This document shows positions 1-64,000 of a DNA stretch of 64,000 nt, piece by piece. The notes beneath the pieces are model-generated. The model was given only the letters and a program-made list of their open reading frames with translations, was not told where the DNA came from and did no database searches. This DNA is from Lutibacter oceani. Lineage in GTDB: Bacteria; Bacteroidota; Bacteroidia; Flavobacteriales; Flavobacteriaceae. Numbering within the stretch: position 1 is the stretch's first letter; each line of letters opens with the position of its first letter. The translations under genes and the position numbers were made by a program. Location of the stretch: positions 620,001-684,000 of the forward strand of contig NZ_QTTQ01000010.1 in the NCBI RefSeq assembly GCF_003384935.1, written 5' to 3'.

Positions 1-241
1 TACCAAAATTTGGATCATCTGCACTAAATTCAACTACATAACTATTTATTTCTTCGTTTACTGTCCAATTTAATTCTACAGTTGTTTGATTTCTAACTCT
101 TGCTGTTAGTGCAACTGGAGCAAATTCTCTATCCACAGCTAACTCCTCAATTACATCAACGTCGTATCCACTACAATTAGTGAATGTTAATGCAAGGAGT
201 AAGGTGATAACTAATCCTTTTAATATATTTTTTGTTTTCAT
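1..241 (-). CDS. PUL surface lipoprotein, N-terminal part (3' end outside window)
   Basis: The first 80 or so codons of a protein are present; the gene runs off the left edge. The start is the ATG whose complement is at 239-241. The N-terminus is a lipoprotein signal: a hydrophobic stretch ending in TNC, with Cys at about residue 22. A segment with the look of a fibronectin-III or SusE-type domain follows (TVELNWT, then YVVEFSAD). It is 42 bp downstream of susD in the same direction, so it is probably co-transcribed with the PUL and sits at the outer membrane, where such proteins bind or cleave polysaccharide. Pectin PULs often carry DUF4957/DUF5123 proteins with this kind of N-terminus at this position, but the diagnostic part lies outside the window. 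Confidence 0.6.
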   Translation of the reverse strand, partial: MKTKNILKGLVITLLLALTFTNCSGYDVDVIEELAVDREFAPVALTARVRNQTTVELNWTVNEEINSYVVEFSADDPNFG

Positions 242-283
242 AATCATAATAAAGTATTATTTCGTTTAAATTGTTGTTAGTTT

Positions 284-2071
284 TTAATATCCATAATCAT
301 TAACTAACTTACCATTACTTCCATCAATAAACACTTGCCAAATTGGCCAAAACTGTCTATCATCAGGGTTAACTCCCGTTTTGTAAATTGAATTTATCAT
401 CTCATCAAATACAGGATTCCACGTAAAAGCAGAATATTCTACTCCAGGGTCTTGATTCTCACCTCTATTTAAACCATAAATATTTAAAGTTTCGTTGTCA
501 TCTTCATATTTATAATATAAAGTGCTTGGTACATCAGCATAATCTCCAGTACGATTTTGTAAATCTATCATTTTAGCTTTTGCTTCATCTAAATTTGCTT
601 TTAGCATATTCCAACGAATAAGTGATTGCTTACGCTCCATTTCTCCTGTGAATTCATATTTATGCTCTTTTACCAGTGCATTAAACATTGCTTCCTTACT
701 AGATAATGCATTTACATAAACATCTACTTTTTCAGCTTGAAATTCAGGGCTAAATGCTCTCATACGAATTTCTTTTAAGTAAGGTGCAGCAGCAGCTGGA
801 CCTTCTAATTCATTCGCAGCTTCAGCGGCAATAAAAAGAATTTCTGCATAACGCATAAATATTTTATTTACTCCATCATCATTTGTTGAAGTAACATATC
901 TATTCATCCATTCGTAACGATATTTTCCAAAATACCAAGTATCTAATCCAACTAATTCTTGTTGAGCAACACCATTAGCAGGGGTACCCCATCCATAAGG
1001 AACACAACTCACATCTCTACGACTATCAGCTTCATCAAAATCATAAAATACAGTAGGTAACGGACCTGCGATACCTCCTCTAGGCTGACCAGTATATTGG
1101 TCAACACCTCTGTGTCTCACTGCAAAAGAGAATAATACACGTCCACGACCTGCAGCAAAAGGAATTTCCCAAAGAGATTCACTACCTGCATTTGTATTTT
1201 CCTCATTATAATTTCTCCAGAATGTTTCAAATGAAGGCTCTAAATGAGCAGTTCCACTACTTATAATTGAACGACATTCATCAAGTGCAATTTTGTACAT
1301 TTTTTCAACTGAAAGTTCTGGGTCATTACTTCTTCTAATACCATCAGGATATTGCATATAACCACTGGCAACCATTGCTAAACGAGCTCTTAACCCTTTT
1401 ACAAAAGCTTTGTTTATTCTTTCAACTGATGTTGTAGCAGCAGTTTCATTAGGCCATGCTACTAATGTAGATGCTTCTTCTAAATCTTGAATAATTTGTT
1501 TATAAATTATATCACGACTTGATTTTTCTAAATAAATAGTTTCCGAATTAATAGGTTCAAAACGTGCAGGAACATCTCCCCAAGTTTTCATTAAATCAGT
1601 ATAATAAATTGCACGCAATGTTAAAGCCTCACCTAATAACTGCCCAAGTTCAGTTTCTGGCTGTGGATTTCCAAAACTACGTAATCCTCTAATACAAATA
1701 TTTGCACGCTCTATACCTGAATACATCATAGCCCAAGCATTATTTGTACTATTCATTTGTGAATTATTAGGTTTAGCATCATAAATCATAAGTTCACCTT
1801 GAGAACTACCTGCATCATCTGAGCTATAATTCCATTCTGTATCCGTATTAAATCCATAAAAAGGAATAAATCGTCCTCTATATGAATTTGTTTGTCCCAT
1901 CGGTTCTAATATTCCGTCTACTGCTCCTCTAGCTAATCCAGCATTCGAAAAAATGATAGATTCATCTAGTGTTGATTTCGCTGGTGCATCTAAGAAATCT
2001 TCATTCATTTCCTGACACGAACTAAAAAGTCCAGCTATTATTATTGCAAAAATTAATATAAAATTTTTCAT
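284..2071 (-). CDS. susD: SusD/RagB family outer-membrane glycan-binding lipoprotein
   Basis: This is a 595-residue RagB/SusD family protein. It has a lipoprotein signal peptide with the lipobox Cys at about residue 19 (GLFSSC), then the family's helical TPR-like body and the usual C-terminal sequence rich in aromatic residues (RQFWPIWQ). SusD proteins cap the SusC transporter and capture oligosaccharides at the cell surface. It lies 19 bp after susC and downstream of the GH28 polygalacturonase gene, so the likely ligand is a galacturonate-containing oligosaccharide. Specificity cannot be read from the sequence. Expression should follow the LacI-controlled promoter ahead of the GH28 gene, since no other clear promoter is seen between the genes. 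Confidence 0.95.
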   Translation of the reverse strand: MKNFILIFAIIIAGLFSSCQEMNEDFLDAPAKSTLDESIIFSNAGLARGAVDGILEPMGQTNSYRGRFIPFYGFNTDTEWNYSSDDAGSSQGELMIYDAKPNNSQMNSTNNAWAMMYSGIERANICIRGLRSFGNPQPETELGQLLGEALTLRAIYYTDLMKTWGDVPARFEPINSETIYLEKSSRDIIYKQIIQDLEEASTLVAWPNETAATTSVERINKAFVKGLRARLAMVASGYMQYPDGIRRSNDPELSVEKMYKIALDECRSIISSGTAHLEPSFETFWRNYNEENTNAGSESLWEIPFAAGRGRVLFSFAVRHRGVDQYTGQPRGGIAGPLPTVFYDFDEADSRRDVSCVPYGWGTPANGVAQQELVGLDTWYFGKYRYEWMNRYVTSTNDDGVNKIFMRYAEILFIAAEAANELEGPAAAAPYLKEIRMRAFSPEFQAEKVDVYVNALSSKEAMFNALVKEHKYEFTGEMERKQSLIRWNMLKANLDEAKAKMIDLQNRTGDYADVPSTLYYKYEDDNETLNIYGLNRGENQDPGVEYSAFTWNPVFDEMINSIYKTGVNPDDRQFWPIWQVFIDGSNGKLVNDYGY

Positions 2072-2090
2072 CTTTAAATAAATGTTTTAA

Positions 2091-5000
2091 TTAAAAATTA
2101 AGGTTTAACCCAAAAACTATTGATCTACTACGTGGAAAAGGAGAATAATCTACTCCTGGTGTAAGAGGAGTCTTTCTTCTTGTTGACACCTCAGGATCAA
2201 GACCTGTATAGTTTGTAATAATGAAAACATTATTAGCTGTAGCATAAAATCTCAGTTTAGAAACACCAATTTTTGAAACTATTGATTCTGGTGCTGTATA
2301 CCCTAATGTAATTGTGTTTAATCTTAAAAAAGAACCATCTTCAACTGCCCAGTCGCTAAAAACAAAACGAGACATATATGGCGACCACATTGTAGTATTA
2401 GCATTAAGTGCTGTTAATTGTGCTGGATCTGTAACTAATTGACCAGAAGCTGGATCTAAATTTGTCCATCTACTTCCATCAGCCATAATTGTACTTAAAT
2501 TTCTGTATTGTCCGTTTTGATTAGATGTAGTAAATTCAATTTTATTTGCATTGTACACATCATTTCCTACACTCCAGTTAAAAGCTGCAGAAAGATCAAA
2601 ACCATAAGCATTCGCATTAATAACAAAACCACCTGTATGTGTTGGATTAGAATCTCCAATAATAGTATTATCATCTACAGTTACTAAACCATCACCATCT
2701 ATATCTTTTAATTTCATAGAACCAGGCATAACAGCACCTATAACTGCTGCATTATCAACAACTCCAGATTTCAATGTATAAGTTCCTGTTCCTGAATCAA
2801 AATCAAAGTCTGATACTTCGTAACGCCCATCACTTTCATATCCATACATTAAACCTATAGGTTGACCAACATTTATAACATAATCATTTCCTATTTGAGT
2901 TGAAGCCCAATTCGTATTTTGACCAAAATCATCCATAACTCCAAGTGAGTTTATACGATTTTTGTTAAATCCAATGTTAAAAGAAAAATTTAAACCATAA
3001 TCTTCTTTTTCAATTGCTCTTACATTTAAAGAAGCTTCAATACCTGTATTTTGAGTTTCCCCCATATTTCTATACTGACTTACATAACCTGTTCCCGGTG
3101 TAGGAAAATTGATTAATAAGTCTTGAGTAACATTTTTATAAGCTTCTAATGAACCGCTTATACGACGATCTAATAAATCAAAATCAATACCCAAGTTTTG
3201 AGTAATGGTTGTTTCCCATTTTAAATCTGGATTAGCTAAAGTATTAGAGGCTGCCCAATAATTAGAAACTCCATTTATATATGTTGTAGTTTTTGACTCA
3301 AAATTTTGAACTGTTTGTCCAGATGGGATATTATTATTTCCAGCCTGTCCGTAACTTAACCTAAGTTTCAATGAATTAACCCAAGAAACATCTTTTAAAA
3401 AATCTTCTTCTTTCATCTTCCAAGCTAAAGCCGCTGATGGAAAATATCCCCAACGATTGTCACCTAAAAATTTACTTGAACCATCCGCACGGTATGTTGC
3501 AGTTAAAAGATAACGATCTTTATAACTATAATTTACACGACCAAAAAACGATAATAATTTATCATCTGGACTGTAATAGTTATCAACTGATATTGGTACA
3601 CCTTGGCTTGTTAAATTTCTAGAAGTATCAAAGTCAAAAAACTTCGGAAAACCTTGAATTTCGGTAGTAACATCATTGGTTTTAGAAACTATCATTTCCT
3701 CACCTAAAAGAACTTTTAAGCTATGTTTTTCATCCAATATTTTATTAAAATCAAAATTAAATGTATTAGCATTTCTAAATCGCTCTCTTTTTTCATCACT
3801 AAATAACAAAGAAGGTAATCCTTGATTTTCAGCAGCTGGTCTATTACTTGCATAATATGTAGAGCGTCCATAAAAACGGTAATCTAAATTACTATAATTA
3901 TCTAAACCTAAATCAGTTTTAAATTGAAGGTTTTCAATTATTTTCCAAGAAAAACTTCCAAGTACATTGTAATTTTTTCTGAGTTTTTTACGTTGATTAT
4001 CATCAACAGCAACAAAAGGATTAACTAAATAACTAGAAAGTGCTTCATCTGTATTTGTAGTTGTTAAACCTGGTAATGGAATTGGTGAATAACCAACACT
4101 ATGTCTAAGACGTGCATCTGCCGAAGAAACTTCATTTTGTTCATTCGCTCCACCTCCATTAATTTCTGTATCTGAGTAACGTATTGTAAATGATAAATCA
4201 ATTTTTTCGCTGGCTTTACTTTTTAAGGCTAAAGACAAGTTATCTCTTTTAAAATCTGAACCCAACATAATGGTTTTTGCATCATAACGTGCGTAGTTAA
4301 AATTGAAATTAATTTTTTCAGAACCACCACGAATTCCTAAATCATTACTCAACACTTCACCCATTTCTCCATAAATCTGTTTCTGCCAGTTATTTCCTAT
4401 CATACCTGCATATTGATCATAATCTTGCCATTGCCCAAAATATTTTTCATAAGAATCTAAATCATCTGGATTATCAAGTAATGCATATTCATATTGCCAT
4501 TTAACAAAATCTTCTGGCTCTTGCACATCAATAGTTTTTGCGATTTTACTTACTCCGTAGAAAGTGTTAAAATTTACTTGTATTTTACCATCTATACCAC
4601 TTTTAGTAGTTATAATAATTACACCATTTGCACCTCTTGAACCATAAATAGCTGTAGATGAAGCATCTTTTAAAACTGTAATATTTTCAATATCTGCAGG
4701 CGAAACATCGCTCATGCTGTTTACAGGAAATCCATCAACAATTATTAATGGAGAGCTATCTTGTGTTAAAGAACCTCCTCCTCGAATTCTAATTTTAATT
4801 TCTGCATCTGGAGAACCTTCTGAAGAAGTCACTTGTACCCCAGCCATACGACCTTGCAAAGCCTCTGCAACATTTGAAACAGATTGCTTTTTTAAATCAT
4901 CACCTCCAACAGAAACAACAGAACCTGTTAAATCCGACTTACGTGTTGATCCATAACCTATTACAACAATCTCGTCTAATGCTTCTAAATTTGCTTTTAG

Positions 5001-5315
5001 CACAACATTAAGAGAAGTTTTACCTGCCACATTTATTTCCTGTGTCTCAAAACCAAGGTAGCTAATAACTAAAATTGCATTAGAGTTTGATACTTTGATA
5101 GTAAAATTACCATCAAAATCAGTTGAAGCTCCATTATTTGTTCCTTTTTCTAAAATATTTACTCCAGGCAATGGTCCCCCAGATGCCTCAGTAACAACTC
5201 CACTTATAGTAGATCCTCCTTGGGCATATAGAGTATTTCCCAAAAACAAGGTCATAAAAACTAAAAATGTAAAACTACATTTTAATAATTTTTTTAATAA
5301 AGGTTTGATATTCAT
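2091..5315 (-). CDS. susC: SusC/RagA family TonB-dependent transporter
   Basis: This 1074-residue outer-membrane transporter starts with a signal peptide ending near residue 32 (LYAQG). A carboxypeptidase-D-like regulatory domain covers about residues 36-110 (ISGVVTEASGGPLPGV), followed by a TonB-box-like segment DEIVVIGYG and the plug domain (LQGRMAGV, IRIRGGGS, YGSRGANGVI). The rest is the beta-barrel, which ends in a terminal Phe. It imports the oligosaccharides held by SusD, using TonB/ExbBD energy. It has no N-terminal STN domain, so it is not the type that signals to an anti-sigma factor; this fits with control by the LacI protein. Only 28 bp separate it from the GH28 gene upstream. Confidence 0.97.
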   Translation of the reverse strand: MNIKPLLKKLLKCSFTFLVFMTLFLGNTLYAQGGSTISGVVTEASGGPLPGVNILEKGTNNGASTDFDGNFTIKVSNSNAILVISYLGFETQEINVAGKTSLNVVLKANLEALDEIVVIGYGSTRKSDLTGSVVSVGGDDLKKQSVSNVAEALQGRMAGVQVTSSEGSPDAEIKIRIRGGGSLTQDSSPLIIVDGFPVNSMSDVSPADIENITVLKDASSTAIYGSRGANGVIIITTKSGIDGKIQVNFNTFYGVSKIAKTIDVQEPEDFVKWQYEYALLDNPDDLDSYEKYFGQWQDYDQYAGMIGNNWQKQIYGEMGEVLSNDLGIRGGSEKINFNFNYARYDAKTIMLGSDFKRDNLSLALKSKASEKIDLSFTIRYSDTEINGGGANEQNEVSSADARLRHSVGYSPIPLPGLTTTNTDEALSSYLVNPFVAVDDNQRKKLRKNYNVLGSFSWKIIENLQFKTDLGLDNYSNLDYRFYGRSTYYASNRPAAENQGLPSLLFSDEKRERFRNANTFNFDFNKILDEKHSLKVLLGEEMIVSKTNDVTTEIQGFPKFFDFDTSRNLTSQGVPISVDNYYSPDDKLLSFFGRVNYSYKDRYLLTATYRADGSSKFLGDNRWGYFPSAALAWKMKEEDFLKDVSWVNSLKLRLSYGQAGNNNIPSGQTVQNFESKTTTYINGVSNYWAASNTLANPDLKWETTITQNLGIDFDLLDRRISGSLEAYKNVTQDLLINFPTPGTGYVSQYRNMGETQNTGIEASLNVRAIEKEDYGLNFSFNIGFNKNRINSLGVMDDFGQNTNWASTQIGNDYVINVGQPIGLMYGYESDGRYEVSDFDFDSGTGTYTLKSGVVDNAAVIGAVMPGSMKLKDIDGDGLVTVDDNTIIGDSNPTHTGGFVINANAYGFDLSAAFNWSVGNDVYNANKIEFTTSNQNGQYRNLSTIMADGSRWTNLDPASGQLVTDPAQLTALNANTTMWSPYMSRFVFSDWAVEDGSFLRLNTITLGYTAPESIVSKIGVSKLRFYATANNVFIITNYTGLDPEVSTRRKTPLTPGVDYSPFPRSRSIVFGLNLNF

Positions 5316-5343
5316 AATTTGTTTCTATTTGGTTATTGTTTAA

Positions 5344-6762
5344 TTAATTAATGTTTGTCATTAGTTTTCCATTTATATATGTATCTGTAAAATTTATATT
5401 ATTCACATTTTCAAGTGAATATGGCTTTTCAACTTTTTCTATTTTCACATTTTTTAAAGTAATATTTTGAATAGGTAATTCTTTATATCCGTTAGCTAAA
5501 ATTCCAAATTTACCACCGTTTTTAACAGTTATATTTTCTAAATATATATTTCTTACTTCAGGAATATAACCTCCTTCTTGCACTCCATATATACCGTAAA
5601 ACATATTAATCTTTAAAACTGCTTCTTTAACTTGACCAACTTCAATATTTCTCACAAAAATGTTTTCAACAAGGCCACCTCTTTTTGAATTTGATTTAAT
5701 TCTAATAGCTCTATCAAGATTAGGGCTATCCATTACACAATTTTCAACAAAAACATTTTTAACTCCTGCAGAAATCTCACTTCCCATAACAACACCACCA
5801 TGACCATCAATCATTTTACAATTTTGAACTACAATATTTTCACTTTTTATAGCTACTCTTCTTCCATCACCATTTCTACCTGATTTTATTGCAATACAAT
5901 CATCTCCAGTATTGAAAGTGCAATTTTTAATAATTACATTTTTAGAATATTCCGGATCACACCCATCGTTATTCGGACCATGACTTTCAACTGTAACACC
6001 ATCAACAATTACATTTACACATTTTATAGGGTGCATTACCCAAAACGGAGCATTAATAATCTTAACACCTTCAATCATAACATTTGTACATTCAAATGGC
6101 TGAAAAAAACTTGGACGCAAAAAATGGTTTTCACCAAAAACACGTTCATTTAAAGGAGTATTATTCTCTCCCATATCCATTAACACTGGCAGGTTTAAAC
6201 TATCTTTTTGCTGTCCCATTCCTGGTTTCCATCCGTAAGAATCTTTCCCGCACCAAGGCCACCAGAATTCATTACTCGCCTGTCCATTAAGTATTCCTTT
6301 ACCTGTAACCGCTATATTATTTTTTTTGTAAGCATATATTAATGGTGAATAATTCATCAATTCTGTTCCTTCATAAGAAGTATGTACTAAAGGATAATAA
6401 TCTGCAGGATTTGTACTAAATAAAATCTCCGAACCTTCTTCTAAATGAAGGTTCACATTATTTTCTAAATGAATAGGACCTGTTAAATATTTACCTGACG
6501 GAATTAAAACAATTCCACCACCATTATTTGTGCATTCATTTATAGCTTTTTTAAAAGCCTCTGTATTGCTTTCTATTCCATTAGGAACTGCACCAAAATC
6601 AAGAATATTAAAGGTTTTATCAGGAAAGGTAGGTTCAGCAGCACTATCAATTATTTGCTGCATTTTATCCCAAGGACTTATAGTAACAATCTTATCTTTT
6701 TTCTCGTTGCAAGAAACTACAAATACAAACATTACTAATACCAAAAATATTTTTTTATACAT
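5344..6762 (-). CDS. Glycoside hydrolase family 28 polygalacturonase, lipoprotein
   Basis: This 472-residue parallel beta-helix enzyme probably cleaves homogalacturonan or its oligomers (polygalacturonase or exo-acting relative). The GH28 signature residues are visible: NNDGCDPE, then NTGDDCIAIKSG with the paired catalytic Asp, GHGGVVMGSE with the conserved His, and RIKS. I chose the start at 6762 because it begins a clean lipoprotein signal (MYKKIFLVLVMFVFVVSC, Cys at 18). An upstream in-frame ATG at 6819 would put the start within the operator and promoter. It is the first gene of the PUL operon leading to susC and susD. Whether it is endo- or exo-acting, or prefers rhamnogalacturonan, cannot be decided here. 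Confidence 0.93.
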   Translation of the reverse strand: MYKKIFLVLVMFVFVVSCNEKKDKIVTISPWDKMQQIIDSAAEPTFPDKTFNILDFGAVPNGIESNTEAFKKAINECTNNGGGIVLIPSGKYLTGPIHLENNVNLHLEEGSEILFSTNPADYYPLVHTSYEGTELMNYSPLIYAYKKNNIAVTGKGILNGQASNEFWWPWCGKDSYGWKPGMGQQKDSLNLPVLMDMGENNTPLNERVFGENHFLRPSFFQPFECTNVMIEGVKIINAPFWVMHPIKCVNVIVDGVTVESHGPNNDGCDPEYSKNVIIKNCTFNTGDDCIAIKSGRNGDGRRVAIKSENIVVQNCKMIDGHGGVVMGSEISAGVKNVFVENCVMDSPNLDRAIRIKSNSKRGGLVENIFVRNIEVGQVKEAVLKINMFYGIYGVQEGGYIPEVRNIYLENITVKNGGKFGILANGYKELPIQNITLKNVKIEKVEKPYSLENVNNINFTDTYINGKLMTNIN

Positions 6763-6802
6763 ATTGGATAATTTTTTACTATACATTAATAAATAAAAAT
6801 AA

Positions 6803-6816
6803 TGTAATCGATTACA
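6803..6816. promoter_or_regulatory. LacI-family operator of the PUL operon
   Basis: TGTAATCGATTACA is a perfect 14-bp palindrome with the central CG typical of LacI/GalR operators. It immediately follows the -7 box of the minus-strand promoter, where bound repressor would block the transcription start. The same 14-mer occurs at 17760-17773, with a one-base variant at 7169-7182. Confidence 0.88.
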
Positions 6817-6848
6817 CAAATGTAAAAAAAGACAACAAGAAAACCAAA
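6817..6848 (-). promoter_or_regulatory. Bacteroidetes-type promoter of the GH28-susC-susD operon
   Basis: Read on the minus strand, this has TTTG (6848-6845), a 20-bp spacer and TACATTTG (6824-6817). It fits the Bacteroidetes primary sigma consensus TTTG-N17-23-TAnnTTTG exactly. The operator begins at the next base. Confidence 0.8.
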
Positions 6849-7136
6849 TTATTTGTTAAAATAATATTGAGCTTTAACTTTGAATAAGTTAGGCCTATAT
6901 ATTTAGTTTTTAAACATCAGTTACTACAAGGGTTTTATCTTGTTTCAGTTTTATATTAATATATTTTTATATAATTTAAACGATACATTTTTAATATATA
7001 TAATTGTCTTACAATGCTTTAAACTTCATAATTTTAATAAATTTCCTATTTAAAATAAAATTCTTTTTAAAAGTATTTTTTTCATTAGAACTTATATAAA
7101 TATATAAAGTATAATTAAAGGAAAATCTCAGATTCA

Positions 7137-7168
7137 ATTGTATTATTAATTGTAAAACCATACATTTA
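7137..7168 (+). promoter_or_regulatory. Promoter of the lacI-type regulator gene
   Basis: ATTG (7137-7140), a 20-bp spacer and TACATTTA (7161-7168) match the Bacteroidetes promoter form with one mismatch in each box. The operator abuts it in the same way as at the two structural promoters, which implies weaker, self-repressed expression. Confidence 0.65.
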
Positions 7169-7182
7169 TGTAATCGATAACA
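7169..7182. promoter_or_regulatory. LacI-family operator in front of the regulator gene
   Basis: TGTAATCGATAACA differs by one base from the palindromic operator at 6803-6816 and 17760-17773. It abuts a promoter-like -7 box and lies 57 bp before the regulator's ATG, so it is probably an autoregulatory site. Confidence 0.75.
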
Positions 7183-7239
7183 TTTTATATTTTTAAATAA
7201 ATAAAAAACTGTATTTTTACAAAATAATTTTAACCTTAC

Positions 7240-8265
7240 ATGAGCGGAAAAACTACTATTTATGATATTGCAAAAGAACTAAATATAACTGCAGCTACAG
7301 TATCTAGAGCTTTAAATAACAATCCGAAAATAAGTAAAGCCACCCGTAAACTTGTTTTAGAAACAGCCGCTAAAATGAATTATGAGCAAAACAAACTTGC
7401 TTTAGCTCTTAAAAGTGGTAAAAGCTATAATATTGGTGTTATTGTACCTAGAATAGATAGTAATTTTTTTGCATCCATAATTAGAGGAATAGAAGAAGAA
7501 TTATATCCTAAGGGATACCATGTAATAATTTGCCAAACCCACGATCAGGAAGACTTAGAAATAGGAAACATTAATTCGTTACTAAATGCACAAGTTGATG
7601 GTATTTTAATGTCGATATCAAATGCTAAATTAGAAGACAACCAAAGTTTTCAAAAACTACTTAAAAAAAATATACCGTTAATATTCTTTGACAGAAAAAA
7701 AGATATTAAAGGTGTAAGTTCAGTAACTATTGATGACTTTAAAGGTGCTTATGATGCTACTAAACATTTAATAGATCAAGGCTATAAGCGTATTGCTCAT
7801 TTATCAAATGACCGCTTACTTTTAATATTTAAAAACAGGTATTTAGGTTATAAACAAGCGATTATTGATAATGGCCTTGAGTTTGATGAAAGCCTTGTAA
7901 TTGAAACTCAGAGTAAAGTACATGAAGGTAAAAAAACAACTAAAATACTTTTGGATATGGAAAGACCTCCTGATGCCATATTCTCATCCAGTGATTTTAC
8001 AGCTCTTGGTGCAATTCAAGAAATAAAAGAACGTGGACTTAGAATTCCTGAAGACATAGGCATTATAGGCTTTAGTAATGAACCATTTACAAAATTTATG
8101 GAGCTTTCGATAACATCTGTGGATCAGTCTCCTACAGAAATGGGTAGAATAACCGCTCAAGTATTTTTGGAAGAAGTTAATAATGGAAAAAAAATTAAGT
8201 CTGAAAAACATGTGGTGCTTTCCCCAGAATTAATGGTTAGAAAATCTTCACGAAGAGAAAATTAA
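7240..8265 (+). CDS. LacI-family transcriptional regulator of pectin/hexuronate genes
   Basis: This 341-residue protein has an N-terminal LacI helix-turn-helix and hinge (TIYDIAKELNITAATVSRALNNNPKIS) at about residues 5-33. A periplasmic-binding-protein-like effector domain follows from about residue 62 (YNIGVIVPRIDSNFFASIIRGIEEEL) to the C-terminus. It most likely represses the GH28-susC-susD operon and the kduI-to-uxaA operon until a uronate intermediate binds. Its adjacent divergent position and the three matching operators support this. The effector is not evident; 2-keto-3-deoxygluconate or a related intermediate is a guess from analogous regulators. It ends 26 bp before a bidirectional terminator shared with uxaA. 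Confidence 0.93.
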   Translation: MSGKTTIYDIAKELNITAATVSRALNNNPKISKATRKLVLETAAKMNYEQNKLALALKSGKSYNIGVIVPRIDSNFFASIIRGIEEELYPKGYHVIICQTHDQEDLEIGNINSLLNAQVDGILMSISNAKLEDNQSFQKLLKKNIPLIFFDRKKDIKGVSSVTIDDFKGAYDATKHLIDQGYKRIAHLSNDRLLLIFKNRYLGYKQAIIDNGLEFDESLVIETQSKVHEGKKTTKILLDMERPPDAIFSSSDFTALGAIQEIKERGLRIPEDIGIIGFSNEPFTKFMELSITSVDQSPTEMGRITAQVFLEEVNNGKKIKSEKHVVLSPELMVRKSSRREN

Positions 8266-8290
8266 TACAAAAAAAATCAGTTTAAAAAAA

Positions 8291-8322
8291 AGCCAAGAAT
8301 TAAAATTCTTGGCTTTTTTTTT
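8291..8322. terminator. Bidirectional intrinsic terminator between lacI-type gene and uxaA
   Basis: The stem AGCCAAGAAT / ATTCTTGGCT (8291-8300 with 8305-8314) is flanked by an A-run on the left and a T-run on the right. It can therefore end both the plus-strand regulator transcript and the minus-strand catabolic operon. Confidence 0.9.
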
Positions 8323-8333
8323 AAACAAACAAA

Positions 8334-9944
8334 TTATAATGATACCCCTCTACGCCAAGGAATAAAATCGTTTTGATTTAATAATTTCGCTTTAGTTTGT
8401 ATATTACCACTAGCAACCGCTATCATAAATTCTAACATTTCTTCTGCCATTTGTTCTATTGATTTTTCACCACGTATAACCGCACCGGTTTCAATATCAA
8501 TAATATCAGGCATTTTTTCTGCTAATTCTGTATTTGAAGATACTTTAATTATAGGAGCAATTGGATTTCCTGTTGGTGTACCTAACCCTGTTGTAAATAA
8601 AACCATATTAACTCCAGATCCTACCAAAGCTGTGGTACTTTCTACATCATTTCCAGGTGTACATAACAAATTAAGGCCTGGCTTATAAATATATTCACCA
8701 TAATCTAATACACTTTGTACAGGTGAAGTTCCTCCTTTTTTAGCAGCTCCAGCCGATTTCATAGCGTCAGTAATTAATCCGTCTTTTATATTTCCAGGCG
8801 AAGGATTCATATCAAACCCTGAACCTGCATCTACTACAGATTTTTCAAAAGCTTTCATTAGGGCTAAAAATTTTTCACCATCACTATCATTTACACATCT
8901 ATTAACCAATTCCTGCTCAACCCCACAAAGTTCAGGAAATTCAGCTAAAACAGCAGTGCCATTTAACGCTACTAATAAATCTGAAACTGCTCCTAAAGTT
9001 GGATTTGCTGATATTCCTGAAAAACCGTCTGATCCTCCACATTCTAAACCAACTTTCAATTTAGATAAAGGCGCTGGCTTCCGTTCTGTGTTGTTCGCTT
9101 TTTTAATGGCTTCAAAAGAATCTTTTACAATAGCTGATAACATCTCGTCAACTGTACCCATTTGTTGCTGTTCATAAATTAAAACAGGCTTTTTTAAGTC
9201 TGGATTAATAGCTTTTAAGGCTTCTTTAAAAATGCTTATTTGTAGATTTTGACACCCTAAACTTAAAACTGTTGCCCCAGCTACATTTGGATTATTAACA
9301 TAACCTGCTAACAATTTTGCTAAACTTTCTGAATCCTGCCTAATACCTCCGCAACCACCGGGATGAGTAATAAACTTAACATCAATATTATCAAATACAT
9401 TTTTAGAAGTTTCTGTTTTAACTTCATTTTCACCTTCACCACTTACTAAAGAACGTAATAATAGTTGATGTGAACTCTCTTTTTGTTTTAAAAGTTCTTT
9501 TTCGAAAACTTCTTTTAAAATTTCAATATTTCTGTTTTCACAAAATACTAGCGGAAAAAATAACCAAACATTTTCAATACCAACTTGACCGTCTTCTCTG
9601 TGATAGCCTAAGAATGTTTTATTTTTCCATTTTTCAACATCAGGAGCAGTCCAACTAAATGATTCCGTTTTTCCAAAAACTTTATCACTTTGGTGCTTTA
9701 CATTATTAATTGTTAAAACATCACCTTTTTCTATTGTTTCATTGGCAGTTCCCACAAGAACGCTGTACATAATAATTCTGTCACCAGGTTCAAACTTTTT
9801 TAAAGCTATTTTATGTTTTGATTTTGTATCTGATAAAATAGTAATATTTTCACCTTCAAAAGCAACAACTTCTCCTGCTTTTAAATTTATCAAAGCAACT
9901 GCAACGTTATCTGATGAATTTACTTTTATAATTTTGTTTTGCAT
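8334..9944 (-). CDS. uxaA: Altronate dehydratase
   Basis: This 536-residue UxaA-family dehydratase converts D-altronate to 2-keto-3-deoxy-D-gluconate. It has an N-terminal SAF-like domain (about residues 1-95), then the catalytic dehydratase region with conserved HPGGCGGIRQD, LGCQNLQ, LECGGSDGFSG and AEFPELCGVEQELV. Several of these Cys and His residues fit the family's metal site. It is full-length, with both domains in one chain. It is the last gene of the minus-strand hexuronate operon, 34 bp after uxaB. It supplies the last galacturonate-specific step before the common KdgK/KdgA route. Confidence 0.96.
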   Translation of the reverse strand: MQNKIIKVNSSDNVAVALINLKAGEVVAFEGENITILSDTKSKHKIALKKFEPGDRIIMYSVLVGTANETIEKGDVLTINNVKHQSDKVFGKTESFSWTAPDVEKWKNKTFLGYHREDGQVGIENVWLFFPLVFCENRNIEILKEVFEKELLKQKESSHQLLLRSLVSGEGENEVKTETSKNVFDNIDVKFITHPGGCGGIRQDSESLAKLLAGYVNNPNVAGATVLSLGCQNLQISIFKEALKAINPDLKKPVLIYEQQQMGTVDEMLSAIVKDSFEAIKKANNTERKPAPLSKLKVGLECGGSDGFSGISANPTLGAVSDLLVALNGTAVLAEFPELCGVEQELVNRCVNDSDGEKFLALMKAFEKSVVDAGSGFDMNPSPGNIKDGLITDAMKSAGAAKKGGTSPVQSVLDYGEYIYKPGLNLLCTPGNDVESTTALVGSGVNMVLFTTGLGTPTGNPIAPIIKVSSNTELAEKMPDIIDIETGAVIRGEKSIEQMAEEMLEFMIAVASGNIQTKAKLLNQNDFIPWRRGVSL

Positions 9945-9978
9945 TCTATTATTCTGTTATATTTTAGGTGATTATTTC

Positions 9979-11424
9979 TTAATATGTTTTGCTGTAATTT
10001 GCAAAACCTTTTTCAATACCATTAACTTCAATTTCTTTTAAAGCTAATGCAATTGCTTCTGGTAAATGTTCAACTTTTGTTAAATCTTCTCCCCAAAATG
10101 ATTCATTACTTAAAACAGCTTTCGCTATTTGATTGTAATCATTAGATTTCCAAATTTTTTCAAAATTAGAAACAATCGCTTCACTATCTTGTACTGGCAA
10201 GGTTTTACCATTAAAAGTGCCTTTATAAAAACGTATTAACGATGCAAATGCAAATGTTAAATTTGTTGGTATTTTGTTATGAATTTTTACATATCCCAGT
10301 AAACTTGGCAATACACGCACTTTAAATTTTGAAACTGTATTTAAAGCAATACTTGATAAATTATGAATAATGAATGGATTTCTAAAACGGTCAAAAACTT
10401 CTTCAGCAAAACTATTTAACTCATTTTTATCCATATCCAATGTATCTATAATTTCTTCAAAAACAGCCTTGTTTATAAAAGGACCTGTAAAAGCATCATC
10501 AACAGATTGTTTAACCGTTTTATTTCCATATAAAATTGAAAAAGGAACCATTGCTGTATGCGCACCATTTAAAATTCGAACTTTTCTTGTTCTGTATGGT
10601 TGCATATCGCTAACAATTTTAACATCTAAATTTGTTTTATCAAATGGTAATTTTGCTTTTAAATCGTCTCCTCCTTCAATAACCCATAACAAAAAAGCTT
10701 CGGCGGCTACTATTAAATTATCTGAATAATCTAACTGAGCATTGTATGCTTCTATTTCATCTTTTGGATAACCCGGAACAATTCTGTCAACTAATGTACT
10801 GTGAAATGAATTACTTTTTAATATCCAATTTTTAAACTCATCTCCTAATTTCCAGTCATTTATATATTGAAGAATAATTTCCTTTAATGTTTCTGAATTA
10901 TGGTTTATTAATTCACAAGGAATAATTGTAAGCCCTTTTTTTGAATCACCATTAAAATGTTTAAATCGTTCATATAAAAGCACTGTTAATTTAGCAGGAA
11001 ACGAACTTGGTGGCTGCATTTCCGGTGTATCAGAAGCCACATAAGCAATTCCTGCTTCGGTTGTATTAGAAATTACAAATTCCAATTCTTCTTCTTTAGC
11101 CAAACTTAAGTAATCGTTAAAATTAGCATACGGATTTACACCTTTTACAATGTTTGAAATTAATTCAATATCTTGAATTTCCTTTCCTTTTTTAACACCT
11201 TTCATAAAAAGTGTGTACAAACCATCTTGCTCATTAAGTAAATCTACCAACCCTTTATCTATTGGTTGCACTACGGCAATTCCCGCATTAAAATTTACTG
11301 CTTTATTCAATTCTTGAAATGCGTAATCTATAAAAGCTCTTAAAAAATTACCCTCTCCAAATTGTACTATTTTTATTGGGAGTTTATTTTCTAAACCTGT
11401 ATTTTTTCTATTTAGTTTTTTCAT
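9979..11424 (-). CDS. uxaB: Tagaturonate reductase (altronate oxidoreductase)
   Basis: This 481-residue enzyme belongs to the polyol-specific long-chain dehydrogenase (mannitol dehydrogenase) family. It reduces D-tagaturonate to D-altronate with NADH. Visible signatures are the N-terminal nucleotide-binding segment VQFGEGNFLRAFIDYAFQELN and the catalytic region RKVRILNGAHTAMVP, which carries the family's Lys-x-x-x-x-Asn-x-x-His arrangement. UxaB and UxuB are homologous. I call UxaB because it stands beside uxaA and because a different, SDR-type mannonate oxidoreductase is encoded at 18091-18903. It is in the middle of the operon, 42 bp from exuT. Confidence 0.93.
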   Translation of the reverse strand: MKKLNRKNTGLENKLPIKIVQFGEGNFLRAFIDYAFQELNKAVNFNAGIAVVQPIDKGLVDLLNEQDGLYTLFMKGVKKGKEIQDIELISNIVKGVNPYANFNDYLSLAKEEELEFVISNTTEAGIAYVASDTPEMQPPSSFPAKLTVLLYERFKHFNGDSKKGLTIIPCELINHNSETLKEIILQYINDWKLGDEFKNWILKSNSFHSTLVDRIVPGYPKDEIEAYNAQLDYSDNLIVAAEAFLLWVIEGGDDLKAKLPFDKTNLDVKIVSDMQPYRTRKVRILNGAHTAMVPFSILYGNKTVKQSVDDAFTGPFINKAVFEEIIDTLDMDKNELNSFAEEVFDRFRNPFIIHNLSSIALNTVSKFKVRVLPSLLGYVKIHNKIPTNLTFAFASLIRFYKGTFNGKTLPVQDSEAIVSNFEKIWKSNDYNQIAKAVLSNESFWGEDLTKVEHLPEAIALALKEIEVNGIEKGFANYSKTY

Positions 11425-11466
11425 TTATTTACTATAAATTAGTAATAGCTATAATTTGTAAATATT

Positions 11467-12765
11467 TTAATTTTCAACTGGGTTTAAATTTTCATCTAAA
11501 GGTGTCATTTTCGGCATTAATAAATGAACTAAGCCAAGAATAATAAGGTAACATGAGCCTGCAATTAAAAAGGCCCAAAAATAGCCACTATTTCCAGCCT
11601 GATCCAGTACCGAACCCAATGCTTTATCTGCAACTATACCTGCAACAGCTCCAATCATACCTCCAATTCCTACAACTGAAGCTGTAGCTTTTCTTGGAAA
11701 AACATCGGAAACTAACGTAAATATATTAGCGGACCAAGCTTGATGACCAGCTGCTCCTAATCCAATTAGTATAATTGCTATCCATTTACTTTCTGTAACG
11801 GCCACAAAACTTACTGGAAGGATAATTAAAGCGCAAATTAACAACGTAATTTTTCGAGCCTTATTTACTGTCCATCCCTTTCTCATTAATGCTCCTGAAA
11901 GATATCCTCCAAAAATACTTCCTCCATCTGCTAAAATATAAATAACAAAAAATGGTAATGCGATGTTTTTAATATTTACATCAAAGGTTTCTGCCAAAAA
12001 TTTTGCTCCCCAGAAAAGGTAAAACCACCATACTGCATCTGTAACTTTAGCTAAACCAAAAGCCCAAGTTTGACGCTTATCCAATACACTTTTCCAAGGT
12101 AATTTTTCTTCATTTTCTGTTTCTGAATCACTTTGAATATATGCTAATTCTTCTTTTGATACTTTGGGATGAACTTCTGGTTTTTTATACATTTTAAACC
12201 ATAGAAATACCCACAATGCACTTAAAGCACCTGTAATTAAGAATGGTACTTGCCAGTTTTTTCCATCTTCATGCACTATCCAACCAATTACAAATGGAGC
12301 TGCAATTGCTCCAATACTTGTTGCTGCATTAAAAAGACCTGTTGCAAATGCACGGTCTTTTTTTGGAAACCATTCTGCAGTTGTTTTAATTGCAGCCGGA
12401 AAGTTTCCTGCTTCACCAAAACCCAAACCAAATCGAGCTGCAGCAAAACCAATTACACTAAATCCAGGGCGAACCAATGCGTGTAACATCCCAAAGAAAC
12501 TCCAAATTGCAATAGAAAGCGTATACCCTTTTTTAGTTCCCAAACGGTCTATTAATCCTCCCATTGATAACATCCCTACCGCATAGGCAACTTTAAATGA
12601 AATCATAATATTGGCATAATCACTGTTTGTCCAACCAAACATTTTTTCTAAAGTTGGAGCCATTACACCAATAATACTCCTATCAAAATAGTTGATAGTT
12701 GTAGCAAACATTAAAAGTGCTAAAATTCTGTAGCGATAGTTTCCTATCTTTTGAGTTTCATCCAT
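11467..12765 (-). CDS. exuT: MFS hexuronate transporter
   Basis: This 432-residue major facilitator protein has about twelve hydrophobic segments. It has the anion:cation symporter (ACS) motifs of the ExuT/GarP group: NYFDRSIIGVMAP in the first helix, MGGLIDRLGTKKGY in the loop after helix 2, and GFGEAGNFPAAIKTTAEWFPKKDRA around helices 4-5. It should carry galacturonate and/or glucuronate into the cytoplasm by proton symport, after SusCD import and periplasmic hydrolysis. It sits between kdgA and uxaB in the catabolic operon. Confidence 0.93.
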   Translation of the reverse strand: MDETQKIGNYRYRILALLMFATTINYFDRSIIGVMAPTLEKMFGWTNSDYANIMISFKVAYAVGMLSMGGLIDRLGTKKGYTLSIAIWSFFGMLHALVRPGFSVIGFAAARFGLGFGEAGNFPAAIKTTAEWFPKKDRAFATGLFNAATSIGAIAAPFVIGWIVHEDGKNWQVPFLITGALSALWVFLWFKMYKKPEVHPKVSKEELAYIQSDSETENEEKLPWKSVLDKRQTWAFGLAKVTDAVWWFYLFWGAKFLAETFDVNIKNIALPFFVIYILADGGSIFGGYLSGALMRKGWTVNKARKITLLICALIILPVSFVAVTESKWIAIILIGLGAAGHQAWSANIFTLVSDVFPRKATASVVGIGGMIGAVAGIVADKALGSVLDQAGNSGYFWAFLIAGSCYLIILGLVHLLMPKMTPLDENLNPVEN

Positions 12766-12844
12766 AATTATTTTTATTTATTTGGTTAGTAATCAACAGG
12801 CATTAAACTTTTAATACAAATGTTGAATTATAAATGGTTTAAAT

Positions 12845-13513
12845 TTATTTTCTTACTTGTTTTATAATTTCTAAGGCTTCTTTTACTTTATTTTTTAACG
12901 TATTAAAATCTTTATTCGCTAAAATTTCTTTTGAAATTAATTGTGATCCCATTCCAACACAAGTAACTCCTGCATTAAACCATCCTTCTATATTTTCTTT
13001 TGTTGGTGAAACTCCACCAGTAGGCATAACACTTGTCCAAGGTTGAGGACCTTTTATTCCTTTTACAAATTGTGGTCCGTAAATATCTCCAGGGAATAAT
13101 TTTACAATTTCACATCCTAACTCTTCAGCTCTAGCTATTTCTGTTAAAGTTCCACAGCCTGGTGACCATAAAACTTTTCTTCTATTACAAGCAATGGCAA
13201 TATCTTCTCTTAAAACTGGAGTTACAATAAAATTAGCACCCAAAGCTATATATAATGAAGCGGCAGCACCATCGGTAACTGAACCAACTCCCATTATCAT
13301 TCCTGGTAATTCTGCAATAGCGTATTTAGTTAATTCTCCAAAAACTTCGTGAGCAAAATCTCCTCGAGCAGTAAACTCCATTAATCGAGCTCCACCATCA
13401 TAACATGCTTTTAATACTTGTTTACTTAATTCTAAATCGTTACTAAAAAATAAAGGAACCATTCCCGTTTCTTTCATTACTGATGCAACTTCTATTCTTG
13501 TAAATTGTGCCAT
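12845..13513 (-). CDS. kdgA: 2-keto-3-deoxy-6-phosphogluconate aldolase
   Basis: This 222-residue class I aldolase of the KDPG/KHG family cleaves KDPG to pyruvate and glyceraldehyde-3-phosphate. The (beta/alpha)8 signatures are GVGSVTDGAAASLYIALGAN, the Schiff-base Lys in EIVKLFPGD, and the phosphate-binding MPTGGVSP. Its length is normal for the family. It follows kdgK in the operon by about 100 bp, the widest gap in the cluster; that gap shows no terminator or second operator. Confidence 0.95.
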   Translation of the reverse strand: MAQFTRIEVASVMKETGMVPLFFSNDLELSKQVLKACYDGGARLMEFTARGDFAHEVFGELTKYAIAELPGMIMGVGSVTDGAAASLYIALGANFIVTPVLREDIAIACNRRKVLWSPGCGTLTEIARAEELGCEIVKLFPGDIYGPQFVKGIKGPQPWTSVMPTGGVSPTKENIEGWFNAGVTCVGMGSQLISKEILANKDFNTLKNKVKEALEIIKQVRK

Positions 13514-13613
13514 TTTATTTTATAATTTAAATATTGATAATGTGGAGAGTTGACTTATACCTAACAATTTACAACTCCCCAACAAAATCAATTCTAATTA
13601 AAACATTTATATT

Positions 13614-14654
13614 TTATCTTGCTACTCTTCCTGAAGCGTCACCGCCCATTAATTTATTAACTTCATCAACTGTTACTAAATTGGCATCACCTTTAATAGT
13701 ATGTTTTAAGCAAGACGCTGCAACTGCAAAGTCTAATGCATTTTGATCGTCTTCTGGATACGTTAACAATCCGTAGATTAAACCACCCATAAATGAATCT
13801 CCTCCACCTACTCTATCTACAATATCAGTAATTTGGTATTGACGCGTTTCAAACATTTTTGTACCATCATACAAAACTCCTGCCCATGTGTTATGTGATG
13901 CTGAAATGGAACCTCTTAAAGTTGTAATTACTTTTTTAGCTCTTGGGAATTTTTCCATCATTTGTTGACAAACAGATAAAAACGCTTCTGCTTTTACATC
14001 ATGTCCATGCGTTGTAATATCTAATCCTTCTGGTTTTATGTTGAAGTGTTTTTCAGCATCTTCTTCATTTCCTAAAATAACATCGCAATACGATGTTAAT
14101 TCAGTCATAATAGCTTCTCTGTCTCCGCCATAATTCCATAATTTTGCACGGTAGTTTAAATCTGTTGAAATAGTTAAACCTAATTTACTTGCTGCTTTAA
14201 CTGCCTCTAAACAAACATCAGCTGCTCCTTGTGAAATTGCAGGAGTAATACCTGTCCAGTGAAACCATTCTGCACCTTCAAAGACTTCTTCCCAATTGAT
14301 CATTCCTGATTCAATTTCAGCAATTGCTGAATGCGCTCTATCATAAACCACTTTAGAACCTCTAGATACTGCTCCTGTTTCTAAGAAATAGATTCCTAAA
14401 CGATCTCCACCCCAAACAATTTTATCTATTCCAACACCTCTTTTACGCATTTCCATCATAGCACATTCTCCAATATCATTTTTTGGTAAACGTGTTACAA
14501 AATCTACAGAAACTCCATAGTTTGCCAAAGAAACTGCTACATTTGATTCTCCTCCTCCATAAACAACATCAAAATTATCGGCTTGTGAAAATCTTAAAAA
14601 TCCTTGTGGAGCCAATCTCAACATGATTTCTCCAAATGTTACTACTTTACTCAT
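13614..14654 (-). CDS. kdgK: 2-keto-3-deoxygluconate kinase (PfkB family)
   Basis: This 346-residue sugar kinase of the PfkB/ribokinase family phosphorylates KDG to KDPG with ATP. The N-terminus carries GGGESNVAVSLAN, the middle DLNYRAKLW, and the C-terminal PfkB signature GGGDSFMGGLIYGL contains the catalytic Asp. The flanking genes (uxaC upstream, kdgA downstream) fix the substrate as KDG with good confidence. The stop codon is followed by 100 bp before kdgA. Confidence 0.94.
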   Translation of the reverse strand: MSKVVTFGEIMLRLAPQGFLRFSQADNFDVVYGGGESNVAVSLANYGVSVDFVTRLPKNDIGECAMMEMRKRGVGIDKIVWGGDRLGIYFLETGAVSRGSKVVYDRAHSAIAEIESGMINWEEVFEGAEWFHWTGITPAISQGAADVCLEAVKAASKLGLTISTDLNYRAKLWNYGGDREAIMTELTSYCDVILGNEEDAEKHFNIKPEGLDITTHGHDVKAEAFLSVCQQMMEKFPRAKKVITTLRGSISASHNTWAGVLYDGTKMFETRQYQITDIVDRVGGGDSFMGGLIYGLLTYPEDDQNALDFAVAASCLKHTIKGDANLVTVDEVNKLMGGDASGRVAR

Positions 14655-14681
14655 TGTAAATTATATATTAAATTCTTTATT

Positions 14682-16082
14682 TTAAAATTTGAAATATTCT
14701 TTTGCGTTATTATAACTAATATCTGAAACCATTTTCCCAATCCATTCCATATCATTTGGCAGCTCCCCTTTTTTAATTTCCTCACCTAAAAGATTACAAA
14801 GAATTCTTCTAAAATATTCGTGCCTAGGAAATGATAAAAAGCTTCTAGAATCGGTTAGCATACCAATAAAACAACTAATTAGCCCCATATTAGAAAGTGC
14901 ATTTAATTGTTTTGTCATTCCATCTTTTTGATCTAAAAACCACCAGCCAGAACCATATTGAACTTTACCTTTTAAACTTCCATCATTAAAGTTTCCTATC
15001 ATTGTAGCCATTACTTCGTTGTCTGCTGGATTTAAATTATAAAGAATAGTTTTGGTTAATTTATCTTTGCTATCTAATGCATTTAAAAAATTTGATAATT
15101 TTTGAGCCTGAGAATAATCCCCAATAGAATCCCAACCTGTGTCTGGCCCTAAAACTCTTAGCATACGAGCATTGTTATTTCTTAAAGCTCCTAAATGAAA
15201 TTGTTGCACCCAACCAAACTTGTGATATGTTTCTGCCAGAAATAATAAAATTGCACTTTGAAATTTCAAAACTTCGTTATTGGTTATTGATTTATTTGCT
15301 CTTTTCTTTTCAAAAATCGATTTTATTTCACTTTCTTTAAATTCCTCAAAATAAATTTGATTTAATCCGTGATCGCAAAGTTTACAGCCATTATCATCAA
15401 AATATGCAATTCTTTTTGCTAATGCATCACGTAAGTCTTGATAGGAATTTATTGAAATATCAGCTGATTTCCCAAGTAAATCAATATAAGTATTATAGCC
15501 TTCTTCATCAATTAATATTGCTTTATCTGGTCTAAAAGCTGTACTCACTTTTAAATTTAGATTGCTTTCTTTAATTTTCTGATGATGCTCTAAAGTATCT
15601 ATTGGATCTTCAGTTGTACAAACAACTTCTACATTTACTTTATGCAATAAATTTTGAACACTATAAGCTTCTGTATTTAATTTTTCTTTCGTTTCTTGAT
15701 AAATTTTTTCTGCGGAATTTTCATTCAATAAATCATAAATATCAAAATACCTTGCTAATTCTAAATGTGTCCAATGATACAATGGATTTCTCATTGTATA
15801 TGGAACTGTTTTTGCCCAACTTAAAAATTTATCTTTATCTGATGCTCCACCTGTTATAAATTCTTCATTTATACCTAATGTACGCATTGCACGCCATTTG
15901 TAATGATCACCATTAATCCAAACATTTGTTATATTATCAAATATTATATTTTCTGAAATTTGTTGGGGAGGTAAATGATTGTGATAATCAATTATTGGTT
16001 GATTTTTTGCATAGTTATGATATAATTCTTCTGCGAATTTATTTCCCAGTAAAAAATCATCATGTATAAATTTTGCACTCAT
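14682..16082 (-). CDS. uxaC: Uronate isomerase
   Basis: This 466-residue UxaC-type member of the amidohydrolase superfamily interconverts galacturonate/tagaturonate and glucuronate/fructuronate. The N-terminal metal-site motif IDYHNHLPPQQI and further conserved blocks (CTTEDPIDTLEHH, RNNNARMLRVLGPDTGWDS, MLTDSRSFLSFPRHEYFRR) are all present. The length is normal. It feeds uxaB and uxaA for galacturonate. For glucuronate it could instead feed the SDR-type oxidoreductase at 18091, but no mannonate dehydratase gene is in the window. Confidence 0.97.
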   Translation of the reverse strand: MSAKFIHDDFLLGNKFAEELYHNYAKNQPIIDYHNHLPPQQISENIIFDNITNVWINGDHYKWRAMRTLGINEEFITGGASDKDKFLSWAKTVPYTMRNPLYHWTHLELARYFDIYDLLNENSAEKIYQETKEKLNTEAYSVQNLLHKVNVEVVCTTEDPIDTLEHHQKIKESNLNLKVSTAFRPDKAILIDEEGYNTYIDLLGKSADISINSYQDLRDALAKRIAYFDDNGCKLCDHGLNQIYFEEFKESEIKSIFEKKRANKSITNNEVLKFQSAILLFLAETYHKFGWVQQFHLGALRNNNARMLRVLGPDTGWDSIGDYSQAQKLSNFLNALDSKDKLTKTILYNLNPADNEVMATMIGNFNDGSLKGKVQYGSGWWFLDQKDGMTKQLNALSNMGLISCFIGMLTDSRSFLSFPRHEYFRRILCNLLGEEIKKGELPNDMEWIGKMVSDISYNNAKEYFKF

Positions 16083-16101
16083 TTTATATAATTACTTTAA
16101 A

Positions 16102-16890
16102 TTATTCTTCATTTGAAGGCTTACCAATTGTAGCTAAAATACCTCCATCTACATAAATGATTTGTCCGTTTACAAAATCGCTGGCTTTTGATGCTAAAAA
16201 TACAGCAGCACCTGCTAAATCTTCAGGATTTCCCCAGCGTGCTGCTGGAGTACGGTTGATAATAAATTCATTAAATGGATGCCCATCAACCCTTATAGGA
16301 GCAGTTTGTGAAGTTGCAAAATAACCTGGTCCAATACCATTTGTTTGAATATTATATTTTGCCCATTCTGTTGCCATGTTTTTAGTTAACATTTTTAACC
16401 CTCCTTTGGAAGCTGCGTAAGCAGAAACTGTATTTCTACCTAATTCACTCATCATAGAATTAATGTTAATAATTTTTCCTGCGCGGCGAGTTATCATTTT
16501 TCTACCAACATATTTAGAAACAATAAAAGGCCCTACTAAATTAACATCAATTACAGCCCTAAAATCTTCCGATTCCATATCTTCCATTGGAATTCTTTTA
16601 ATAATCCCTGCATTGTTAATCAGAATATCAATTGGACCTACTTCTTTTTCTATAATATCAATATATTTCTCAACTTCTTTATCATTGGTAACATCAAAAA
16701 CATACGTGTTGACTTTTAATCCTTCACTTTCATATTCTTTTTTTGCTACTTCAAGCATGTCAGGTGAATAATTATTTACAATTAGTTCTGCTCCCGCATG
16801 ACCTAGAGCTTTTGCCATTGCCATTCCTAAACCATGAACTCCACCAGTAATTAAAGCTCTTTTACCTGTTAAATCAAATAAATTTTTCAT
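16102..16890 (-). CDS. kduD: 2-dehydro-3-deoxy-D-gluconate 5-dehydrogenase (SDR)
   Basis: This 262-residue classical short-chain dehydrogenase reduces 2,5-diketo-3-deoxygluconate, the KduI product, to KDG. It shows the cofactor motif TGGVHGLGMAMA, the NNAG motif, the catalytic YAASKGG and a C-terminal VDGG. SDRs are hard to assign alone, but it lies only 13 bp after kduI, the standard partner. This branch handles unsaturated uronates released by pectate lyases, although no lyase gene lies in this window. Confidence 0.92.
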   Translation of the reverse strand: MKNLFDLTGKRALITGGVHGLGMAMAKALGHAGAELIVNNYSPDMLEVAKKEYESEGLKVNTYVFDVTNDKEVEKYIDIIEKEVGPIDILINNAGIIKRIPMEDMESEDFRAVIDVNLVGPFIVSKYVGRKMITRRAGKIININSMMSELGRNTVSAYAASKGGLKMLTKNMATEWAKYNIQTNGIGPGYFATSQTAPIRVDGHPFNEFIINRTPAARWGNPEDLAGAAVFLASKASDFVNGQIIYVDGGILATIGKPSNEE

Positions 16891-16903
16891 TGTAATATTA
16901 TGT

Positions 16904-17743
16904 TTATCTCAATTCAGTTATTTTAGCTACATCCATATCGTTATAATCTAGGTTTTCACCTGCCATTCCCCATATAAATGTATAATTTGAAGTTCCTGAA
17001 CCACAATGAATTGACCAAGGTGGAGAAATTACAGCCTGATGATTATTCATCCAAATGTGACGTGTTTCTTGTGGTTGCCCCATAAAATGACAAACAGCTT
17101 GATTTTCTGGAATGTCTAAATAAAAATAAACCTCCATTCTACGGTCATGAACGTGAGCTGGCATTGTATTCCATACACTTCCTGTTTTAAGCTCTGTCAT
17201 TCCCATTTGCAATTGACACGTGGTAATAATTCCACCAATAATCATTTGGTTTACAGTTCTATGATTTGCCGTTTCCAAAGATCCCAATTCTAATTTATTA
17301 GCTTCAGCTTTGCTCACTTTTTTTGTTGGAAAACTTTTATGTGCCGGTGCAGAATTTATATAATAAAGAGCCGGATTCTTAACATCTTCACTTTTAAAAA
17401 TCACATCTTTATTTCCACTTCCAATATATAATGCATCTTTAAAACCTAATTCACAAGAAGTTCCATCTACTTCTACACTTCCATTTCCTCCTACATTTAT
17501 AATTCCAATTTCTCTTCTTTCTAAGAAGTATTCAGCCTTTAAAGGATCAATAGTTTCAAGTTTTAATGGCTCTAATGGAACAGCAGAACCAGCAATATAC
17601 CTATCGTAATGAGAATAGGTAAGATTAATTTTACCTGCTTCCATTAAATTTTCAATTAAAAACTCTTCTCTTAATTGTGCCGTATCATATTGTTTTACAG
17701 CTTGTGGGCTAGAAGCGTAGCGCGATTCGTAAGTTGTTGACAT
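16904..17743 (-). CDS. kduI: 5-dehydro-4-deoxy-D-glucuronate isomerase
   Basis: This 279-residue cupin-type isomerase converts 5-keto-4-deoxyuronate to 2,5-diketo-3-deoxygluconate. The zinc-site motif PAHVHDRRMEVYFYLD (two His and a Glu) and the later SPPWSIHCGSG with the fourth ligand His are all present. I start the protein at 17743 (MSTTYESRYASS), because the longer in-frame ATG at 17776 lies over the operator and promoter. It is the first gene of the eight-gene minus-strand operon running to uxaA. Confidence 0.96.
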   Translation of the reverse strand: MSTTYESRYASSPQAVKQYDTAQLREEFLIENLMEAGKINLTYSHYDRYIAGSAVPLEPLKLETIDPLKAEYFLERREIGIINVGGNGSVEVDGTSCELGFKDALYIGSGNKDVIFKSEDVKNPALYYINSAPAHKSFPTKKVSKAEANKLELGSLETANHRTVNQMIIGGIITTCQLQMGMTELKTGSVWNTMPAHVHDRRMEVYFYLDIPENQAVCHFMGQPQETRHIWMNNHQAVISPPWSIHCGSGTSNYTFIWGMAGENLDYNDMDVAKITELR

Positions 17744-17759
17744 AGTATTATTTTTAAAA

Positions 17760-17773
17760 TGTAATCGATTACA
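17760..17773. promoter_or_regulatory. LacI-family operator of the kduI-uxaA operon
   Basis: TGTAATCGATTACA is identical to the operator at 6803-6816. The identity extends to a 25-bp block that includes the adjoining -7 box (17758-17782 against 6801-6825). It overlaps the expected transcription start. Confidence 0.88.
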
Positions 17774-17804
17774 CAAATGTAATGGAAATTATTTTAAATG
17801 CAAA
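17774..17804 (-). promoter_or_regulatory. Bacteroidetes-type promoter of the kduI-uxaA operon
   Basis: On the minus strand this has TTTG (17804-17801), a 19-bp spacer and TACATTTG (17781-17774). It matches the Bacteroidetes consensus and has the same geometry as the GH28 promoter. Confidence 0.8.
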
Positions 17805-17858
17805 TTTTATCTATATACATTTCATTTTTTAAATAAAAAAATCAAGAAATTATTAATA

Positions 17859-17880
17859 TAATGGTAATAAATATTACCAT
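17859..17880. promoter_or_regulatory. 22-bp dyad with GGTAAT half-sites, upstream of the SDR gene
   Basis: The arms AATGGTAATA and TATTACCATT form a perfect 10-bp inverted repeat around two central bases. It has no similarity to the LacI operators in this locus, so a different regulator probably uses it. Confidence 0.55.
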
Positions 17881-17958
17881 TATAAAATATTTAAATTTCA
17901 ATAAAAATTTAAAAACAACCTTAGCTTCATTTACTCATTATTTTTTATTTTATTTTTG

Positions 17959-17998
17959 TTACCAAAATATTAAGATTAATTTCGAATATTATTGGTAA
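17959..17998. promoter_or_regulatory. Second TTACC/GGTAA dyad, wide spacing
   Basis: TTACCAA (17959-17965) and TTGGTAA (17992-17998) form an inverted repeat, each followed inward by AATATT. The half-site core is that of the dyad at 17859-17880. It could be a second site of the same regulator in front of the SDR gene. Confidence 0.4.
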
Positions 17999-18090
17999 AA
18001 TATTTTTAAAATAATGTTTTCCTTGAGCTAAATTGAAATCGAATATTTTTATAAAATCATTTCAAATTTATCAAATTAAAATTTAAAAAA

Positions 18091-18903
18091 ATGCTTAATC
18101 ATAACTATAAAAACAAAGTAGCAGTAATAACTGGCGGAGGAGGTTCATTAGGTGGTGCAATGGCTAAAGGGCTTGCCCTTGAAGGTATTAAGGTTGTATT
18201 AATTGGAAGAACTTTAAGTTCACTTCAAATTAAATCGGAAGACATTAACAATTTAGGCGGGGAAGCAATAGCAATGGCTGCGGATGTTTTAGACCTCGAA
18301 AAATTAAAAGATGTAAAAAAAGCTATACTTAATAAATGGGGCAGAATTGATATACTTGTTAATGCAGCAGGCGGGAATTTAAAAGGAGCTACAATAATGC
18401 CTGAAGACAATTTTTTTGATATAAACACAAATGATTTTAATTCTGTTACAGATTTAAATCTTAACGGTACTCTGTTACCTACAATTGCTTTTGGGAGTGA
18501 AATTGTAAAACAAAAAAATGGAAATATAATAAATATTTCTTCCATTACAGCTCAACACGTTTTAACAAGAGTTGTTGGTTATTCCGCCGCTAAAGCTGCT
18601 ATTGAAAACTTCACAAAATGGCTTGCAATTGAAATGGCACAAAAACATAGTAATAATACCAGAGTAAATGCTATTGCCCCTGGTTTTTTTATTGGAAACC
18701 AAAATAAAAGTTTATTATTAAATAATGATGGGTCTCTTACAGAAAGAGGAAAAACAATTGTTAAAAACACACCTATGAAACGTTTTGGCGAACCAGAAGA
18801 GTTGGTAAGTACATTATTATGGTTATGTAGCGACTCATCTAGTTTTGTAAATGGAATTGTAGTTCCAGTAGATGGTGGATTTAGTGCGTTTTCTGGTGTA
18901 TAG
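18091..18903 (+). CDS. SDR oxidoreductase, D-mannonate oxidoreductase (fructuronate reductase) type
   Basis: This 270-residue short-chain dehydrogenase has TGGGGSLGGAMAKGL at the cofactor site, NAAGGN, the catalytic Ser in NISS and Tyr-x-x-x-Lys in YSAAK, and a C-terminal VDGGF. The insert after NAAGGN (a loop with FFDINTNDF) is a trait I associate with SDR-type fructuronate reductases. These serve the glucuronate branch (fructuronate to mannonate). Uronate context supports this, but no mannonate dehydratase (UxuA) is in the window. It is transcribed away from the kdu operon and has its own control region. It ends at a strong terminator next to the attachment site of the integrated element. 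Confidence 0.72.
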   Translation: MLNHNYKNKVAVITGGGGSLGGAMAKGLALEGIKVVLIGRTLSSLQIKSEDINNLGGEAIAMAADVLDLEKLKDVKKAILNKWGRIDILVNAAGGNLKGATIMPEDNFFDINTNDFNSVTDLNLNGTLLPTIAFGSEIVKQKNGNIINISSITAQHVLTRVVGYSAAKAAIENFTKWLAIEMAQKHSNNTRVNAIAPGFFIGNQNKSLLLNNDGSLTERGKTIVKNTPMKRFGEPEELVSTLLWLCSDSSSFVNGIVVPVDGGFSAFSGV

Positions 18904-18931
18904 TTAAATAATAATCTCCCGTAAAACAAAA

Positions 18932-18960
18932 AAGCCTTACTAAAAATAGTAAGGCTTTTT
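18932..18960. terminator. Bidirectional terminator after the SDR gene
   Basis: An 11-bp stem (18932-18942 with 18947-18957) around an AAAA loop has an A-run before it and a T-run after it. It ends the SDR transcript. Before the element arrived it probably also ended the minus-strand tRNA-Arg transcript. Confidence 0.88.
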
Positions 18961-19003
18961 GTGATCGCGATAGGATTCGAACCTATGACCGTCTGCTTAG
19001 AAG
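18959..19003. repeat. Left attachment site: displaced 3' half of tRNA-Arg
   Basis: These 45 bp match 28890-28934 except at 18971 (T instead of C) and 18985 (A instead of G). The match stops at the anticodon loop. The two differences pair with one another in the T-stem, so each copy keeps a complete stem. This copy is presumably the original host 3' half. Confidence 0.9.
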
Positions 19004-19015
19004 TTATCCTACCGC

Positions 19016-19096
19016 ACTTCATTCTACTTCACTCTAATCGCTTTAACTACTGTTTTACAATTACTTACACTTTTCAACTTAATTTTACTTCACTTA
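19016..19096. promoter_or_regulatory. ACTTCA repeats next to the left end, candidate recombinase arm sites
   Basis: ACTTCATTCT (19016-19025) and ACTTCACTCT (19026-19035) lie in tandem, with a third copy ACTTCACTTA at 19087-19096. The third overlaps a CACTT/AAGTG dyad (19091-19104). They lie between the attachment core and the recombinase gene, where arm-type binding sites are expected. Confidence 0.4.
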
Positions 19097-19119
19097 TAAA
19101 AGTGTTTATTTACTAAAAT

Positions 19120-19139
19120 ATTATGCAAATATTATGCAA
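19120..19139. repeat. Left copy of a 20-bp terminal direct repeat
   Basis: ATTATGCAAATATTATGCAA is itself a tandem of ATTATGCAA. The identical 20-mer, in the same orientation, is at 28824-28843 inside the right end. It is probably a binding site for the recombinase or an excision factor. Confidence 0.65.
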
Positions 19140-19170
19140 ATGATTACATTTAACTTTTCAAACTAATGCT

Positions 19171-20433
19171 ATGGATTTTAGAATTTCACTATATCTTGAC
19201 AAAAGAAAGTCAAAGAAGAATACTCCTAACCTATTCCCTGTTAAATTACAGCTCTATTCTGTAATCACCAAGAAGCAAAAATTTTTTGGTACAGGTATAG
19301 ACTTATCTAAGGATGATTTTGAAGATATATTCAATTCAGATAAAAGTGTACGAGGTAAAAAAAATGAAATAAAAGTATTCCTTCAGAACATTCTAAGTAG
19401 AGCTAACAAAGTTGCTATGGACTTATCCCCTTTTTCATTTGAATCCTTTGAAAAAAAGATGTTCAGAAGAAAAGGTGCTAGTATTAATATTCAATATCAC
19501 TATAACAACAAGATAGATGTACTAACTAAAAACGATCAAATTTCTACTGCTAGTAACTATCGCTTAAGTCTTAAGTCCTTGAACAATTTTTTAATTGCTA
19601 AATCTAAGGGTAACATTAAAAATTTAACATTTTACGATATTACAACTGACTGGTTAAATAAATATGAAAGTTATATGATTAAAGACGTTGATAAAAGCAG
19701 AACTACTGTTTCAATGTACCTAAGAGCATTAAGAACTATTTTCAATGATGCCATCAATGAAAATGAAATTAAACGTGAAACCTATCCTTTTGGCAAAGGA
19801 AAAGGCAAATATCAAATTCCAACATCAACAGGAACTAAGAAGGCTCTTTCAAGAGAACAGTTGAAAATTTTATTTAACGCTAATACAATCACTCCTGAAG
19901 AAGAAAGGGCTAAAGATTTCTGGTTTTTTAGTTACGCCTGTAGTGGTATGAATATTAAAGATATTGCACTTTTGAAGTATAAAAACATTGATGATGGAAA
20001 TATCAGATATTACAGAGCCAAAACTATCAATACAAAAAAAGGAAATCTAAAAGAAATTAATGTTCCGCTGAATGATTATGCAAGAGGAGTTATACTTAAA
20101 TATGGTAATGAACATAAAAACCCTGATCAAGTTATATTTCCTATATTATTAAATGAAGACGATGCTTTGAAACAACGGCGCAAGGTTAAAAACTTTACCA
20201 GTCTTATAAACCTTCACTTTAATAAAGTTGCAAAAAGAGAAGGATTTGAATTTAAAATAAGTTCGTACTGGGCCCGCCACTCCTTTGCAACTGTCTCTAT
20301 ACAAAAAGGTGCTTCAATGGAATTTATAAGCGAAGCTCTAAACCATAGTAGCCTTAGTGTTACAAAAAACTATTTTGCTGGATTTGAAGACAAGGATAAG
20401 AAAGAATTTGCTGATAAACTGATGGACTTTTAA
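19171..20433 (+). CDS. int: Tyrosine recombinase / integrase of the Bacteroidetes type
   Basis: This 420-residue protein has an N-terminal arm-binding domain (about 1-60), a SAM-like core-binding domain (about 100-215) and a C-terminal catalytic domain. Visible catalytic-region elements are SSYWARHSFAT at about residues 364-374, LNHSS near 390 and the nucleophile Tyr near 401 in KNYFAGF. The first conserved Arg (box I) is not where expected: the segment reads CSGMNIKDIA, with Asn in the position usually held by Arg. CTnDOT integrase is a known example of a family member lacking this Arg. It lies 167 bp inside the left attachment site and should catalyse integration into and excision from the tRNA-Arg gene. 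Confidence 0.95.
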   Translation: MDFRISLYLDKRKSKKNTPNLFPVKLQLYSVITKKQKFFGTGIDLSKDDFEDIFNSDKSVRGKKNEIKVFLQNILSRANKVAMDLSPFSFESFEKKMFRRKGASINIQYHYNNKIDVLTKNDQISTASNYRLSLKSLNNFLIAKSKGNIKNLTFYDITTDWLNKYESYMIKDVDKSRTTVSMYLRALRTIFNDAINENEIKRETYPFGKGKGKYQIPTSTGTKKALSREQLKILFNANTITPEEERAKDFWFFSYACSGMNIKDIALLKYKNIDDGNIRYYRAKTINTKKGNLKEINVPLNDYARGVILKYGNEHKNPDQVIFPILLNEDDALKQRRKVKNFTSLINLHFNKVAKREGFEFKISSYWARHSFATVSIQKGASMEFISEALNHSSLSVTKNYFAGFEDKDKKEFADKLMDF

Positions 20434-20448
20434 AAAAATAACGCTGCT

Positions 20449-21411
20449 ATGTATAATTTCACGGATCTAATTGCTAAATCATATATTGAGTACACAATAA
20501 GAAGAAACGATAATATTGCACATTTTTTCTATTATAATTTTCTAAGATTTACCTATTCAAGAAATTCAAAACCTATTTTTGGACAAAATGAATTTTTTAA
20601 ATTATTAATCAATGAAATTAATAGTTTAATCAATATAACATATTCCAGTAATCAATACATTGAGAAGTTTGAGGATAAATATTTTGAAACAATAAGGTTA
20701 GAAAAAGATTTTGAATCTTATGAACGATCCAAACAGAAAGAAGATCAATTGATAGCGGATGATTTAGGTTTTATAGGTGAAGTTAAACGTAATAACTGGG
20801 AAAAGTGTACAAATGCAAAGGAATTAATTAAGGCGTTAGAAAATGGGTTAATCTTAAGCGATCCTATAACATTTATTTCAGAGATTAAAGAAATACAATC
20901 TGGAGATCTTGTTCTAAGAAAATCAAAGCTAGAATATTTAAAATCTGAAGCTGAAAGAGCTAGCGATGCAGAAAGTATTGAAGATCTTGACACTAATGTT
21001 TCCTCTACGACTATCTTAATAAAATCTAACAGTGATACAGAAACCTTTATTAAGGTTAATGAGGCTTTTAGATTCACACTAACTGACGATCCTTGGCAGA
21101 AGAAGCAAATATTATCTCATCAAGATTATAACAGCCTTGTTATTTGGGTAACTGAATACTTTGAAAAAAGTTTTACGATACCTGAAATTAAGGAACCTAT
21201 TAAGAAATTATACACAGCTAAGGGAAATATTGTCCAAGCGTTTAAAGATTTATTTGCCGAATTACACCCAAGTTTATCTAAATCCAAACCTGAAAGCTAT
21301 TTTAAGTTAATAAGTTCGTGTTTTGTTCTATTTAGTGATAAGACACGCAAACAAATTGACGGGGCAAAACCCTCTAAAGATTATGATTATATAGTAAAGA
21401 AAATTCCTTAA
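20449..21411 (+). CDS. Unknown protein of the integrated element
   Basis: I do not recognise this 320-residue protein. It is charged and predicted soluble, with no signal peptide and no obvious enzyme motif. A central Lys/Glu-rich segment (about residues 85-200) looks helical. It begins 15 bp after the recombinase stop and on the same strand, so it is likely co-transcribed. Its position between recombinase and HTH gene suggests a role in the element's transfer or control rather than cargo, but this is inference from position only. Confidence 0.75.
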   Translation: MYNFTDLIAKSYIEYTIRRNDNIAHFFYYNFLRFTYSRNSKPIFGQNEFFKLLINEINSLINITYSSNQYIEKFEDKYFETIRLEKDFESYERSKQKEDQLIADDLGFIGEVKRNNWEKCTNAKELIKALENGLILSDPITFISEIKEIQSGDLVLRKSKLEYLKSEAERASDAESIEDLDTNVSSTTILIKSNSDTETFIKVNEAFRFTLTDDPWQKKQILSHQDYNSLVIWVTEYFEKSFTIPEIKEPIKKLYTAKGNIVQAFKDLFAELHPSLSKSKPESYFKLISSCFVLFSDKTRKQIDGAKPSKDYDYIVKKIP

Positions 21412-21423
21412 AACAATAATTCC

Positions 21424-21456
21424 CGTAAACTCGTATTTTATTCTCGTAAACTCGTA
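21424..21456. promoter_or_regulatory. Paired 12-bp direct repeats upstream of the HTH gene
   Basis: CGTAAACTCGTA occurs at 21424-21435 and again at 21445-21456, exactly 21 bp apart (two helical turns), so both copies lie on one face of the DNA. They lie 35-67 bp upstream of a promoter -7 box and are probably a regulator's binding site. Confidence 0.55.
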
Positions 21457-21490
21457 ACATAATTCGTTATATATCAGTAAGTTACTTATG

Positions 21491-21526
21491 TAATTTTGCC
21501 GTGTCAACGCAATTAAGCGTCTGACA
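21491..21526 (+). promoter_or_regulatory. Promoter -7 box and 5' leader hairpin of the HTH-DUF3987 operon
   Basis: TAATTTTG (21491-21498) fits the TAnnTTTG box, although no clean -33 TTTG is seen. Immediately after it, TGTCAACGC / GCGTCTGACA (21502-21526) forms a 9-bp stem with one bulge around AATTAA. The hairpin would lie at the very 5' end of the mRNA, about 17 nt before the ATG at 21544, or could be a DNA operator. Confidence 0.5.
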
Positions 21527-21543
21527 TAAAAATATAATCAATT

Positions 21544-21879
21544 ATGTTAAAATTAACAATCGACTCACTGCCTGAAGCAGTGCAAGAGTTAAATGCAAAG
21601 ATGGACATTATTACTATGTTGCTCCAATCTGCGAAACCTACTGAAAAGAAAAACGATCTTCTTAACATTCAAGAAGCAGCAACTTTTTTAAACTTATCTA
21701 AAGCTACTTTGTACAACAAGGTTAGCAAAAGAGAACTACCTGTTATGAAACAAGGCAAAAGACTTTATTTCTCTAGAGAAGAACTTACTAGCTACATTAA
21801 GTCGGGGAAGGTTCTTTCAGACCGAGAGATTGAAGATCAAGCCAACAATTATTTATCTAACTATAAAAAAATTGCATAA
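21544..21879 (+). CDS. Helix-turn-helix protein, excisionase-like (MerR/HTH_17 type)
   Basis: This 111-residue protein has a winged HTH at about residues 40-85: LLNIQEAATFLNLSKATLYN, then a wing with QGKRLYFSREELTSYI. This is the layout of excisionase/HTH_17 proteins. The N-terminal 35 residues look like a short helical extension. Small proteins of this kind stand directly before DUF3987 genes in Bacteroidetes mobile elements and act in excision or regulation. Its stop overlaps the next start by one base (TAATG), so the two are translationally coupled. Confidence 0.85.
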   Translation: MLKLTIDSLPEAVQELNAKMDIITMLLQSAKPTEKKNDLLNIQEAATFLNLSKATLYNKVSKRELPVMKQGKRLYFSREELTSYIKSGKVLSDREIEDQANNYLSNYKKIA

Positions 21880-23252
21880 TGGATAATTCGACAAATAAAA
21901 ATCAAGGTAATGAAGATAAATTACCTACTTTTCCAGACACCTTATATCCTCAACTTCCTCAATTTCTGCAAGACGCTGTTTCACACGCAACTTCAAATCA
22001 GGAAAGAGATATGCTTTTATTAGGCGCAATTACAAGTATCAGTTCGTGCATCCCAAAAGTTTATGGTATTTATGATAAGGATAAAGTCTATTCAAATTTG
22101 TATTTATTTGTAACAGCTCCTGCTTCCTCAGGAAAAGGGAAATTAAATAAGTCAAGGTTGATCATAAATAAAATACATAAATCTTTAAGAGCTGAAATGG
22201 AATCTCTAAATGAGGATTACAAAAAAGATCTTGCATATTATAATAAGAACAAGAAAAATAATAGTGACTTAGTTAGACCAAAAAAACCAACAGAAAAAAT
22301 GTTGTTTATTCCCGCTAATAATAGTAGTACAGGGATGTTTCAATTACTCAATGATAATGATGAAAAGGGTATTATTTTCGAAACAGAAGGAGATACCTTA
22401 ACACAAGCATTTAAGTCAGATTATGGAGATTATAGTGATGGATTTAGAAAAGCATTTCATCACGAACCAATAACATATTTCAGAAGAACTGATCGGGAGT
22501 ATGTTGAGATTGAAAAACCAAAATTATCTGTAGTATTATCCGGAACACCTGGGCAGGTTATTTCTTTAATACCAAGAGCTGAAGATGGCCTATTTAGTAG
22601 GTTTATGTTTTATTATCTTGTTATGAAATCTGAATGGATTAACCCATATGATAAAAGTGATACTGAGGATCTTGATTTAAAATACAAGAAATTAGGGGAT
22701 AACTTCTTTGAGTTTTATAAATTGCTTAATGATAGCGATGAAATCAAAATTAGTATTAGTGATGTTCAAGGTGAGAAATCATTTGAATACTTCTCTAAAT
22801 TACAAGCAAAGTATGAAAATATCGATTCAGATGGATTTATTGCTAATGTAAGACGATTGGGACTTATTTCTTTTAGGCTTATAATGATTCTAACAACACT
22901 TAGAATAATGGAAGATGGTAGTGATGTACCTAATGAAAGAGAATGTTCAGATATTGATTATGATAGCGTTCTTAAAATGATCCCAATTCTTACACATCAT
23001 AGTCGTAAAGTATTTTTTACTTTGAATAAAGTAGAGAAACCAGCTGGTCATAAAAGTTCGAAGGAAGAGTTTATTGAAGCATTACCGAAAACATTTTCTC
23101 GGAAAGATTATATTAGTATCGCAAAAAACAAAGGGATTAAAGATAAAACAGCCGAAGGTTATATATCAAAATTAGTGAAGGACGGCATCTTATATAAAAA
23201 GTCGCACAATAATTATATAAATACTTTATTTCCAGAAGATGGGGAATCTTAG
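21879..23252 (+). CDS. DUF3987 primase/helicase-like protein
   Basis: This 457-residue protein matches the DUF3987 family: PTFPDTLYPQLPQFLQDAV at the N-terminus, a P-loop-like segment FVTAPASSGKGKL at about residues 83-95, then GIIFETEGDTLTQAF and VVLSGTPGQV typical of the ATPase core. A winged-helix-like C-terminus (RKDYISIAKNKGIKDKTAEGYI) follows. Members are found in integrative elements and are thought to act in replication or transfer; the exact activity is unproven. A 17-bp stretch of its coding DNA (21943-21959) is repeated exactly in the non-coding region at 27168-27184. A 9-bp repeat array starts on its stop codon. Confidence 0.88.
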   Translation: MDNSTNKNQGNEDKLPTFPDTLYPQLPQFLQDAVSHATSNQERDMLLLGAITSISSCIPKVYGIYDKDKVYSNLYLFVTAPASSGKGKLNKSRLIINKIHKSLRAEMESLNEDYKKDLAYYNKNKKNNSDLVRPKKPTEKMLFIPANNSSTGMFQLLNDNDEKGIIFETEGDTLTQAFKSDYGDYSDGFRKAFHHEPITYFRRTDREYVEIEKPKLSVVLSGTPGQVISLIPRAEDGLFSRFMFYYLVMKSEWINPYDKSDTEDLDLKYKKLGDNFFEFYKLLNDSDEIKISISDVQGEKSFEYFSKLQAKYENIDSDGFIANVRRLGLISFRLIMILTTLRIMEDGSDVPNERECSDIDYDSVLKMIPILTHHSRKVFFTLNKVEKPAGHKSSKEEFIEALPKTFSRKDYISIAKNKGIKDKTAEGYISKLVKDGILYKKSHNNYINTLFPEDGES

Positions 23253-23312
23253 GAAGTTGAGGAAATAAAGGAAATATCCTTAAAACCCTCAGAATCCTGT
23301 AATTCCTAAGTA
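23250..23312. repeat. 9-bp phased repeat array 1 (three forward, four inverted units)
   Basis: Seven 9-bp units run without a gap. TAGGAAGTT, GAGGAAATA and AAGGAAATA are followed by TCCTTAAAA, CCCTCAGAA, TCCTGTAAT and TCCTAAGTA. The AGGA cores at 23251, 23260 and 23269 mirror the TCCT cores at 23277, 23286 (CCCT), 23295 and 23304. The block is an imperfect palindrome, with CTTAGGAA (23248) and TTCCTAAG (23303) near its edges. It shares AGGAAGTTGAGGA with arrays at 27172-27207 (inverted) and 27477-27512. Confidence 0.8.
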
Positions 23313-23326
23313 GTCCAAATGGCAAT

Positions 23327-23398
23327 AAAAAAACCCACTTCTTTAGAGAGGTGGGTAAATTGCTATGAAAAAGATCGACAAACTAATAGTCTGTCTTC
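23327..23398 (-). ncRNA. Candidate minus-strand small RNA with intrinsic terminator
   Basis: On the minus strand, a TATATTTG box (23412-23405) is followed by about 70 bp. These contain a 7-bp hairpin around TATTA (23395-23377, one G-U pair) and then a strong terminator: CCCAC/GTGGG stem at 23355-23334 and seven T at 23333-23327. The first hairpin pairs better as minus-strand RNA (G-U) than as plus-strand RNA (A-C mismatch). On the plus strand the terminator hairpin has no T-run. No minus-strand gene is near, so the terminator implies a short stand-alone transcript. No clean -33 box is visible and the RNA's expression is unproven. Confidence 0.45.
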
Positions 23399-23468
23399 CA
23401 GTAACAAATATAATATAAATCACTATAAATTCCTATGATAATTTATTAATTTAGCATAAATAAAATCA

Positions 23469-24059
23469 ATGAAAAATAAATTCAAAATTACCGGCCTTTT
23501 CTACGAATTACAAGGCTATAAATTCCGAAAGTACTTAGATATTAAAAAAGTAAAAAAAAGCCCTAAAACACCTGATTTAATGGTAGTAATGATGAACCCT
23601 GGTAGCTCCAGAAGTATTGACGGAATAGATAATAATACCATAGCTTCTGAAGCTATACCTGACAGAACTCAGAGCCAGATAATGGAGGTGATGTTGAATG
23701 CTGGATATGAATATTGCAGAGTTTTAAACCTATCAGATATCCGTGAGCCAAAGAGTAATTTGTTTTATAAGAAAATGGCAGAGTTAGAGGCTAAAGGTAT
23801 TGCACACTCTATATTTGATGATAGCAGAAAAGAAGATTTTAACAGCTTATGGATACCTAATATCCCTGTAATCTATGGCTGGGGAGTAAATGATCATTTA
23901 AAGCCTTTAGCTGTAAAAGCTATAGCGGCGTGTAATGCTTCAAACACCTACGGTATTTTAAAGCCTAATACTAATTGGGCTTATTACCATCCACTACCTC
24001 CAATATATATAAAGCAAAAAGAATGGGTTGAAGTTGTCTCGAAGCAATTAATACTTTGA
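23469..24059 (+). CDS. DUF1643-like protein
   Basis: This 196-residue protein resembles the DUF1643 family. It has VVMMNPGSSRSIDGIDNNTI near residues 38-57 (the family's MNPS-type segment), then RVLNLSDIREPKSNLFY and PVIYGWGVNDHLKPLA with the conserved GWG. Proteins of this family are often carried on phages and mobile elements; their function is not known to me with certainty. It has no signal peptide or membrane segment. It stands alone on the plus strand between the candidate small RNA and the methyltransferase gene, with 189 bp of non-coding DNA after it. Confidence 0.65.
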   Translation: MKNKFKITGLFYELQGYKFRKYLDIKKVKKSPKTPDLMVVMMNPGSSRSIDGIDNNTIASEAIPDRTQSQIMEVMLNAGYEYCRVLNLSDIREPKSNLFYKKMAELEAKGIAHSIFDDSRKEDFNSLWIPNIPVIYGWGVNDHLKPLAVKAIAACNASNTYGILKPNTNWAYYHPLPPIYIKQKEWVEVVSKQLIL

Positions 24060-24248
24060 TTAGCCCATTAGTAATTTTAATCGGCTTAATATTAGTTCTA
24101 CATCAATAAGTAGCTTTACTTTTCAATTAGTTTATCAATTAAATAATTTTTTTATGTAAAAAATCTAAATCTTGAATTGTAACCAAAAAAGAAAATTAAA
24201 ATGACTAAATTAGCCGCTTAAGTTTTACATTTTTATATTACAAAGATT

Positions 24249-25853
24249 TTGATAAAAGAAAAATTAATTAGTCCCAATAAGTTACCATTTTTACAATCAC
24301 AGATTCTACAAATTATATATATAGACATTAGTCTGAACCAAAAAACATCGTTAGAAAATATTTACAAGGTTACGGATTATAAACCAAACAGTAAGATCTT
24401 AAATGATGCGATCAAAGCGTTAAATACTAAAAAATTTCTAATTGGTGATTTAGATAAAGGTTATGCTATTCCTGAAGAAAGATTAGGGTTATTCAATTCT
24501 ATTATTAAAAAGAATGATTATGTTCACAAGATTTATTCGGAGAATATTCTTTCATTAGAATATTCGAATCGAAGAAGGAAAAACAAATTACATAATAAAA
24601 CTACACTTTTTAACAACGATAATCATAGTAATAGTACAATTAGTCAGTATAATAATGGCGGTATATGTCATAGATGGTATAATTATCTAGAAGATTTCCC
24701 ATACTATTTAATTGAAGAAAAAATTAAAGAATATGGATTAAATGAATCTTCCCTCATAGTAGAACCATTTGCAGGAAGTGGAACGACAAATGTTTCATCT
24801 AAAATGTTTAATATTAGGTCTTATGGTTTTGATGCTAACCCATTAATGGCATTTATTTCTGAGGTAAAAACAAATTGGGATATTGATTTAACAACATTTA
24901 AAAAAGAAGTTTTAAGAATCTCAAAAAAATTTTTAAAGGATATTCATCATTTTGACACTTTAAATATTGACAAAGATTTTCTTGATAAAATGCCAAAAAA
25001 GGAACTCAATCAATGGTTAAGCTTAGGTTTACAAAAAGAGGTAGTTTTATTGAAAAATCACATCAAAACAATAAAAAATAAAGGAATTAGAAAACTGTTA
25101 TTGTTATCGATGTCACGTTCAGCTCTTGATGCTTCATTTGTGGCCTTTTGTCCAGGCACGACTTTTTATCCTTTTAGAGATAAAGATGAATTTTGGGATA
25201 TTTTTACTGATAAAGTTGTAGAAGTATACAATGATTTAATAAAACTTCAGCAATTAAATATAGATTTTAAAGATGTTCAAATAATTAATGACTCTTGTCT
25301 TAATGCATCCAAATATATAGAGCAAAAGTCAATTGATTTTTTAGTTACTTCACCACCATACCCAAATGATCTCGAATATACTCGCCAAACTCGGTTGGAA
25401 TTATATCTTTTAGATTTTGTCGAGAATATGGACGATGTTCAACAGATTAAAAGAAAAATGGTAAAAGGGAGTACTAAATTGATTTATAAAGAAAGTAATT
25501 CTGCTGAACATATAAAGAAATTTAAAAGTGTTATGGAAATTTCTGATTTAATTTATGAGCAAACAAAAGATAAAAATTGGGGATTTGATTACCCTAGAAT
25601 GGTTAGAGAGTATTTTGGTGATATGTATTTATGCTTAAAAGAGTTTCTTCCTTTAATGAAAGAAGATGGACACTTTTTATTGGTTGTTGGTGATCAAACA
25701 ATTAAGGGAGTATATATTCCTGTATGTGATATTTTGATTGAAATGGCTAATAAGCTTGGTTATTCTGAAGGAAAAAAAGAACTTTTTAGAATAAGAAGAA
25801 GTACTGGTCATAACGTTGATCTACCAGAAGAAATAGTAATATTAAAAAAATAA
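24249..25853 (+). CDS. DNA methyltransferase (N4/N6 type) of a restriction-modification pair
   Basis: This 534-residue SAM-dependent DNA methyltransferase has motif I, VEPFAGSGTTN, at about residues 171-181, GFDANPL as the next acidic motif, and the catalytic motif IV TSPPYPN at about 367-373. The 190-residue gap between motifs I and IV may hold the target-recognition part. TSPPY suggests N4-cytosine or N6-adenine methylation. The N-terminal 150 residues look helical and wing-like, perhaps DNA-binding. The only suitable start is a TTG at 24249, as the first in-frame ATG is about residue 190, inside the core. It ends two bases before the endonuclease-like gene, which marks a tight operon. Confidence 0.9.
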   Translation: MIKEKLISPNKLPFLQSQILQIIYIDISLNQKTSLENIYKVTDYKPNSKILNDAIKALNTKKFLIGDLDKGYAIPEERLGLFNSIIKKNDYVHKIYSENILSLEYSNRRRKNKLHNKTTLFNNDNHSNSTISQYNNGGICHRWYNYLEDFPYYLIEEKIKEYGLNESSLIVEPFAGSGTTNVSSKMFNIRSYGFDANPLMAFISEVKTNWDIDLTTFKKEVLRISKKFLKDIHHFDTLNIDKDFLDKMPKKELNQWLSLGLQKEVVLLKNHIKTIKNKGIRKLLLLSMSRSALDASFVAFCPGTTFYPFRDKDEFWDIFTDKVVEVYNDLIKLQQLNIDFKDVQIINDSCLNASKYIEQKSIDFLVTSPPYPNDLEYTRQTRLELYLLDFVENMDDVQQIKRKMVKGSTKLIYKESNSAEHIKKFKSVMEISDLIYEQTKDKNWGFDYPRMVREYFGDMYLCLKEFLPLMKEDGHFLLVVGDQTIKGVYIPVCDILIEMANKLGYSEGKKELFRIRRSTGHNVDLPEEIVILKK

Positions 25854-25855
25854 TT

Positions 25856-26674
25856 ATGAGAAATCCAAATGAAATTTTCACTTATCCACTCGACAATGAT
25901 AGTGATAATGCACAGGAAGCAGTTAACTACTACAATTGTCGGTTCACTGGAAAAATATGTGACAAGCAAAGTAGAATGATAAACTACCCGATGGGTGTTT
26001 GCTCTGTAAATCATAGTGGGAAAAAACCGATAATTTGCCCGAATAGATTCCTAGAGGATAATATTGTCTTTACTAACATTTGTATTAGTGCATTTGGTAG
26101 CACCGACAATGTTCTTTTGTTTAAAGAAGTTAGACTAAAAGATGTTGGGACTTTTGACTTTGTTTTAGTAAAGCATAAACCTATTAGTAGTGAAGTTGAA
26201 GATTTTTGTATAGTAGAGTTTCAGTCAGATTCTACTACGGGAACTGGTAAACTGGTTAATGCTTTGAAAGATTTTATGAATGGAGATGACTTAAAGAATA
26301 AAAATTATAGTTTTGGTATGAATACATATAATACTATAAAATTATCTTATATTCAAATGTTAATTAAAGGGCAAGTTATGGAATCTTGGGATAAAAAAAT
26401 ATTTTGGGTTATGCAAGATTTTGTATTTGACAATATGGTAGATAGATTTAATTTAGCTGATTTAGATTATACCGAAGAAGACAATACTAAATATCATATT
26501 TATGATTTAGAACTAAAGGATAATTTATATAATCTAAAGTTAATTAGAAAAAAATCAACAACAATATCAAACCTTATAAAAGCATTTACGCATCAACCTA
26601 CACCAAGTATTGATAGTTTTATTAATAAATTAGAAGAGAAAATAGAATTAAAATTAGGTTTATCCTTTAAGTAA
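25856..26674 (+). CDS. NotI-like type II restriction endonuclease
   Basis: This 272-residue protein resembles the NotI endonuclease family. The N-terminus carries four spaced cysteines: C28 in YYNC, C35 in GKIC, C49 in GVCS and C61 in IICPNRF. This is the pattern expected for NotI's Cys4 iron site. The nuclease core follows, with E91, D101 (GTFDFVLV) and E121-x-Q123 in VEFQSDSTTGTG, matching the PD-(D/E)xQ variant of that family. It lies two bases after a DNA methyltransferase gene, the expected partner. The recognition site cannot be read from the sequence. I am fairly sure of the family, less so that it is active. Confidence 0.72.
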   Translation: MRNPNEIFTYPLDNDSDNAQEAVNYYNCRFTGKICDKQSRMINYPMGVCSVNHSGKKPIICPNRFLEDNIVFTNICISAFGSTDNVLLFKEVRLKDVGTFDFVLVKHKPISSEVEDFCIVEFQSDSTTGTGKLVNALKDFMNGDDLKNKNYSFGMNTYNTIKLSYIQMLIKGQVMESWDKKIFWVMQDFVFDNMVDRFNLADLDYTEEDNTKYHIYDLELKDNLYNLKLIRKKSTTISNLIKAFTHQPTPSIDSFINKLEEKIELKLGLSFK

Positions 26675-27171
26675 TTGAATAAAAAATGATACAACTCTTG
26701 GCTAGATGTATATAACTGACAAACATTCGTTGGGTAATATGGAGTTCCTCAGTCGATCCACTTAATTTCGTAAAGCATAATTAAAAATTCTCCTACGTCT
26801 AATTTGTACTTAACATTCGTTCTACTACAATTTGTGCTCCAGCTGGTGCTCATTGTAGCTCTCTCATTTGCTTTTCTTCATACGCTACTCTATTCGGAGA
26901 CACATAGCTTACTTTACTCTTAAGATCTTCTAAGGATATGCTACGCAAGACCTTTTATTAAGAGGAAACCGCTATTTCATACTGACCGAGCCCGCTTTTT
27001 CCCTCAACCTATTTGGTGATCACAGTTTTTGATAGCATCCATTTTGCATAGAATTTAACCACTTCTTTCATTCGTTATTAAAACCTATTGCAAACGCACA
27101 CAAGAGCAGCGCACTCATTCAGCTATTTCAGCCAACTCTAAAGTAGTTTTAACATCAACAGTTATTCTATA

Positions 27172-27207
27172 TCCTCAACTTCCTTAGTTTCCTCAAAATC
27201 CTCACCC
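27172..27207. repeat. 9-bp phased repeat array 2 (four TCCT units)
   Basis: TCCTCAACT, TCCTTAGTT, TCCTCAAAA and TCCTCACCC run head to tail in exact 9-bp phase. The 17 bp at 27168-27184 are identical to 21943-21959 in the DUF3987 gene. The 16 bp at 27171-27186 are the exact inverse of 27485-27500 in array 3. Confidence 0.8.
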
Positions 27208-27476
27208 TCATTAAACTAAGATAACTGTAAGATGTACACCTACACTCCATCCTTCAATAGCTTCCTTCAATTACAGCACTTGTCTTTCCAGCCGCTTCAA
27301 AAACAGCGCCACCAGCGTGTACCACGTAGTTAGAAAAAATATTTATTCGGAACTCAACATATTATTCTTTTCTAACAGTTTCGGTCAGCTCGTGCTGGGC
27401 TCGGCTCTGCTTCGCAATTACCCTCTTTTAAATAAGGAGCATTGGTATTCATTTGTTAAGAGTAAATTATACTACT

Positions 27477-27512
27477 GAGGATATTAAGGAAGTTGAGGAT
27501 TCTGAGGATATT
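27477..27512. repeat. 9-bp phased repeat array 3 (four AGGA units)
   Basis: GAGGATATT, AAGGAAGTT, GAGGATTCT and GAGGATATT run in exact 9-bp phase, in inverse orientation to array 2, so the two arrays face each other across about 270 bp. The first and last units are identical. Confidence 0.8.
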
Positions 27513-27824
27513 AGTTGATAGCAATTACCTTCTGTAGTAATTATTCATACTAGATAAACATTCTAACATTTAATTGTTGACAGAAATAAAAAGTCGGCAA
27601 AATTAAGTTATTACCATCTCCAGCCGCCTCATTTTGTAAAAGGTCAAGCCCTGCGGGTTTTGGAGAAAATCTCCACCTTAATACAAAATGCTTCCAAAAC
27701 AACTTTATAAATCAGGTAGTATTTTCTCCAATAACCTTGTACAAAAGCCACATAACAAGCATAGCCTTTTTTCTATTTCGATTCAAAATTAAAAATGAAC
27801 CATTAACATTTAAAAGTAAATAGT

Positions 27825-28229
27825 ATGCTAAACTACACGATCAAATCCTACAAGAAAGGTAGCACCTACAATCAACCACATTACTTCATTCAAAATAAAG
27901 GTTTGAATAGTGGTAGAGCTCTTCATAACCCGATACCTAATTGCTTCGTTGTAACTACAGAGACAAATGAACAGCGAGAAATACTATACTATTTATGTCA
28001 ATCATTACAGGTAGGAGAGTGTTTTAAATATTACATCATTGGGAGCGTTATTCCTTTCATTCGCATAGATGATGTAAGAAAAGTCCTTAATACAGCTCTA
28101 CAGAATTATGAAAAAGATAATTGGGAGCTAAAAGTTAGAAAGTTAATGAAAATAATCAACTATGAAGATAATCTAAAGCAACAACTTAAAACGATAGGAC
28201 AGTTAAAAATTGCATTACTTCGAACCTGA
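27825..28229 (+). CDS. DUF6943 family protein
   Basis: This small 134-residue soluble protein has HYFIQNKGLNSGRALHNPIPNCFVV (about residues 20-44) and VGECFKYYIIGSVIPFIRIDDV, which I recognise as DUF6943, a family common on Bacteroidetes mobile elements. Its function is unknown. It has no signal peptide or membrane segment. It is the last credible gene before the right end of the element and lies next to the non-coding region with arrays 2 and 3. Confidence 0.7.
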   Translation: MLNYTIKSYKKGSTYNQPHYFIQNKGLNSGRALHNPIPNCFVVTTETNEQREILYYLCQSLQVGECFKYYIIGSVIPFIRIDDVRKVLNTALQNYEKDNWELKVRKLMKIINYEDNLKQQLKTIGQLKIALLRT

Positions 28230-28776
28230 TAGTAACAGGTTATTTACACATACTAAAAAGTACCCGCCACCTATTTATGCCACCCCCTTTTGATTATTAG
28301 TTTTTTATTATATGATATTCGAGGGGTAGTGCACTTCTGTGAGGCTATTTTCACCCCATATACCGATGTTATATCTGTTCCTCCTTATTATTGTAGTTCT
28401 TACTCCTAAGCTTTAATAGATACCTTAAAAAGAAGCTATAAGAGCCCCATAATTCAACAGCCTTACCTATAAAATAATCTCTTAATTTACATCTACAGGT
28501 TGCTTTTATATCTATACTACTAAATTTCAACAGGGAGTATATGAGCGATCCACATAAAGCCACACTCTCCCTGTAGCCCCCCGGTCGAACGACTATGGAA
28601 AAAGGAATTATATACAACTTCGAAGGTAGGTCGATTATATGCAGTTAAGTCCAAACGGGTGTAGGGGTAGCATTCATATAAAATACTTTTACACTTGTTT
28701 AAGAAATTAGACTTCTAGTGATTGATAATAACACGTCAACTATTGATTGAGTCTTAAGATTAGTTGTTTATGGAGT

Positions 28777-28806
28777 TTTAAACAAAGGTGGGTAGGGTTG
28801 TTTAAA
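28777..28806. repeat. 9-bp inverted repeat with G-rich loop near the right end
   Basis: TTTAAACAA (28777-28785) and TTGTTTAAA (28798-28806) are exact inverse copies around AGGTGGGTAGGG. The form is that of a hairpin usable by a relaxase, recombinase or regulator. Confidence 0.5.
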
Positions 28807-28823
28807 CTTCTTAACAAAGATTT

Positions 28824-28843
28824 ATTATGCAAATATTATGCAA
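28824..28843. repeat. Right copy of the 20-bp terminal direct repeat
   Basis: This is identical and co-oriented to 19120-19139. It lies 46 bp inside the right attachment site, against 116 bp for the left copy. Confidence 0.65.
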
Positions 28844-28844
28844 C

Positions 28845-28882
28845 TTAAAAACAAGAAAGGCTTCACATTTCTGTAAAGCCTT
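28845..28882 (-). terminator. Terminator of the tRNA operon supplied by the element
   Basis: On the minus strand an AAGGCTT/AAGCCTT stem, extended by ACA/TGT (28857-28882), is followed by a T-rich run. It lies directly downstream of the tRNA-Arg 3' end and inside the element, and replaces the host terminator at 18932-18960 that integration moved away. Confidence 0.65.
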
Positions 28883-28889
28883 GATTCTC

Positions 28890-28934
28890 TTGTGATCGCG
28901 ACAGGATTCGAACCTGTGACCGTCTGCTTAGAAG
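28890..28934. repeat. Right attachment site within tRNA-Arg
   Basis: This is the partner of 18959-19003. It supplies the 3' half of the working tRNA-Arg gene from the element, with C at 28902 and G at 28916 forming a C-G pair in the T-stem where the displaced copy has T-A. Confidence 0.9.
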
Positions 28935-28966
28935 GCAGATGCTCTATCCAGCTGAGCTACGCGACC
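28893..28966 (-). tRNA. tRNA-Arg (anticodon TCT)
   Basis: The 74-nt cloverleaf has acceptor stem GGTCGCG/CGCGATC with one G-T pair, discriminator A, anticodon stem TCTGC/GCAGA with loop CTTCTAA (anticodon TCT), and T-arm ACAGG-TTCGAAT-CCTGT. CCA is not encoded. It is the insertion target of the integrated element, which provides the half from the anticodon loop to the 3' end. Confidence 0.97.
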
Positions 28967-28973
28967 ATTATTG

Positions 28974-29048
28974 TCGGGGTGGCAGGATTCGAACCTGCGA
29001 CCTCCGCGTCCCAAACGCGGCGCGATAACCGGGCTACGCTACACCCCG
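28974..29048 (-). tRNA. tRNA-Pro (anticodon TGG)
   Basis: This 75-nt tRNA has a perfect acceptor stem CGGGGTG/CACCCCG, discriminator A, anticodon stem CCGCG/CGCGG with loop TTTGGGA (anticodon TGG), and T-loop TTCGAAT. It lies 7 bp upstream of tRNA-Arg in the same transcript direction. Confidence 0.97.
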
Positions 29049-29070
29049 AAAATGGTTATCTTAAATTTTG

Positions 29071-29154
29071 CGGAGAGACAGGGATTCGAACCCTGGCGAC
29101 AGTTACCCGTCGACAGATTAGCAATCTGCTCCATTACCACTCTGGCACCTCTCC
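29071..29154 (-). tRNA. tRNA-Ser (anticodon GCT)
   Basis: This 84-nt tRNA has the long variable arm typical of Ser, acceptor GGAGAGG/TCTCTCC, anticodon stem GCAGA/TCTGT with loop TTGCTAA (anticodon GCT), and T-loop TTCGAAT. It is the first gene of the Ser-Pro-Arg cluster. Confidence 0.96.
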
Positions 29155-29257
29155 TAAAAAATATGCTTATGAACTTATTTTTGCGAGTGCAAATGTAACA
29201 TTAGAAATGCATTTACACAACATTTTTCAATTTTTTTTAAATAAAATATTAAGTTAA

Positions 29258-31312
29258 TTATTCAGGGTATTCAATTCTAAGATGATAAATGTTCTTTAAC
29301 TTCTTTTTTAATACTTTTTTTATGGTCTGTAATTCTTTAAATGTTATATCTGCATTCATAAATTGCCCCTCCTCCATTTGTTTATTTACAATTTTTTCAA
29401 CTAAATTATCAAAAGCCTGAGCACTTGGCTCTTTAATACTTTTTGATGCTGCTTCAACAGAATCACACATCATTAAAATTGCAGTTTCTTTTGAAAAAGG
29501 TATTGGTCCTGGATATTGAAAATTAGACACATCTGCCCTTCCTCCACTAAGTTCCTCCTCTTTTTTATAAAAATAATATACCAATGTAGTACCATGATGT
29601 GTTCTAATAAAATCAATTATTCTATCTGGTAATCTATGTTTTTTCGCTAATTCTACACCTTCAATTATATGATTAATAATTATTTGAGCACTATCTTTTG
29701 GTGTTAATTCATTATGTGGATTTACATTTGTAGATTGATTTTCAGTATAATACATTGGATTTATCATCTTACCAATATCATGGTACAAAGCTCCTGTACG
29801 AACTAGCATTGAATTTGCATTTATTTCATTTGCCGATGCTTCTGCTAAATTAGCAACTTGTAACGAGTGTTGAAAAGTACCTGGTGCTTTCTCAGCTAAT
29901 TCACGCAAAAGCTTTGAGTTTGTATTAGAAAGTTCTTTTAAAGACTCATCTGAAACTAATCCAAATAATCTTTCAAACACATAAATTAATGGTAAAACAA
30001 ATAGTGTAGCGCCACCATTTATAGAGAAATAAATAAACTTTTCCCAATCTAAATTTTGTGCATTTCCTTCCTGAATTATTGAAAAAGCAAAATAAGATAC
30101 AAAATAAACAAAGGTTATTTGAATTACAGAAATAAACAAATTAGCTCTTTTATACAATTCAGAAATTGTTAAAATAGTTACTATCCCAGCTATTATTTGC
30201 AGAAAAATAAATTCAAAGCTATTTGGTACAATAAAACCTAATAATAATACAGTTAAAACGTGGGTAAATAATCCCAATCTCGCATCAAAAAAGGCTTTTA
30301 AAACCAATGGCAGAATTACAATTGGAGCTACATATATATATTTAGCATCATATTTAACTATTAAAGTAATTAATAAAACAATTAAAATAATATTAAAAAA
30401 TATGAAAGTAACCTTCGTATTATTTTCAAAAATATCTAGCCTATATTTTCTTAAAAACAGTAATAACATTAGAAATGCTAATGCTACTAAAATTGTATAT
30501 CCAAAAACAATCCAATTATAATTGGACTTGCTCCAAACCTGCGATTCAAATTCGCTTTTAATGGAATTTAAAATTATTAATTTATCTCCTTCAACAATAT
30601 CACCCTTAAAAATAATTCGCTCATTTTCAGCAACCAAACCTTTGGTATAAGAAATTTTGCTTAAATTTTCTTGAAGTACTCTTTCCGTAAAAATGGTATC
30701 AAACTTTACATTGGGTTTTAGTTCTTCATAAATAATATTCAGAACAATATTTTCTTCTTGTGTAAACGGTTGAACCCCTATTTTTGAATTAATAAAACTT
30801 AAAATTTGTGAAGATTTAAATAACTTATCAGCTTCAATATCTTGACTTTTATTACCCATTTTTAAGGTAATAAGTTGATTGTTATTTTTTATATTATTTT
30901 GAGTTTCTATATAACCAAATTCATAAATATCAGTTACAACTTTATTTACTAATTCTCTAAGTTTAACTTTTTCTTCTTCAATTAATTCTGAATTCAATAA
31001 AGCATTTTCAATTTTTTCATCAATTGATTTTCTAACTTGTAAAACAACATTTTCATCATATTCATAAAACTGCTTTGAAGATTCTGTTACCTGCTGTTTT
31101 TCAAGAGCAATTTCATCTTCAGTTTTTTGAATAGCAAAATCAAATGGAGCATAGTAATTTTCATACTCCCAAGGTTTTCCTTTCTGAAATTCGTATTTAA
31201 ACTGTCCTCCTTTTGGAAATAAATAAACCACCAAAACTATAGTAGCCACGTATAAAAACAACTTATATATTAAGGAGTGATTTACAAGTAATTTATTAAT
31301 GATTTTTTTCAC
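29258..31312 (-). CDS. 7TM-HD family phosphohydrolase (PgpH-like c-di-AMP phosphodiesterase)
   Basis: This 684-residue membrane protein has one N-terminal transmembrane segment, a large extracytoplasmic 7TMR-HDED domain (about residues 50-265), seven hydrophobic helices (about 270-470) and a cytoplasmic HD domain. That domain carries TFQHSLQVANLAE, GALYHDIGKM (near residue 515) and RTHHGT. The domain order is that of PgpH/YqfF, which hydrolyses cyclic di-AMP. Substrate is inferred from the family, not seen. It is the first protein gene beyond the tRNA cluster and has no operon partner close by. Confidence 0.92.
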   Translation of the reverse strand: MKKIINKLLVNHSLIYKLFLYVATIVLVVYLFPKGGQFKYEFQKGKPWEYENYYAPFDFAIQKTEDEIALEKQQVTESSKQFYEYDENVVLQVRKSIDEKIENALLNSELIEEEKVKLRELVNKVVTDIYEFGYIETQNNIKNNNQLITLKMGNKSQDIEADKLFKSSQILSFINSKIGVQPFTQEENIVLNIIYEELKPNVKFDTIFTERVLQENLSKISYTKGLVAENERIIFKGDIVEGDKLIILNSIKSEFESQVWSKSNYNWIVFGYTILVALAFLMLLLFLRKYRLDIFENNTKVTFIFFNIILIVLLITLIVKYDAKYIYVAPIVILPLVLKAFFDARLGLFTHVLTVLLLGFIVPNSFEFIFLQIIAGIVTILTISELYKRANLFISVIQITFVYFVSYFAFSIIQEGNAQNLDWEKFIYFSINGGATLFVLPLIYVFERLFGLVSDESLKELSNTNSKLLRELAEKAPGTFQHSLQVANLAEASANEINANSMLVRTGALYHDIGKMINPMYYTENQSTNVNPHNELTPKDSAQIIINHIIEGVELAKKHRLPDRIIDFIRTHHGTTLVYYFYKKEEELSGGRADVSNFQYPGPIPFSKETAILMMCDSVEAASKSIKEPSAQAFDNLVEKIVNKQMEEGQFMNADITFKELQTIKKVLKKKLKNIYHLRIEYPE

Positions 31313-31367
31313 GAAGTATCCGTTTGCAAGTCAAAAATAACAATAATTATTCTATTTGCAATCGCTT

Positions 31368-32744
31368 TTATTTTTTTAATAACTCTTCAAGCCTCACAGG
31401 TAAGTTTTTATGTGTCCAACTACTGTAATTAGTATATCCAATTTTAGTGTGTATAGCATCTGTTTTATTAATAATTTTTTGGATTATAGATTCGGGCTGA
31501 ATTTTAGTATCAGATATTTCTTTTACAATACTATTTAACTGTTCTGCAACCTTACTGCGAATGTTATTATTATGGTTTGTTAACCATAATTTAAAAGCCT
31601 CTTCGGTTAAATGCTTGTCTATAATTTTTTCTGTCATTTGCTGTCCGTGCTTTTTAGATTCCTGTATATTTCCTCTTCCAGTTACAGCATTACCAATTGC
31701 AAACACATTTTCGAAACCAAAAACATGATAATCTGCTTCTTCTCTCATTTTTAACGAAGTATATTCATATTGTAACCCATCTATTTTCTCAGGAACACTT
31801 CCAATAGACGAAATAACCATTTCAGTTTTAATGTTAAAAAAGCTATTTTCTATGGGTTTAATTTTACCATTTTCAACTTGTACTTTCTGAAAAACAACTT
31901 CTGTTAATTTATTTTCCTTTTCAACAAAATTAACAGGAATACTTAATGGAATAAATTCAAATAAATATTTTTCCTGATACTTATTTAATAATTTTTCTGA
32001 AACATTTTCAGCTATTTCAATGCTTTCTTTTGTATCATCTTTTGGAGTTTTTAAAGGCATATCTTTAGCTGTTCTTCTATAAATAAGCTTAGCCTTTCCA
32101 ATCTCTAATTCATTAAAATCTACATTATATTCTTCTAAAATAGTATTTATTCCCTCCTTTTCTAATGTAAATAAATCTACTTCAATTCCTTTTTTAACAA
32201 ATAGTTGCTTTTTAACAAGTTCAATCATTACAATTTTAACTACATCTAAAGATGCCAATCCTCCACCAACAACAATGGTATTATTTTTTATGGTATAATT
32301 AAGACCATCATAATCTTTTTCATGTTTATGATTAAACCAATAAATAAATGAATTTTGATATATCAATTCTTTATCTAAAAACTTATCAATTTCTAAAATT
32401 GGCAAACCTCTATCCTGCCAGGCACCATTTGCCAAAATAATTGCTGAAAAACCCCAATTATTAACCAAATCTAAAAAATCAATATCCTTTCCAATTTTAG
32501 TATTTGGTACAAACCGAATATTTTCTTGGTCTAATTTTGAATCTATCTCATTTATTTGTCTATTCCTTAAGTTTATATGCCAGTTAGGTAAACCATCCTC
32601 AATTTTGCCATAAGGCAATTTATTCATTTCAAAAACAACAACCCTAAAACCATTTTTTGCAAGAATATTTGCTGCCTCTGAACCTGAAATTGACCCTCCA
32701 ATAATTGCTACGTAATGCTTTTTAAATGCTGTTGCTGAATTCAT
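31368..32744 (-). CDS. FAD/NAD(P)-dependent oxidoreductase
   Basis: This 458-residue flavoprotein has an N-terminal FAD-binding Rossmann motif, VAIIGGSISGSEAANILAKNGF (about 12-33), and a second nucleotide-binding site VVGGGLASLDVVKI (about 157-170). The ATG-like C-terminal element FAIGNAVTGRGNIQESKKHG contacts FAD. The layout resembles ferredoxin-NADP reductases of the FprA/adrenodoxin-reductase type and the small subunit of glutamate synthase. The redox partner is unknown. It is divergent from the thiolase gene, with 143 bp between them, and could act on the same pathway, but that is only position. Confidence 0.8.
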   Translation of the reverse strand: MNSATAFKKHYVAIIGGSISGSEAANILAKNGFRVVVFEMNKLPYGKIEDGLPNWHINLRNRQINEIDSKLDQENIRFVPNTKIGKDIDFLDLVNNWGFSAIILANGAWQDRGLPILEIDKFLDKELIYQNSFIYWFNHKHEKDYDGLNYTIKNNTIVVGGGLASLDVVKIVMIELVKKQLFVKKGIEVDLFTLEKEGINTILEEYNVDFNELEIGKAKLIYRRTAKDMPLKTPKDDTKESIEIAENVSEKLLNKYQEKYLFEFIPLSIPVNFVEKENKLTEVVFQKVQVENGKIKPIENSFFNIKTEMVISSIGSVPEKIDGLQYEYTSLKMREEADYHVFGFENVFAIGNAVTGRGNIQESKKHGQQMTEKIIDKHLTEEAFKLWLTNHNNNIRSKVAEQLNSIVKEISDTKIQPESIIQKIINKTDAIHTKIGYTNYSSWTHKNLPVRLEELLKK

Positions 32745-32887
32745 AAAATCTTTTGTTTTTTTATTAATTTAGAAATTTATAAAACTAAAACTTATTTTAA
32801 GTGATATATATTACAAAATTAAACTCTATTCTAAAAATGGATAGATTCCTTAATTTTGATTAAATTCGCAATTGAAAATATATTAAT

Positions 32888-34063
32888 ATGAAAGAAGTTG
32901 TAATTGTTTCCGTAGCTAGAACTCCTATAGGTAGCTTTTTAGGAAGTTTAGCAAATATATCTGCTACAAAACTTGGAGCCATTGCCATAAAAGGTGCTTT
33001 AGATAAAATAAATTTAGATCCTAATTTAGTTGATGAAGTTTTCATGGGAAATGTTATTTCTGCAGGACTGGGACAAGCTCCAGCTAAACAAGCTGCAATT
33101 TTTGCAGGGATTCCAAACACGGTACCTTGTACTACAATTAATAAAGTTTGTGCATCCGGAATGAAATCTATAATGTTTGCAGCTCAAGCTATTAAAACTG
33201 GAGATGCAGAAATTGTTATTGCAGGAGGTATGGAAAATATGAGTAGTATTCCTCATTATATTTCTGGAAGAAAAGCAACTAAACTTGGAAACATAAATGT
33301 TGTAGATGGACTTTTAGTTGATGGTTTAACTGATGTTTACGATCAAAAACATATGGGAACTTGTGGTGATTTATGCGCTAATGAATATAATTTCACCAGA
33401 GAAGATCAAGATAATTTTGCAATAGAATCTTACAATCGTTCAGCTAAGGCTTGGAAAAACAGCAATTTTAAAGATGAAATTGTTCCTGTTGAAATTCCTC
33501 AAAGAAAAGGAGAGCCAATTATATTTTTAGAAGATGAAGAATATAAAAATATTAATAAAGATAAAATATCAACATTAAGACCTGTTTTTAGTAAAGATGG
33601 TACAGTAACAGCAGCAAATGCTTCTACTTTAAATGATGGTGCTGCTGCATTGGTTTTAATGAGTATTGATAAAGCAAAAGAATTAAACTTAAAACCTTTA
33701 GCTAAAATTAGAGGCTATGCCGATGCTGCTCAGGAACCAAAATGGTTTACCACTGCACCTGCAAAAGCGTTACCTAAAGCATATAGTAAAGCAGGATTAA
33801 AGCAAGAAGATGTTGATTATTTTGAATTAAACGAAGCTTTTTCCGTTGTTGGTTTGGCAAATATTAAATTATTAGGTTTGGATGCTAATAAAGTAAATGT
33901 AAACGGTGGAGCTGTTTCCTTAGGGCATCCATTAGGTATGTCTGGTGCACGAATTGTGATTGCACTTACTTCAATATTAAAACAGAATAATGCTAAAATT
34001 GGTGCTGCTGGAATATGTAATGGAGGTGGTGGAGCAAGCGCAATTATAATTGAACGAATGTAA
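32888..34063 (+). CDS. Acetyl-CoA C-acyltransferase (thiolase)
   Basis: This 391-residue thiolase has the nucleophile Cys in [12 protein letters not shown] (about residue 89), the conserved His in [17 protein letters not shown] (about 349) and the second Cys in [11 protein letters not shown] (about 379). It condenses two acetyl-CoA or cleaves 3-ketoacyl-CoA; sequence alone does not fix the direction. Length and motifs are those of biosynthetic-type AtoB/PhaA thiolases. It is followed by the NlpC/P60 gene nine bases after its stop. Confidence 0.95.
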
Positions 34064-34072
34064 TTTTAGTTT

Positions 34073-34843
34073 ATGCAATACGGTATATGTAATTTAAGTA
34101 TTATTCCTGTTAGAATTGAGCAAAATGACGCTTCAGAAATGGTTACACAATTGCTTTTTGGTGAACATTTTAAGGTTTTAGAAGCTCAAAAAAAATGGAG
34201 CAAAATTAGAAATGCTTTTGATAATTATGAAGGCTGGATTGACAATAAACAATACGAACAAATAACCGAAGAAACTTACAGTAACCTAGAAAACACTACA
34301 ATTTCTTTAGCTGCTGATTTAATTGATTTTGCAACTGATGAAAATAACCAATTTTCTACTGTATGTATTGGTTCTAACCTTCCTTTTTATAACAACCAAA
34401 ATCTTATTTTAAACACTACTAAATTTCATTATGAGGGAGAAATCTTTACTAAAAAACTATCCAAAGAATCTATAATAGAAATTGCCTACAAGTTTTTAAA
34501 CACACCTTATTTATGGGGTGGAAAAACCCCTTTTGGAATTGATTGTTCTGGGTTTACACAAATGGTTTATAAGTTATGTGGTTATAAATTATTAAGAGAC
34601 GCATCTCAACAAGCAACTCAGGGTGAAGTATTAAGCTTTATTGAAGAAAGTGAACCAGGAGATTTAGCTTTTTTTGATAATAATGAGGGTATTATTACTC
34701 ATGTAGGTATTATTATGAAAGACAATTATATAATTCACGCACATGGAAAAGTTAGAATTGATATGATTGACCATAGTGGTATTTTTAATTTAGATAACCA
34801 AAAACATACCCATAAATTAAGGGTAATCAAAAAAATAATCTAA
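34073..34843 (+). CDS. NlpC/P60 cell-wall peptidase with N-terminal SH3-like domain
   Basis: This 256-residue protein has an SH3b-like N-terminal half and a C-terminal C40 peptidase. That part carries the catalytic Cys in PFGIDCSGFTQMVY (about residue 162), His in ITHVGIIM and a third catalytic-site His in IIHAHGKVRID. It probably cleaves peptide stems of peptidoglycan. There is no obvious signal peptide at the N-terminus, which is noted for several Bacteroidetes homologues and leaves its location open. It appears co-transcribed with the thiolase gene and ends just before a bidirectional terminator. Confidence 0.9.
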   Translation: MQYGICNLSIIPVRIEQNDASEMVTQLLFGEHFKVLEAQKKWSKIRNAFDNYEGWIDNKQYEQITEETYSNLENTTISLAADLIDFATDENNQFSTVCIGSNLPFYNNQNLILNTTKFHYEGEIFTKKLSKESIIEIAYKFLNTPYLWGGKTPFGIDCSGFTQMVYKLCGYKLLRDASQQATQGEVLSFIEESEPGDLAFFDNNEGIITHVGIIMKDNYIIHAHGKVRIDMIDHSGIFNLDNQKHTHKLRVIKKII

Positions 34844-34850
34844 AAAAAAA

Positions 34851-34876
34851 CCTCTCGAAATCGAGAGGTTTTTTTT
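34851..34876. terminator. Bidirectional terminator between NlpC/P60 and TPR genes
   Basis: A perfect 8-bp stem CCTCTCGA/TCGAGAGG around AA (34851-34868) is flanked by nine A and eight T. The genes on both sides converge on it. Confidence 0.93.
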
Positions 34877-34893
34877 TAGATTATTTTCAAATC

Positions 34894-36171
34894 TTATTGC
34901 TTTAATTGCTCATAAACAGCTTTTATAGTATCTAACTTATCTGTCATTTCAAGGTTTTCATATAAGCCCATTAATGTTTGAATTATACTTAAGTTTTCAC
35001 TACTAATCTCATAAGCTTTCTCATAATAAGGAAGTGCTTCCTTATAAATTTCAAATTGTTGTGCTTGTAATTTATCGTACTTATCAAAATCAGATAAACT
35101 CTTATTCATCTCTTCAATTATTGGACCTGCTTTTTCTATAATTGCTGCTCCAATATTATTATAAGCATCTGCATAATCAGGCTTTAATTCTATTGCTTTT
35201 TCAAAATTAGCTATTGCTTCATCAATATTTCCCTGATTCATATTCATTACTCCAACGTTGTAATATAATGTTGGCTCAGTTGGGTTTAAATTAATTGCTT
35301 CTTCTAATTTTTCTTTAAATTTAGCATTATCACCAGCTCTATAATAAAGGTTAGCTTCATCAATTAATAAAGAATAACTGTTTGGAAACTCTTCTCTTCC
35401 TTTAGCAATTACTTCTAAAGCTTTTTCTGGATTTTCAAGCATTGCATAATTATTTGAAAGGTTTTTAAAGATCATTTCACGTCTAGAATCTTTAATTTCT
35501 TCTCTTCCATTTTCAACAATACCTAATTTAACTTGTAAATCCATTGTTTTTTTATCTGGATATGTAACTTCTTTACCATCATCTTTATTATTAGCTACGT
35601 AAATTGTTGAAATTCCTGTATAATTTAAATCTAATAATTTTTCATACGTATTTTTAGAAGTTTCATAGTCTTGTCCGTAAAAATAAATCAATGCTGCATT
35701 ATCTAAGAAAGTAGTGTCTTTAGGGCTTAAAGCATATACTTGAGAAAATCCTTTAGCTGCTTTAATATAATCTGCAGGTTCTTTAGTTTGAACTGCTGTT
35801 TCATAATCACTTGAAGCCTTTGCTGCAGTATTTTGAATTAAAGTATTAATTAAACCTCCTACTTCATTCGTATATTTAGGTTTATTTGATTCTTTTTCAA
35901 AATCTAATAATTCATTAAAAGCTACACCTACTTCTTCAACATTTTCATTTGCTCCATTTTGATATAAAGCCATTCCTTTTAAATAATAAAATTTAGCTTT
36001 TGTTTTTTGGTCTGCACCTCCAATTAAACTTTCAGCTTGGTTAAGCGCGGCTATTGCAGATGAAAAATCACTACTTTTAATGGCTTTTTCTGCAGTTTTT
36101 AATTCATCCTTTTGTCCGAACACTGTCATACTAATTAAAAAAGCAGACAGAATTAATAATTGTTTTCTCAT
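34894..36171 (-). CDS. TPR-repeat protein, exported
   Basis: This 425-residue protein has a signal peptide (LLILSAFLISMTVFGQ) and a series of tetratricopeptide repeats. The clearest are at about residues 250-350 (PTEPTLYYNVGVMNMNQGNIDEAIANFEKAIELKPDYADAYNNIG). It is probably periplasmic and mediates protein contacts. It follows gyrA by 21 bp in the same direction, an arrangement I believe is common in Flavobacteriia, but no functional link is known to me. Confidence 0.88.
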   Translation of the reverse strand: MRKQLLILSAFLISMTVFGQKDELKTAEKAIKSSDFSSAIAALNQAESLIGGADQKTKAKFYYLKGMALYQNGANENVEEVGVAFNELLDFEKESNKPKYTNEVGGLINTLIQNTAAKASSDYETAVQTKEPADYIKAAKGFSQVYALSPKDTTFLDNAALIYFYGQDYETSKNTYEKLLDLNYTGISTIYVANNKDDGKEVTYPDKKTMDLQVKLGIVENGREEIKDSRREMIFKNLSNNYAMLENPEKALEVIAKGREEFPNSYSLLIDEANLYYRAGDNAKFKEKLEEAINLNPTEPTLYYNVGVMNMNQGNIDEAIANFEKAIELKPDYADAYNNIGAAIIEKAGPIIEEMNKSLSDFDKYDKLQAQQFEIYKEALPYYEKAYEISSENLSIIQTLMGLYENLEMTDKLDTIKAVYEQLKQ

Positions 36172-36192
36172 TTTAATTGATTTATTCTTAAA

Positions 36193-38706
36193 TTATTCTT
36201 GATTTGTATTCTCTTCATTATTATTTTCAATTTCCGTGCCATTTTCATTTTCATCAATTTCTTCGTCTTCTTCGTGCATCACTTTTGCAACTGCTGCAAT
36301 AGAATCATTATCTTTAATATTAATTAATTTAACACCTTGTGTTGCACGTCCCATAACACGTAAATCTGAAACTGCCAATCTAATTGTAATACCTGATTTA
36401 TTTATAATCATTAAATCATCTTCATCAGTTACATTTTTAATTGCTACTAAATTTCCGGTTTTTTCGGTTACATTAATTGTTTTAACACCTTTACCTCCAC
36501 GGTTTGTTATTCTATAATCTTCTAAACTTGACCTTTTACCATAACCATTTTCTGAAACAACAAGTATATTGCTATCTAAATCATTTACAGCAATCATTCC
36601 AATAACTTCATCTTTTTTATTTGATAAAGTGATCCCACGCACACCAGAAGCATTCCTACCCATTGGACGTGTTTTGCCTTCTTCAAATCTAATTGATTTA
36701 CCTGATTTTAAGGCAAGCATAACTTGGCTATCACCGGTTGTTAATTTTGCTTCTAATAATTCATCACCTTCTTTTATGGTAATGGCATTTATACCGTTAG
36801 TTCTTGGACGAGAATATTGCTCTAAAGAAGTCTTTTTAACTTGACCTTTTTTAGTTGCCATTATCACATAATGGTTATTTACATATTCTTCATTTTTAAG
36901 ATCTTCTGTAACTAAAAATGCTTTTACTTTATCATCTTGTTCCAGGTTAATTAAATTGACAAGCGCTCTTCCTTTTGAAGTTTTACTACCTTCTGGAATT
37001 TCATAAACTCGCATCCAAAATACTTTTCCTTTTTGAGTAAAAAACAACATATATTGGTGATTGGTTCCAATAAATAAATGTTCTAAGAAATCTTCATTTC
37101 TGGTAGCCACTCCTTTTTGTCCTCTACCACCTCTATTTTGAACTTTATACTCATCTAAATTAGTACGTTTAACATAACCTGCATGAGAAATTGTAACAAC
37201 AACATTAGAATTTGGAATCATATCTTCAATAGATAAATCTCCACCGGCATATTCAATTACCGATCTTCTATCATCACCATATTTGTCTCTAATTGCTATA
37301 AGTTCTTCTTTAATTATATTATAACGTCTTACTTCATCGGATAAAATATCTTTTAAATCTGCTATTAATTTAACAATCTCATCATACTCTGCACGTAATT
37401 TATCTTGCTCTAAACCAGTTAATTGACGTAAACGCATTTCAACAATTGCTTTGGCTTGAATTTCGGTAAGCTCAAAACGAGTCATTAAACTTTCACGTGC
37501 TTCATCAGCATTTGAAGAGGCTCTAATTATTTTTATTACCTCATCAATATTGTCACTTGCAATAATTAAACCTTCTAAAATATGAGCTCTAGCCTCTGCT
37601 TTTTTAAGTTCAAATTCTGTTCTTCTAACAATTACTTCATGTCTGTGTTCAACAAAATAATGAATTAATTGTTTTAGGTTTAATTGTTCTGGACGCCCAT
37701 TAACTAAGGCAATATTATTAACGCTAAACGATGTTTGAAGCGCAGTATATTTATATAATTTATTTAAAACAATGTTTGGAATTGCATCACGCTTTAAAAT
37801 ATAAACAACACGCATTCCATTTCTATCAGATTCATCTCTAATATTGGCAATACCTTCTAATTTTTTTTCGTTAACTAAGTCAGCAGTTTTTTTAATCATA
37901 TCTGCTTTGTTAACCTGATATGGAATCTCGGTAACAATTATACATTCTCTGCCTTGAACTTCTTCAATAACAGCTTTAGCACGCATTACTATTCTTCCCC
38001 TACCAGTTTCAAATGCATCTTTTACACCTTCATAACCATAAATAATTCCTCCAGTTGGAAAATCTGGAGCTTTTATATATTGCATTAATTCAGAAATTTC
38101 AATTTCTCTGTTATCAATATATGCTAGTGTTCCATCAATTACCTCTGTTAAATTATGAGGTGCCATATTTGTAGCCATACCCACTGCAATACCAGAAGCT
38201 CCATTAACTAACAAATTTGGAATTCTAGTTGGTAAAACTGTAGGTTCGTTTAAAGTATCATCAAAGTTTAGTTTATGATCAACTGTATCCTTTTCAATAT
38301 CAGAAAGCATTTCTTCAGATATTTTTTGCATACGCACCTCAGTATAACGCATTGCTGCAGGACTATCACCATCAACAGAACCAAAGTTACCTTGTCCATC
38401 AACCATCATATAACGTACACTCCAGTCTTGTGCCATTCTAACCATAGAATCGTACACTGAAGTATCTCCATGCGGATGATACTTACCCAATACTTCCCCA
38501 ACTACTCTTGCTGATTTTTTATAGGATCCTGTTGCTTTTATACCTAATTCGTGCATCCCATACAAAACTCTTCTGTGTACAGGTTTTAAACCATCTCGTA
38601 CATCTGGTAATGCTCTTGAAACAATTACTGACATTGAATAATCAATGTAAGCAGATTTCATTTCATCTTCAATATTTATTGGTATCAGTTTTTCTCCGTC
38701 TGCCAT
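36193..38706 (-). CDS. gyrA: DNA gyrase subunit A
   Basis: This 837-residue type II topoisomerase subunit has the breakage-reunion domain ([21 protein letters not shown] at about 32-52, the quinolone-region [18 protein letters not shown], and active-site Tyr in [10 protein letters not shown] near residue 120). A C-terminal beta-pinwheel follows, with six GyrA repeats including the gyrase-box-like [10 protein letters not shown]. It ends in an acidic tail ([12 protein letters not shown]), common in Bacteroidetes gyrases. With GyrB, it introduces negative supercoils. It is divergent from clpC. Confidence 0.98.
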
Positions 38707-38964
38707 ATGTTTTTTAATTTATTTTAGTGTCATATTTTAACAAAGCAATATACAATTTTTCACTTTTTTACAACCAATTTGTCAGGTTGTTTTTATATTT
38801 TTTATTAACAATAAACCCTATATAATTATACAGTTTAACACACTGAATATCAATACTTAAATCACTAAAAAAAACACTTTTTTATCAAATAATTAAAAAG
38901 TGGTGTTGTTTTTGCACTAAAAAAAGAAAAAAATCAGTTAATTTTACAATATAAACATAATACA

Positions 38965-41505
38965 ATGGACGATAATTTTTCACCAAAAGTTAAAGATGTA
39001 ATTGCATACAGCAAGGAAGAAGCATTACGTTTAGGACACGATTTTATAGGAACTGAACACTTAATGTTAGGTCTTATTAGAAAGGGGACTGGAAAAGCTA
39101 TAGACATTTTAAATTCATTAGATATTAATCTTGATCATTTACGAAAAAAAATTGAAGGATTAAGCCCTATAAATTCCGTAATTGAAACTTCTTCTAATGA
39201 AAAGAAAAGCTTACGCTTAACAAGACAAGCTGAAAAAGCTTTAAAAACAACTTTTTTAGAAGCTAAATTATATCAAAGTGAATCCGTAAATACTGCACAT
39301 TTACTTTTGTGTATTTTACGAAATGAAAATGACCCAACAACCAAGTTGTTACACAATTTTGACGCCACTTATGAAGACGTTAAAACTGTTTACAAACAAT
39401 TATTTTTAAATGAAGAAATAAATTTACCAAGCGCTGAAAACAAATCTGATGATGATTTTGATACTCCAAAATCCAATCCGTTTGAACAGCCAAAAGGAGA
39501 GCAAACTCCTCAAAAGAAATCAAAAACACCTGTTTTAGATAATTTTGGACGTGATTTAACGCGTTTAGCTGAAGAAGGTGCCTTAGATCCTGTTGTTGGA
39601 AGAAAAAAAGAAATAGAGCGCGTATCTCAAATTTTAAGCCGTAGAAAAAAGAACAATCCAATGTTAATTGGTGAACCAGGTGTTGGTAAATCTGCAATTG
39701 CAGAAGGTTTGGCTTTACGTATTATTCAGCGAAAAGTATCTCGAATCTTATTTAACAAACGAATTGTTTCTTTAGATTTAGCAAGTTTGGTTGCAGGAAC
39801 AAAATACAGGGGCCAGTTTGAAGAACGTATGAAAGCTTTAATGAATGAATTAGAAAAAAATGATGATATTATTTTATTTATTGATGAAATTCATACCATA
39901 GTAGGTGCTGGTGGAGCAACGGGCTCATTAGACGCTTCAAATATGTTAAAACCTGCTTTAGCACGCGGAGAAATTCAATGTATTGGAGCTACAACTTTAG
40001 ATGAGTTCAGAACCAATATTGAAAAAGATGGCGCTTTAGAAAGAAGATTTCAAAAAGTAATTGTTGAGCCTACTTCTGTTGAAGAAACCATTCAAATTTT
40101 AAATAATATAAAAGATAAATATGAGGATCATCATATGGTTACATACACAGATGATGCTATTAAAGCTTGTGTAAAATTAACCAATAGGTATATGACAGAT
40201 CGTTTTCTTCCAGATAAAGCAATTGATGCTATGGATGAAGCCGGATCTCGAATTCATATTACAAATATTGTGGTTCCAAAAGAGGTACTTCAACTTGAAA
40301 AAGAATTAGAAAAAATTAAAAGCGATAAAACTGCTGCTGTAAATGGACAAAAATATGAAGAAGCTGCAAGATTACGCGATGATGAAAAACGCTTAGAAAA
40401 TTCTTTACAAATTGAACAAAAAAAATGGGAAGAAGCTTCTAAATTAAACCGCGAAGTTGTTACCGAAGATAATGTTGCTGAAGTTGTTTCTATGATGACA
40501 GGTATTCCTGTAAATAGAGTTGCTGAAGCAGAAAGCCATAGATTGCATGACCTTCCAAATTTAATTAAAGGAAAAGTTATTGGTCAGGATGAAGCTGTTT
40601 CAAAGGTTGTAAAAGCCATTCAACGTAATCGTGTTGGACTTAAAGATCCAAATAAGCCAATTGGTTCATTTATCTTTTTAGGTCAAACAGGAGTTGGTAA
40701 AACTCAGCTAGCCAAAGTGTTGGCAACCGAATTATTTGATAGCGAAGATGCACTTGTAAGAATTGATATGAGTGAGTATATGGAAAAATTTGCCATTTCG
40801 AGATTAATTGGTGCACCTCCGGGTTATGTAGGCTATGAAGAAGGTGGGCAATTGACTGAAAAAATAAGACGTAAGCCTTATGCTGTTGTTTTATTAGACG
40901 AGATAGAAAAAGCACATCCTGATGTGTTTAATATGTTGCTTCAAATTTTAGATGATGGTCATATTACTGATAGTCTTGGCAGAAAAATTGACTTTAGAAA
41001 TACAATTATCATAATGACATCTAACATTGGTTCTCGTCAGTTAAAAGACTTTGGAGCTGGTGTTGGTTTTGGAACCGCTTCTAAAAAAGAACAAGCAGAT
41101 GAAAACGCTAAAAAAGTAATTGAAAATGCACTTAAAAAATCTTTTGCTCCTGAATTTTTAAACAGAATTGATGATGTAATTGTATTTAATGCTTTAGAAC
41201 GCGAAGATATTCACTCAATTATTGATATTGAATTAAAAAAATTAGTTAATCGTATTGAAGATTTAGGTTACAATCTTAAATTAACAGATGAAGCTAAAGA
41301 CTATATTGCAGATAAAGGATTTGATAAGCAATATGGCGCAAGACCTTTAAAACGTGCAATTCAAAAATATATTGAAGATGCCTTAGCTGAAGAAATAGTA
41401 AATTCTAAATTAACTGAAGGCGATACTATTTTTATGGATTTAAACAAAGATAAATCTGAATTAACAATTAAAATTACTAAAGGCAAAAAAAAGGTTGAGG
41501 AATAA
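38965..41505 (+). CDS. clpC: ATP-dependent Clp protease ATP-binding subunit ClpC
   Basis: This 846-residue AAA+ unfoldase has two N-terminal Clp-N repeats (about 1-150), a first AAA domain with Walker A GEPGVGKSA and Walker B LFIDEIHT, and a UVR-like middle segment (YEEAARLRDDEKRLE). The second AAA domain has GQTGVGKTQ and LLDEIEKAHPDV, followed by the ClpB-D2 small domain. It unfolds substrates for ClpP. The UVR-type short middle domain separates it from ClpB. It is a single gene with its own promoter region and a strong terminator. Confidence 0.96.
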   Translation: MDDNFSPKVKDVIAYSKEEALRLGHDFIGTEHLMLGLIRKGTGKAIDILNSLDINLDHLRKKIEGLSPINSVIETSSNEKKSLRLTRQAEKALKTTFLEAKLYQSESVNTAHLLLCILRNENDPTTKLLHNFDATYEDVKTVYKQLFLNEEINLPSAENKSDDDFDTPKSNPFEQPKGEQTPQKKSKTPVLDNFGRDLTRLAEEGALDPVVGRKKEIERVSQILSRRKKNNPMLIGEPGVGKSAIAEGLALRIIQRKVSRILFNKRIVSLDLASLVAGTKYRGQFEERMKALMNELEKNDDIILFIDEIHTIVGAGGATGSLDASNMLKPALARGEIQCIGATTLDEFRTNIEKDGALERRFQKVIVEPTSVEETIQILNNIKDKYEDHHMVTYTDDAIKACVKLTNRYMTDRFLPDKAIDAMDEAGSRIHITNIVVPKEVLQLEKELEKIKSDKTAAVNGQKYEEAARLRDDEKRLENSLQIEQKKWEEASKLNREVVTEDNVAEVVSMMTGIPVNRVAEAESHRLHDLPNLIKGKVIGQDEAVSKVVKAIQRNRVGLKDPNKPIGSFIFLGQTGVGKTQLAKVLATELFDSEDALVRIDMSEYMEKFAISRLIGAPPGYVGYEEGGQLTEKIRRKPYAVVLLDEIEKAHPDVFNMLLQILDDGHITDSLGRKIDFRNTIIIMTSNIGSRQLKDFGAGVGFGTASKKEQADENAKKVIENALKKSFAPEFLNRIDDVIVFNALEREDIHSIIDIELKKLVNRIEDLGYNLKLTDEAKDYIADKGFDKQYGARPLKRAIQKYIEDALAEEIVNSKLTEGDTIFMDLNKDKSELTIKITKGKKKVEE

Positions 41506-41534
41506 CCCTAATCTTTTTTGTAGCAACATAATTT

Positions 41535-41570
41535 ATCCAGATATTTTTGAAAATATCTGGATTTTTTTTT
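41535..41570 (+). terminator. Terminator after clpC
   Basis: A stem of ATCCAGATATTTT/AAAATATCTGGAT type (41535-41562) is followed by nine T, 30 bp after the clpC stop. Confidence 0.9.
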
Positions 41571-41629
41571 GTGATATTTAATAAGTAATTATTTAGTAAA
41601 TTTATTGAAGTAATTTTAATTATATAATT

Positions 41630-41989
41630 ATGAAATCTTCAACAAAATTTTGGTTATCTATTTTTACTTTTTTACCAATTGTATTTTTAGTACTCCTTTT
41701 TATTTTCTTTTTCACTGTTTTCTTTGAGAATATTATGGAATTAGAACATAATCATGGTGAAATCCCAATAGCATTTTTACAATCTTTAACTTGGTTTATT
41801 CTGTTGATTGTTTTTATGGCAATTATAAGTTTAGGAATAAAAATTTACTATATCGTACATACCAATAACAATCCAGAAAACGATACAAATAAAAAAGTGA
41901 TGTGGACTTTGATTCTTATTTTTACAGGAATTATTGGAAGTATTATTTATTATTTTGTTGAAATTATTCCTTTAAAGACTATTAAATAA
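41630..41989 (+). CDS. Small membrane protein of unknown function
   Basis: This 119-residue protein has three hydrophobic segments (about 8-32, 48-70 and 90-112). The last, KVMWTLILIFTGIIGSIIYYFVEI, resembles the PLDc_N membrane motif (W-x-n-G-x-x-x-Y-Y) found alone in small proteins. I assign no function. It converges with the glycosyltransferase gene, whose stop codon is the next base. Confidence 0.75.
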   Translation: MKSSTKFWLSIFTFLPIVFLVLLFIFFFTVFFENIMELEHNHGEIPIAFLQSLTWFILLIVFMAIISLGIKIYYIVHTNNNPENDTNKKVMWTLILIFTGIIGSIIYYFVEIIPLKTIK

Positions 41990-42946
41990 TTAATTCTTAG
42001 CTAACAATCCTTTTAAAAAGCCTAATCCGTAACCGGCAAATTGTATTAAAGTTGTTAATATACTTACAATAGCTACATTTATATTTTTGTTTTTTATAAA
42101 TGAGTGAATGAGTATTATTATAAAATAAGTTGCAAAAAACAAGGCGAATACTTTAATTTTAAAAATTAACATCATTATTATTGAAAAAGCCAATCCTAAA
42201 ATAAATAAAGAAGGAAACCAGTAAGTTAATTTAGCTGTTTCAGGATATTTTCTATTTAAAAAAGGTCTGCCTTTTCCAAACGCAAAAGTTTGTTTAAAAA
42301 ATTGTTGAAATGTGGACCTTCTTTTATGGTATACAAAAGCGTTTTCAATAAATTGGGTTTCAAAATTATGTTCCCATAAACGAAACGTTAAATCAATATC
42401 TTCACCAATTTTCATTTTACTAAAACCTTTGCTAACCTCAAAAGCTTTCTTAGAAATTCCTAAATTAAAACTTCTAGGTTGAAATTTATCCACTGCTTTT
42501 TTACTACCGCGAATTCCTCCAGTAGTAAAAAAGGAAGTCATACTATAATTAATTGCTTTTTGAATTGTTGTAAAAGATTGGTGCGCAGCATCTGCCCCTC
42601 CAAAAGCATCGGTATAATTTTCTTGAAGTGCCTTTTCAACTTCAACTAAATAATTTGGTGGAATAATACAATCCGAATCAAAAATAATAAAGTAATTTCC
42701 TGAAGCTTGTTGCATTCCAAAATTTCGGCTAGCTCCTGCTCCACTATTTTCTTTGAAGAAATATTTTAAATTTAATTTTTCGGAATATTTTTTTAGAATT
42801 TTATCGGCTTTTATAGTGGAACCATCTTCAACTACAATAACTTCAAAACTTTTTTGAAAAGTTTGCTTTGTTAAACTCTGCAACAATTCATCAATTTCTT
42901 GAGGACGATTATAAACAGGAATAATAATTGAAAATTGGTACTCCAC
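41990..42946 (-). CDS. Glycosyltransferase family 2, membrane-anchored
   Basis: This 318-residue GT-A glycosyltransferase has IIPVYNRPQEIDELLQSL at the N-terminus, the nucleotide-sugar site VVEDGST and the metal-binding FDSDCIIP. The acceptor-side GEDIDLTFRLWEHNF follows. The last 80 residues form two or three membrane helices. It probably transfers a sugar onto a lipid-linked or surface glycan at the inner membrane. Donor and acceptor are unknown. The terminator upstream at 43001-43030 separates it from the acyl-CoA dehydrogenase gene. Confidence 0.9.
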   Translation of the reverse strand: MEYQFSIIIPVYNRPQEIDELLQSLTKQTFQKSFEVIVVEDGSTIKADKILKKYSEKLNLKYFFKENSGAGASRNFGMQQASGNYFIIFDSDCIIPPNYLVEVEKALQENYTDAFGGADAAHQSFTTIQKAINYSMTSFFTTGGIRGSKKAVDKFQPRSFNLGISKKAFEVSKGFSKMKIGEDIDLTFRLWEHNFETQFIENAFVYHKRRSTFQQFFKQTFAFGKGRPFLNRKYPETAKLTYWFPSLFILGLAFSIIMMLIFKIKVFALFFATYFIIILIHSFIKNKNINVAIVSILTTLIQFAGYGLGFLKGLLAKN

Positions 42947-42989
42947 CAGTTAGCTTTTTAAGAAATTCAAATTTACAGTTTTTAATACA

Positions 42990-43030
42990 ACTAAAAAGAA
43001 AAACCTACTTTGAAAATTTAAAGTAGGTTT
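42990..43030 (-). terminator. Terminator after the acyl-CoA dehydrogenase gene
   Basis: An 11-bp stem AAACCTACTTT/AAAGTAGGTTT (43001-43011, 43020-43030) is followed on the minus strand by a T-rich run. Confidence 0.85.
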
Positions 43031-43054
43031 TAGAACAGTTAATTTAAATTTAAA

Positions 43055-44794
43055 TTAAGCTAAAGAAGTTTCCTCCAAAATTTCAGTTTGAACCAACTTG
43101 TACAAGCTTAAGTTTTCAATATCAAAATTTGATATATAATCAGACTTTTCTTTATTTTCTGAACTCGCTAAATTGATAAATAATTTGGCAGATTTACTAA
43201 ATTTCTCATCACGTTGACTATTTAAAACCAATAAATAACCCATAATTATATTACCAGCCATTTCAACCAATCTTCTAGAATGAAAATCTAATAATTCCGT
43301 ATTATGTGTTTCAATAACTTTTTGGGAAACTTGCTCATAATTAGCTGTCATTTCCTGAAGTTTTGCTTGTAAAAATTTATTCTCTTCAGAAATTTTAGCA
43401 TCGTAATTTTTTATTTGCTCCAAAAATACGCCAGTTGTTACTCCTTTTATAGCTGCAACTGCTTGTAATTGTGTTGTTCCTTCATAAATTGAAGTTATTC
43501 TGGCATCTCTATAGATTCGTTCAATAGGAAAATCTTTCATAAAACCAGTTCCTCCGTGAATTTGTAAAGAATCATACGCAATTACATTACAAGCTTCACT
43601 AGCAGTTAGTTTTAAAAGTGGCGTAAAAACATTGGCTAATTTTGCATAACCTTTCATTTCCATACGTTCTTCTTTTTCTAAAGAACGTTCTTGCATTACA
43701 TCTTCATAAACTTTTGTAACATCTACAAACCGTGTTGTTTCATACAATAATGAACGTAAAGCATCAATACGCACACGCATATTGGTAATCATTTCATAAA
43801 CTGCCGGAAAATTCACAATTACTTTTCCAAATTGCGCTCTTTCTTCAGCATACTTTAAAGCTTCTCTATAAGCAGCATCTGCAATACCAACTGATTGTGC
43901 TCCTACACCTAAACGTGCAGAATTCATTAAAGCCATTACATATTTTATTAAACCAAATCGCTCCTTACCAACCAGTTCTGCAGGTGCATTTTTAAACACC
44001 AATTCACATGTTGGAGAACCTTTAATTCCTAATTTTTTTTCTAAATGACGTACTTCAACAGCGTGATCATTTCTATCATAAATAAACATTGAGAGTCCTC
44101 TAGCATCAGTAGTTCCTTCTTCAGAACGTGCCAACACCAACGAAATGTCTGCATCACCATTGGTAATAAAACGCTTAACACCGTTTAAATACCATTTTTT
44201 ATCTTCTTCATTAAATGTTGCTTTTAATTTTACAGATTGCAAATCGGAACCTGCATCTGGCTCTGTTAAAACCATTGCAGCAGTAGCACCATCTCTATTA
44301 AAACGAGGTAAATATTTTTCTCGTTGTGCTTCACTACCAAATTCATAAATAGTTTCTGCACAATCTTGCAATCCCCAAATATTAGCAAAGCCAGCATCGG
44401 CTCTTGCAACCATTTCAGCAGCCATTACATAAGGCAGCAAAGGAAAATTTAATCCATCATACTTTCTTGGCAAGGACATACCAATTAAACCTGCATCGTG
44501 CAATGCTTTGTAATCTGCAGTAGTTCCTTTTGCATAAACTACTTCATTGTTTTCAATATGAGGACCTTCAATATCAACACCTTCAGCATTTTTTGCAATA
44601 GTATCGGCACAAATTTCACCAACAATTTCTAATATTTTTTCATAAGTATCAATTGCATCTTCGTGATTTAAAGGAGCATATTCATATTTTTCTGATTCTG
44701 AAAAATTTCGTTCTTTTAATGCAACTATCTTTTTTACTATAGGATGCTCTAAATGAAACCTGAAATCTGGAGTATCTTTAAAAAAATTATCCAT
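43055..44794 (-). CDS. Acyl-CoA dehydrogenase, long C-terminal form
   Basis: This 579-residue flavoprotein has the ACAD signatures AMVLTEPDAGSDLQS, QIHGGTGFMKDFPIERIYRDARITSIYEGTTQLQ (with the catalytic-base Glu in IYEGT), and YAEERAQFGK. It oxidises acyl-CoA to trans-2-enoyl-CoA in fatty-acid or branched-chain breakdown. The C-terminal 170 residues extend beyond the standard 380-residue enzyme, as in several longer ACAD subfamilies. It lies just downstream of etfA and etfB on the same strand, its electron acceptor. Chain-length preference is unknown. Confidence 0.93.
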   Translation of the reverse strand: MDNFFKDTPDFRFHLEHPIVKKIVALKERNFSESEKYEYAPLNHEDAIDTYEKILEIVGEICADTIAKNAEGVDIEGPHIENNEVVYAKGTTADYKALHDAGLIGMSLPRKYDGLNFPLLPYVMAAEMVARADAGFANIWGLQDCAETIYEFGSEAQREKYLPRFNRDGATAAMVLTEPDAGSDLQSVKLKATFNEEDKKWYLNGVKRFITNGDADISLVLARSEEGTTDARGLSMFIYDRNDHAVEVRHLEKKLGIKGSPTCELVFKNAPAELVGKERFGLIKYVMALMNSARLGVGAQSVGIADAAYREALKYAEERAQFGKVIVNFPAVYEMITNMRVRIDALRSLLYETTRFVDVTKVYEDVMQERSLEKEERMEMKGYAKLANVFTPLLKLTASEACNVIAYDSLQIHGGTGFMKDFPIERIYRDARITSIYEGTTQLQAVAAIKGVTTGVFLEQIKNYDAKISEENKFLQAKLQEMTANYEQVSQKVIETHNTELLDFHSRRLVEMAGNIIMGYLLVLNSQRDEKFSKSAKLFINLASSENKEKSDYISNFDIENLSLYKLVQTEILEETSLA

Positions 44795-44842
44795 TTTGTA
44801 TATTTTATATTATTAAGTGACGCTCTAAAAAATAAAAATTTA

Positions 44843-44919
44843 GTCAACCTGAATTTATTTCAGGATCTCATTAAAAGAATTGAAAACATGGTGAGATTCT
44901 GAAACAAGTTCAGAGTGAC
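44843..44919. repeat. Palindromic interspersed repeat (REP/MITE-like)
   Basis: An imperfect 77-bp palindrome lies between the ACAD and etfA genes. One arm reads GTCAACCTGAATTTATTTCA and continues to GGATCTCA; the other reads TGAGATTCTGAAACAAGTTC and continues to AGAGTGAC. Repeats of this CCTGAA-TTTCAGG type are widely scattered in flavobacterial genomes between genes. I see no second copy in this window. Confidence 0.65.
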
Positions 44920-44963
44920 GATTTATATACATTTTAGATAATCTCATTAATTTAGTTATTATT

Positions 44964-45992
44964 CTATTTAGCGTTCTGTTTGTAATATTTAATCATTTTT
45001 GGAACAACTACGCCCAAATCTCCGTGTATTACATAATCTGCTAATTTATTTATTGGGGCTTCCGGATCATTATTTATTGAAATAATCATTGAAGCATCCT
45101 GCATTCCTGCAGTGTGTTGAATGGCACCTGAAATACCAGCAGCTATATATAATTTTGGACGAACAGTAGTTCCGGTTTGTCCAATTTGACGGTCGTGCTC
45201 AATAAAACCTGCATCAACAGCCGCCCTTGAACCGCCAACTTCACCACCTAACAATTCAGCCAATTCAATTAAGTAATCAAAATTTTCTTTAGAACCAACA
45301 CCATAACCACCCGCAACAATAATTGGAGCATCTTTTAGGTTTACACCAGATTCTTTAATTTCACGATCAATAATTTCAACTACAAAATCTTCTTTATTTA
45401 AAATTGAATTTACATCAACTTCAACTATTTCTGTACTATAGTGTTCATCAAAAATTTCTTTTTTCATAACGCCTTCACGTACCGTTGCCATTTGTGGGTG
45501 CATATCCCAATTGATGATATTTGCCATAATACTTCCACCAAAAGCAGGACGAATAGCGTATAATAAATCTTTATATTCTTTCTTTTCCTTTTTTACAAAA
45601 TGATCTCCAATATCTAAAATAGTACAATCCGCAGTTAGCCCACAATTTAATTTTGAAGCTAATCTTGGCGCTAAATCTCTTCCAACTGAAGTTGCTCCAA
45701 ATAACACAATTTGTGGATCTTCTTCGTTTAAAATATATGAAGCCAATGCCGCATGTGGTAATGTTTGATAAGGCTCTAACTTTAAACCATTTCCAACAAA
45801 TAACTTATCAACACCATAAGGTGCTATTTGACTTTCAATACCATTTAAATTTGCACCAAAAATCATGGCTTCTAGCGGACTTCCTAATTTTTCAGCCAAT
45901 CGCTTTCCTGCTGACAATAATTCCTGACTTATATCTGCTACTTTTTGATTTTCAACTTCGCAATAGACTAATACGCTTTTCTTTTTTTCCAT
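44964..45992 (-). CDS. etfA: Electron transfer flavoprotein alpha subunit (long form)
   Basis: This 342-residue EtfA/FixB has an N-terminal adenine-nucleotide-binding-fold domain and the C-terminal FAD domain with GSRAAVDAGFIEHDRQIGQTG, PKLYIAAGISGAIQHTAGM and SINNDPEAPINKLADYVI. It passes electrons from the dehydrogenase at 43055-44794 towards the quinone pool. Length and partner subunit resemble the FixB/clostridial group rather than the shorter mitochondrial-type EtfA. It lies 15 bp after etfB. Confidence 0.94.
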   Translation of the reverse strand: MEKKKSVLVYCEVENQKVADISQELLSAGKRLAEKLGSPLEAMIFGANLNGIESQIAPYGVDKLFVGNGLKLEPYQTLPHAALASYILNEEDPQIVLFGATSVGRDLAPRLASKLNCGLTADCTILDIGDHFVKKEKKEYKDLLYAIRPAFGGSIMANIINWDMHPQMATVREGVMKKEIFDEHYSTEIVEVDVNSILNKEDFVVEIIDREIKESGVNLKDAPIIVAGGYGVGSKENFDYLIELAELLGGEVGGSRAAVDAGFIEHDRQIGQTGTTVRPKLYIAAGISGAIQHTAGMQDASMIISINNDPEAPINKLADYVIHGDLGVVVPKMIKYYKQNAK

Positions 45993-46007
45993 TTTTAAAG
46001 TTTTAAA

Positions 46008-46883
46008 TTACCCTATAGTATGGTGTTCAATTAATTCTTTTATCATCATTTCAATATCGGCATCAGATTCTGATAAAATTTTTGCTTCATTTGCTGTTAA
46101 AACAATGTTTTCTACGCTTTTAACTTTAGTTGGAGAACCATTTAAGCCAATTTTTTCCAAATTAGCTTCAATATCTTCAACACTCCACTCTGGTATTGTT
46201 AAATAGGGCCTTTTTTCATGAAGCAAAAGCAACATTTCATCAGCTGAGCGCAACTCGGTTTTAGTTCGTGCATATTTGTATTGCATTACTTTTTTTGCGT
46301 GTCGTGATCTACAAGCTGGTGAAGAACCATGAACAGTCATTAAACAAGGATAAGGTGCGGCAACAGTTTCTATACCTTTAGACAAACGTCTTCTTGCAAC
46401 TATTTTATCATCATTAATTTCTAAAATTTCTTCAACATAGGTAACTTGCGGAATGTTTAATTTATCGGCACATTGTGGTCCAACTTGAGCGGTATCTCCA
46501 TCAATAGCTTGTCTTCCACCCAAAACTAAATCGTAGGGTGCTAACTTTTTAATTCCTTTAACTAAAGTATAACTAGTTGCAAGTGTATCAGCACCACCAA
46601 ATCTTCTATCAGAGATCATAACACCATAATCTGCACCTCTATAATAGCCTTCACGAATAATGTCTGCAGCCTTTTGAGGTCCCATTGTTAATAATGTTAC
46701 CGTTGTTCCTGGAATTCTATCTTTAATGTTTAATGCTAATTCTAATGCGTGTAAATCGTCTGGATTAAAAACCGTAGAAAGTTTACCTCTATTTACAGTA
46801 CCATCTGGTTTCATGGCATCTGGACCCACATGACGTGTGTCCGGCACTTGCTTTGCAAGTACTACAATTTTAAGTGGTCTCAT
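46008..46883 (-). CDS. etfB: Electron transfer flavoprotein beta subunit (long form)
   Basis: This 291-residue EtfB/FixA contains AKQVPDT near the start, FNPDDLHALELALNIKD, GADTLATSYTLVKGIKK and GRQAIDGDTAQVGPQ. The GDTAQVGP element belongs to the AMP/FAD-binding loop. It is longer than the roughly 250-residue mitochondrial-type EtfB and fits the FixA-like group, some of which bifurcate electrons. It is the first gene of the etfB-etfA-ACAD set, whose upstream side is bounded by the fabI terminator. Confidence 0.94.
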   Translation of the reverse strand: MRPLKIVVLAKQVPDTRHVGPDAMKPDGTVNRGKLSTVFNPDDLHALELALNIKDRIPGTTVTLLTMGPQKAADIIREGYYRGADYGVMISDRRFGGADTLATSYTLVKGIKKLAPYDLVLGGRQAIDGDTAQVGPQCADKLNIPQVTYVEEILEINDDKIVARRRLSKGIETVAAPYPCLMTVHGSSPACRSRHAKKVMQYKYARTKTELRSADEMLLLLHEKRPYLTIPEWSVEDIEANLEKIGLNGSPTKVKSVENIVLTANEAKILSESDADIEMMIKELIEHHTIG

Positions 46884-47005
46884 AGAATAATATTACTTGT
46901 ATATTTTTGATTCTTTCAAAATTAAAGCAAATTTTTCATGAAAACGATGACAATACTCATACTTCTAAAATTTATATTTTTAGTTGAGGCAATAATTTTA
47001 AACAA

Positions 47006-47043
47006 TAAAAAAAGCGATGATTTTAAAATCATCGCTTTTTTTA
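47006..47043 (-). terminator. Terminator after fabI
   Basis: A perfect 12-bp stem AGCGATGATTTT/AAAATCATCGCT (47013-47036) has an A-run on one side and a T-run on the other. It ends fabI on the minus strand. Confidence 0.92.
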
Positions 47044-47066
47044 TTATTCTATAAATTTTTAACTTT

Positions 47067-47924
47067 CTATTTAATGTTCTTTTTTGGTTCTTCAACAACT
47101 TCCTCTGGTTGATAATCTTTCATAAAATCTTCCATAATAGCTGTGCTTACCCCCATATTAGAAAAACCACCATCGTGAAATAAGTTTTGAAGTGTAACTT
47201 TTTTGGTTAAATCCGAAAACATTGAAATAGTATAATCAGCACATTCCAATGCAGTAGCATTTCCTAGAGGTGACATTTTTTCAGCGTAAGCAATAAAACC
47301 ATCAAAACCTTTAACACCACTACCTGCAGTAGTTGGAGTTGGAGATTGCGAAATTGTATTTACTCTTACCTTTTTATCACGACCAAAGAAATAACCAAAA
47401 CTACGTGCAACAGATTCTAAATAGGCTTTATTGTCTGCCATATCATTATAATCTGGAAAAACACGTTGTGCAGCCATATATGATAAAGCTACAATACTTC
47501 CCCACTCATTCATTGCATCTTTTTTGTATAACATACTCATAACTCTATGAAAAGATAAAGCAGATACATCAAAACCTGTTTTTGTGAAATTATAATCTTG
47601 ATTCGTATAGTGATTTCCTCTTCTAACATTTACAGACATTCCAATTGAATGTAGAACAAAATCAATTTTTCCACCTAAAATTTCCATAGATTTATCAATT
47701 AAGTCTTCTAAATCCATCATAGATGTAGCATCTGCAGGTATTACTTGTGATCCTGTTTTTTCAGCTAATTCTGAAATAGTTCCTAAACGCAATGCAACGG
47801 GTGCATTGGTTAAAACAAATGTTGCTCCCTCTTCATGAGCTCTTTCAGCAACTTTCCAGGCAATAGATTTTGAATCTAATGCTCCAAAAATTATCCCTTT
47901 TTTACCTTTTAATAAATTATACAT
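47067..47924 (-). CDS. fabI: Enoyl-ACP reductase (NADH)
   Basis: This 285-residue SDR-type FabI carries out the last reduction in fatty-acid elongation. It shows GKKGIIFGALDSKSIAWKVAE at the cofactor site, LHSIGMSVNV, and the FabI active site Tyr-x6-Lys in YNDMADNKAYLES. SQSPTPTTAGSGVKGF forms the substrate-binding loop. About 15 residues beyond the core at the C-terminus (VVEEPKKN) are extra. It lies 54 bp after recN on the same strand. Confidence 0.96.
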   Translation of the reverse strand: MYNLLKGKKGIIFGALDSKSIAWKVAERAHEEGATFVLTNAPVALRLGTISELAEKTGSQVIPADATSMMDLEDLIDKSMEILGGKIDFVLHSIGMSVNVRRGNHYTNQDYNFTKTGFDVSALSFHRVMSMLYKKDAMNEWGSIVALSYMAAQRVFPDYNDMADNKAYLESVARSFGYFFGRDKKVRVNTISQSPTPTTAGSGVKGFDGFIAYAEKMSPLGNATALECADYTISMFSDLTKKVTLQNLFHDGGFSNMGVSTAIMEDFMKDYQPEEVVEEPKKNIK

Positions 47925-47978
47925 AATTTTAAGTTTGTTTTCGATTTTTATTTAATTGGGTGCAAATATAGTGAATTC

Positions 47979-49631
47979 CTAATTTAAGAGTTGTTTTGCG
48001 TGTTCAATGGCTGTTTTTGAAATATTTTTCCCACTTAACATTTCTGCAATTTCCTCAATTCGCTCATTTTCATTTAATTGCATTAATTTTGTTTCAATGT
48101 TGTTATTAATATCTTGTTTATATACTTTATAATGTTGTTGACCTTTAGCTGCAATTTGAGGTAAATGTGTTATGGTAATAACTTGCATATTACTACTCAT
48201 TTCATGCATAATATCAGCCATTTTTTGTGAAACATCTCCAGAAACACCTGTATCAATTTCATCAAAAATAATAGTAGGCAATTTTGAATACTCTGAAAGA
48301 ATTGCTTTAACGGCTAACATTATTCGAGATAACTCACCACCTGATGCTATTTTTTTAAGTTCCCCAAAATTAACTCCTTTATTGGCTGAAATTAACAAAT
48401 GTAATTCGTCTTTTCCATTAGAAAAATAACTTTTTGTATGCTTAATATTAAATTTAAAACGGGTATTTTCCATTCCTAAATTAGAAAGGATTGTTTCTAA
48501 CTTTTTAATTAAAACTGGAATTGCTTTTTCCCGCTCCTTAAATATAGTTTGTGCTAATAAATCAATTTTATCAGCCACTTCATTAACTTCCTTTTCTTTG
48601 GCTTTAATTTGTGCCGAAGAATTTTCTACTGCATCCACTTTAACAGAAAGGTCTTCTTTAATAACTAATAATTCATCAATTGAAGTTACATTATGTTTCT
48701 TTTGCAAATTGTAAACTAATTGCAACCTGTTATTTAATTTTTCTAATTCCGAAGGATCGAATTCAATATTTTCATTTAAATTTTCAATTTCATTAGCAAT
48801 ATCGTCTAATTCAATTTTTAAACTTAAAACACGTTCATACAATTCCTTATACTCACTAGCAAATGTTTTAATTTTATTTAAACTATATGTAAAAGTAACC
48901 AATAACGCTTGTAAACCAATTTCTTCATTTACTGCTAAATCCTGTGCTTCAGTTAGGTTTAATTTAATTTCTTCAATATTATTTTCTTTATCTAGCTGCT
49001 GTTCTAAAATAGCTTGTTCATTACTTTTAAAACTTGCTTTTTCCAACTCTTCATATAAATGCAAATTATATTCGTATTGTTCTTGAGCAATTACTTGATT
49101 TTTTTTAAGTTCTTTTAATTCTTTGTTTAATTTATTAAATAATTGTAAACCTCTTTTATACGATTCAATTTTAGCATTGTTATTTACTAAAGCATCTAGA
49201 ATTTGAAATTGAAAATTAACATCCGATAATTGCAACGTTTGATGTTGAGAATGTACATCAATCAACTTTTCACTTAAGCTTTGTAAATTTTGTAATGTTG
49301 TTGGTGTATCATTTATAAACGCACGTGATTTTCCGCTAGGAAGAATTTCACGCCTTATTATAGTTTCATTTTCAAAATCAATATCATTTTCATTAAAAAA
49401 ACTTTCTAAATGATAATTTGCAATTGAAAATTGAGCTTCAATTACACATTTATTAGTCGTGTCTTTTAATGTAGAAGAATCAGCTCGCTTGCCCAAAACT
49501 AATCCTAAAGCACCTAAAAGAATGGATTTACCTGCACCAGTTTCTCCTGTAATTATAGATAAATTATCTTGAAAACTGACAGATAAACTTTCAATTAAAG
49601 CGTAATTTTTTATGGAAAGATTTATTAGCAT
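47979..49631 (-). CDS. recN: DNA repair protein RecN
   Basis: This 550-residue SMC-like ATPase acts in double-strand break repair. Walker A is GETGAGKSILLGALGLVLGKR near residue 32, followed by ALIESLSV and DVHSQHQTLQL. Long coiled coils fill about residues 150-380. The C-terminal signature GGELSRIMLAVKAIL and Walker B TIIFDEIDTGVSG close the ATPase head. It is downstream of porD and coaBC in an arrangement conserved in Bacteroidetes. Confidence 0.97.
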   Translation of the reverse strand: MLINLSIKNYALIESLSVSFQDNLSIITGETGAGKSILLGALGLVLGKRADSSTLKDTTNKCVIEAQFSIANYHLESFFNENDIDFENETIIRREILPSGKSRAFINDTPTTLQNLQSLSEKLIDVHSQHQTLQLSDVNFQFQILDALVNNNAKIESYKRGLQLFNKLNKELKELKKNQVIAQEQYEYNLHLYEELEKASFKSNEQAILEQQLDKENNIEEIKLNLTEAQDLAVNEEIGLQALLVTFTYSLNKIKTFASEYKELYERVLSLKIELDDIANEIENLNENIEFDPSELEKLNNRLQLVYNLQKKHNVTSIDELLVIKEDLSVKVDAVENSSAQIKAKEKEVNEVADKIDLLAQTIFKEREKAIPVLIKKLETILSNLGMENTRFKFNIKHTKSYFSNGKDELHLLISANKGVNFGELKKIASGGELSRIMLAVKAILSEYSKLPTIIFDEIDTGVSGDVSQKMADIMHEMSSNMQVITITHLPQIAAKGQQHYKVYKQDINNNIETKLMQLNENERIEEIAEMLSGKNISKTAIEHAKQLLN

Positions 49632-49654
49632 TCTTTAAGTTTGAAATTAAGAAT

Positions 49655-50542
49655 TTACTTTATTGCTTCCCATTTAGAAGCGTTTATAGGGGAAATTCTC
49701 AATAAGTCATCTTTTAATTTAGAAGTATCAAATCTTGGACCGTCAGAAAAAACATCTACAATTTCATCGGCTTTTGAATCCATAAAAATTCTTAATAAAA
49801 AAGCGTTAGGTCTAGAATCATAAATAGCTTTTAAAGTTAAAACTGACTCATATATAGCTTGTTTTGCCATTTTTTTATCCTTGCTCATCATATCTAATCC
49901 ATTGAAATGATAATCAAACATTGCTTTTCTAAACATACTATATGTTGGTGATAAAAGATTATCAATTAACGTAAATCGTGTTTTAGAACCATCATTTTGA
50001 TTCCACCCAGCATAACCACTTTGCTGAGATAAAACAACTATATCTTGTGCTTTTGTAAAATAAGGAGTACCTGCATTTAATGCAAATGAATCGGCATCCA
50101 TACCTAAAATAATATGCACATAAAAACTTATTACTGAAACTAAATTAGATTCAAATGAGTTTGCATTATATTGTAAAGGTTCAAATTCTGTATATTGAAA
50201 TGAAAAATTATCATCTTTAAAATTAAAAACTGGTGTCTCGTATGTGGAATTGTAAACAGGACGCGAAGATTGTATTTGAATATGACCTTTAAAATCTGTT
50301 CCTGTTTGTTCCAAAACTGTAATTGTTAAATTACAATTAATTAATTCTTGTGGCTTATAATTAAAATTAGTCCAACGCTTTTGATTTACAAATTCATTTA
50401 ATGAAGTTTCTAAGGTTGAAAATATTTGTTTATTTGAACCGGGAATTTTATCTGCATTAACTGTTATTGTGCAATTTAATTCCTGACCATTTAAATGAAT
50501 AGCGGTAACTAATATTAAAAGCAATTGAATTATTTTACGCAT
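49655..50542 (-). CDS. porD: DUF4835 protein, PorD-type component linked to type IX secretion
   Basis: This 295-residue exported protein has a signal peptide of about 19 residues (ending HLNGQE) and matches DUF4835. Visible blocks are LNCTITVNADKIPGSNKQIF, YNSTYETPVFNFKDDNFSF and GMDADSFALNAGTPYF. The family member in Porphyromonas is named PorD and is linked to the type IX secretion system. It overlaps the coaBC end by eight bases and precedes recN, the standard gene order in this phylum. The exact mechanical role in secretion is not known to me. Confidence 0.85.
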   Translation of the reverse strand: MRKIIQLLLILVTAIHLNGQELNCTITVNADKIPGSNKQIFSTLETSLNEFVNQKRWTNFNYKPQELINCNLTITVLEQTGTDFKGHIQIQSSRPVYNSTYETPVFNFKDDNFSFQYTEFEPLQYNANSFESNLVSVISFYVHIILGMDADSFALNAGTPYFTKAQDIVVLSQQSGYAGWNQNDGSKTRFTLIDNLLSPTYSMFRKAMFDYHFNGLDMMSKDKKMAKQAIYESVLTLKAIYDSRPNAFLLRIFMDSKADEIVDVFSDGPRFDTSKLKDDLLRISPINASKWEAIK

Positions 50543-51746
50543 AAATACTGTTCAAAATTTCATTAAAAATATCCTGAGCCACTTTAGCTTTAGATTTTAG
50601 TCCAAATTCCGAAATTTTTTCGAATTTATCAATAATTGTAACTTTATTTGTTGTTTTTTTAAATCCGGCACCTTTATCTTGTAGTGAATTTAGTACAATT
50701 AAATCTAAATTTTTAGAAATAAGTTTCTTTTTAGCATTTTTAATTTCATCGTTTGTTTCTAACGCAAAGCCAACTAAAAACTGCTGTTTTTTAATTTTAC
50801 CTAATGAAGCTAAAATATCATGAGTTTTTACCAATTCAATAGACATTGAATCTGATGCTTTTTTTATTTTTTGATTGGCAATACTTTTTGGCTTGTAATC
50901 TGCTACTGCTGCCGATAAAATTGCAATATTTACAGTATTGTATATTTTATGAACTTCATTATACATTTCTTCAGCACTTACAACATCAATTCTTTGTATT
51001 AAAGAATTAGAGACTATTTCATTTGAAGGTCCAGAAATTAAAAAAACTTCTGCGCCTAAATTGGCAGCTTCTTTTGCTAATTCAAAACCCATTTTACCTG
51101 AAGAATGATTTCCTATAAAACGAACCGGATCAATAGCTTCGTATGTTGGACCAGCGGTTATTAATACTTTTTTATTGAAAAGTGGCAATCCTTTAACAAT
51201 ATCTTTTTCAATAAAGGAAACAATATTTTCAGGTTCTTCCATGCGTCCCTCACCTTCTAAACCACTTGCTAAAAATCCTGTTGAAGGAGGAATAAACACA
51301 TTTCCAAAACTTTGTAAGCTTTCTATACTTTTTTTTGTTGAGGGGTGTTTATACATATCTAAATCCATAGCAGGAGCAAAATAAACCTTACATTTTGCTG
51401 ATAAGTAAGTAGCTAGTAATAGATTATCACAAACTCCATTTGCCATTTTAGACAATGTATTTGCTGTTGCAGGTGCAACAACCATATAATCTGCCCAAAG
51501 CCCTAAATCAACATGGCTGTTCCATTCTTCATTTTCTTCATCTTTATCAAAAAAGGTAGAATAAACAGGGTTTTGGGAAAGTGTAGATAATGTTAACGGT
51601 GTAACAAAATCTTTAGAAGCAGGTGTCATAACAACTTTAACGTGTGCACCTGCCTTAATAAAAAGTCGCACTAAATGTGCCGTTTTATAAGCAGCAATAC
51701 CGGCTGTAACGCCTAAAAGTATATTTTTACCGCTTAAAATAGACAT
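50535..51746 (-). CDS. coaBC: Bifunctional phosphopantothenoylcysteine decarboxylase / phosphopantothenate-cysteine ligase
   Basis: This 403-residue CoA-biosynthesis enzyme has an N-terminal CoaC flavin decarboxylase domain (GVTAGIAAYKTAHLVRLF, APATANTLSKMANGVCDNLL, PAMDLDMYKHP with the catalytic-lid region). The C-terminal CoaB ligase domain (about 190-403) has ITAGPTYEAIDPVRFIGNHSSGKMG and SAAVADYKP. It makes 4'-phosphopantetheine from phosphopantothenate and cysteine. It is one base from rpoZ and overlaps porD by eight. Confidence 0.97.
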   Translation of the reverse strand: MSILSGKNILLGVTAGIAAYKTAHLVRLFIKAGAHVKVVMTPASKDFVTPLTLSTLSQNPVYSTFFDKDEENEEWNSHVDLGLWADYMVVAPATANTLSKMANGVCDNLLLATYLSAKCKVYFAPAMDLDMYKHPSTKKSIESLQSFGNVFIPPSTGFLASGLEGEGRMEEPENIVSFIEKDIVKGLPLFNKKVLITAGPTYEAIDPVRFIGNHSSGKMGFELAKEAANLGAEVFLISGPSNEIVSNSLIQRIDVVSAEEMYNEVHKIYNTVNIAILSAAVADYKPKSIANQKIKKASDSMSIELVKTHDILASLGKIKKQQFLVGFALETNDEIKNAKKKLISKNLDLIVLNSLQDKGAGFKKTTNKVTIIDKFEKISEFGLKSKAKVAQDIFNEILNSIYA

Positions 51747-51747
51747 A

Positions 51748-52077
51748 TTATTCTTGTGTGTCTACTTCAGGATTTCTATAATAAATTTTACCTTCTAACC
51801 ATTCTTCTACAGCAATTGCAGTTGGTTTTGGTAATTTTTCATAAAATTTAGAAACTTCAATTTGCTCTTTATTTTCAAAAACCTCATCTAAACTATCAGT
51901 ATAAGTAGCAAACTCTTCTAATTTTTCAATTAGTTCACTTTTTAAATCACCACTAATTTGTTCGGCTCTTTTTGCTATAATTGTAATAGCCTCATAAATA
52001 TTGTTTGTTGGAGCTTCAATTTTGTTCTTATCATAAGTAACTGTTGTTGAAGCTGCTTTTGTGTTTTTATAATCCAT
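51748..52077 (-). CDS. rpoZ: RNA polymerase omega subunit
   Basis: This 109-residue protein of the Rpb6/RpoZ fold has NNIYEAITIIAKRAEQI and KPTAIAVEEWLEGKIYYR. In Bacteroidetes the omega gene sits between bamD and coaBC, as here. It supports RNA polymerase assembly. The gene overlaps the end of bamD by eleven bases. Confidence 0.88.
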   Translation of the reverse strand: MDYKNTKAASTTVTYDKNKIEAPTNNIYEAITIIAKRAEQISGDLKSELIEKLEEFATYTDSLDEVFENKEQIEVSKFYEKLPKPTAIAVEEWLEGKIYYRNPEVDTQE

Positions 52078-52894
52078 TTGTTTCCGTTTTAAATGCTAAT
52101 AAAGAGTTTAACTCCTCGTCTAAGTTTTTTACTAATTTTTCTGTTTCCTCTAAATATTCTGATTTTGGAAAACTTCTTTTAAACCTTTCTTGTGCTTTTT
52201 TTGCTTCGTTAAGTCTAGTTTCTTTTTTCAAAATATAACTATTTATTCCTAATTCATAAGCCGATTTAAACTTTAAATACATTGCTTCCTCTTTAAAAGA
52301 AGTACCTAAAAATTCAGCTAATAAATTATCAAATGCAACAATTGCTGCAATATAGTATTCTCTATGATAATAGTTTTTTGCTATTTCAAAAGATTTTTTC
52401 TCTAACTTATATGTAAGTTCTTTAATATTTTTATTTGCTTCTGCTGCATTCTCAGATTCTGGATAATTATATAAAAAGTTCTGTAAAGCTGTAATAGCTT
52501 CCTTTGTATCTTTTTGATCTAAACTATAAACCGGTGATGCCAAAAAATGACTATGTGCTGAAAGATATGCAGATTCTTCTAATTTTGAACTTTTTGGATA
52601 GTTTTTTACAAACTTATCAAAATAATATGCCGCTAATGTGTACTGTTTTGTATTATAATGAGATTGAGCAACCATAAATTGAATACGCTCCATTTGAGGT
52701 TTTCCCCTGTAAGATGGAGTAATTTTTTCAAATAATTGTATGGCTTTATTATACTTTTGATCTTCATATAATTTTGAAGCCATTGTATATTGTTCTTCAA
52801 CCTTACCTTTATTTAATACTTTTTGATATTCACCACAAGATGTAACACCAACAGTAACTAATAAAATGAGTATATAAATTTTATTTTTAAGCAT
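52067..52894 (-). CDS. bamD: Outer-membrane assembly lipoprotein BamD
   Basis: This 275-residue lipoprotein has a lipobox Cys at about residue 20 (VGVTSCGEYQKVLNKG), followed by TPR-like repeats. YNKAIQLFEKITPSYRGKP and YTLAAYYFDKFVKNYPKSSKLEESAYL are typical of the BamD/YfiO family. It works with BamA in inserting beta-barrel proteins such as SusC. It is the first gene of the bamD-rpoZ-coaBC-porD-recN block. Confidence 0.94.
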   Translation of the reverse strand: MLKNKIYILILLVTVGVTSCGEYQKVLNKGKVEEQYTMASKLYEDQKYNKAIQLFEKITPSYRGKPQMERIQFMVAQSHYNTKQYTLAAYYFDKFVKNYPKSSKLEESAYLSAHSHFLASPVYSLDQKDTKEAITALQNFLYNYPESENAAEANKNIKELTYKLEKKSFEIAKNYYHREYYIAAIVAFDNLLAEFLGTSFKEEAMYLKFKSAYELGINSYILKKETRLNEAKKAQERFKRSFPKSEYLEETEKLVKNLDEELNSLLAFKTETNGL

Positions 52895-53014
52895 TTGGCA
52901 AAATTAGTTATTTATTATGGATTATTAAAATGATTTTTTATTCAATAGTAAACCACAAAAATAACTTGCTTTTACAATAAATATTGCTCAACAATCTTAA
53001 TTGTTTGTTAATTA

Positions 53015-53533
53015 TTATGCGCTTGGTGGAGCAATAGAACTAACTACTGTTAACTGTTTAATATCATTATCAAACAAATACAAACCTCCTTTGTCGTCAC
53101 CAATTAAGTTAATTTTATCTAAAATAGTTCTTGCTTGTGCTTCTTCTTCAATTTGTTCAGCAACATACCATTGTAAAAAGTTATGTGTTGCATAATCCTT
53201 CTCTTCTAAAGTAATATGAACCAAATCATTAATAGTTTGAGAAACAAAAACTTCATGTTTAAATAAGGTTTCAAACATTTGTTTAATTGAACCAAACTCT
53301 AATTCAGGCTCACTTAACTCAGAAACTTTTGCATGTCCGCCACGTTCATTTATATATTTAAACATTTTTAGCATATGCTGGCGTTCTTCGTCTGAAGCAT
53401 CGTACATAAATTGAGAAACTCCTTCCAAACCTTGATTTTCAGCATAAGAAGCCATTGCTAAATAAATTTGTGAAGATTCTGCTTCAATTCTAATTTGCTT
53501 ATTTAAAGCAGCTTGCATATTTTCTGATAACAT
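53015..53533 (-). CDS. ftnA: Ferritin
   Basis: This 172-residue four-helix ferritin has the ferroxidase-site residues in IRIEAESSQIYLAMASYAE and DEERQHMLKMFKYINERGG, and the later EQIEEEAQARTILDKI. It stores iron as a 24-subunit shell. It lacks the haem-ligand Met of bacterioferritins at the usual place, so it is FtnA-like. It stands alone between bamD and dapA, 120 bp from the former. Confidence 0.95.
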   Translation of the reverse strand: MLSENMQAALNKQIRIEAESSQIYLAMASYAENQGLEGVSQFMYDASDEERQHMLKMFKYINERGGHAKVSELSEPELEFGSIKQMFETLFKHEVFVSQTINDLVHITLEEKDYATHNFLQWYVAEQIEEEAQARTILDKINLIGDDKGGLYLFDNDIKQLTVVSSIAPPSA

Positions 53534-53580
53534 AATTTTATTTTTTAATTTTCACTTAGTTTAAATACGGAGTAAAATTA

Positions 53581-54456
53581 CTAATAATTATCAATAAAGT
53601 TATTTATTTTTTGCTGTAAAATTTCAGTTGCATTTACTAAAGGCAAACGAACGTTTGCTGAACAAATATTAACCTTTTGCAATAATGCTTTTATTCCAGC
53701 AGGGTTACATTCTTCAAAAATATAATCTATACTATCCATTATTTTATAATGCAACTTGTTTGCCTCAATAACATCCTTCTTTAAACCTAACTGAATCATT
53801 TCAGAAAAATCTTTTGGTAAACCTTGTCCAATAACAGATATTACACCCGAACCACCGGCTAAAGTCATTGGTAAAGCAATCATATCATCACCTGAAATAA
53901 CCATAAAATTTGTTGGTTTATTCTTAATTATACGCATAGCTTGCACTAAATCTCCCGCAGCTTCTTTAACAGCAACAATATTTTCGAAATCGTTTGCTAA
54001 CCTTAAAACGGTTGCTGGTTCCATATTTTTACCTGTTCTACCTGGCACATTATAAACTATTACAGGTTTTGGACTCGCCTCAGAAATTGCTTTAAAATGT
54101 TGGTATATTCCTTCTTGTGTTGGTTTATTATAATATGGCGAAACTGATAGTATAGCTGAAAACACGCTTAAATCTGTAGTTTTAATTTCATTAATAACAG
54201 CCATCGTATTATTTCCTCCTATTCCTAAAACTAAAGGCAATCTACCATTATTTACTTTTATAATAGTTTGTTTTACTTTTTCTTTTTCTTCATTTGTTAA
54301 GGTTGCAGGTTCACCAGTTGTTCCTAAAACCACCAAATAATTTACGCCATTATCAATTTGAAAGTTAACCAAACGTTCCAACCCTTCAAAATCGACAGAT
54401 TTATCATTTTTAAAAGGCGTTACTAATGCTACTCCAGTCCCTAACAATTCCTTCAT
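53581..54456 (-). CDS. dapA: 4-hydroxy-tetrahydrodipicolinate synthase
   Basis: This 291-residue (beta/alpha)8 aldolase-type enzyme of lysine and diaminopimelate synthesis has [14 protein letters not shown], the catalytic Tyr in [11 protein letters not shown], and the Schiff-base Lys in [11 protein letters not shown] (about residue 162). It condenses pyruvate with aspartate semialdehyde. Its start overlaps the stop of the upstream gene by one base. Confidence 0.97.
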
Positions 54457-54977
54457 TATATTTTATTTAAAATCACTAAATATTTTTTTAACTCTATATT
54501 AAATAAGCTTATGTTTTCTGATTCACAGTCTATTATCAAATCGTACAACCGATTATCAAAAATAGCAAATCCTACTCTAAAAGCCTCTTTGCAATGCAAT
54601 ATTAATAGGTTGTTGTATAAATTATCAATTTTGCTGTAGTTAATTAACAAATCATATTTTTTTGTTAAAATACTTTTTAACGCTTGCGATTTAATTTTAC
54701 CAAACCATCCAAAATCTTTTGGAGTGAAAATATTTTTATCAATAGTTTCTTTTTTTACTTTTGATTGAAAAACTACAAGTTCAATATTATGTAATGTATT
54801 TCCAAAATTATTTTTCAAGTTCTCCAAAATAATTTCTTTATCAGAAATATTATCTAATAAAACTAATATGTTTTTTACTTTTTCTGAAGTACTTTTATTT
54901 GAATTATCTACAAATTCTTTTATTTTTTTGTTGAAAAATATTTGATTGCTTTTTCGTTTAATTCCTGTAAAAATCAT
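54456..54977 (-). CDS. DUF6913 family protein
   Basis: This 173-residue soluble protein is Lys- and Asn-rich. [39 protein letters not shown] and [19 protein letters not shown] are features I associate with DUF6913, a family found next to dapA in Flavobacteriia. Function is unknown. It overlaps dapA by one base (TAATG), so expression is coupled, and diverges from the 5'-nucleotidase genes. Confidence 0.72.
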
Positions 54978-55029
54978 CTATATTTACGGTTGAGTGACAA
55001 AATTAATTAAAATCGTTAGTATTTTAACA

Positions 55030-55782
55030 ATGAAAAAAATTATTATTTCCCTTTTTACAATTTTAGCACTATTTAGTTGTAAAAATGAACCACAAAACTT
55101 AGTTAAAATTCAAGGAAAATTACTTCCTGTTTCTGAAGAAATAACCTCTAAAAAAGAAATTACAGATTTTATTCAACCCTATAAACAAAAAGTTGAAAGT
55201 GAAATGAATACTGTTTTAAGTTTTACTGAAATAGATTTAGTAAGAACTGATGGTGAATTAGAAAGTAGCCTTGGAAATTTAATGGCCGATTTATGTTTTA
55301 AACGAGCAAATCCTGTTTTTAATTCTAGAACTGGCAAAAATATTGATTTTGCACTATTTAATTATGGTGGAATAAGAGCTGGAATTACTAAAGGTGATAT
55401 AAAAACAGAAAACGCTTTTCAATTAATGCCTTTTGAAAATAGTTTGGTTGTTGTTGAACTTACGGCTGATAAAATTAAAGAACTCGTAAATTATTTAATT
55501 GCTGAACAAAGAGCGCATCCAGTATCTAAACAGTTTAATTTAAAAATCTCAAAAAATGGATACGATTTAAACATAAATAACAAACCATTTGATAACTCTA
55601 AAACCTATTATGTTTTAACATCTGATTATTTGCAAAATGGTGGAGATAATATGATTTTTTTAAAAAATCCTGTTAATATTGAGAATCTAGATTATAAAGT
55701 AAGGAACGCCATAATTGATTTTTTTAAAGAAACGGATACTGTAAAAGTAACTTTAGATGGAAGATTTAAAACTGAAAAATAA
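55030..55782 (+). CDS. 5'-nucleotidase C-terminal domain protein, lipoprotein
   Basis: The protein is 250 residues when begun at the ATG at 55030. That start gives a clear lipoprotein signal (MKKIIISLFTILALFSC, Cys 17), unlike an in-frame ATG at 54994. The body is the substrate-binding C-terminal domain of 5'-nucleotidases: DGELESSLGNLMADL, FALFNYGGIRAGI and YYVLTSDYLQNGGDNM. The phosphoesterase half is encoded separately by the next gene, whose start lies four bases beyond this stop. Together they may form a periplasmic nucleotide-hydrolysing enzyme. Confidence 0.92.
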   Translation: MKKIIISLFTILALFSCKNEPQNLVKIQGKLLPVSEEITSKKEITDFIQPYKQKVESEMNTVLSFTEIDLVRTDGELESSLGNLMADLCFKRANPVFNSRTGKNIDFALFNYGGIRAGITKGDIKTENAFQLMPFENSLVVVELTADKIKELVNYLIAEQRAHPVSKQFNLKISKNGYDLNINNKPFDNSKTYYVLTSDYLQNGGDNMIFLKNPVNIENLDYKVRNAIIDFFKETDTVKVTLDGRFKTEK

Positions 55783-55786
55783 GATT

Positions 55787-56695
55787 ATGAAAAGGAGAAA
55801 TTTTATACAACAATCATCAGCTGCAGCAGCATTCTTAACTTTAGGAGGTTTATCTTTAGAATCTTTCGCAAAAAAAACAACCAAGCATATTACCATTTTA
55901 CACACTAATGATGTACACAGCCATATAGAGCCATTTCCAGCTGACCATTATAAAAGTCCAAATCTAGGAGGTGTTGCCAGAAGAGCTACGTTAGTTGAAA
56001 ACATTCGAAAAGAAAATCCAAACACACTTTTATTAGATGCCGGAGATATTTTTCAAGGCACCCCCTATTTTAATTTTTATGGTGGTGAATTGGAATTTAA
56101 GTTAATGAGTATGCTTAAATATGATGCCGCAACAATAGGAAATCACGATTTTGATAATGGAATTGACGGATTGTACGCGCAATTGCCACATGCGCAATTC
56201 GATTTTCTATCTGCCAACTACGATTTTAAAAATACCGTTTTAAATACCCATGTAAAACCTTATAAAATTTTTATAAAAGACGGAATTAAAATCGGAGTTT
56301 TTGGGTTAGGAATAAAACTTACCGGATTGGTAGACCCAAGAATGTTTAAAGAGACTAATTATTTAGACCCTGTTGAAATTGCCCAAGACATGAGTCGGAT
56401 TTTAAAAGAAAATGAAAAATGTGACTTGGTAATTTGCCTATCTCATTTAGGTTACAATTATAAAACAGATAAAATTGGAGATTTAGAACTGGCTTCAAAA
56501 ACAAAAAACATTGATTTAATTATTGGTGGGCATACACACACATTTTTACCTAAACCAACAATTACAAAAAACAGTGTTGGAGAAAATGTGTTGGTAAACC
56601 AAGTTGGCTGTTATGGTTTAAATGTTGGAAGAATAGATTTTTATTTTGATAGTGATAAAAATGTTGCAAGTAAAGGAAAAAGTATAATTGTTTAA
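55787..56695 (+). CDS. Metallophosphatase domain of a split 5'-nucleotidase, Tat-exported
   Basis: The protein is 302 residues from the ATG at 55787. The start is set by the twin-arginine signal MKRRNFIQQSSAAAAFLTLG. Metallophosphoesterase motifs are all present: ILHTNDVHSHIEP, LLDAGDIFQGTP, TIGNHDFDNG and LIIGGHTHTF. It lacks the C-terminal nucleotide-binding domain, which the preceding gene supplies. The pair thus reverses the domain order of a standard one-chain 5'-nucleotidase. Confidence 0.93.
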   Translation: MKRRNFIQQSSAAAAFLTLGGLSLESFAKKTTKHITILHTNDVHSHIEPFPADHYKSPNLGGVARRATLVENIRKENPNTLLLDAGDIFQGTPYFNFYGGELEFKLMSMLKYDAATIGNHDFDNGIDGLYAQLPHAQFDFLSANYDFKNTVLNTHVKPYKIFIKDGIKIGVFGLGIKLTGLVDPRMFKETNYLDPVEIAQDMSRILKENEKCDLVICLSHLGYNYKTDKIGDLELASKTKNIDLIIGGHTHTFLPKPTITKNSVGENVLVNQVGCYGLNVGRIDFYFDSDKNVASKGKSIIV

Positions 56696-56714
56696 ATAGA
56701 TTAAAAGAAACCTC

Positions 56715-57755
56715 ATGAGAATTGAAACTGGATTAAAACTAGGCTTTAAAGATGTTATGATAAGACCAAAACGGTCTACTTTAAGTTCTAGATCCCAAGT
56801 AACTTTAGATAGAAATTTTACATTTTTACATAGCAAATACAAATGGAATGGAGTACCAATAATGGCTGCCAATATGGATACAGTTGGTACTTTTGAAATG
56901 GTAAAAGCATTGGCAAAACATAAAATATTTACAGCTATTCATAAACATTATACTATAAAAGAATGGAATGATTTTATGAATTCCGTAAATTCTGAACTTA
57001 CCGATTATTTTGCAGTAAGTACTGGAACTGGAACTCCGGACTCAAAAAAACTGGCAACTATAATGGAAAATCATCCTGAAATAAAATTTATTTGTATTGA
57101 TGTTGCCAACGGGTATTCTGAACATTTTGTAAATTTTGTAAAACAAACTCGTAAAAAATATCCCGATAAAGTTATTATGGCTGGTAACGTAGTTACTGGT
57201 GAAATGGTAGAGGAATTATTGTTAGCAGGTGCAGATATTATTAAAGTTGGTATTGGTCCAGGTTCGGTATGTACAACGCGTGTAAAAACCGGTGTTGGCT
57301 ATCCACAACTTTCTGCAATTATTGAATGTGCAGATGCTGCTCATGGATTAGGTGGACAAATTGTTTCAGATGGGGGATGTAAAATTCCTGGAGATATTGC
57401 TAAAGCATTTGGTGGCGGTGCAGATTTTGTAATGTTAGGTGGAATGCTTGCCGGACATACAGAAAGCGGTGGAAAAACTATTGAAATTAATGGTGGGAAA
57501 TACAAGCAATTTTATGGAATGAGCTCAGAAACTGCTATGAATAAACACGTTGGTGGAGTTGCAGAATATAGAGCCTCAGAAGGTAAAACTGTTGAAATAC
57601 CTTATAGAGGTGCTGTTGAAAATACTGTACAAGATTTTCTTGGTGGTTTACGCTCAACATGTACATATGTAGGTGCAAGCAAATTAAAAGAACTTACAAA
57701 GAGAACTACTTTTATTAGGGTTCAGGAACAACATAACGAGATTTTTTCGAAGTAA
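56715..57755 (+). CDS. guaC: GMP reductase
   Basis: This 346-residue member of the IMPDH/GMPR family has [19 protein letters not shown] at the N-terminus, GAGNV-type phosphate-loop residues, the catalytic Cys in [17 protein letters not shown] (about residue 186) and [21 protein letters not shown]. It lacks the CBS pair of IMP dehydrogenase and its length is that of GMP reductase, which converts GMP to IMP with NADPH. It lies 19 bp after the metallophosphatase gene and may act in the same nucleotide-salvage setting. Confidence 0.94.
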
Positions 57756-57816
57756 AGAAACTCTAAACTTGTAATATTTAAAAACTTTTTCGTCTAAACC
57801 AGAAAGTTTTTAAATT

Positions 57817-58200
57817 ATGAATACCAAACTATTTCTCATTATCAGAATAATTATTGCATTAATTCTGATTCAAACACTATTCTTTAAATTTACAGCACAT
57901 CCTGATAGTGTTTTTATTTTTTCAAAAGTTGGTTTAGAACCTTATGGAAGAATATTAATAGGTGTTTTGGAATTAATTGCAGCAATTTTAATTTTAATAC
58001 CTAAAAGTATTTGGGTAGGAGCTTTATTATCTCTTGGAGTAATAAGTGGTGCTGTAATTATGCATTTAACTAAACTTGGTATTGATGTGAATAACGATGG
58101 TGGCAAATTGTTTTATATGGCTATTGTTGTATTAATTTCAAGTGTTCTTGTTTTATGGAATGAACGTAAGAAAATTCCAGTAATTGGAAATAAGTTTTAG
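57817..58200 (+). CDS. DoxX-like membrane protein
   Basis: This 127-residue protein has four hydrophobic helices (about 5-25, 45-62, 67-85 and 95-113). The FKFTAHPDSVFIFSKVGLEPYGRILIGVLELIAAILIL region is typical of DoxX-family proteins, small membrane proteins of uncertain role. Its stop overlaps the convergent lysoplasmalogenase gene by four bases. Confidence 0.8.
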   Translation: MNTKLFLIIRIIIALILIQTLFFKFTAHPDSVFIFSKVGLEPYGRILIGVLELIAAILILIPKSIWVGALLSLGVISGAVIMHLTKLGIDVNNDGGKLFYMAIVVLISSVLVLWNERKKIPVIGNKF

Positions 58201-58853
58201 TTATTTCCTTTTTCTTCCAATACCATTGAACGGTAAATTAGATACTGTGCAATTATATAAGTTATCATTATAGTAATTTCAAACAAATGTGTTGCATTAT
58301 AAAATTTATTAATTGCTAAAACTGAATCTGAAATCATAAATACTATAGCTCCAACTAACATTAAAAACGATTTTTTAGTTTTTCTGTTTTGAAAATCAAT
58401 TAAGGAAACTGTTCCAAAAGTTGAAATTGTTAAACCATAAATAATTACAGGTATCAACATTTCATTTAATGCGTCTTTTAAACCAAAAATCAGTATCAAA
58501 AAAACCAATGAAAATGGAATTACTGATGAAATTATTTTCAAAAAAGAAGTTTTTTGAATGCGTCTTAAAACTATACTTATAAATATAAAATGTGTTATTA
58601 AAAAAGAAACTAAACCCATAATAAATAAAGTTTGCCCCGAGTAAAGTAAAAACACATCTCCAAAAAATGAAAAAATTAAAGCTAATAAATACCATTTATT
58701 TATAACAAATACACTACTTGAATACAAAAACAATAAAGACAATAAAATAAAAGGTTTAAAAATAAAAATAAGATCAGGCACCTTAAAAATAATTCCAACT
58801 ATATCTAAAATTGAAACAAGTACAAATACTAAAAAGGCTATTTTTTTTATCAT
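58197..58853 (-). CDS. Lysoplasmalogenase-like YhhN family membrane protein
   Basis: The protein is 218 residues from the ATG at 58853; an in-frame TTG at 58865 is less likely. Seven or eight hydrophobic helices cover nearly the whole chain. FSFFGDVFLLYSGQTLFIMGLVSFLITHFIFI and GAIVFMISDSVLAINKF are the YhhN/TMEM86 signature, with two conserved Asp in membrane helices. Vertebrate members hydrolyse lysoplasmalogen; the bacterial role is less clear. It starts 12 bp after the cytochrome gene. Confidence 0.88.
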   Translation of the reverse strand: MIKKIAFLVFVLVSILDIVGIIFKVPDLIFIFKPFILLSLLFLYSSSVFVINKWYLLALIFSFFGDVFLLYSGQTLFIMGLVSFLITHFIFISIVLRRIQKTSFLKIISSVIPFSLVFLILIFGLKDALNEMLIPVIIYGLTISTFGTVSLIDFQNRKTKKSFLMLVGAIVFMISDSVLAINKFYNATHLFEITIMITYIIAQYLIYRSMVLEEKGNN

Positions 58854-58865
58854 TTTAATTAGCAA

Positions 58866-60761
58866 TTAATTCCAAGTAGGCAAGATACAACTTTTGTTTA
58901 ATTTTTTTAATAATGGATTTATTCCATCAATTAAACTTTGTTGCATTACTTTAGAATCTTCGCTATGGCATTGCAAACAAGCCCCAACTAGCAATAATTG
59001 TTGCTGTTCCTTAACCATAAACGGCCTAAAATCTGTTCTTGTTGAATTTACTATGCCTTTTTTTGTTTGTTTCAAAAAAGGTATCCACGCGTCTTCCGGT
59101 AAATTATCATAAGTATTTTTCGCATATTCTGGAGTAAATATCCATACCCCTTTTCCATTTTTTATTTCATAATCCAAATCACCTTTTCCATAACCTAAAG
59201 TTGCAGAATTTGTATGACAACTTTTACAATCTCTTACTTCTTTAACAGTTGTATGTGGAGAATTTGGCGCATACAACCTATGAAAAGAAACATCTTCACC
59301 TAAGTCTTTTCCAGCATAACTACCTTTATCTATAGTTAAAATCATTCCAGGTACTGCTGGCTCAATATATTTTCCTTCTGAATTTTCTCGAACTCCCATT
59401 GCGGGTAACGATGAAGAAAACTCTGCAACAAATTCTTTCCATTGCCCCTTTCCATATTTTTTATCTAACAAATCAAAGGCTCTTGGTTCATCTTTATCAA
59501 ATTCATTATGACAACCTATACAACGTGATGTCCAAGAAGAGTGACACGTTGAACAACTCACATTTTTATGGGCATTATCTCTGGAGCAAACTTGTGACTG
59601 TGGTTTAAGTTCGTGAATTTTACCATCTTTTTTACCAATTAAAAACGCTTTTCCTAAAGAATCTATAAAAGTATTCACCAAAGGATGCTTATCTTTTTCA
59701 ACTGCAATAATCTGTTTATCAGTGTGTTTATAATCTCTATGTAAAAAAACCAATAAACTTTCTGCATCTAAAGAATCATACGGTATTGTATTAGGTTTTT
59801 CTTTAAAATGACAATCCGCACACTGTAATTTTACAGCTTGCTCTTCGTGTGTATATTGTTTTCCATCACCCATAACTTCATGTGAAGAGTGACAATCTAC
59901 ACACAACATCCCTTTTGTATGATGTAAATCTTCTTCAATATATTTATATACCCTTTTGTCTTCTAAAACTCTAAAACCATCTTTATTAACAACTTCGCTT
60001 TCATCTAGCATAGTTTCCTGCCAACCTTCATAATTGGTTGAAATTCTACTCGACCTGCTATGGCAACCAAAACAATGTTCATTTTTAACAAAAATATTGG
60101 TTGCAGGATGAAATTCAGGCAATTCCTTTTTATTAGATTCTAAATAAGTATTAAGTTCCTTTTTTGCTTCTTCAGAATAATTTAAATGACATGCATTACA
60201 ACCTCCACCTCTACTTAACTGTGTTATTGGTCCAAATTCATTTTTTTGAGCACCTAAATGACAATTTGCACATAAATCTCTTAAATGTTTATCTGATGCA
60301 GAATTTTGTATTTGTTGAATATGATATTGATAATTTGGAGAATCCGCTTCACCAAAAACATACTTATCTATGGCAACAATCCCACTATTTGTAGTCATTA
60401 ATGAATTTTCAATTTTATGCAACTCATTTGGGTGACATTTTCCACAAGTTTTTGAAGCATCAGATAAATTTCCTGGAATTAAAACCATTCCTTTATGTGA
60501 TTCATCTTTATCTGTTGAAGCTGTATTTCCTAAATGGCAACTTGCACAACCTATAAATTCTGGATTATGATATGCTGAATATCCTTTTGTATTTTGATGA
60601 CATTGCAAACAAGATTCTTTTGTAACTGATTCAATTTTAGAATATTCAGTCTCTTTCTCTAAAATCATTTGTTCATGCTGTCTATTTCTAAGAAAAAACA
60701 ATAATGTAATTCCTATAAAAATTATTAAAACAAACCAGGTTTTCGCTTTTTTTGATCTCAT
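58866..60761 (-). CDS. Membrane-anchored multihaem cytochrome c with twelve CxxCH motifs
   Basis: This 631-residue protein has one N-terminal membrane helix (WFVLIIFIGITLLFFL) and then a large exported domain. I count twelve CxxCH haem-attachment sites: CLQCH, CASCH, CGKCH, CANCH, CNACH, CFGCH, CVDCH, CADCH, CSTCH, CIGCH, CKSCH and CLQCH. It is divergent from a PsrA-like molybdoenzyme gene, so it probably carries electrons to or from that complex or a terminal reductase. It does not match NrfA by its motifs (no CxxCK). The exact substrate is unknown. Confidence 0.9.
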   Translation of the reverse strand: MRSKKAKTWFVLIIFIGITLLFFLRNRQHEQMILEKETEYSKIESVTKESCLQCHQNTKGYSAYHNPEFIGCASCHLGNTASTDKDESHKGMVLIPGNLSDASKTCGKCHPNELHKIENSLMTTNSGIVAIDKYVFGEADSPNYQYHIQQIQNSASDKHLRDLCANCHLGAQKNEFGPITQLSRGGGCNACHLNYSEEAKKELNTYLESNKKELPEFHPATNIFVKNEHCFGCHSRSSRISTNYEGWQETMLDESEVVNKDGFRVLEDKRVYKYIEEDLHHTKGMLCVDCHSSHEVMGDGKQYTHEEQAVKLQCADCHFKEKPNTIPYDSLDAESLLVFLHRDYKHTDKQIIAVEKDKHPLVNTFIDSLGKAFLIGKKDGKIHELKPQSQVCSRDNAHKNVSCSTCHSSWTSRCIGCHNEFDKDEPRAFDLLDKKYGKGQWKEFVAEFSSSLPAMGVRENSEGKYIEPAVPGMILTIDKGSYAGKDLGEDVSFHRLYAPNSPHTTVKEVRDCKSCHTNSATLGYGKGDLDYEIKNGKGVWIFTPEYAKNTYDNLPEDAWIPFLKQTKKGIVNSTRTDFRPFMVKEQQQLLLVGACLQCHSEDSKVMQQSLIDGINPLLKKLNKSCILPTWN

Positions 60762-60857
60762 AAAAAAATGTTATTACAAATTTACAATAAATTAAGTTTC
60801 CTATCTACATCATACTAAACATGTAAAGGTCTGATATACAAATCCTAATTAATTTAA

Positions 60858-60873
60858 TGTCACATTAGTTACA
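60858..60873. promoter_or_regulatory. Crp/Fnr-like dyad in the cytochrome-molybdoenzyme divergent region
   Basis: TGTCACATTAGTTACA fits the form TGTnA-N6-TnACA used by Crp/Fnr regulators. Further dyads nearby are AATTGATTATCAATT (60881-60895), GTAAC-CATT-GTTAC (60902-60915) and ATGAC-TTTT-GTCAT (60934-60947). Confidence 0.45.
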
Positions 60874-61000
60874 AATAAAAAATTGATTATCAATTAATTA
60901 TGTAACCATTGTTACTATCTCAATGTTGCTTTTATGACTTTTGTCATATTCTAAAATTCAATCTGTAAATACCTTTACACCTGAAAAAATAATTAAACTT

Positions 61001-63244
61001 ATGACTACTTCAAGAAGAAAATTTATAAAAATTTCTGCATTAGGTTTGGGTGGTGTTGCTGCAACAACAAGTGCACTAAATATGTTTGGAGCAAATTCAT
61101 ATTTAGACACACTTGTAAAAGAGAATGTTGCTAAAACATTTAAAAGAACACCAACATATTGCGAAGTTTGTTTTTGGAAGTGTGCCGCTTGGACATATAC
61201 CGATGAAGAAGGTGCAATTAAAAAAATTATTGGAAATGAGAATGATCCACATTGTTATGGACGTTTGTGTCCTAGAGGAACAGGTGGAGTTGGTATGTAT
61301 AATGATGATGACCGCTTAAAAACTCCTTTAATTAGAACAACTGTAAATGGTGAACAAACATTTAGAGAAGCTAGCTGGGAAGAAGCACTAGATTTAATTG
61401 CTTTAAAATTTAAAAACATTAAAGAAACTTACGGTCCAGAAGCTTTTGCACTTATTAAACATGGTGCTCCAGGTGCACATTTAGAACATTTATTTAAAGC
61501 TTATGGCTCCGATACTATTGCTGAACCTGCTTATGCACAATGTAGAGGTCCGCGTGAAACAGGGTTTGCTTTAACTTTTGGATCTTGGGTAGGTTCTCCA
61601 GAACCAACCGATATTAGAGATACAAAATGTTTAGTACTAATTGGTTCACACATTGGTGAAAACATGCACAATTCTCAAGTTCAGGAAATGTCTGATGCAA
61701 TTGATAATGGAGCAACAATTATTACCGTTGACCCTCGTTTTTCTACCGCAGCTAGTAAATCTAAATTCTGGTTACCAATTAAACCAGCTACAGATATTGC
61801 ATTAATGCTTGCTTGGATGAATGTACTAATTGAAGAAGATATTTATGATAAAGAATATATTGCAAAATATGCAAATGGTTTTAATGAATTAAAAGAACAT
61901 GTAAGTCAATTCACTCCTGAATGGGCCTATGGTATTACAGGAATTAAACCAAATGAAATTAGGGAAACTGCTAGAACAATGGCAAATGCAGCACCTTCAG
62001 TTATTATACATCCAGGACGCCACGTTGTATGGTACGGAGATGATTCTCAAAGAGCACGAACTATGGCAATGTTAAATGCCTTATTAGGTTCTTGGGGGCG
62101 CAGAGGTGGTTTCTACTTTAAAGAAAGTATAAAAGTACCTAAGTTTCCACACCCTCCTTATCACCACCCAAAATGGGGTTGGAAAGAAATTGGAGAAAAA
62201 TACCCGTTAGCACAAATGGGTATTACTACTGAAGTTTTAAAAGCTGCTATACCAAGTGAAGACAATAAATATCCTGTAAAAGCAATGATGGTTGCAGGTA
62301 CTAATATTACCAAATCAATTCCTAATAAAAAATTATTGGAAGAAGCTATTGAAGCTTTAGAATTTATGGTAGTTATTGATACTATGCCAATGGATGTTAC
62401 AGGTTACGCCGATGTAGTATTGCCTGAATGTACTTATTTAGAACGTTATGATGGTATTAGATCTGCTACCAACAGAGAACCTTCAATTGCTGTAAGAGTT
62501 CCTGCTGTTGAACCTAAATATGATTCTAAACCAGTTTGGTGGATGGCCAAACAAATTGGTGAACGCCTTGGATTAGGAGAATATTTTAACTACAACGACT
62601 TTAAAGAAGTAATAGATTGGCAATTAAAACAAATGGGAAGCTCTTTAGAGGAAATGGAAAAAATAGGTGTTAAAAATTTCACTCGTAAATCTGGCCCTCT
62701 TTACATTAATGAAGATGAAACTTATGTTTTCCCAACAATAAGTGGTAAAATTGAGTTATACTCTCAAGAATTAAAAGATTTAGGTTTTGATGCAATGCCA
62801 AATTACACAAAACATCCAGAACCACCTCAAGGTTTTTATAGATTAAATTACGGTAGAGCACCTATGCACACGTTTAGTAGAACTGCAAATAATCCTAATT
62901 TAAATGATTTAAAGAAAGAAAATGATCTTTGGGTAAACCCAAAAGTTGCGAGAATTCTTGGTATAAAAACCGGACAAGCAGTTTGGTTAAGAAATCAAGA
63001 TGATGTTATTTCTAGTTTTTCTATAAAAGTTAGAGTTACTGAAAGAGTTCGTTGGGATTCTGTATATATGGTTCACGGATTTGGTCATAAAGAAAAAAGA
63101 TTAACTCGTGCCTTTGGTAAAGGTATCAACGATACGGAATTAATTTCAAAAGTAGCAATAGACCCAATTATGGGAGGAACAGGAATGAGAGGAAATTTTG
63201 TTGAAATTATAACTAAGAACCCACATAAAAATATTGAGATATGA
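61001..63244 (+). CDS. Molybdopterin oxidoreductase catalytic subunit, PsrA/PhsA-like
   Basis: The protein is 747 residues from the ATG at 61001. That start gives a twin-arginine signal (TTSRRKFIKISALGLGG); an in-frame TTG 60 bp upstream adds nothing plausible. A [4Fe-4S] site is formed by C54, C57, C61 and C90. The molybdenum ligand is probably C181 (AQCRGPRE), as in polysulfide and thiosulfate reductases. Molybdopterin-binding blocks such as VLIGSHIGENMHNSQV and DPRFSTAASKS follow. It overlaps the FeS-subunit gene by four bases. The substrate may be polysulfide, thiosulfate, tetrathionate or another oxyanion. Confidence 0.9.
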   Translation: MTTSRRKFIKISALGLGGVAATTSALNMFGANSYLDTLVKENVAKTFKRTPTYCEVCFWKCAAWTYTDEEGAIKKIIGNENDPHCYGRLCPRGTGGVGMYNDDDRLKTPLIRTTVNGEQTFREASWEEALDLIALKFKNIKETYGPEAFALIKHGAPGAHLEHLFKAYGSDTIAEPAYAQCRGPRETGFALTFGSWVGSPEPTDIRDTKCLVLIGSHIGENMHNSQVQEMSDAIDNGATIITVDPRFSTAASKSKFWLPIKPATDIALMLAWMNVLIEEDIYDKEYIAKYANGFNELKEHVSQFTPEWAYGITGIKPNEIRETARTMANAAPSVIIHPGRHVVWYGDDSQRARTMAMLNALLGSWGRRGGFYFKESIKVPKFPHPPYHHPKWGWKEIGEKYPLAQMGITTEVLKAAIPSEDNKYPVKAMMVAGTNITKSIPNKKLLEEAIEALEFMVVIDTMPMDVTGYADVVLPECTYLERYDGIRSATNREPSIAVRVPAVEPKYDSKPVWWMAKQIGERLGLGEYFNYNDFKEVIDWQLKQMGSSLEEMEKIGVKNFTRKSGPLYINEDETYVFPTISGKIELYSQELKDLGFDAMPNYTKHPEPPQGFYRLNYGRAPMHTFSRTANNPNLNDLKKENDLWVNPKVARILGIKTGQAVWLRNQDDVISSFSIKVRVTERVRWDSVYMVHGFGHKEKRLTRAFGKGINDTELISKVAIDPIMGGTGMRGNFVEIITKNPHKNIEI

Positions 63245-63774
63245 GATATGCAATGGTTATAGACACATTAAAATGTGTTGGTTGTAGCGACTGCGTAGTT
63301 GCTTGTCAAACAGAAAACGATGTCCCAGTTGGATATTGTAGAGATTGGATTACCGAAACTGTAAATGGTGCATATCCAAGTATTGAATTAGAACTAAAAT
63401 CAGAACGTTGCAACCATTGTGATAATGCTCCTTGTGTACGTTGTTGTCCTACAGGTGCAAGTCATCAATTAGACAATGGAATTGTACTAGTTACCGGCGA
63501 TGAATGTATTGGTTGTGGTGCTTGTATTGAATCTTGTCCGTATGATGCCAGATACCAACACCCAGATGGATATGTTGATAAATGTACATTTTGTCATCAC
63601 CGTTTAGAAAAAGGACAGCTTCCTGCGTGTGTTTCAGTATGTCCAACTAAGTGTATGTATTTTGGTGATTTAGACAATCCAAACAGTGAAGTTTCTCAAT
63701 TATTGAAAAACAGAAAATATAAAACCTTAGCTCCTGAAGCAGGAACAAAACCTCAAGTTTATTATTTAATATAA
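63241..63774 (+). CDS. Four-cluster iron-sulfur subunit, PsrB/PhsB-like
   Basis: This 177-residue ferredoxin-like protein has four Cys groups for [4Fe-4S] clusters: CVGCSDCVVACQ, CNHCDNAPCVRCCP, CIGCGACIESCP and CTFCHHRLEKGQLPACVSVCP. It carries electrons between the molybdenum subunit and the membrane quinol-interacting subunit. It has no signal peptide, as expected for co-export with the Tat-bearing partner. It overlaps the upstream gene (ATGA-type junction) and is 10 bp from the next. Confidence 0.95.
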   Translation: MRYAMVIDTLKCVGCSDCVVACQTENDVPVGYCRDWITETVNGAYPSIELELKSERCNHCDNAPCVRCCPTGASHQLDNGIVLVTGDECIGCGACIESCPYDARYQHPDGYVDKCTFCHHRLEKGQLPACVSVCPTKCMYFGDLDNPNSEVSQLLKNRKYKTLAPEAGTKPQVYYLI

Positions 63775-63784
63775 AAATTAGATT

Positions 63785-64000
63785 ATGCAAGAAGAATTAT
63801 TTACAAGTGGAAGAAACATACCACATATAGATCCTTCATTAGAAATATGGCACTGGCCAATATCAGTATATTTATTTTTAGGAGGATTGGCAGCTGGGCT
63901 ATTATTTTTTGCCGGTATAGTAACAGTTTTAGGTAAAGATAAAGAATATCCTGCAGCTGTAAAATTTGCTTCAATTGTTTCTCCAATAGCCTTAACATTA
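63785..64000 (+). CDS. NrfD/PsrC-like quinol-interacting membrane subunit (partial)
   Basis: The first 72 codons are present; the gene runs off the right edge. They encode a short N-terminus (PHIDPSLEIWHWPISVYLF) and the first helices (LGGLAAGLLFFAGIVTVLG, then SIVSPIALTL), as in NrfD/PsrC proteins. Position after PsrA- and PsrB-like genes fits the usual ABC order. It anchors the complex and exchanges electrons with menaquinol. Confidence 0.85.
   Translation, partial: MQEELFTSGRNIPHIDPSLEIWHWPISVYLFLGGLAAGLLFFAGIVTVLGKDKEYPAAVKFASIVSPIALTL

Follow-up and report, generated by a model that had tools for sequence, protein, structure and literature searches.

The integrated island in the window (the whole 64-kb stretch of DNA analysed here) carries arrays of short repeats, built on AGGA or its inverse TCCT, that follow one another in 9-bp steps. 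We consider it likely, with a probability of roughly 0.7, that these arrays are iterons for the island's own DUF3987 protein. This protein would be a self-recognising MCM-like helicase-initiator that binds the arrays and replicates the island from an origin of the P4 or PICI kind.

The island and its repeat arrays

The features of the island are as follows.

18959..28934, no strand: integrated island; its ends are a 45-nt direct repeat of the tRNA-Arg 3' end
19171..20433, plus strand: tyrosine integrase of the island (PF00589, PF13102)
21544..21879, plus strand: HTH_17 (AlpA/excisionase-like) protein (PF12728, E 2.5e-13; excisionase-type PHROGs)
21879..23252, plus strand: DUF3987 protein, 457 aa (PF13148, E 3e-55; alignment, AlphaFold2, Foldseek)
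21943..21971, minus strand: array 0, a pair of inverted units (TCCT at 21947 and 21956) within the DUF3987 ORF, directly before the helicase domain
23250..23312, plus strand: array 1, three forward AGGA units followed by four inverted units; conserved in relatives
27168..27207, minus strand: array 2, four inverted units at a 9-bp step (TCCT at 27172, 27181, 27190, 27199)
27477..27513, plus strand: array 3, four forward units at a 9-bp step (AGGA at 27478, 27487, 27496, 27505), facing array 2

The copies of the 45-nt repeat (18959-19003 and 28890-28934) are 96% identical, and the arrays lie far from these att sites. The DUF3987 match scores 188.2 bits, above the gathering score of 27. A Pfam scan of the eight element proteins found no relaxase, the gene expected of an integrative mobilizable element, and no separate Fis protein. 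Three one-mismatch matches to the DnaA box consensus occur in the element, none of them near the arrays.

An earlier note on this DNA described three arrays with 9-bp steps, and we recovered all of them at the positions it gave; array 0 had been missed. Array 1 does start on the DUF3987 stop codon, as claimed: the TAG occupies 23250-23252 and the forward units lie at 23251, 23260, and 23269. Its inverted units lie at 23277, 23286 (imperfect, CCCT), 23295, and 23304. The reported sharing of AGGAAGTTGAGGA by arrays 1 and 3 also holds, and array 0 contains this 13-mer too. Arrays 2 and 3, separated by 265 bp, show the expected 16-bp exact inverse, within a 25-nt pair that is 92% complementary.

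The arrays are real features of the sequence. The 13-mer AGGAAGTTGAGGA has four matches in the 3.38-Mb genome, all in the element and one per array, compared with a single genome match for the control pattern read backwards. Runs of at least three AGGA or TCCT units occur three times in the 64-kb window at step 9, and none occurs there at steps 5-8 or 10-15. Against these three real runs, 500 dinucleotide shuffles of the element produced zero. A unit matrix derived exclusively from gene-end arrays of other genomes was run over 15.5 kb of the window, and the five chains listed were exactly arrays 0-3.

The forward and inverted units could pair with each other, and in some relatives (e.g., L157) the inner units are perfect inverses, as would suit a hairpin acting as a transcription terminator, or some other RNA structure, at the gene end. 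We regard this explanation as highly improbable, given that no T run follows the arrays in the sequences inspected, that the units in each arm stand head to tail at 9 bp, and that the word recurs elsewhere in both coding and non-coding DNA. In the Rfam search the tRNA was the sole match above the gathering threshold, with no RNA family at the arrays.

Arrays at the gene end of DUF3987 relatives

Single-sequence scans of genome contigs and viral contigs found no relatives; these were recovered by an alignment-based search (the best 80 of 452 matches in one search). In a representative test with 57 non-redundant DUF3987 loci, an array was defined as at least three identical 4-mers at a 9-bp step, a rule that admits AGGA. 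Such arrays were found at the 3' end of the DUF3987 gene in 21 of the 57 loci versus 45 of 2764 control windows (p 3e-23), and at gene starts in 1 of 54. The three-copy test failed in the other 36 of the 57 representatives, and in 29 of 66 representatives fewer than three step-9 4-mers were present. Thus roughly half of the DUF3987 representatives have no exact array, which counts against the iteron reading.

The repeat word varies between lineages. Among distinct gene ends that belong to the winged-helix type of the window (TAEGY/TAQGY), an AGGA/TCCT chain of at least two units was found in 67 of 75 and one of at least three units in 62 of 75, versus chains of at least three units in 2 of 58 other gene ends, whose helices read TADGY and TAQRY. 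The chain is absent at eight of the 75 gene ends of the same type; three of these (L095, L067, L275) have degenerate chains by eye. The arrays that the earlier note proposed to look for after the gene in related elements are therefore there. Their recurrence in the same place across related DUF3987 elements supports the iteron-like reading. The step is not strictly 9 bp in relatives: we counted 234 steps of 9 bp, 57 of 8 bp, and one of 10 bp.

Nine phage and plasmid records were also inspected. Six of them (L299, L301, L302, L303, L304, L306) have 8- or 9-bp gene-end repeats, L305 has repeats further down only, and L298 and L300 have none. The array is absent at E. coli yfjI. "Plasmid" records with DUF3987, considered as possible evidence that the element replicates autonomously, prove nothing, because the genes on them look chromosomal.

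The gene 3' end is the most constant position of the arrays, and there they overlap the last codons of relatives (tails such as EESQDSKETKDE); a repetitive peptide is also seen in the linker (FAKFAKFAN). Since 9 bp equal three codons, the repeats might be by-products of repetitive peptides. This is very doubtful: in relatives the gene-end arrays extend beyond the stop codon, where they invert, and non-coding DNA contains the same word too. The repetitive peptides seem to result from the DNA repeats rather than the reverse.

Repeat word and predicted winged helix of the DUF3987 protein

The AlphaFold2 model of the DUF3987 protein (pLDDT 84.8) has an ATPase and a C-terminal winged helix and no primase part. 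All 50 of the 50 PDB matches listed by Foldseek are MCM, CMG, OCCM, or replisome entries, with E-values from 2.4e-6 to 3.6e-4 and low TM-scores by query (0.35-0.45). Pfam MCM winged-helix models match the protein below the cut-off, and no PDB relative was found by sequence. The protein is predicted to be an MCM-like ATPase helicase with a C-terminal winged helix, which is encoded here:

23052..23222, plus strand: C-terminal winged-helix codons, residues 392-448; third helix DKTAEGYISKLVK (422-434)

Across relatives, the more similar the C-terminal winged helices are, the more similar are the repeat words (partial Mantel 0.397, p 0.001 by permutation, with effects of common descent not wholly removed), and the identity of the ATPase shows no such relation (partial Mantel -0.013). 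The earlier note had left replication, excision, and transfer side by side as roles of the region. We favour replication, because the arrays accompany the gene of a replicase whose C-terminal winged helix co-varies with the repeat word; no support was found for excision or transfer.

The arrays could instead be sites of the HTH_17 protein, acting in excision or regulation. In 123 of 145 loci such a protein is encoded upstream of DUF3987 at a distance of no more than 2.5 kb, and it has excisionase-type relatives. Nevertheless, none is recognisable within that distance in the remaining 22 loci, including the array-bearing L082, L083, L171, L179, and L184 (for at least two of the 22, L065 and its duplicate L125, the locus is simply cut by a contig end). 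Because array-bearing loci exist without a recognisable HTH_17 protein, it is unlikely to be the general reader of the arrays. The distance of the arrays from the att sites and the tracking of the DUF3987 winged helix after the ATPase correction also argue against it, and we consider this explanation quite unlikely.

Linker arrays and the distal block

Relatives carry chains in the coding linker as well, at the position of array 0. In 6 of 36 non-AGGA loci the linker also contains the locus's own word, versus 2 of 72 control windows (duplicates removed). AGGA pairs at -1238 in nine loci mark a different coding spot and were not counted as array 0.

Arrays 2 and 3 belong to a longer block:

26675..27824, no strand: non-coding block with arrays 2 and 3; related islands have conserved pieces of it at their far end

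Pieces of the block were matched in 69 of 397 family genomes. Where islands have the block, a chain stands in the slot of array 2 in seven of nine, which bears out the earlier suggestion of arrays near the far end; G033 and G280 have the block and no chain listed. Array 3 was found elsewhere in the L208 island only. There the block is 93% identical and arrays 2 and 3 are kept (36/36 and 35/37 positions), but the gene beside them encodes an SF3/DUF5906 helicase in place of DUF3987, and this counts against the iteron reading. In 17 of 23 islands, two-unit AGGA chains also occur between +1293 and +6053; these were not counted as sites because the four translated frames (G211, G177, G104, G096) fall in a long ORF, which at the G211 chain is Argonaute by PADLOC.

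Comparison with known replication origins

The alpha protein of P4 is an SF3-type primase-helicase, unlike DUF3987. According to the annotation of P4 (X51522), crr iterons lie directly 3' of alpha, 9 bp apart (4314/4323) and in both orientations, as in array 1, and a second iteron site, ori, lies about 4.7 kb from crr, as the distal arrays do here. A two-site origin of the P4 type needs its distant site in cis. P4 differs in its word (GGTGAACA), in the ori steps of 10-11 bp, and in that no array is shown inside alpha. In PICI/SaPI the origin is immediately 3' of the replication gene and has two iteron sets; the sets flank an AT-rich stretch, the Rep family is another one, and the parts of the source considered here do not mention a distal site (PMC6092414). 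Array 1 and its counterparts in relatives likewise lie immediately 3' of the replicase gene. Forward and inverted sets are present in the window; neither array 1 nor the interval separating arrays 2 and 3 has a marked AT-rich centre.

The helicase Cch2 of SCCmec uses its C-terminal domain to bind iterons (AAGTG, three in 23 bp) that lie a short way downstream of the cch2 gene. It is of the D5 type, unlike DUF3987; its relative Cch of other SCC elements is MCM-like, as DUF3987 is predicted to be, and SCC elements carry DUF1643, a further likeness. The portions of that paper used here describe no inverted array pair or distal site and give no step (PMC7581432). In work on PrimQH primases and PICMI satellites, DUF3987 is treated as a putative helicase, and a winged helix in PrimQH is suggested to recognise the origin (PMC5862659, PMC10803314). 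PICMI satellites resemble the island in having an integrase, AlpA, and DUF3987, but they require a Fis gene and are inserted at fis in Vibrionaceae, and the passages available from these papers describe no iterons or mapped DUF3987 origin (PMC5862659, PMC10803314). The island has no separate Fis protein and sits at tRNA-Arg rather than fis. In the open-access literature we found no paper that links DUF3987 with an iteron, and no DUF3987 origin in print.

Proposed mechanism

We suggest that the island excises and that the winged helices of several DUF3987 subunits dock on AGGA units, one each 9 bp. The forward and inverted arrays at the gene end would set two assemblies face to face; these would melt the DNA, load as helicases, and start replication of the circular island. 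Array 1 would then be the core origin. Arrays 0, 2, and 3 may be accessory sites for the same protein, probably acting via looping to help initiate replication or control copy number, comparable to the pair of ori and crr in P4.

Handcuffing by pairing of arrays is known from iteron plasmids. DUF3987 could accordingly bind the arrays chiefly as a repressor of its own operon or for a copy-number limit of this kind, with replication starting elsewhere. One array inside the gene, others far away, and arrays 2 and 3 lying 265 bp apart with no AT-rich centre would all suit such a role. On the other hand, the most constant array is at the gene 3' end, like P4 crr and the PICI origins, and not at a promoter, and arrays at gene starts are as rare as given above. 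We judge this alternative improbable, yet the strongest of those considered.

Significance for the DUF3987 family

Members of the widespread DUF3987 family, whose function is unknown, occur next to primases in islands, in satellites, and in Bacteroidales loci. There is, in our estimate, an even chance that they are phylum-wide bacterial MCM-like self-loading replicative helicases that carry their own origin as 9-bp iterons on either side of the helicase domain, in the linker and at the gene end. Often a distal site would be added, and a readable code would relate the recognition helix to the iteron word. Two helicases would be loaded towards each other at facing arrays, giving a bacterial counterpart of the MCM double hexamer without a separate loader, and the 9-bp step would be a geometry that P4 alpha shares, along with other SF3/D5-type replicases. 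Predicting origins from sequence would permit direct tests of the role of DUF3987 proteins, and the arrays give a way of marking integrated islands that may replicate. Co-variation of the repeat word with the DNA-reading helix would also provide a natural set of protein-DNA pairs for studying the recognition code.

The island and its arrays

The island in the window is 9.9 kb long, is flanked by a 45-nt repeat of the tRNA-Arg 3' end and carries the following features.

Features of the island
18959-19003 and 28890-28934: tRNA-Arg 3'-end repeat, 45 nt, island boundaries
Integrase gene
320-aa ORF, no family hit passing the cut-off
HTH_17 protein gene
21879-23252, plus strand: DUF3987 protein gene
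21947-21966, minus strand: array 0, two inverted units within the DUF3987 ORF
23250-23312: array 1, on the DUF3987 stop codon
23469-24059: DUF1643 gene, adjoining the replicase gene
Type II methyltransferase and NotI-like restriction enzyme genes
Non-coding block, 1.15 kb
27168-27207, minus strand: array 2
27477-27513, plus strand: array 3
DUF6943 protein gene

We infer that the arrays are iterons of a self-recognising DUF3987 helicase-initiator, which would provide binding, loading and replication. Arrays 1 to 3, described in an earlier note as AGGA/TCCT units in 9-bp steps, are all present at its positions. Runs of at least three AGGA or TCCT units occur in the window at step 9 only (steps 5-15 examined), and 500 dinucleotide shuffles of the element gave zero runs. 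Array 0, in the DUF3987 ORF, is a fourth array, and the 13-mer AGGAAGTTGAGGA has four matches in the 3.38-Mb genome, one per array. The window has no clear AT-rich centre, which counts against the iteron reading.

Identical 21-bp direct repeats TATTATGCAAATATTATGCAA lie just within both island ends (19119-19139 and 28823-28843) and are probably arm-type integrase sites. An 18-nt inverted repeat directly upstream of the HTH_17 gene (21455-21472 / 21532-21549, 89% complementary) is perhaps the HTH_17 operator. A passage on SCC elements names DUF1643 as typical of them (PMC7581432); DUF1643 also lies beside the replicase in L208, the island of a genus relative (197-aa ORF, 3915-4508, identified by eye).

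Arrays at the gene ends of relatives

Of 397 family genomes 55 have DUF3987 relatives, as do 7 of 38 genus genomes, the window's own being included in both counts. In related elements AGGA/TCCT arrays at step 9 recur at the gene's 3' end, in the same place, as the iteron-like reading of the earlier note had anticipated. Runs of at least three units in 58 relative loci number 19 at step 9 and zero at steps 4-8 and 10-17; two step-18 runs are a harmonic of step 9. Eighteen of the 19 sit -83 to +48 from the DUF3987 stop codon, and the remaining one (L062) is at +1205. Typically a forward AGGA array lies on the stop codon, and its inverted TCCT counterpart comes a few to about 20 bp beyond; the cleanest relatives have their last codons made up of four AGGA units, with four TCCT units after the stop. 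Since 9 bp equal three codons, the proteins of these genes end in tails such as EESQDSKETKDE, apparently by-products of the array.

Proteins with TAEGY or TAQGY, residues of the C-terminal winged helix, among their last 80 residues account for 75 distinct gene ends. At least two forward units are present in 66, at least two inverted units in 58, both in 57 and neither in 8; the spacing is 9 bp (234 times), 8 bp (57) or 10 bp (once).

Several other elements were seen near the gene ends. At 23327-23410, and also 3' of the gene in L095, L067 and L097, a variable hairpin, a conserved AAATTGCTATGAAAAAGAT or near form and a second hairpin follow one another (by eye); together they suggest an RNA element or regulatory motif not yet described. 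In many relatives (L157, L163 and L042 among them) a conserved TTAGACAAA-type word and then TTGACAAGTC stand about 100 bp past the gene-end arrays and may be a promoter or operator serving the next operon. The gene beyond the proposed origin in related islands (L228:10688-12799 and similar places) encodes a prokaryotic Argonaute, an assignment made by PADLOC and covering just the G211 island (E 3e-287).

Other words at the gene end

More distant DUF3987 genes have TTTGCA, GATG, GGCA, GGCGGAA, TGTCCGG, CACTTTG, GACAATA or GGAAAC at the same site and step. The wider set comprised 176 loci: the window, the 58 relative loci, 89 from alignment searches (resting partly on the best 80 of 452 matches) and 28 of 30 from a further search, L280 (the window's own gene) and L291 (no frame by the rule used) being left out. 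L185 was dropped as cut off, which left 175 loci, and genes present twice from two collections were merged by clustering.

Within -60 to +140 of the stop, 21 of 57 representative gene ends (70% identity) had at least three identical 4-mers at step 9. Control windows taken from these loci had them in 45 of 2764 cases (binomial p 3.4e-23), and gene starts in 1 of 54. The remaining steps between 5 and 16 gave 0-3 of 57, the three being step 8. Step 9 is also the commonest among controls (45, then step 12 with 31), so the gene-end comparison allows for codon phase. Two results count against the reading: the three-copy test was failed by 36 of the 57 representatives, and no array was seen at E. coli yfjI. 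Far from the gene, the TTTGCA lineage has more step-9 TTGCA repeats (L097/L315, about -7331 from the gene end; L310, +18286; L312, +8223); these are possible distal sites, and some may be coding.

The repeat word and the winged helix

Co-variation was assessed in the 37 of 66 representatives (85% identity) with at least three step-9 4-mers; the other 29 had fewer, a further point against the reading. Word similarity correlated with C-terminal domain identity at 0.54 and with ATPase identity at 0.40. With the ATPase held constant the former was 0.397 (p 0.001, 999 permutations, common-descent effects not wholly removed), whereas with the C-terminal domain held constant the latter vanished (-0.013). 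The repeat word follows the C-terminal winged helix. At least three AGGA/TCCT units on either strand occur at 62 of 75 TAEGY/TAQGY gene ends but at 2 of 58 others (TADGY in L105, TAQRY in L279); for at least two units the counts are 67 of 75 and 6 of 58.

The L208 island counts against DUF3987 as the array reader: its non-coding block, 93% identical with arrays included, lies beside a different helicase, SF3/DUF5906. These arrays may be inherited passengers, or may be served in trans by the AGGA-type DUF3987 that this genome carries on a different contig. The SF3/DUF5906 gene has AGTGT three times at step 9 (3735-3757), 87 bp past its stop. Upstream of this replicase, a 290-aa ORF also ends in TTCACA-type 9-bp repeats (L208:774-3800).

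Sites within the gene and in the distal block

A matrix of 109 distinct gene-end units, from other genomes only, was used to scan 23 related islands and the window, where the five chains listed were arrays 3, 2, 1 and 0 and the inverted half of array 1. Near the right end, where the earlier note expected further arrays, a minus-strand chain fills the array 2 slot in seven of nine islands with the conserved non-coding block (G211, G420, G066, G363, G309, G090, G170); against the reading, G280 and G033 keep the block with no distal chain listed. Apart from these seven, every minus-strand chain of at least 14 among the 23 islands' listed matches lies at the gene end. On the plus strand, chains of at least 14 also fall in coding genes, so the scan does admit false positives. 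Array 3 was seen elsewhere in L208 only.

In the ORF, just ahead of the helicase domain, 18 of 89 distinct AGGA-type regions (one of them the window's) contain a TCCT chain between -1345 and -1290; in the window, L140 and L157 it falls in LPxFL codons. The analogous linker of the TTTGCA lineage encodes FAKFAKFAN with TTTGCAAAG repeats, and the gene-end word is repeated in the linker at 6 of the 36 distinct non-AGGA loci that have such a word, versus 2 of 72 control windows. Given these linker repeats, array 0 probably belongs to the same system; a conserved peptide could contribute.

Parts of the non-coding block (26680-27820, strongest at about 27639-27677) are conserved in 69 of 397 family genomes; the 27639 piece often lies on the contig that carries DUF3987, 20-30 kb away from it. 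Rfam gave no match in the block.

The DUF3987 protein

An AlphaFold2 model built on alignment A3 (33 sequences) has a mean pLDDT of 84.8 and a predicted C-terminal unit of helix-strand-helix-helix-strand-strand, the third helix being DKTAEGYISKLVK. Foldseek gave 73 PDB matches with E no higher than 0.001; all of the 50 listed are chains of MCM, CMG, OCCM or replisome entries and are labelled as MCM subunits (E from 2.4e-6 to 3.6e-4; query-normalised TM 0.35-0.45, overall superposition poor). A PDB sequence search found no significant relative. Among the relatives tested, PriCT or BT4734-like primase parts precede the DUF3987 domain in L051, L042 and L082 and are absent in L091; the window's protein has no primase part.

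Discussion

The iteron reading follows from a layout matching P4, PICIs and SCCmec Cch2, and from the winged-helix origin recognition suggested for related primase-helicases (PMC5862659). As in P4, where crr lies directly 3' of alpha with step 9 and ori is kilobases away, an array adjoins the gene. PICIs are described as having the origin immediately 3' of rep, with two iteron sets (PMC6092414), and the C-terminal domain of Cch2 is described as binding iterons just downstream of its own gene (PMC7581432). The array within the gene and those at the far end of the island would be accessory sites of the DUF3987 helicase-initiator. Replication of the island would thereby work like that of P4 or a PICI, without the island being classed as a member of either.
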